IMG/VR virus record: IMGVR_UViG_3300032291_002399
Coordinates: 1-20,709 of that record
Length of the DNA: 20,709 nt
Source of the DNA: a virus
Reading direction: 5' to 3' (one strand)
Shown: piece by piece, positions 1 through 20,709 of the stretch
Layout of the letters: every line of letters starts with the position of its first letter
Numbering within the stretch: the first letter of the stretch is position 1
Notes under the pieces: generated by a model
The model's database searches: none
What the model was told of the DNA's origin: nothing
What the model saw: the letters and a program-made list of their open reading frames with translations, nothing else
Position numbers and translations under genes: made by a program

Positions 1-642
1 AAGCGCCGGGACAAGCACCATCCGCCATGAGGCTTGGATGGCTTCCTCGAGGGTGAGGTCGCTTGACGACGCAATCTGACGCACGACGGGGTAGGACTGC
101 GTCAGTTCTGTCGGCGACAGCGCGATTGACGTGATGCGCCTGACCACCCGAAACGACTCGTCCCATTCACGCACGACGCCGTCGACGGTGGCCCGGAAGA
201 GCACATAGCCCGCGCCGGGCTCGATGGTCTGTGCCGCCGTCAGGGCCACAGACACCGCCAGACCGCTCACAGTCGACGCATGGCCGATGTCGCAGGGCAG
301 GGGCTCGGCAAGCCACAAAGTCGACAGGGTGCCACTACGGGCCGCGACAACCACTACCGGGCGGGCGCTTGACGAATCGGTCACGAGATAGCGCCGGCCG
401 GCGACGATGGCGACCGACGCCGCGAGCGGGAGGCTATCGGCACCTTCAAACACCGCGCCTTGTGTCGTCGTCGACAGCGGGTCGACCGTAGCGGCGACGT
501 AGGCACCGAGGGCGTCGGGAGACTGCGACGGGATGCGTCTCGCCGTCGCCGACGAGGGGACGCCGGTCGAGACACCGCCATCCGTCGACAAGCGCGGATA
601 CGACAAAATCGTGTCTGTGGAGCCGACCAGCACGCGCTGCAT
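1..642 (-). CDS. Unrecognised protein of the virion gene block, C-terminus beyond the window
   Basis: An open frame of about 214 codons runs from an ATG at 642 to the left edge with no stop, so the gene is incomplete at its 3' end. The protein begins MQRVLVGSTDTILSYPRL and is rich in Ser, Thr, Val and Ala, with no long hydrophobic segment. That composition suits a beta-rich structural or neck protein, but I recognise no family. It follows the head-assembly genes on the same strand and is separated from them by a strong terminator at 684-727, so it probably has its own promoter. No Shine-Dalgarno sequence precedes the ATG; a TATAGT hexamer ends 6 bases upstream of it, which would suit a leaderless message. 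The virion role is inferred from position only. Confidence 0.6.
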   Translation of the reverse strand, partial: MQRVLVGSTDTILSYPRLSTDGGVSTGVPSSATARRIPSQSPDALGAYVAATVDPLSTTTQGAVFEGADSLPLAASVAIVAGRRYLVTDSSSARPVVVVAARSGTLSTLWLAEPLPCDIGHASTVSGLAVSVALTAAQTIEPGAGYVLFRATVDGVVREWDESFRVVRRITSIALSPTELTQSYPVVRQIASSSDLTLEEAIQASWRMVLVPAL

Positions 643-648
643 GGCTGC

Positions 649-654
649 ACTATA
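649..654 (-). promoter_or_regulatory. Possible -10 element for a leaderless message
   Basis: TATAGT on the minus strand ends 6 bases before the ATG at 642, downstream of a terminator. No matching -35 box is visible at 16-18 bases, so this is weak. The site lies in the small palindrome CTGCA-TTATAG-TGCAG, and the plus strand also reads TATAAT here. Confidence 0.25.
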
Positions 655-683
655 ATGCAGTTGACGGCCGGGCGCTACCTGTG

Positions 684-727
684 CGCAAAAACGCGCCCCC
701 GGTCACCGCACCATGCGGAGCCGGGGG
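684..727 (-). terminator. Rho-independent terminator after the head-assembly genes
   Basis: On the minus strand CCCCCGG pairs with CCGGGGG (727-721 with 702-696). An inner stem CCGCA/TGCGG lies within, and a five-T run follows at 691-687. The hairpin lies between the stop of the gene at 757 and the start at 642, and would end or reduce transcription of the packaging and head operon. Confidence 0.75.
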
Positions 728-756
728 CTAGGCGAGCTGAACGCCATGGCGGCGGT

Positions 757-1245
757 CTAACCGAAGACCTTTGCCTTGCCAAGCAGCACGTTCAGTTCGC
801 GCTCTTGATCTGGCGTCAAGCCCATGAACGGCCGCGCTGGCGTCGTCGAGGTGCCGTGGTGGATCCAGTAGCCCAGCACGTTGTGCGCGGGGCCTTGCTT
901 GCCCGTGCGATGCGCCTTGCCGTTGCGGGGGCTCACTTGTGGAGACGCGCCGGTGTCAGGCGCGATGACGACCTCGACACCTTGCGAGGTGATGCGCTTG
1001 TCTCTGACCTTGATGGAGTTCATGAGGCCGCCAGTCAGGCGTAGGTCGATCTTCTGGTCCTCCGACATGGCGGCGAGGCGCTCACGGTAGCTTTGCGAGT
1101 AGGACGCAAACGCTTGCCCCGTCGACGAGATACCCTGATCAGTGCGTCGCAGGATCGCACCGGGGACGAACGCGCCGATAACCTTGGCTGCCTTCTCGGC
1201 GTCAAACTTGACCGGGGTTCCGCTGCGCTTGGTTGTGATGCCCAC
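757..1245 (-). CDS. Phage virion morphogenesis (tail-completion) protein
   Basis: This 162-residue protein probably helps finish the head-tail junction or tail end during assembly. The C-terminal part carries the stretch TTPARPFMGLTPDQE, which resembles the conserved ARPFLGL-type ending of the Mu gpG/P2 gpS virion morphogenesis family. The middle has GYWIHHGT, as expected for the segment before that motif. The start is set at the GTG at 1245: a GGAGGTG ribosome site overlaps the stop of the upstream minor head gene and sits about 7 bases before it. A longer frame extends to 1329 but would run into that gene. The position right after portal and gp7-like genes fits this role. An HK97 gp10-like neck protein is the main alternative. 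Confidence 0.65.
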   Translation of the reverse strand: MGITTKRSGTPVKFDAEKAAKVIGAFVPGAILRRTDQGISSTGQAFASYSQSYRERLAAMSEDQKIDLRLTGGLMNSIKVRDKRITSQGVEVVIAPDTGASPQVSPRNGKAHRTGKQGPAHNVLGYWIHHGTSTTPARPFMGLTPDQERELNVLLGKAKVFG

Positions 1246-1249
1246 GTCG

Positions 1250-2065
1250 TCACCTCCGTTGCAGTGCCATCGTCTCAGCGTCGACAATGAGCCTGGACCC
1301 ATCGGGCCGATAGATCTCGATGCCTTCACGGACCGCCGTCTCTACCGTCGTCGGTGCCCAGCTATGACGGCAGTTGTATCCCCCGCAGTAGTCGTCGGCA
1401 GGGAGGCCCTGTCCGTTGTCGAGCCTCGCCGGGTCCGTGACTGCCTTGCCGACCCACGTTCGGCAGAATGGCCTGTTTTTCGCGTCGCGTGGCCCGACGT
1501 AGACGTAGACGAGGTCCAACTCCGCCTCGACCTCACGGGCCGCAGAGATGACGGACCGCCGACCGACCGCCATGATGGCGGCATCGACTGCGGCCGACGC
1601 ACGCACATACGTCGTCGACAGTCGCGCCCGCACGTCTTCGATGACGTCGGCGAGCGACCCGCTGGACGTGATGCCACGAGACACGGCGTCGCGCATTTCC
1701 TCACGAGCCAGTCTGAAGACCGCGACGACGTCGGCGACTTGGCCGTTGACGATGGCGTCTAGTTCTCGTCGTGCGTCGACCGATAGCGCCGAAGGAGGCG
1801 CACCCAAGACAGCGGCAACGGCCTCGATGGCGCGTTGTCCGACGACACCGCGTACCGTTTCCCCCTCGGCCTCCAGTCGGCGACGTATCTGCGAGAGCAC
1901 AGCGGCGGACGTCTGCGCTTGTCGGCGGACGAGGGAGTCCTCTCCGGGGACGGTGTCGAGGGACAGGAGGATTCGCAGAAGGTCGCGCTCAAGTGCTACC
2001 TCAAGACGTCGCAGATCCTCGACGGCGGCATCGGCGACGACGCCGGCAGCATCCGCGCCGCTCAC
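1250..2065 (-). CDS. Minor head / head morphogenesis protein (SPP1 gp7, Mu gpF type)
   Basis: This 271-residue protein probably enters the prohead with the portal and helps head maturation or DNA ejection. The N-terminal two thirds are mainly charged alpha helix (Arg, Glu, Ala). The C-terminal third carries the family hallmark: a cysteine at RPFCRTWVGK, then a Gly-rich segment and CGGYNCRHSWAP, resembling the GG-x-NCRH signature of SPP1 gp7/Mu gpF-like domains. The GTG start at 2065 overlaps the portal stop by 4 bases (GTGA), so translation is probably coupled. The gene order terminase, portal, this gene is the usual one. Family assignment rests on the motif and on position. Confidence 0.82.
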   Translation of the reverse strand: MSGADAAGVVADAAVEDLRRLEVALERDLLRILLSLDTVPGEDSLVRRQAQTSAAVLSQIRRRLEAEGETVRGVVGQRAIEAVAAVLGAPPSALSVDARRELDAIVNGQVADVVAVFRLAREEMRDAVSRGITSSGSLADVIEDVRARLSTTYVRASAAVDAAIMAVGRRSVISAAREVEAELDLVYVYVGPRDAKNRPFCRTWVGKAVTDPARLDNGQGLPADDYCGGYNCRHSWAPTTVETAVREGIEIYRPDGSRLIVDAETMALQRR

Positions 2066-3609
2066 GACGTGGCCTCATCCTCTTCCTCGTCCTCTTCTTC
2101 AACGACAGTAGTCTCGCGTCTCGCCGTGAACGGAGAGCCCGCCAGTGCGCCGGGCAGACTGACCTGCGGCGCACGGACGGCCTTCATCTGCTCAAGGTAC
2201 GCCTCAGCCGTCGCACGGTCGGCGGACAGACCCAACATCACGCGAGCGTCGGCTTCGTCGATAAGCCCGGCTTCCTTGAGCGCCAGCACCCGATCCTGCT
2301 TCTCTTGATCGGCCTCATAGGTCTTGCCGGTCGACAGCGTGACCATCGGCAAGACGTCGCCAAACTCAGCGGGGCTTGCGGGATCGAACAGCCGCAACAC
2401 GTCGATGACGATGGGCAGGAGTTGGCCCTCTTCAAACGCCTTGAAGACGGGCCGGCTTTCCGCAACGCGCTGATCGTGCGGCGCATTCGCGATCATGCGT
2501 GACACGCCGGACTGCGGCGCACCGGGCTCGACGGCGTAGGCGTCGGGGCTGTTGCCACGCGACACTCCCAACTCTTGCAGGTCGCGAGTCGCGCTGGCCT
2601 CGATAGCGGCGTGGTCCGCGCCGGCAGTCTGCGACTGTAGCGTCTCGCCGGACCCGATTTGCAGGACGACACCTGGACCGCCTATCAGCTCGCTCGTCTC
2701 GCGAGTGAGGCCGCTGTAGACCCACGTTGCATGGGCTTGCATGTCGACGACGTGCTGCCGATTGGACCTCGACACGTTCAGCCTGTCGACGTTGGCGACG
2801 ACGTCGCGGTCGGGGTCAGGCCAGATGCCGCCAGCGCCGGGCTCGATACGAAGGAACGCACCGGGGAAGCGGCCCTCGTATGCCTCCGACGCCGTCGCAG
2901 TCTTGCCGTCCTCGCTCACACGCCGATGCGACCACGCACCGAACGACACGAGATTGCCGGCATCATCCTCGACAAACTCCCGCGACCACACCCACCACAA
3001 AGGCGACGCCGACGACGGCGTGGCCTGCTTGATGGCGCACAGCCACAGCGCGTCGGGGTCATCGGGAGCCGACGGATGCGCGAGCGTGACCACGTCGTGC
3101 GTCCAGTAGATCTGGCAGACCAGTTTGCCAATCTCGCCGATCTTGCGCCAGCCAAGCATGGCAAAAGACGCACGGACGCCAGCGTGGCAGCGCCGCTCCA
3201 TCTCAGGCATGACGACGTCAATGCCGGCCTCGTCAAGCCCACGACGAAAGGCGACAAGGCGCTCGTCATCTTCGTCAAGCGCCTCGCCCTCGTCGTCGAC
3301 GAGAGTGCGATCCGCTGGCGTGGCGTAGACGCCGCTATCCTGCCGGGCGAAAAACCTGAGCCAGTTGACGGGGTCAATCGGCAATTGCTGATAGGTGCGA
3401 GGGTACGCCTTTTTGAGCGCGTCGCGAATCACGCTGGCCTGGTCGCCGGAGTAGCGCACCGCCAGCCCCTTGACGACGCTGTCGTAGTCGGCGGGTCGGG
3501 TCTTGCGGCCAGCGTCGAGTAGCGCCGACAACTGGTCTGGCATCCATGCGCCGGCTTGCTGTCGGATTGTCTCGATCACGGCATCGCTTGCGGCGTTGTA
3601 GGAAATCAT
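2062..3609 (-). CDS. Phage portal protein
   Basis: At 515 residues the length is normal for a portal, the dodecameric ring at the head vertex through which DNA is packaged. I see no single diagnostic motif. The call rests on length, on position between the large terminase and the gp7-like gene, and on the mixed helical sequence with a Trp-rich middle (SPLWWVWSREF). The C-terminus is a run of acidic residues (VVEEEDEEEDEATS), as seen at the tunnel-side end of some portals. The ATG at 3609 is preceded by only a weak TAGGG site. The gene follows the terminase after a 53-base gap and overlaps the next gene by 4 bases. Confidence 0.75.
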   Translation of the reverse strand: MISYNAASDAVIETIRQQAGAWMPDQLSALLDAGRKTRPADYDSVVKGLAVRYSGDQASVIRDALKKAYPRTYQQLPIDPVNWLRFFARQDSGVYATPADRTLVDDEGEALDEDDERLVAFRRGLDEAGIDVVMPEMERRCHAGVRASFAMLGWRKIGEIGKLVCQIYWTHDVVTLAHPSAPDDPDALWLCAIKQATPSSASPLWWVWSREFVEDDAGNLVSFGAWSHRRVSEDGKTATASEAYEGRFPGAFLRIEPGAGGIWPDPDRDVVANVDRLNVSRSNRQHVVDMQAHATWVYSGLTRETSELIGGPGVVLQIGSGETLQSQTAGADHAAIEASATRDLQELGVSRGNSPDAYAVEPGAPQSGVSRMIANAPHDQRVAESRPVFKAFEEGQLLPIVIDVLRLFDPASPAEFGDVLPMVTLSTGKTYEADQEKQDRVLALKEAGLIDEADARVMLGLSADRATAEAYLEQMKAVRAPQVSLPGALAGSPFTARRETTVVEEEDEEEDEATS

Positions 3610-3662
3610 GCCGCAACCCTACCACGCTAAAAGTCAAGCGGAAACACCCGGTCGATGGGCAG

Positions 3663-4976
3663 CTACACTCGGCCCCATTCGTCGGTCAGGGCGTCACCTG
3701 GTGCCGTCTGGTTGGCGCGTGGCCGATGGACTGGCCACTGCCAATGGCAGAGGTAGCCGAGGGCGTCGATACCGTGATCGATATCGCCGCGCTTGTCGGG
3801 GTCACCGTGCTTGTCCAGTGCCTGCGTCTCAAGCGCCCGAGTGAGCACGGGGGCAGCCGCAGCATCGACGGTGACGCGACGGTCGCGGAAGAGCACATTC
3901 AGCGTGTTGACCCTGTCCTTGACGGGCGGGTTTGCGCTGCCATGCACCGGCCTGAACCCGGCCTGCGTCAGTAGCGCGACGTCGCTCTTCGTCGACGTGG
4001 ACCGAAGCGCCGTGCCGCTGGCGTCGACGAACGCCTGTAGCCGCATCTGGTACACGTCGTCTCGCGTGTAGTGCCTCCCTCGTGTGCGGGTGAGGTACTG
4101 CGCGATCCACTGCGCCACTCGCTCGGCGTGTTCATCCGTCGTCGTTCCGCCTTCCTTGATCACCTCGCCGACGACGTGTGTCGTGCGTTGCGATTGGTCC
4201 GTCTCGACGACGATCCAGTGCATGTAGCGGACGTTGAAGTCACACGCGATCTGAATGGTGCCCCTCACGACGACGGGCGACACGCAATGCACTCGCCGGT
4301 CAAAGCGGCCGTAGACGCGCCCGCCCTTCGCCGTGCGGACGCCGTCGAGTTTTTCGCTGGCCGTGCTGTCGTCCATGCGTTGACGCATCGACTCCACATA
4401 GGTCGACGAGAGGTAGCTATTCGCCGACGACGTCACCGACCATTGCCGCACGTCGGGCGATGGCTTGGCAAGGATCATCTCGTAGGCAGGCCCGTAGCCT
4501 TCAGGTGTGCCCGTCAGCACGATTTGTTGACACGGACCCATGCTGACACGGGCCATCGCCGTCGTCAGGGCCTCGACGTCGCAGAGTTCCCATTCGTCAA
4601 CGAGAAGCCCGCCGGCAGTGATGCCTTCAAGGGAGCGGGGCTCGTCAGCCGACCGGCACAAGATCTCCATCTGCCGTTTGCGCCCGATGGTCAGGATCTT
4701 GTCGGTCTTGTGCCAGACGTAGGGCAGCTTCCACGCATCCAACATCCGCCGCGCCGTCGCCACGAAAACGTCAACCACCATGCGGTAGGTAGGTTCGACG
4801 ACGAGGATCGGGAACCCGCCAGACCTAAAAGCCATGTCGACGACGGCCGCGACACCGGCGACCGTTTTTCCCGACCGGTAGCCGCCTTGGAGAACCTTGA
4901 TCCGCGACGTTCTGTCACCCACGAGCGCAAGCTGGTGAGGTAGCAGAGTCGCCGCGCCACGCTGAATATTCAGCAC
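3663..4976 (-). CDS. terL: Terminase large subunit (packaging ATPase and nuclease)
   Basis: This 437-residue protein drives DNA into the prohead and cuts the concatemer. The ATPase domain shows a Walker A motif GGYRSGKT (residues 31-38), Walker B GLLVDEWE with D127 and E128, and the coupling motif LTGTPEG (about 154-160). The C-terminal RNase H-like nuclease shows its acidic residues in ACDFN (D246), AFVDASG (D318) and the GDIDHGIDALGY segment near 397-408. All expected catalytic positions are present, so the gene looks intact. The start is the GTG at 4976, six bases after the upstream stop, with only a weak GGGA-type ribosome site. A perfect 14-base palindrome covers the first codons. Confidence 0.95.
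   Translation of the reverse strand: MLNIQRGAATLLPHQLALVGDRTSRIKVLQGGYRSGKTVAGVAAVVDMAFRSGGFPILVVEPTYRMVVDVFVATARRMLDAWKLPYVWHKTDKILTIGRKRQMEILCRSADEPRSLEGITAGGLLVDEWELCDVEALTTAMARVSMGPCQQIVLTGTPEGYGPAYEMILAKPSPDVRQWSVTSSANSYLSSTYVESMRQRMDDSTASEKLDGVRTAKGGRVYGRFDRRVHCVSPVVVRGTIQIACDFNVRYMHWIVVETDQSQRTTHVVGEVIKEGGTTTDEHAERVAQWIAQYLTRTRGRHYTRDDVYQMRLQAFVDASGTALRSTSTKSDVALLTQAGFRPVHGSANPPVKDRVNTLNVLFRDRRVTVDAAAAPVLTRALETQALDKHGDPDKRGDIDHGIDALGYLCHWQWPVHRPRANQTAPGDALTDEWGRV
4961..4974. repeat. Perfect 14-bp palindrome at the terminase start
   Basis: GCTGAATATTCAGC is a perfect palindrome beginning in the GTG start codon of the large terminase. It is AT-rich at its centre in an otherwise GC-rich gene. 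Role unknown. Confidence 0.5.
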
Positions 4977-4982
4977 GGTGCG

Positions 4983-5459
4983 CTATTTCCCGGCCGGGGT
5001 GACCACGGCCGGAATCCAATCCACGACGTCCACCGTGTCGGGCGCGTCGGCCACCGTGCGTCCAGGCGGCCCGTAGCGGGCAGGGTCGAGGGCCGCGAGC
5101 ATGGCGAGGATGGCGGGCCTGTCGTCGGACCGGGCGAGGTCCGACAAGCGCCGCTCCAATTCCTCGACAGTGACGATGGTATCGTCCGGCTCCTCTGCGT
5201 CCCATTTGGCATGGGGGGCGAGGGCGTGGCCTAGCAGGTTCTTGCGGCAGGCATGGCGCAGCTCTGGTGCTGCATCGGCGACGAGGGCCGCCACGCTGTC
5301 GGGCACGTCGGTGCCACGAGGGACGGCGAGGGACGGATCGCCCATGCCGATGGCGTATTCGGCGCGGAGAATGTCGTCGACAGCGTGGCGCAGCCAGCCG
5401 GGCAGGTTCTTGCGCCCCGCCTGCTTGCCGCTATTGGGCTTGCGGGGGTAGTTGGTCAT
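4983..5459 (-). CDS. Putative terminase small subunit
   Basis: This 158-residue protein lies directly before the large terminase on the same strand, with a 6-base gap, which is the usual place for the small, DNA-recognising subunit. The N-terminus is basic (TNYPRKPNSGKQAGRKN), followed by a helical segment (LPGWLRHAVDDILRAEYAIG) and a further helical region ending near residue 125 (ERRLSDLARSDDRPAILAML). No family motif is certain, so the call leans on context. The ATG at 5459 is chosen because the longer frame to 5495 would start inside the T-run of a terminator. No strong ribosome site is seen; TACGGT 8 bases upstream may be a -10 element. Confidence 0.6.
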   Translation of the reverse strand: MTNYPRKPNSGKQAGRKNLPGWLRHAVDDILRAEYAIGMGDPSLAVPRGTDVPDSVAALVADAAPELRHACRKNLLGHALAPHAKWDAEEPDDTIVTVEELERRLSDLARSDDRPAILAMLAALDPARYGPPGRTVADAPDTVDVVDWIPAVVTPAGK

Positions 5460-5485
5460 ACGCGACGACCGTACCAATTTGGCAC

Positions 5486-5516
5486 AAAAAAACAAACCCC
5501 CAGCACCATGCCGGGG
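5486..5516 (-). terminator. Rho-independent terminator upstream of the terminase genes
   Basis: On the minus strand CCCCGGC (5516-5510) pairs with GCTGGGG (5504-5498) with one G-T wobble and a loop of about five bases. A run of T residues interrupted by one G follows (5496-5486). It insulates the terminase genes from leftward transcripts of the replication operon. Confidence 0.75.
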
Positions 5517-5584
5517 ATCGTCTGCCTTGTCAGGGCTCCCATCGTGGGCGTTGTGTAGCGCGTGGTGGCGCTACAGGCAACGAC

Positions 5585-5613
5585 AAAAAAGAACCCCGCC
5601 AGCGCAGGCGGGG
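5585..5613 (-). terminator. Strong rho-independent terminator
   Basis: On the minus strand a perfect stem CCCCGCC/GGCGGGG (5613-5607 with 5600-5594) is followed by TTC and six Ts (to 5585). It is the first clear leftward stop after the primase-helicase gene. Confidence 0.85.
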
Positions 5614-5734
5614 TCCAGTCGCGATCCGGTGGGTGTCCGGTGCTCGCCAGCCTGCCGAGAGACGGTAGCGGGGTGACGTGGGGGGAGGGTAGCACGGGCC
5701 AGTCGCCGGGGCAAGGGCGGAGGCGGAGCCCTTC

Positions 5735-5826
5735 TTGATGTATTGATCAGAGAGTAAAGAGATCTCCTAAGAAAACTCCTTATATATAGGGGCTTCCGTT
5801 GTTTTAGATCCTTCTTTCCCAAAACG
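5735..5826. other. AT-rich non-coding island
   Basis: This roughly 90-base stretch is visibly AT-rich (about 60% A+T) in a GC-rich genome. It holds TATATATA near 5790 and two CTCCT copies 12 bases apart. No convincing gene lies in it on either strand. It sits between leftward terminators and the end of the primase-helicase gene. A promoter region for the terminase operon, an origin or a packaging site are all possible; I cannot tell which. The rest of the gap, 5614-5734, shows nothing recognisable. Between 5517 and 5584 there is one short perfect hairpin (GTAGCGC/GCGCTAC, 5555-5574). Confidence 0.45.
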
Positions 5827-5830
5827 CAGC

Positions 5831-5868
5831 AGCGGGTCCGACTTCCGCCGAACCCGCTACCCTTTTTT
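5831..5868 (+). terminator. Hairpin terminator, possibly working in both directions
   Basis: AGCGGGT (5831-5837) pairs with ACCCGCT (5852-5858); four bases later the plus strand has six Ts (5863-5868). On the minus strand the same stem is followed by GCTGCG and four Ts, just after the stop of the primase-helicase gene. The plus orientation looks stronger, although no plus-strand gene ends here. Confidence 0.55.
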
Positions 5869-5880
5869 CCCGCGTAAGTA

Positions 5881-8118
5881 TTATCCCTGTTGACGCAGCG
5901 CGTAAATCTCGCGTGGGCGTCCGCCCGTAGGCTCCTTTGCTACCACGATTGTCCCCTCTTCGGCAAGCCGGTCGACAATCTCGCCCACCAGACGCGCTGG
6001 GAGCGCCCTACAGGCCCGCAGCAGGTCCGATCTACCCATGGACCCGCCCGAGGCCCGCAAAGCGCCTAGGACAAGCTCACACTGCGCCGCATGGTCGTCC
6101 CAGCTTGCCCGACGATTGGCCGCCAGACTTCCGGCAAACACCCTCGCTGACTCTTCGGCCAAGGCCACCGCCACACGGGCGCAATCCTCCGTCACGACAG
6201 GCACGTCCGCTTCTGGTTGCGCCAGCGCGGCGAGGATCATCGCCAGCCGGCCGGCAAACTCCGGCAGACGCGCCAGAACCGCCGGAGGCACGTCTTGTCG
6301 GGTGCCATCGCGCCGCGCCTTGTCTGCGTCGATCTTGCACCTCGTCAACAGGTCACGCGCCGCGTCATCCTCTGGCATCGTGACCGAGTCATAGAGCCGA
6401 AGCTGATCAACGCCGGTGTCGACCGTCACCGCAAGGGCCAGGTGCCATGCCTCATGACGCTCACGCACCGCCAGCACAGCCGACCGAACGTCCAGCGGCA
6501 GATCGTCGTCGGGCCTTGTCTCTGGCGGCTGCCAGTCTGGCAGCACCCATTGTGATCTCATCCACACATGACGACCGACAAAGCCGTCTGCCACGTCGAC
6601 CGACGTCAGCACACTGTGCAGGCTCTCCGGTGTCGTCGATCCAAGCACCGTTACGACAGGCGCAATCAGGTCCAGTTTGCCACCACCCTTGACGAGCGAC
6701 ACCGCCGGGGACCACTTGTCTGTGCCCTTCGTCGACAGTTCCGTCAGGCTCTGCTTGATGTCCTGCCGGTGTGTCGCCGCCCGAGGCCCCATCATGTTCC
6801 CGAGCTGCATTCCGTACTCATCCAGCACAAGGCACGTCGCGACGCCAGCGCCGACAGCCTTCCTCACGCCGTCGACAAAAGCAGGCCCCGACGAGAAAGA
6901 GTTGGGACCGCGCAATGCTGGCCAGCATTCGTCGATGACCCGCGACAGGCAGGACTGCGGACGGTTTTTGCCCTCGCCCGACGACGCCATGGACACGACG
7001 TAGAGGCTCGACGTCGAACGGCGGTACACGAGCCGACGGCCAGCCATCGCCGACCCGAGGGCCAGAAGCGCCGCAATGGTCAGTCCAGGTTGCGGATGAT
7101 CGGCCCCACGGATCACCCATCCGCAGAACGTGTCACAGAGCCCGCCCAGCGCCCTCACATCGGCCAACATCGCCCAACGTGCGGCGTCCTGCTCAGCTGG
7201 CGTCGGCCCCTTGGGCTTGGTCCTCTCCGGCGTCATGATGATCTCTGGCTCAATCGCCAGCGCGTTGATCTCGTCGACGTAGTAGCCGCTGTCAGACTCC
7301 ATGATCGCTTTGTCGGCAGGGCTCCGAGGATGCGACGCGCCAGCCCTGAGGCCACGCTCAATCGTCCCCCTCGACTTGCGTTCGCTTTCTCCCTCCCACC
7401 CACGGGCCACGCTGTAGAGCGCGTCCGCAGCTACGCCGAACGACAGGTGGCCAGCGCCGCAGATCTGGCCCAACTTGAAAGCCGCACGAACCAGCGCATG
7501 ATTGCGCCCGCCCTTGCCTGTCCGCGCCACCTCGTCGACTTCCTGCCGCAGCGCCGTCTCTGCCCACGACGTCGCAGTGAGAGCAAAGGTCTGGCGCGTG
7601 AGCGTGATCGCCTGCTGTCGTGGCTTCACCCTGTCCACGATCCATGACGGCAACGGCACCGGGTCAACGTCGTTCGTCCATGTGTAGCCCTTGCCCTCGA
7701 CGACAGACGGAAACGCCACGATGTAGCCGCCCTCGCCTCTTGTGTCGGCATCGGGGCTGATAGCGTTAGGGCTTGACTTGGCGGTGTTGGGTAGGCGCAC
7801 ACCCTCCGGCAGCGCGTAGACGTAGTGCCATCCGCCGCCGCGTGTTCTTGCGATCCACGTTTCCGGCAGGCGCGGCATGATCTCCGACGACGCCGCGTCA
7901 ATGTCGACGACGTAGATGCCAGACACCGACCCGGTCGCAATCGCCACGTTCGCACCTGGCGTCTTCTCCCACCACGACCGGATCGTAGCCTCGTCCGTCG
8001 TCGCATCTTTGCACCCGGCAGACCCCGCAAAGGGAATCTTCGACCCCGGAGAGCAAGGGAACACCGCAAGCCCACGCTCTGCGTACCAGAGAGCAGCTTC
8101 AAGATTGGTCATCGTCAC
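5881..8118 (-). CDS. Primase-polymerase / helicase fusion for phage DNA replication
   Basis: This 745-residue protein probably primes and unwinds DNA at the phage fork. The N-terminal part (about 6-165) is a bifunctional Prim-Pol domain: residues 12-25 read YAERGLAVFPCSPG, catalytic D72 and D74 lie in VVDIDAA, H98 in GGGWHYVY, and the typical ADTRGEGGYIVAFPS follows. A middle ATPase domain of DUF3987 type has a variant Walker A, ASSGEGKN with K384 (Ala for the first Gly and Asn for Thr/Ser), Walker B LVLDEYG (about 430-436) and a sensor-like VLGSTTPES. The C-terminal 60 residues look like a winged helix. GTG at 8118 is chosen for GAGGTGA just upstream; ATG at 8112 is the alternative. The helicase gene ends 9 bases before it. 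Confidence 0.88.
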   Translation of the reverse strand: MTMTNLEAALWYAERGLAVFPCSPGSKIPFAGSAGCKDATTDEATIRSWWEKTPGANVAIATGSVSGIYVVDIDAASSEIMPRLPETWIARTRGGGWHYVYALPEGVRLPNTAKSSPNAISPDADTRGEGGYIVAFPSVVEGKGYTWTNDVDPVPLPSWIVDRVKPRQQAITLTRQTFALTATSWAETALRQEVDEVARTGKGGRNHALVRAAFKLGQICGAGHLSFGVAADALYSVARGWEGESERKSRGTIERGLRAGASHPRSPADKAIMESDSGYYVDEINALAIEPEIIMTPERTKPKGPTPAEQDAARWAMLADVRALGGLCDTFCGWVIRGADHPQPGLTIAALLALGSAMAGRRLVYRRSTSSLYVVSMASSGEGKNRPQSCLSRVIDECWPALRGPNSFSSGPAFVDGVRKAVGAGVATCLVLDEYGMQLGNMMGPRAATHRQDIKQSLTELSTKGTDKWSPAVSLVKGGGKLDLIAPVVTVLGSTTPESLHSVLTSVDVADGFVGRHVWMRSQWVLPDWQPPETRPDDDLPLDVRSAVLAVRERHEAWHLALAVTVDTGVDQLRLYDSVTMPEDDAARDLLTRCKIDADKARRDGTRQDVPPAVLARLPEFAGRLAMILAALAQPEADVPVVTEDCARVAVALAEESARVFAGSLAANRRASWDDHAAQCELVLGALRASGGSMGRSDLLRACRALPARLVGEIVDRLAEEGTIVVAKEPTGGRPREIYALRQQG

Positions 8119-8127
8119 GCTGTCACC

Positions 8128-10173
8128 TCAAAAGGGAAGATCGTCGTCAGAGGAGAAGAGATGCGGGGTCGTCCACGCGGGCTGTGCCGCTTCGACGATC
8201 TCGCTGCTGTGCGCAAGCCATTTGCTGGACCCGATGTGGTTCCCGAGACACTCGCTGCACTGGACGAAGTAGAGCCGTCGTCCAAGGCTGTCCTCTTTCC
8301 ATGTGATCTGAACCTGTGCATCGTGCGTCGAGCACGCTGCACACATCTCGAACATCCGCTCAGCACACGCTCGGTCCGCCTCGTTCTCGATAAGACACGT
8401 GCCGCATGTGCCGCAGAATTGCTTGTCTTGTCCATTGGCAACCGTCGGCCGGAATCCGAGTTGATCGATCTTCGCCATACAGCACGGCGCAAGCCCACTA
8501 GGTGCCTCGCCATCGTCATCAATCTCACGGCGCTTGCCATGGTGGATGGCGACGACGCGGTCCCACTTGCCATCCTTCTCCGTCTCGACAGCCACAACCG
8601 GGCGCATGTGCCCGTCGTCGAGAAGGACGATGGCATCGTCGACGCTCTCTGGCAGGCGACAGCCGACATGGTCCTCCCACCACCGCATCGCCTTGCGCCA
8701 CGCAAACGAGCCTTCCTCATGCTCGACGCACACCCACTCAGACACGATCTTGCGCCCAAGCCCAAGCGGCCCACCTGGCGGGTAGTAGTCGATCCGCAGC
8801 GTCGGTGGAGCGTTGTCGTCGCCGGCCTTGTAGTGCTTGCGCCACTCAACAGCACCGACGTCGTGACGCACGGGCGGATCCTTGGGCTTGATCTCCAACG
8901 ACAGCGCCGGCAGGTTGCTCGCCTTGTCGTTCGCCTTGCGCTCCGGCGCGGGCCACTCGTAGCCACAGTGAAGGCACACGCGCACCGCCGGTGCTTGCTG
9001 CGCAAGGCACTGTGGACACGTCTTTGTTGGCGCGTCGCCGTCGCTCTTCCTCCCCTTGGGCTTCACCTTGACGTCGTCGATGGGGCCATGCCTTGCGATG
9101 TTCCCACCGTAGTCCAGCAGCAGGCAATCGGTTTTTTCGTCGGCGAGCCGCATACCGCGCCCGACCATCTGCACATACAGCGACGGGCTCATGGTCGGCC
9201 GAACCAACGCCAGCACGTCGACGACAGGCGCGTCAAAGCCAGTCGTCAGGACGTCGCAGGACGCAAGACACGCAAGTTGCCGCGACTTGAATCGCCCGAT
9301 GATCTCGTCCCGCTGTCCGCGCTCCGTCTCGCCGGTGATGACGTCGCAGGACACGCCACGGATTTGCATCTCGTTCCGCAACCGCTTTGCGTGGGCTACC
9401 GACGTCCCGAAGATCATGGCCGACGTGCGCCCGCCATCAAGCGCCCCCTTGACGTCGTCGGCGACGATGCCGTTGATTTTGTCGACGTCGCAAGCCATCT
9501 CCAAATCCTTCGCCGCAAACTCACCCATGCGGATGCCGACGTCGGATAGGTCTATCTGCTCCCGAACGTAGCCAGTCACGACAGGCGACAGCCACCCGTC
9601 ACGGATGAGGCGCTTCACGTCGACGTCGTAGGCGACGGCGGTAAAAAGCGCACTGTCCCCTTCCGTCAAGTAGCCCTGCCCGAGACGGTAAGGCGTCGCC
9701 GTGTACCCTAGTATCCGCATATCAGGGTTGACCGCTCGCAGGTCGGAGATCACGCGCTGATAGGAGGTCGTGTCTTCAGGGCTTAGCAGATGCGCCTCGT
9801 CAATGATCACGACGTCGACATGCCCGAGCCTTGACGTCGACCGCACAATGGATTGGACACCGCAGATCGTGATCTGCTCGATCTCCTTCCGCCCAAGCCC
9901 GGCGCTGTAGATCCCGACCGGGGCCATGGGCCAGATCGACCGAACCGCCTTCGCATCCTGGACGATCAACTCCGCCCGATGGGTCGCGATCACGACGCGG
10001 CACCCGAAGTTTTGCACGAGCCGCCGCGTCGTCTCTCCGAGCGTGGGGCTTTTCCCTGACCCCGTCGGCATTACCACAAGGGGGCTTGCTGGCTTCTCTG
10101 GCGTCGACGGTGCCCGCTCCCAATAGGCAAAGACCGCATCGACTGCCTCTTGCTGGTAGTCCCTTAGCTTCAT
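8128..10173 (-). CDS. SF2 DEAH helicase with zinc ribbon and SSB-like C-terminal tip
   Basis: This 681-residue enzyme unwinds or remodels DNA, probably forks or recombination intermediates. Motifs in order are Walker A PTGSGKS (36-42), DEAH (125-128), TATP (158-161) and the arginine-finger motif QMVGRGMR (335-342). A four-cysteine zinc site follows (C386, C389, C400, C403), and further CxxC pairs lie in the last 130 residues. The protein ends DDDLPF, matching the acidic tip of bacterial SSB proteins. The start is the ATG at 10173, which begins the conserved MKLRDYQQEAV and has AAAGGAG 11 bases upstream; the longer frame to 10236 would run through the promoter dyad. It lies upstream of the primase in the same operon. 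Confidence 0.92.
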   Translation of the reverse strand: MKLRDYQQEAVDAVFAYWERAPSTPEKPASPLVVMPTGSGKSPTLGETTRRLVQNFGCRVVIATHRAELIVQDAKAVRSIWPMAPVGIYSAGLGRKEIEQITICGVQSIVRSTSRLGHVDVVIIDEAHLLSPEDTTSYQRVISDLRAVNPDMRILGYTATPYRLGQGYLTEGDSALFTAVAYDVDVKRLIRDGWLSPVVTGYVREQIDLSDVGIRMGEFAAKDLEMACDVDKINGIVADDVKGALDGGRTSAMIFGTSVAHAKRLRNEMQIRGVSCDVITGETERGQRDEIIGRFKSRQLACLASCDVLTTGFDAPVVDVLALVRPTMSPSLYVQMVGRGMRLADEKTDCLLLDYGGNIARHGPIDDVKVKPKGRKSDGDAPTKTCPQCLAQQAPAVRVCLHCGYEWPAPERKANDKASNLPALSLEIKPKDPPVRHDVGAVEWRKHYKAGDDNAPPTLRIDYYPPGGPLGLGRKIVSEWVCVEHEEGSFAWRKAMRWWEDHVGCRLPESVDDAIVLLDDGHMRPVVAVETEKDGKWDRVVAIHHGKRREIDDDGEAPSGLAPCCMAKIDQLGFRPTVANGQDKQFCGTCGTCLIENEADRACAERMFEMCAACSTHDAQVQITWKEDSLGRRLYFVQCSECLGNHIGSSKWLAHSSEIVEAAQPAWTTPHLFSSDDDLPF

Positions 10174-10190
10174 GATCTGTCTTGCTCCTT

Positions 10191-10235
10191 TGTGCTTGAC
10201 ACGTTCTATCGGCCCCCGATAGAAGTCAAGGCACA
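10191..10235. promoter_or_regulatory. Divergent control region: near-perfect long dyad (operator candidate)
   Basis: TTCTATCGG (10204-10212) and CCGATAGAA (10216-10224) form perfect arms around CCC. Flanking CTTGAC (10195-10200) and GTCAAG (10225-10230), and then TGTG and CACA, extend the dyad to about 40 bp with only small insertions. It lies between the divergent helicase and Sak4 genes and includes the rightward promoter hexamers, so a dimeric repressor or activator site is likely (inferred). Confidence 0.65.
10196..10223 (+). promoter_or_regulatory. Rightward promoter of the recombination operon
   Basis: TTGACA (10196-10201) is a perfect -35 box. GATAGA (10218-10223) at 16 bases spacing is a weak -10 box. 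The message would start near 10230, just ahead of the AGAGGAG ribosome site of the Sak4 gene. The weak -10 box inside a dyad suggests regulated activity. Confidence 0.6.
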
Positions 10236-10247
10236 AGAGGAGAACAC

Positions 10248-10970
10248 ATGCAGATCATGAAGCTGGCGCAAGCTATACGGCCTCACGCACCCAAGGTGCT
10301 GGTTTACGGTGACAGTGGCATCGGCAAGACCACGTTGATTGGTAGCCTTCCGGGTCGCGTCCTGATTGTGTCCGCAGAGTCGGGCCTGCTGTCTTTGTCG
10401 TTCGCGTCTGGCGATGACCGTTTTGACGTCGTCGAGATTGAAACCGTTGATGATCTCATTGCTGTCCACAAGCACCTGACCGGCAAGTCGCATGGCTACG
10501 ATTGGGTCGCGCTTGATTCAATCAGTGAGATTGCGGAAGTCGTGCTGACTGCCGAAAAGAAAAAGGTCACGGACCCGCGACAGGCTTATGGCGCTGTCAT
10601 TGAGCGCGTCACCGCCGCGATGCGGGCATTCCGTGATCTGCCGATTGGTGTCTATTTCAGCGCCAAGCTTGCGAAGGTGAAGGACGACGCCACGGGCAGG
10701 ATCTCCTACGGGATCTCGATGCCGGGTGCCAAGTTGGGTGACGCCGTTCCATACCTCTTTGACGAGGTGTTCCGTCTCGTGTGTGTCGACGAAGTCGACC
10801 CCGACGGCAAGCGGGCAGCCGTGCGCTACCTCCAAACTTCCGGCGATGCCCGCAGCATCGCCAAAGACCGCAGCGGGGCTCTTGACCCGCTCGAACCTGC
10901 CGACCTCGGTGCCGTCGTGGCAAAGATGGCGGCTCATGCTGGCGTGGCAGCTTCCACGACGAAGGAGTGA
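10248..10970 (+). CDS. Sak4-like RecA-fold ATPase, phage single-strand annealing/recombination
   Basis: This 240-residue ATPase probably promotes annealing or strand exchange in phage recombination. A Walker A GDSGIGKT lies at residues 21-28 and a Walker B-like VALDS with D90. Length and layout match the Sak4/AAA_24 family (RecA core without extra domains). AGAGGAG lies 7 bases before the ATG at 10248. The next gene encodes a DUF669 single-strand binding protein, the known partner arrangement for Sak4, which supports the call. It is the first gene behind the rightward promoter at 10196. A general AAA_24 ATPase without annealing activity is the alternative. Confidence 0.85.
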   Translation: MQIMKLAQAIRPHAPKVLVYGDSGIGKTTLIGSLPGRVLIVSAESGLLSLSFASGDDRFDVVEIETVDDLIAVHKHLTGKSHGYDWVALDSISEIAEVVLTAEKKKVTDPRQAYGAVIERVTAAMRAFRDLPIGVYFSAKLAKVKDDATGRISYGISMPGAKLGDAVPYLFDEVFRLVCVDEVDPDGKRAAVRYLQTSGDARSIAKDRSGALDPLEPADLGAVVAKMAAHAGVAASTTKE

Positions 10971-10975
10971 TGATC

Positions 10976-11497
10976 ATGTCTGATTGGACCAACGATAACG
11001 ATCCCCTTGCCCTTGACTTCGACGTCGCCAGCGTCGAGCGCCGCCCGTCTAGCTTCGATCCGCTGCCTGCCGGTGACTACCCTGTCACCGTCAGCAAGAT
11101 CGAGGCGAAGAAGACTCGCGACGAGCAGAGCGTTCAGGCCAATGTGGAGTTGACCGTCGACGACGGCGATCACAGGGGTCGCAAGATCTGGACGCGCATT
11201 ACGCTGCGCACCATCCGCACCGACGAGAAGGGCCAGCAAATGCTGGACATTGGCAAGCGCCAGTCTGCCGAGCTGGCCGACGCTTGCGGCGTGACCGGCA
11301 TGAGCCTGTCGCCGTGCGTCGGAGCGCAGATTGTGGTCAAGTTGAAGGTGCGCCCTGCCGCCAACGGTTACGATGCATCGAATGACGTCGTGGCGTTCAA
11401 GCCCCGCGCCGGTATCGCTGCGCCTGTCGCCGCCGCCGCCAAGCCCGCCGCGTCGGCTCCGACGAGCAAGCCCGGCTTTATGGCCCGCAAGGGATGA
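10976..11497 (+). CDS. DUF669-family phage single-stranded DNA-binding protein
   Basis: This 173-residue protein probably coats single-stranded DNA for the neighbouring recombinase and replication enzymes. The core shows the DUF669 pattern: LPAGDYPVTVSKIEAKKTRD, then GRKIWTRITLRT, then DIGKRQSAELADACG. The C-terminus is Ala/Pro-rich and basic (SKPGFMARKG). It lacks the acidic DDDxPF tip that SSB proteins use to recruit partners; that tip occurs on the helicase instead. The ATG at 10976 is chosen because AAGGAG lies 8 bases before it and overlaps the end of the Sak4 gene; GTG 10967 and ATG 10970 are too close to the ribosome site. A terminator follows. Confidence 0.85.
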   Translation: MSDWTNDNDPLALDFDVASVERRPSSFDPLPAGDYPVTVSKIEAKKTRDEQSVQANVELTVDDGDHRGRKIWTRITLRTIRTDEKGQQMLDIGKRQSAELADACGVTGMSLSPCVGAQIVVKLKVRPAANGYDASNDVVAFKPRAGIAAPVAAAAKPAASAPTSKPGFMARKG

Positions 11498-11506
11498 CGC
11501 CCATCG

Positions 11507-11540
11507 CCCCGCACGGTGATCCGTGCGGGGCTTTGCTTTG
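11507..11540 (+). terminator. Terminator or attenuator after the ssDNA-binding gene
   Basis: A perfect 10-bp stem (CCCCGCACGG, 11507-11516, with its complement at 11521-11530) has a TGAT loop and is followed by CTTTGCTTTGG. The broken T-run suggests partial read-through into the genes that follow, which show no obvious promoter of their own. Confidence 0.7.
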
Positions 11541-11549
11541 GAGATTCAC

Positions 11550-11801
11550 ATGGCCCGCACCTGGTACGACCGAAAAAACGGAGCCCGCACGATGCTCGAT
11601 GGCACCCGTCTACGGGCTCTCCGTGAGGGCATAGGCATGAGCCTGCCCGACGTGGCTCGTGAGACGCGCTGTAGCGTTGCCAGTTTGTCGGTATGGGAGA
11701 ACGAGGGTGCTTGCCCGTCGGCTGAATCGATTGCCGCGCTGCGGGCATTCTACGGTGACGCACTTGCAGCATCGGGCGCTCTCACGGTGTCCGATGCCTG
11801 A
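11550..11801 (+). CDS. Small Xre-type helix-turn-helix protein
   Basis: This 83-residue protein is a likely DNA-binding regulator. From residue 15 it shows the Xre/Cro pattern: RLRALREGIGMSLPDVARE, then SVASLSVWENEGACPS, ending in a helix (ESIAALRAFYG). The usual Trp-Glu-Asn near the end of the recognition region is present. Two starts are possible: ATG 11550 with GGAG 8 bases upstream, and ATG 11592 with CGGAG 8 bases upstream, which would give a 69-residue protein starting at the HTH itself. It could be the protein acting on the dyad at 10191, but nothing in the sequence proves that. The end overlaps the RusA gene by 8 bases. Confidence 0.75.
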   Translation: MARTWYDRKNGARTMLDGTRLRALREGIGMSLPDVARETRCSVASLSVWENEGACPSAESIAALRAFYGDALAASGALTVSDA

Positions 11802-12156
11802 CCCCATCGTTCTCAGTGCGCCCGTGAAACTCGACGCATGGACCAACGTGCGTGGCCACTGGCGGACGACACAGAAGCGCAAGGACCGCGAGAAGCAGAC
11901 GACGTCGTGGCTTTTGCGCTCGATGGCGCTGCCTGACCTGCCCGTCGTCGTGACGTTCACGCGAATCAGCCCGCGTGACCTCGACGACGACAACTTGCCG
12001 TCCGCTTTCAAGTACGTCCGCGACGAGATAGCGCGGCACTACGGGACGCACGACGGGACCACCGCGCCGATCACATGGTGCTACCAGCAGCGCCGTGCGC
12101 GTGTCGACGAGACGGCGCGGTATGGTTTCACGATTGAGATTGAGGAGGATCGATGA
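11794..12156 (+). CDS. rusA: RusA-like Holliday junction resolvase
   Basis: This 120-residue nuclease cuts four-way junctions formed in phage recombination and clears branched DNA before packaging. It matches the usual RusA length and shows the key acidic block RDLDDDNLPSAFKYVRDEI: D64-D66 followed by Asn, K73 and D77, plus a further Asp near residue 87 (GTHDGT). Catalytic residues therefore appear to be kept. The start ATG 11794 lies inside the end of the HTH gene in another frame; the upstream part of this frame has no sensible protein. It overlaps the next gene by 4 bases (ATGA). Confidence 0.85.
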   Translation: MPDPIVLSAPVKLDAWTNVRGHWRTTQKRKDREKQTTSWLLRSMALPDLPVVVTFTRISPRDLDDDNLPSAFKYVRDEIARHYGTHDGTTAPITWCYQQRRARVDETARYGFTIEIEEDR

Positions 12157-12596
12157 CCGACACAATTAGTAACAACGACGCCGCAAAACTCCTGCGATGC
12201 GCCGCATCCAATGTTCGTCGATGGCTCGCAGGACGATGTGAGCCATCGACGCCCGGTGCGCGTGGTGTGCGCTGGCCTCGCGACGTCGTCGAAATCGTCG
12301 CCGCAGAGAGGGAGAGGGAGCGGGCCAATAGCGTGAACCGAGATCGGTCGTATCTGCTCGATAGCATCCCCGACTGCACCGATGAGGAGGCATGGGCGTC
12401 GACGCGGCGGCAGGACACCGGCGCTGACGATCGTCGACGTCGTCGCGAAGAGATCAGAAGGCAAATCGAAAGCGCCCCGGTAGCTGTCTCCGATATCGAC
12501 TACGTCGCCACGAGAGCGGGAGAGCGCAGGGCAAAGGGCACAGTGGGGACGACGTCGACCATTCTCGCGTGCGCAAAATGGGAGCAATCAAAATGA
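12153..12596 (+). CDS. Unknown protein with MerR/excisionase-like N-terminal helix-turn-helix
   Basis: This is a 147-residue protein of unknown function. Residues 6-27 (SNNDAAKLLRCAASNVRRWL) look like a helix-turn-helix in which the first helix sets position and the second carries Arg-Arg-Trp. The middle is strongly charged, with Arg/Glu-rich helices (AAERERERANSV and DDRRRRREEIRRQIE). A ribosome site GAGGAGG precedes the ATG, which overlaps the RusA stop. It lies between the resolvase and the exonuclease, so a role in replication control or in loading an enzyme at DNA is possible but inferred. Confidence 0.6.
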   Translation: MTDTISNNDAAKLLRCAASNVRRWLAGRCEPSTPGARGVRWPRDVVEIVAAERERERANSVNRDRSYLLDSIPDCTDEEAWASTRRQDTGADDRRRRREEIRRQIESAPVAVSDIDYVATRAGERRAKGTVGTTSTILACAKWEQSK

Positions 12597-13291
12597 TCCT
12601 CTACATCGACACCGAAACCGGCCCTAGCACTCGCCCCGACGTCGTGGCCCACATCGCAGGGAAGCACTACGATCCAAGCGACCTTGAGGGCAGCGCCAAA
12701 GATGCGGCGAAGGCACTGGAGAAGACCAGCCTATCGGGCACCTTCGGCGAGCTGTGGGTGATCTCCATCGCCACCGACGGCGACGAACCGATCACCTACG
12801 TCCGCGACGGGACCGACCCAGACGGCGAGGGGGCCATGCTGCGCCGGTTTGCGCAGGACGTGATTGACCTCGACAAGGACGTCAGTTTTGCGCGGCACCT
12901 TGACGCCATCGTCGCCCATGGCGCCGACTTCGACCGCCACATGATCCGCCAGCGCTGCACGGCGCACGGTGTCTATCTGCCCAGCGCCATCGCCGGGTGC
13001 AGCCCCGATGGCACGTCGATGACTCCGTGGGATCGGGCCAATCGTTGGCGCTGCACGATGGGCCTGTGGACCGGCGACACCCGAGGTCGCGTCAGCCTGG
13101 GAGATCTCGCGCTGGCTCTCGCGGTGGACGCGCCGATCAAGGGGGCCGACGGGATCGACGGATCACAGGTCTGGCCCCTGATCTGTGCTGGCCAGATCGC
13201 CCGCGTGGCGTCCTACTGCGCCGATGACGTGCGCCGAGTACGGGCGATCTACCAGCGGATCATGTCCGCCCGACGGCCTGATCTGACCTGA
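12593..13291 (+). CDS. DEDD-family 3'-5' exonuclease (DnaQ / PolB-exo-like)
   Basis: This 232-residue nuclease probably trims DNA or RNA 3' ends during phage replication or recombination. Exo I is YIDTETG (D6, E8), Exo II is IVAHGADFDRHMI (D114, with a possible D112), and Exo III is ASYCADDVRRVRAIY (D212). The four acidic residues of the DEDD group can therefore all be placed. No polymerase domain is attached and none lies elsewhere in this window. ATG 12593 overlaps the previous stop (ATGA), with GGGAG 8 bases upstream. The Exo III form YCxxDV resembles the stand-alone PolB-like exonucleases more than classic DnaQ. Confidence 0.82.
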   Translation: MILYIDTETGPSTRPDVVAHIAGKHYDPSDLEGSAKDAAKALEKTSLSGTFGELWVISIATDGDEPITYVRDGTDPDGEGAMLRRFAQDVIDLDKDVSFARHLDAIVAHGADFDRHMIRQRCTAHGVYLPSAIAGCSPDGTSMTPWDRANRWRCTMGLWTGDTRGRVSLGDLALALAVDAPIKGADGIDGSQVWPLICAGQIARVASYCADDVRRVRAIYQRIMSARRPDLT

Positions 13292-13304
13292 TCTGCTCTG
13301 ATCC
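13278..13304. repeat. Three CTGATC repeats at 10-bp spacing
   Basis: CTGATC occurs at 13278, 13288 and 13298, one helical turn apart, over the end of the exonuclease gene. A short hairpin follows (CCGCATT/AATGCGG, 13306-13321). They lie 44-70 bases before the -35 box at 13348. A regulator site is possible. Confidence 0.5.
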
Positions 13305-13347
13305 ACCGCATTCCAATGCGGCCACAGCACAATCAACACACATGTGC

Positions 13348-13376
13348 TTGACACTTGTGACGATGGTGTGTAGGCT
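13348..13376 (+). promoter_or_regulatory. Promoter of the small-gene operon
   Basis: TTGACA (13348-13353), a 17-base spacer, then TAGGCT (13371-13376). The predicted message start is near 13384. The surrounding TGTGCTTGACAC (13343-13354) is identical to that at the promoter of the recombination operon (10191-10202). Confidence 0.75.
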
Positions 13377-13385
13377 GTGGATGTG

Positions 13386-13403
13386 GCCGGCAGGGGTGCC
13401 GGC
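13386..13403 (+). promoter_or_regulatory. 5' leader stem-loop
   Basis: GCCGGCA pairs with TGCCGGC around a GGGG loop. It would sit at or within a few bases of the 5' end of the message from the promoter at 13348, upstream of the AGGAG ribosome site. Such 5' stem-loops often protect messages from decay; that role is inferred. Confidence 0.5.
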
Positions 13404-13424
13404 ACGAAACAGGAGAGACACACC

Positions 13425-13628
13425 ATGAACGACAGCTACATCCCCCCCGGAGCCGACGCATACTGGGGCGCAGACCTCGACCTCCCCGACGAGCGCGACG
13501 ACCCGCCGGAGGACGACCACCAGATCACCGACGAGCAGGCCGAGCAGTGGGCCGCCGAGATCGGCGAGGTTCGCGACCTTGAGGACGTGCTGGCCGAACT
13601 CGCTGAAATCTACGGGGTGCCGGTGTGA
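13425..13628 (+). CDS. Very acidic 67-residue early protein, possible DNA mimic
   Basis: This is the first gene behind the promoter at 13348, with AGGAG 9 bases before the ATG. Function is not recognised. About 21 of 67 residues are Asp or Glu and only two are Arg, with no Lys, so the net charge is strongly negative. The acidic residues are spread through the chain (LDLPDERDDPPEDDHQITDE, then AEIGEVRDLEDVLAELAEIY), with a likely C-terminal helix. Phage-encoded acidic small proteins made early are sometimes DNA mimics that block restriction or nucleoid proteins. Here this is inference from composition and position only. Confidence 0.6.
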   Translation: MNDSYIPPGADAYWGADLDLPDERDDPPEDDHQITDEQAEQWAAEIGEVRDLEDVLAELAEIYGVPV

Positions 13629-13715
13629 TGTGCTCCACCATGCGCCGCGCCATCGTGGCTGAAGCCAAGCGCCGTCGTTTGCCCGTGTGGGCGTTTCTCT
13701 TGCTCTGGAGCCACC

Positions 13716-13729
<14 letters not shown>
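13628..13729 (+). CDS. 33-residue basic peptide
   Basis: A short frame starts with ATG overlapping the previous stop (TGATG) and ends 14 bases inside the next gene. The peptide begins MCSTMRRAIVAEAKRRRLPV, then has the hydrophobic WAFLLLW. A second ATG at 13640 is possible. There is no good ribosome site, so it would depend on coupled translation. It fills the only gap between neighbours, which supports it being real. Function unknown. Confidence 0.4.
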
Positions 13730-14242
<513 letters not shown>

Positions 14243-14243
<1 letters not shown>

Positions 14244-14446
14244 TGCCTGACCCCGACCGCCACCTTCCCGATCCTGGCATCGACGACAGCCCCACCGACG
14301 ACGAACTCGCTAGCGCCGCCGACGGCGTCGATGTGACCCGATGGGTGATGGATCTCGCCGACACTGGCGAGGACAGCGCGGCCCTGCTCCGGTGGGCGCA
14401 GGACTGCTACCGAGAGATCATGGATGCGGTGGAGCGGAGCCGATGA
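14243..14446 (+). CDS. 67-residue acidic protein of unknown function
   Basis: The ATG overlaps the previous stop (TGATG). The protein begins MPDPDRHLPDPGIDDSPTDD, a Pro/Asp-rich segment, and continues with likely helices (ALLRWAQDCYREIMDAVER). It is acidic overall, like the first gene of this operon, but I recognise no family. It overlaps the next gene by 4 bases. The longer frame starting at 14162 lies inside the Imm5-like gene and is not used. Confidence 0.6.
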
Positions 14447-14583
14447 GCCGCCACATGCGTGGGCGTCTGGCCCTCGCCTTCTGGTACGGGCGCTGTGCTG
14501 CGTCCGTCACCGGCCCACTATCCGCCAGCCTCGCCGATGACGCCGTCCGCGAGTTGTGCATCGCGATGAAATGGAAGCCATGA
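14443..14583 (+). CDS. 46-residue basic protein, unknown
   Basis: ATGA overlaps join it to both neighbours. The sequence starts MSRHMRGRLALAFWYGRC and ends with a probable helix (DDAVRELCIAMKWKP). No family is recognised. The in-frame region upstream of 14443 belongs to the previous gene. CGGAGC before the ATG may serve as a weak ribosome site. Confidence 0.5.
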   Translation: MSRHMRGRLALAFWYGRCAASVTGPLSASLADDAVRELCIAMKWKP

Positions 14584-14942
14584 AACCGCCACGAGTCGCT
14601 TTCACCGAAGATGAGCGAGTTGCCTTGCTTGTCGCGGCCGAGACCGCCGCCCACGAACGGGCCGACGCCCTTGTCGAGAAACACAAAGACGACCCCGCCG
14701 CCCTCGCCTTTGCCGCCGTGCAATCCCTCGGCGTCATGACCCGCCTCTACTGGATGGAGCGCCGGTGCGAAGAAGTCGCCTGCGCCCGTCTCGGCGAGAT
14801 TCTGGGGGTGGACATCCTCGACACTCGCCGGGGCGTGGAACAGGTGGCGGCTCTGATTGCCGAGTTACGCGCCCGCCCGTCCCGCCCGTCCACTGGCCTG
14901 CCACTGTTCGACTACGTCCCACCCCAGGAGCCCGCAAAGTGA
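14580..14942 (+). CDS. 120-residue helical protein, unknown
   Basis: The ATG overlaps the previous stop (ATGA); ATG 14571 in the same frame is an alternative. The protein is almost wholly helical and Ala/Glu-rich (DERVALLVAAETAAHERADAL, shortened here), followed by YWMERRCEEVACARLGEILG and a Pro-rich tail ending LFDYVPPQEPAK. There are no signal peptide or membrane segments. No known family is recognised. It is the longest unknown in this part of the operon and is a cytoplasmic protein by appearance. Confidence 0.6.
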   Translation: MKPPRVAFTEDERVALLVAAETAAHERADALVEKHKDDPAALAFAAVQSLGVMTRLYWMERRCEEVACARLGEILGVDILDTRRGVEQVAALIAELRARPSRPSTGLPLFDYVPPQEPAK

Positions 14943-15109
14943 AAAAACAACCCCGCATCGCCCTCAACATCGATCTGAAGCCCGCCGAACGTGCCGCCCT
15001 CGACAAGGCCGCCGCCGCCGTCATCGACGAGCGTGGCCGACCCATGCGCGTGTCCACATGGGCGCGTCGTGTGCTCATTGAAGCAGCCAAGGCCACGGAG
15101 AACACATGA
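14939..15109 (+). CDS. Ribbon-helix-helix-like DNA-binding protein, 56 residues
   Basis: The start is GTG 14939 with AGGAG 8 bases upstream, overlapping the previous stop (GTGA). The layout fits the Arc/MetJ fold: a short basic N-terminus, a strand RIALNID, then helix AERAALDKAAAAV and a second helix STWARRVLIEAAK. The strand-then-two-helices order and length suit a small dimeric repressor of the ribbon-helix-helix type. It might regulate this operon or the shared promoter element, which is inference. A longer frame to 14765 belongs to the gene before. Confidence 0.6.
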   Translation: MKKQPRIALNIDLKPAERAALDKAAAAVIDERGRPMRVSTWARRVLIEAAKATENT

Positions 15110-15360
15110 GCAAGCACACACCGGGACCGTGGGCCGTAGCCGACGTCGGCGAGGTCGTCGTCTGCGCGACTGGGAGGACGCTCTGCGACGTCTACTCGTC
15201 TCCCGCGACCGGAGACGAACAGGCTGACGCTGACGCCCACCTTATCGCCGCCGCGCCGGACATGCTGGCAGCGCTGGAGTTGCTGCTGCCGTATCTGGAA
15301 GATTGCCGGATGGACTCTGAGGCCCGCGCCGCCATCGCCAAAGCGAAAGGCCAGCCATGA
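15106..15360 (+). CDS. HTPGPW-type conserved small phage protein
   Basis: This 84-residue protein has the two marks of a widespread but uncharacterised phage family: KHTPGPWAVADVG at the N-terminus and DAHLIAAAPDMLAALE in the second half. Function is unknown for the family. It overlaps both neighbours by 4 bases. No membrane segment is present. Confidence 0.75.
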   Translation: MSKHTPGPWAVADVGEVVVCATGRTLCDVYSSPATGDEQADADAHLIAAAPDMLAALELLLPYLEDCRMDSEARAAIAKAKGQP

Positions 15361-15518
15361 TCGCCCGCATCCGTCGGTGGATGGACTCGTGGATGGTCGT
15401 CGATGTCGACGACGTCGTGATCGTGCCCATCGACAAGTGGCACGAGATCATTGGCGAGCGTGATCGCCTGCGTCTGGAAGTGGAGCGGCTGCGGTCGCTT
15501 GTGAGGGGTGGAGTGTGA
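15357..15518 (+). CDS. 53-residue protein with short coiled coil
   Basis: ATGA and GTGA overlaps link it to both neighbours. It starts MIARIRRWMDSWMVVDVDD and ends in a heptad-like helix (ERDRLRLEVERLRSLVRG). Function is unknown. The C-terminal helix suggests self-association or binding to another phage protein. Confidence 0.55.
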   Translation: MIARIRRWMDSWMVVDVDDVVIVPIDKWHEIIGERDRLRLEVERLRSLVRGGV

Positions 15519-16213
15519 GCCCCATCGATCTGCGCCTTGGGCGCTGGCAGGACGTGCTGGCCGACGTGACGATGTGCGATGCGGTGATCTGTGACCCGCC
15601 GTATTCGGCGAGGACAGACGAAGGCTACATGAGCCACGGGTCCCACGAAGTCGCCATGACGACGGACATCGGCTACTGTCCCATTGGGCAGGCTGACGCC
15701 GAAGCCCTCGCGGCGTCACTCGCCCCGCGCACGAAGCGGTGGGCGGTCATCTTCGGCGACCACATCAGCCGCGAGTGGCACGCCAATGCGTGGGAGGCTC
15801 AAGGCTGGTACGTCTTCGCTCCGGTCATCTGGGTGAAGCGGGGAGCCGCGCCAAGGTTCCGTGCCGATGGTCCCGCGTCGCAGGTCGACCACATCATGGT
15901 CGCACGCCCACGCAAGAACCTCGACGAACAAGACATGGGCAGCCGCCCCGGCTGGTATCTCGTCGACACACCACGAGCCGGCAACGACTATCACGGCGTC
16001 ACGGGCAGCAAGTGCATCAAGGGAATGCGCGCCATCGTCCGCGACTACAGCCGCCCCGGCGATCTCATCGTCGACCCGTTCTGCGGCAGCGGCACCACTG
16101 CCCTTGCCGCCGCGATGGAGGGTCGCAGGTGCATCACAAGCGAAGAGAAGCCCGAGCACTACGCCATCGCCAAGCGACGCCTCGACAGAGGCTATCAACC
16201 CGGTCTGATTTGA
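15515..16213 (+). CDS. DNA methyltransferase (amino-methyl type, DPPY motif)
   Basis: This 232-residue enzyme methylates adenine N6 or cytosine N4 using S-adenosylmethionine. The catalytic motif CDPPYS lies at 26-31, and the cofactor motif DPFCGSGTT near the C-terminus (187-195), so the motif order is that of the beta class. ITSEEKPEHYAIAKRRL completes the cofactor fold. No restriction enzyme gene is nearby, so it looks like an orphan methylase that protects phage DNA or controls expression. The start is GTG 15515, overlapping the previous stop (GTGA). The target sequence cannot be read from the protein. Confidence 0.9.
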   Translation: MSPIDLRLGRWQDVLADVTMCDAVICDPPYSARTDEGYMSHGSHEVAMTTDIGYCPIGQADAEALAASLAPRTKRWAVIFGDHISREWHANAWEAQGWYVFAPVIWVKRGAAPRFRADGPASQVDHIMVARPRKNLDEQDMGSRPGWYLVDTPRAGNDYHGVTGSKCIKGMRAIVRDYSRPGDLIVDPFCGSGTTALAAAMEGRRCITSEEKPEHYAIAKRRLDRGYQPGLI

Positions 16214-16225
16214 AGGGAGCACATC

Positions 16226-16435
16226 ATGCACGACACTGAAGGCGAGACGATTGACGACGTGAGACGGCAGAGAGACGAAATGGGCATCCAACTGGCGGCG
16301 CTGCGAGAGCGGCTGCGGTTGGCGATGGACGTCGTCGATGCGTCGCGGGCCTACAGAGACGAGGACGAAGTGTATCTCGACCGTGCCCTCGCCGCCTTCG
16401 ACGCCGTCCCAGGCGACACATCGGAGCGCCCATGA
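16226..16435 (+). CDS. 69-residue charged coiled-coil-like protein
   Basis: A GGGAG ribosome site lies about 8 bases before the ATG. The protein is helical and charged (VRRQRDEMGIQLAALRERLR), with an acidic second half. No family is recognised. It is the first gene after the methyltransferase, which ends 12 bases earlier, and it overlaps the next gene by 4 bases. Confidence 0.6.
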   Translation: MHDTEGETIDDVRRQRDEMGIQLAALRERLRLAMDVVDASRAYRDEDEVYLDRALAAFDAVPGDTSERP

Positions 16436-16569
16436 TCGCCATACTTTTTGCCATCGTCGTCGTCGGCGTAGCTGTCGGCCTTGTCTACCTCGCCGACGTC
16501 TGGGAGGCGCGGGAACGCGCCCGCCGTCGTCACGAAGCCTTGCAATCCTTATATGGACGTGAGCCATGA
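16432..16569 (+). CDS. 45-residue one-pass membrane protein
   Basis: The N-terminal 20 residues form one hydrophobic segment (IAILFAIVVVGVAVGLVYLA), followed by a charged helix (WEARERARRRHEALQSLY). This predicts a membrane anchor with a basic cytoplasmic tail. It lies among early-type small genes, not with the lysis genes, so a membrane-directed host-takeover or superinfection-exclusion role is possible but not shown. It overlaps both neighbours by 4 bases. Confidence 0.6.
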   Translation: MIAILFAIVVVGVAVGLVYLADVWEARERARRRHEALQSLYGREP

Positions 16570-17033
16570 CCCGAGTCCGAGGCACCGACAAACTCGACCC
16601 ACCGTCGACGTACCAGCGAATCATCGAGCGTGGGCCATGGGCCAGCTACGCACGGTGTGAAGAGTGCGGCGTCGACGCCGGCCGCGCTTGTCGCGACATG
16701 AACGACCGCGAGGCGCTAGAGGTCTGCGACGAACGCAGGCTCGTGATCAACGACAGCGCCAGCCGTTGCCGTGTGCGAAACGTCGACGACGAGAAGCCCG
16801 AGAAGTCTCGCCGCGACAAGCCGCCAGCGAGCGACAAGCGCACGAAGAAACGACGAGAGGAAGGCAAGGCGGGCCAGCCGGTGTACGTCGCCTGCCACCA
16901 CTGTGGCGAGCCGACCCGACTGTGGGGGCAGGGCCTGATCTCCGGCCGCACATGGTGCGCCGCTACGGAGTGCCGTCGTCACAAGGGCAGGGTGTATCGT
17001 GCTGAGCGCGGGCTCAGCAGGAGGAGCGCATGA
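16566..17033 (+). CDS. Zinc-finger protein with two cysteine clusters
   Basis: This 155-residue protein has a first cluster CEECGVDAGRAC near residue 31, similar to the CxxC-x-G-x-C form often seen in actinobacterial and phage small zinc proteins. A very basic linker follows (SDKRTKKRREEGKAG), then a second cluster VACHHCGEPTRLWG continuing to WCAATECRRH. Both likely bind zinc and contact nucleic acid. No enzyme domain is visible. GTGAGCC and the ATG overlap the previous gene. The function is unknown; a transcription or nuclease-associated factor is possible. Confidence 0.65.
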   Translation: MTRVRGTDKLDPPSTYQRIIERGPWASYARCEECGVDAGRACRDMNDREALEVCDERRLVINDSASRCRVRNVDDEKPEKSRRDKPPASDKRTKKRREEGKAGQPVYVACHHCGEPTRLWGQGLISGRTWCAATECRRHKGRVYRAERGLSRRSA

Positions 17034-17227
17034 GCGAATTCACTCACTGTCACATGAACCGAGGTGCCCTTGAACGCCGCGCCGATGCACTCGCCCGTTC
17101 CGAGGCGGCGCTACGCGCCGACCTCGCCGAGTGCCGCGCCGAGAAGGAGCGACTCCGCAAGTTGAGTCTGCACCTGCAGGCCACGATTGACCGCATCCGT
17201 GTGGCTTGTGGGCCGGGCAGCCGTTAG
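17030..17227 (+). CDS. 65-residue coiled-coil protein, last gene of the rightward operon
   Basis: GGAGGAG lies just before the ATG, which overlaps the previous stop. Most of the chain is a charged heptad-like helix (RADALARSEAALRADLAECR, then AEKERLRKLSLHLQATIDRI). No family is recognised. Its TAG stop overlaps the TAA stop of the gene coming from the other strand, so there is no terminator between the two operons. Confidence 0.6.
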   Translation: MSEFTHCHMNRGALERRADALARSEAALRADLAECRAEKERLRKLSLHLQATIDRIRVACGPGSR

Positions 17228-17820
17228 CCCGTGACGACGAGCGGATACCCTCTGACCACGCGATAGCGCCTCGGTGACGCGCCCCACATGACCTCAGCCT
17301 GTAGGGTGCGTCGGTCGATTTGGACCACCTTCGCCGGTGCGCTGTCGGTCGCGTAAATCACGTCGTCGTCGTAGGCGAGCGCCATGATCCAGTGCTCGCC
17401 TACGTCGTCGCCGGTGTAGTCGACATGCAACCACGCGAACCCGTGCCGTGGTGAGATGCCGTGGCGGTCGATTGCGTCGCAGATGGCCACCGACAACTGC
17501 CGCGCCGACATGGCCCCTTTGGCGACCGTCCAGGCTGATTCAGTGTCAGGGCAGGAGAGCCCCGCAGACCGCGCCAAACGTGGCAGGACGGCGAGCGACG
17601 AGCCGGGTGCCCATACGGGCGGGACCGCCAGCGCGGCGCGGTCACAGACGGTCTGAGGCGTTGCGCCAGCGCGAATGCCCGAGGCCCGCTGTGCTTCGGC
17701 CAGACTGGTGACCGTGCAACCCCATTGCGCGACCGTCTTGCCGCCGTGGCCGTAGGGCGACGCGCCCCATCGGCGGTCGCCTTGCCACATGACGCGAGAC
17801 GGGAGGGGCCAGCCGTGCAT
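17224..17820 (-). CDS. C39-like cysteine peptidase, endolysin candidate
   Basis: This 198-residue protein fits the papain-like C39_2 family, which cleaves peptide bonds, in phages often of cell-wall peptides. The catalytic cysteine C35 lies in QWGCTVTSLAEAQ, preceded by the typical MWQGDRRWGASPYGHG. H143 lies in GEHWIMALAYDDD and D159 in IYATDSA, so the triad order Cys-His-Asp is kept. No signal peptide is seen, so export would need a holin. The ATG at 17820 overlaps the previous stop (TAATG); the frame extending to 18060 has the odd Arg-rich composition of a shadow. It is the last gene of the leftward exit operon. A structural protease role is the alternative. Confidence 0.75.
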   Translation of the reverse strand: MHGWPLPSRVMWQGDRRWGASPYGHGGKTVAQWGCTVTSLAEAQRASGIRAGATPQTVCDRAALAVPPVWAPGSSLAVLPRLARSAGLSCPDTESAWTVAKGAMSARQLSVAICDAIDRHGISPRHGFAWLHVDYTGDDVGEHWIMALAYDDDVIYATDSAPAKVVQIDRRTLQAEVMWGASPRRYRVVRGYPLVVTG

Positions 17821-17948
17821 TATCCGCTTACCGCCATGACGACGTCGGGCTCGCCATAGAATCGAGCCTGCTGCGCGGCCTGCTCTGGCGACATGGCCCA
17901 GAGGTAGCGGGTGCGGCCGTCGACGTAGTGGGCGACGTAGCGTCTCAC
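17820..17948 (-). CDS. 42-residue protein of unknown function
   Basis: The start is GTG 17948 with GAGGA 7 bases upstream, overlapping the previous stop (GTGA). It starts MRRYVAHYVDGRTRYLWA and ends with a helix and a short hydrophobic strand (PDVVMAVSG). No family is recognised. It lies directly before the peptidase gene. Confidence 0.5.
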   Translation of the reverse strand: MRRYVAHYVDGRTRYLWAMSPEQAAQQARFYGEPDVVMAVSG

Positions 17949-18142
17949 TGGCGTTCCTCGATTCGCTTTGCGGCGTCGTCGACGACGTCTGCCACGGCGT
18001 CGTTCTTCGGGTCGTCGTCGCTGCGGAGACGAGCGGCGTACAAGCGAAGAGCGAAGCCAATCACCTCGCGAACGACAGCGTAGATGCCGCCGCCAGCGAG
18101 CATGGCCTGCCACTCTGCGGCGACGTAGTCAGCGAGTTCCAT
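17945..18142 (-). CDS. 65-residue protein with amphipathic helix
   Basis: The ATG at 18142 has AGGGA about 9 bases upstream and lies 14 bases inside the end of the previous gene. The middle (GGGIYAVVREVIGFALRLYA) is partly hydrophobic but carries Arg and Glu, so it suits an amphipathic or weakly membrane-bound helix; the C-terminus is acidic (DDDPKNDAVADVVDDAAKRI). It may assist a holin, inferred from location only. Confidence 0.5.
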   Translation of the reverse strand: MELADYVAAEWQAMLAGGGIYAVVREVIGFALRLYAARLRSDDDPKNDAVADVVDDAAKRIEERQ

Positions 18143-18374
18143 TGTGGTTTCCCTTCAGCAAAAGTGCTTCAATGCGGTCGAATCGTTTGTCCATCTCAGC
18201 CTGCATCTTCTCGACGGAGGACGCCACCATCGCCAGCGCCTCCTTGCTGGCCTTGTCGCTGCGCAACTCCGATGTGATTTCCTCGAGACGACGCACACGA
18301 GCCTGTAGCGCCGCCCATGCCGCTGCGCCACCTGTCGCCGCTGAGAGAGCACCGATAGCAATTTGCTCAATCAC
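18129..18374 (-). CDS. Holin-like protein: N-terminal membrane helix plus coiled coil
   Basis: This 81-residue protein starts at GTG 18374 with a GAGGTG site upstream and overlaps the patatin stop (GTGA). It has one hydrophobic segment at residues 4-23 (QIAIGALSAATGGAAAWAAL) followed by a long charged coiled coil (RVRRLEEITSELRSDKASKE, then KMQAEMDKRFDRIEALLL). Size, one membrane span and place next to a peptidase suit a holin or holin accessory protein that forms or times membrane holes. There is no sequence motif that proves this. Confidence 0.6.
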   Translation of the reverse strand: MIEQIAIGALSAATGGAAAWAALQARVRRLEEITSELRSDKASKEALAMVASSVEKMQAEMDKRFDRIEALLLKGNHNGTR

Positions 18375-19219
18375 GCCACACCTCGAAACCAGCCGCCGCA
18401 GAGGCGCACGGTGTCGTAGCCGGTCGACCACTCACGCTCGACGCGCTGCTTGTTTTTCCTAAACGCCCAATCGTTGACGGCGTCGATGTCGACGTCGAGT
18501 CCGTCGGTGCGTCTCGACTTGCGTTGCGATGGAGCCCACAGGAGAGCACGGGGGATCGCAGAAAGAATCGCCGGAACGTCACCTGGACGGATGCGTCCGG
18601 CCGGGTCCATCGGTGCCTCACCGAGACGCACGGATACGCGAGGCTCAGGCTTATGGTCCCACACGCTATCGACGGTGTTGTCGGTGAGCCCGCCGTCGCC
18701 ATATAGACGAATGTCGGGAGACAACTCCGTGCCGATTGACGGGATGACCGCCGCAGGGACCACGCCGCACATGAACGACGACGACGCGATGACCGCCTCA
18801 CGCACCACAATGCGCGGTGTGCTGTGCTTCGATAGGTAGACGGGCCTCGCCCTGTCGAGGTCGGTCACGCACACCACAAGCCCGCTGGTTGCGTCTCCGA
18901 GTCGTGCGCCCTTGCCGACGTGCGTGTCGACGAGGTCGCCGATGATGTCGAGAGAAAACAGCCCCCCACGAGGGACGCTGGCCGGCGACAGCGCGAGATT
19001 CTGCCCGCTCTCCAGCACGTCGACGAGCATGGCGACGATGACCTCGTCGGGCAGACCAAACGCCTTGCATGCCGCGACGATGGAGCCCGCCGATGCTCCG
19101 CTCCACCCGAGCACTTTTGCGTGTGCGTCGACGGCAGCAGCAGCACCGGCGAGGTAGGTGATAGCGGGGCCACCTCCACTGATACTGGCGTACACTGGAC
19201 GACGTGACATGCCGGTCAC
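18371..19219 (-). CDS. Patatin-like phospholipase
   Basis: This 282-residue lipid acyl hydrolase is predicted to cleave membrane phospholipids. Patatin hallmarks are complete: the oxyanion-hole GGG (15-17) in SISGGGPAITYLAG, the nucleophile S43 in SGASAGS (G-x-S-x-G at 41-45), and the catalytic Asp in LYGDGGLTDN (D175, DGG). No signal peptide is seen. GTG 19219 overlaps the previous stop (GTGA); ATG 19210 is a close alternative. Its place among membrane-protein and peptidase genes suggests a part in cell exit, such as weakening the cell membrane or outer membrane. A role in defence, as with CBASS patatins, lacks a partner cyclase here. Confidence 0.85.
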   Translation of the reverse strand: MTGMSRRPVYASISGGGPAITYLAGAAAAVDAHAKVLGWSGASAGSIVAACKAFGLPDEVIVAMLVDVLESGQNLALSPASVPRGGLFSLDIIGDLVDTHVGKGARLGDATSGLVVCVTDLDRARPVYLSKHSTPRIVVREAVIASSSFMCGVVPAAVIPSIGTELSPDIRLYGDGGLTDNTVDSVWDHKPEPRVSVRLGEAPMDPAGRIRPGDVPAILSAIPRALLWAPSQRKSRRTDGLDVDIDAVNDWAFRKNKQRVEREWSTGYDTVRLCGGWFRGVA

Positions 19220-19476
19220 GGTATCACCGCGACAGGCGAACCGGAACCCCCACCAACGCCGCCGCTTGGTTTGCCCGGTGGCTTTCTAGTGCGGCGTTTT
19301 TTGCGCTTGTCGTCTTCCTCTTCGTCAGTCTCAGAATCGTCGACGTCATGCAGTGATGCCTGCTCGCTATTGAGAAGGCGCACGGCAATCACTTTGACGA
19401 TCCAGTCACCTACAGCCATGCCGAAGCCGACGACGACACACTCGACGAGAAGGATGAACAACTCAAGCATGTCCAT
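19216..19476 (-). CDS. 86-residue membrane protein, possible holin
   Basis: GGGAGG lies 8 bases before the ATG at 19476. Residues 3-34 are strongly hydrophobic (LELFILLVECVVVGFGMAVG, then WIVKVIAVRLL) and could make one long or two short spans. An acidic block follows (DDSETDEEEDD), then a basic Lys/Arg block and a Gly/Ser tail. The acidic-basic tail is unusual and might sense charge or bind a partner. A holin or anti-holin is a reasonable guess. It overlaps the patatin gene by 4 bases. Confidence 0.6.
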   Translation of the reverse strand: MDMLELFILLVECVVVGFGMAVGDWIVKVIAVRLLNSEQASLHDVDDSETDEEEDDKRKKRRTRKPPGKPSGGVGGGSGSPVAVIP

Positions 19477-19478
19477 GG

Positions 19479-20252
19479 TCACGCCCTCCCGTCGTAGCAG
19501 GAGCCATCCCGCCAGAAACGCTGCTCGGTGTAGACGACGATGTCGGCGGTGAATCGGCCAGACTTGCGCTCGATCCAAAACTCTCCGTGGCCTTGTGTCC
19601 ATCCTGTCGGCCCCTTGATGTATGAGCACCTGTCGACGGGAGCGAGGCACGGCAAGCCGAAAGCCCCGCGCACATGCTGCGAGCCTTCCGGGCCAGCGAC
19701 GGGCATCGTGTAGAGCTGTGCGCGGTGACAGTGCCCGATCACCAGGTTCGTGCCGTATCTCAGCAGATGCGACTTGCAGTAGGCGTCGCCGGCAAACACG
19801 CCATGGGTAAAGCCGAGGTGCCCGATCTTGTGGACCTCACCGTATGGCGTCGACGTGATTGCGTGGTCGACGAGACGGAGCGCGGATGCCCACGTTTCCA
19901 TTCCTGCCAGTGCCGGCGCTGTCTTCGCGACGAAGCGCCGATAGCGGTCTTCGTGATTGCCCTCGACGTAGTGGATGGGCTTCTTGCCCATGATCTTGCG
20001 CAGTCGCGACAACTCGTCTCGCACCTGCTCAAGCTCGGCGAGAAACGCCTGTCGCGGTTCTCCGTCGTCGTGCAGCGACACCGCAGCGAAGTCTGCGAAA
20101 TCGCCGTTGATCACGAGCCGGTCGGCCTTGACGTCATCGAGACGTGCAAGGAACGCCCGCCACGCAAACGGGTCATGGAATGGCACATGGACGTCGCTGC
20201 ACACGATGACGTGCTCGACGTCGGCCCGCATCTTTCCCTTGCGCCGGGTCAC
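19479..20252 (-). CDS. Calcineurin-like metallophosphoesterase
   Basis: This 257-residue, two-metal phosphoesterase carries motifs SDVHVPFHD (D20, H22), VINGDFADF (D51), YVEGNHEDR (N99, H100), FTHG (H150) and VIGHCHRA (H174, H176), in the normal order, so an active enzyme is expected. The substrate is unknown; phage members of the family are mostly uncharacterised, with nucleic acid ends, nucleotides or cyclic nucleotides possible. GTG 20252 overlaps the previous stop (GTGA); ATG 20231 with AAGGG upstream gives 250 residues and is also possible. It is the second gene of the exit operon, two bases ahead of the membrane-protein gene. Confidence 0.88.
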   Translation of the reverse strand: MTRRKGKMRADVEHVIVCSDVHVPFHDPFAWRAFLARLDDVKADRLVINGDFADFAAVSLHDDGEPRQAFLAELEQVRDELSRLRKIMGKKPIHYVEGNHEDRYRRFVAKTAPALAGMETWASALRLVDHAITSTPYGEVHKIGHLGFTHGVFAGDAYCKSHLLRYGTNLVIGHCHRAQLYTMPVAGPEGSQHVRGAFGLPCLAPVDRCSYIKGPTGWTQGHGEFWIERKSGRFTADIVVYTEQRFWRDGSCYDGRA

Positions 20253-20479
20253 CGCTCCACTTCCGTGGTGTGCGTCGGCTCGACGTCGGGGTAGTGCCAA
20301 TGAGGATACTCGCCGACGGATCGGTGATTCATCGAGCGCGTCGCGATGTTCATGCCTCCGAAGTAGTCCGCAGAGATGCGACCACCGCCGAGATGACGAC
20401 GCACGAATCCGGGGCAAGCGTAGGTGTCGGAAATGACGACGACGACGGCGTCACCGATAACGGGTGTGCGGATCTTCAT
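20249..20479 (-). CDS. 76-residue protein, unknown, first gene of the exit operon
   Basis: AGGAGG lies 4-5 bases before the ATG at 20479. The N-terminus is hydrophobic strand-like (MKIRTPVIGDAVVVVISDTY); the rest is rich in Gly, His and Tyr (RSVGEYPHWHYPD). One cysteine occurs at about residue 22. No family is recognised. A perfect hairpin stands immediately upstream of its ribosome site, and it overlaps the phosphoesterase gene by 4 bases. Confidence 0.55.
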   Translation of the reverse strand: MKIRTPVIGDAVVVVISDTYACPGFVRRHLGGGRISADYFGGMNIATRSMNHRSVGEYPHWHYPDVEPTHTTEVER

Positions 20480-20490
20480 GGGCCTCCTAG

Positions 20491-20519
20491 ACAACAGGCC
20501 CCACAAGGGGGCCTGTTGT
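20491..20519 (-). terminator. Perfect 12-bp hairpin between virion gene and exit operon
   Basis: ACAACAGGCCCC (20491-20502) pairs with its exact complement at 20508-20519 around a five-base loop. No long T-run follows on either strand, so it may be a weak terminator, an RNA-processing site or a stabilising element for the downstream message. Confidence 0.55.
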
Positions 20520-20540
20520 GTGTCACGTTGTCGTCTACGT

Positions 20541-20709
20541 TCAGCCGATCTTGCGGACGATCAGGCTGAAGTCGCGGATGGTCAGGGCGTGACCGTTGGT
20601 GCCGACGCGCACACGGGCCTCGACGGTGTCGCCGACAGCGGTCGGCGAGAACACCGCGTAAGCGGCCGGCATACCCATGCGCGAGGCAGTGGCCAGCTCG
20701 GTCTTGCGC
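20541..20709 (-). CDS. C-terminal end of a probable virion protein (partial)
   Basis: The frame enters from the right edge and ends with TGA at 20541-20543, giving the last 56 residues. It reads TELATASRMGMPAAYAVFSP and ends ALTIRDFSLIVRKIG, a beta-rich pattern with alternating hydrophobic residues typical of the C-terminus of a fibre, tail or decoration protein. The identity cannot be fixed from this fragment. Confidence 0.55.
   Translation of the reverse strand, partial: RKTELATASRMGMPAAYAVFSPTAVGDTVEARVRVGTNGHALTIRDFSLIVRKIG

Follow-up and report, generated by a model that had tools for sequence, protein, structure and literature searches.

A patatin-like phospholipase gene as a candidate accessory of the lysis module in a clade of uncultured tailed phages

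Described systems and the present locus

A 'patatin-based lytic cassette' was proposed in 2022 for the Wolbachia phage WO (PMC9203015), and a lipolytic enzyme acting in the third step of lysis has a tested precedent in LysB of the mycobacteriophages (PMC5707550). The locus analysed here lies at the right end of a virus record of 20,709 bases (the window, meaning the whole of this stretch) and resembles that of phage WO in that a patatin is encoded beside a small protein with an N-terminal transmembrane (TM) segment and a C-terminal coiled coil, near late genes, and in that a role in lysis is proposed. The two loci differ, however, in several respects: phage WO has no recognised endolysin, whereas the cassette of the window contains a C39-like peptidase; the host of WO has no detected peptidoglycan; the WO cassette includes an ankyrin protein; and the phages are unrelated. 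The window and WO patatins gave no significant alignment (E 0.018, single comparison), and the WO patatin has relatives in phage records only among Wolbachia phages and in two large uncultured phages. LysB is likewise a lipolytic enzyme encoded in a lysis cassette, but it is a mycolyl-arabinogalactan esterase and not a patatin, and its loss results in a measured lysis defect. The sequence-only reading had considered a lipase acting at lysis to be a design not usually described, which is only half right given the WO proposal and the LysB precedent: the patatin exit cassette is a variant of a kind already proposed for phage WO.

Two further groups of proteins are relevant for comparison. The patatin fold and the Ser-Asp dyad are shared with CapV, CapE and PlpD, although identity to these is 12-17% and the window patatin has no secretion domain and no recognised cyclase or activator; an activator is required by related patatins, CapV among them. 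As for the Rz/Rz1 and unimolecular spanins, the small coiled-coil protein of the window (TMcc) is laid out like the inner-membrane subunit, but no outer-membrane lipoprotein partner was found for it.

The patatin gene and its neighbours

The right end of the record carries, on the minus strand, a series of closely packed and mostly overlapping genes. In reading direction these encode a 76-aa protein of unassigned function (20249..20479), a calcineurin-like metallophosphoesterase of 257 aa (phrog_221; 19479..20252) which is the upstream neighbour, TM1 (86 aa; 19216..19476), with a single N-terminal TM segment and a highly charged tail, and the patatin-like phospholipase of 282 aa (18371..19219). 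These are followed by TMcc (81 aa; 18129..18374), with its GTG start, single N-terminal TM segment and coiled coil, by TM3 (65 aa; 17945..18142), with one TM segment and a charged tail, occupying a holin-like slot, by a small protein of 42 aa (17820..17948) with a dN of 0 between close relatives, and by a C39-like cysteine peptidase of 198 aa (17224..17820; C35/H143/D159), a putative endolysin. The patatin gene overlaps those of two one-TM proteins by 4 nt each, as had been noted from the sequence alone: TM1 on one side (GTGA, 19216-19219) and TMcc on the other (GTGA, 18371-18374), the GTG start of TMcc lying inside the patatin stop codon. Together with the absence of promoter-like sites, these overlaps suggest that the genes from patatin to peptidase form an operon; what is seen of the operon claimed earlier is one overlapping chain ending in a Cys-His-Asp peptidase.

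The metallophosphoesterase gene is missing from one patatin-bearing relative (G003, L004), and in most relatives TM1 is paired with the metallophosphoesterase. This pair (window 19216-20252; L087:16335-17422) stands 5' of the cassette in the clade of the window and 3' of the peptidase in a sister clade. Elsewhere in the window, positions 15515-16213 encode an N6/N4 DNA methyltransferase (PF01555, E 3.3e-19), in the place of which the close relative G002 has a different, 173-aa gene, and positions 13716-14243 encode a protein containing a long run rich in alanine and aspartate (AADAADAANAAADAADAAYAANAADAAADVAV), which probably arose by expansion of a codon-triplet repeat.

The patatin reading frame extends from a GTG start at 19219 to a TGA stop ending at 18371, exactly where and in the frame in which it had been placed. 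Residues 12-182 match PF01734 with 47.6 bits (cut-off 27.7; E 2.9e-12), and a profile search of the whole record gave 48 bits and E 1.9e-14 for the same family. All the catalytic motifs previously reported were located by script, namely the oxyanion GGG at 15-17, the nucleophile S43 in GASAG and D175 in DGGL. All three are kept in the 16 full-length copies examined (16/16; one truncated locus, which has no N-terminus, is outside this count), and their conservation spans 61-70% identity in the wider clade. The AlphaFold2 model (pLDDT 75.7, pTM 0.82) retrieves CapV, CapE and PlpD among the top Foldseek matches with E values of about 1e-8, which identifies a patatin fold. With fold and dyad intact, the protein appears to be an active acyl hydrolase, as judged from sequence and model. 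Nine close relatives are syntenic and 95-99% identical, and comparison with the window over 849 bases gives dN/dS values of 0.06-0.11, similar to those of the neighbouring genes; the patatin is under purifying selection.

No signal peptide or other export signal is evident in the protein. It belongs to no PHROG family, 50,697 phage records gave no match to it, plasmids gave none either, and a pattern scan of 84,980 prokaryote genomes returned no relative of either the patatin or the capsid protein. The patatin is thus so far known only from uncultured phages, and a bacterial donor, also looked for in that pattern scan, was not found.

Distribution and gene order in the phage family

The window belongs to a clade of uncultured tailed phages with genomes of about 37 kb; two close relatives, G002 and G004, have end repeats of 127 bases, which would be expected if they are circular assemblies of about 37.3 kb. 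The conserved capsid protein was traced to 39 IMG/VR loci, and whole-genome amino-acid identity among 15 genomes resolves two clades. Clade 1 comprises G002 (the clade of the window), G012, G024, G051 and G053, with mutual identities mostly of 55-81% (52% over five genes for G024-G051), and G011 was counted in the window's own clade by its patatin and peptidase. Clade 2, its sister, comprises G016, G025, G032, G033, G034, G036, G041 and G049 (mutual identity 55-80%), and identity between the clades is 42-53%.

The same place was inspected in the relatives, and the patatin is by no means absent from all of them: it was found 5' of TMcc in every clade 1 lineage seen. None of the eight near-full-length genomes of the sister clade carries it (0/8), five of which (G025, G032, G034, G036 and G041) have end repeats and are therefore probably complete; G023, about equidistant from both clades, is also without patatin. 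In the sister clade the TMcc-TM3-peptidase cassette is present without the phospholipase.

The capsid-protein tree had suggested a sporadic accessory gene ('moron') with three to four gains. This was rejected: whole-genome identity unites all patatin-bearing lineages except G038, so that the capsid gene is to be regarded as a mosaic piece. The capsid protein of L069 (G024) resembles that of the window clade at 94%, while the whole genome is closer to G053, a mismatch which indicates recombination and that the capsid tree misleads in this phage family. Gene identities also suggested that G024 and G053 had exchanged the patatin-to-peptidase genes as a block; this was withdrawn, since the two share 83.5% DNA identity upstream over 5.3 kb and 72% identity overall.

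The position of the gene is constant on one side and variable on the other. Within clade 1 the 3' neighbour is always TMcc, followed throughout the patatin clade by a holin-like gene and then the peptidase, whereas the 5' neighbour is of four kinds: TM1, an exported protein of 116 aa or one of 204 aa, or a gene of 167 aa from the virion region. Wherever the junction was checked (11/11, G038 included), the following gene starts inside the patatin stop codon (ATGA, GTGA or TTGA). The patatin is retained across two unrelated types of holin-like gene and across peptidase subtypes that diverge down to 35-42% identity. From the constant slot and the patatin-less sister cassettes it follows that the patatin is bound to the exit genes, which themselves do not need it.

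Another proposal is that the enzyme is packaged in the virion and acts on membrane lipids when the DNA enters. Genes of the virion are encoded just upstream and on the same strand, and in G053 the patatin directly follows the 167-aa gene, but what stays constant beside the patatin is TMcc and the holin slot rather than a structural gene, and the patatin is unfused to any tail protein; we consider such a role very improbable. About equally remote, or slightly more so, is a metabolic function, in which host phospholipids would be recycled for energy or fatty acids: patatin-like phospholipases have been listed as putative auxiliary metabolic genes of lake viruses (PMC9469726), but the present gene has a late position within the exit block, and no other lipid gene was recognised among the window genes scanned.

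A second patatin occurs in G038, which is nearest to the sister clade (58% to G016). It is divergent, being 29% identical to that of the window, matches PF01734 with 73.7 bits and occupies the same slot, the gene after it encoding a TM protein with a weak resemblance to TM3. In this genome the patatin and the TM3-like protein (L088:10543-12313) replace the TMcc-TM3-peptidase-phosphoesterase-TM1 stretch in its entirety. The G038 record, which is incomplete at 24 kb, yielded no peptidase, and the patatin may there even replace the endolysin. Further patatins of this type were not found in viral contigs.

An alternative view is that the patatin is a late accessory gene which damages or remodels membranes, blocking superinfecting phages or freeing lipids, at a spot beside the lysis genes that is merely permissive. 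Burkholderia prophage patatins have been termed morons (PMC2920897), the CBASS effectors CapV and CapE rank at the top of the structural matches, profiles of CBASS lipases recognise the patatin of G038 (E 1.1e-8 to 1.5e-8), and the sister clade lives without the gene. The window patatin, however, matched no PADLOC or CBASS profile, and its neighbours include no recognised cyclase or sensor gene, so that an identity as a defence protein was discarded; moreover, its presence in every lineage of the clade and its fixed 3' neighbour are not moron-like. We therefore regard this view as unlikely, although it deserves consideration.

The assignment of the TMcc-TM3-peptidase cassette to lysis is the weaker link of the argument, and we make it as a prediction. 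The TMcc counterpart of G012 weakly matches a PHROG 'holin' family (E 1.3e-4), and TMcc has a weak Rz-like PHROG match (E 0.13). Between the same neighbours, the holin slot is occupied either by TM3 or, in other relatives, by an unrelated small membrane protein, TM81 (L073:15839-16084, compared with window 17945-18142 for TM3); non-homologous exchange is usual for holins. In the peptidase, C35, H143 and D159 are invariant in 12 diverse relatives, and a C39/papain-like relationship emerges weakly both by sequence, in one relative (PF13529, E 0.017), and by fold, where it is the best match (best E 1.4e-2; model pLDDT 64); close kin were not found in phage records. The peptidase is probably the endolysin, and the genes scanned offered no better recognisable candidate for lysis. 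Among the late genes of G012 there is also an exported LamG-like protein (L073:12532-14301; G012 26214-27983) with an SGNH/GDSL-type segment (GDSLTAG...GDGVHPN) noticed by eye. Other relatives encode related exported proteins whose N-termini resemble signal peptides; none was seen in the window.

The spanin question and the proposed role at phage exit

The sequence-only reading had recognised no spanin and had suggested that the patatin could stand in for one. The first observation is borne out by a lipobox scan of both strands of six genomes, with and without patatin, which gave no credible lipoprotein signal for an o- or u-spanin: G004, the near-twin of G002, does not share the single plus-strand match seen there. 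The second does not follow, since the patatin-less G016 and G023 also show no recognisable spanin in lipobox and cassette scans. The absence of spanins thus does not track the presence of the patatin, and replacement cannot be inferred.

This weakens the proposal that the patatin is a dedicated third-step protein which, like LysB in mycobacteria, destroys a diderm host's outer membrane. The missing lipobox spanin, the LysB precedent and the best helicase relatives, which belong to phages of Gram-negative hosts and point only loosely to such hosts here, are in its favour, but the protein has no signal peptide and TMcc, given its layout, could itself be an inner-membrane spanin subunit; on balance we find it rather improbable. 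The host may be monoderm, or TMcc may have an unrecognised partner, or another device may be in use. Only marginally more credit can be given to the broadest version, according to which the phospholipase would be a dedicated lysis protein, recruited twice in the family, whose third-step destruction of lipids would make spanins unnecessary and represent a general exit route from diderm hosts.

What stands of the exit-operon proposal is the fixed position 5' of the TMcc, holin-like and peptidase genes, with the start/stop overlap recurring each time. Since a conserved gene overlaps probable cell-bursting genes, the patatin probably helps to break the host membrane at exit, and synteny, selection and the second patatin recruitment, in G038, argue for membership of the lysis module. 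We propose that the patatin is an accessory phospholipase of this module in a clade of about 37-kb uncultured tailed phages, a reading based on gene content and order to which we assign an even chance. Having no export signal, the enzyme would accumulate in the cytoplasm and, at the end of infection, would cut acyl chains from host phospholipids; this would weaken the cytoplasmic membrane, and any outer membrane too once the holin opens, resulting in faster or more complete lysis. Late expression, the phospholipid substrate and the effect on lysis are all presumed in this scheme. Against it stand the occurrence of the same cassette without patatin in the sister clade and the holin and endolysin assignments, which are themselves weak by sequence. 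Sites beside lysis genes also collect late accessory genes, and a cytosolic phospholipase with no known brake might harm the cell ahead of finished assembly; both points likewise count against a role in lysis.

The patatin cassette bears on how phages without recognisable spanins leave their hosts. The sister clade provides a natural control without patatin, to be compared with a clade in which the patatin always accompanies holin-like and endolysin-like genes. Taken together, the patatin clade and phage WO suggest that patatins have been recruited for exit more than once.
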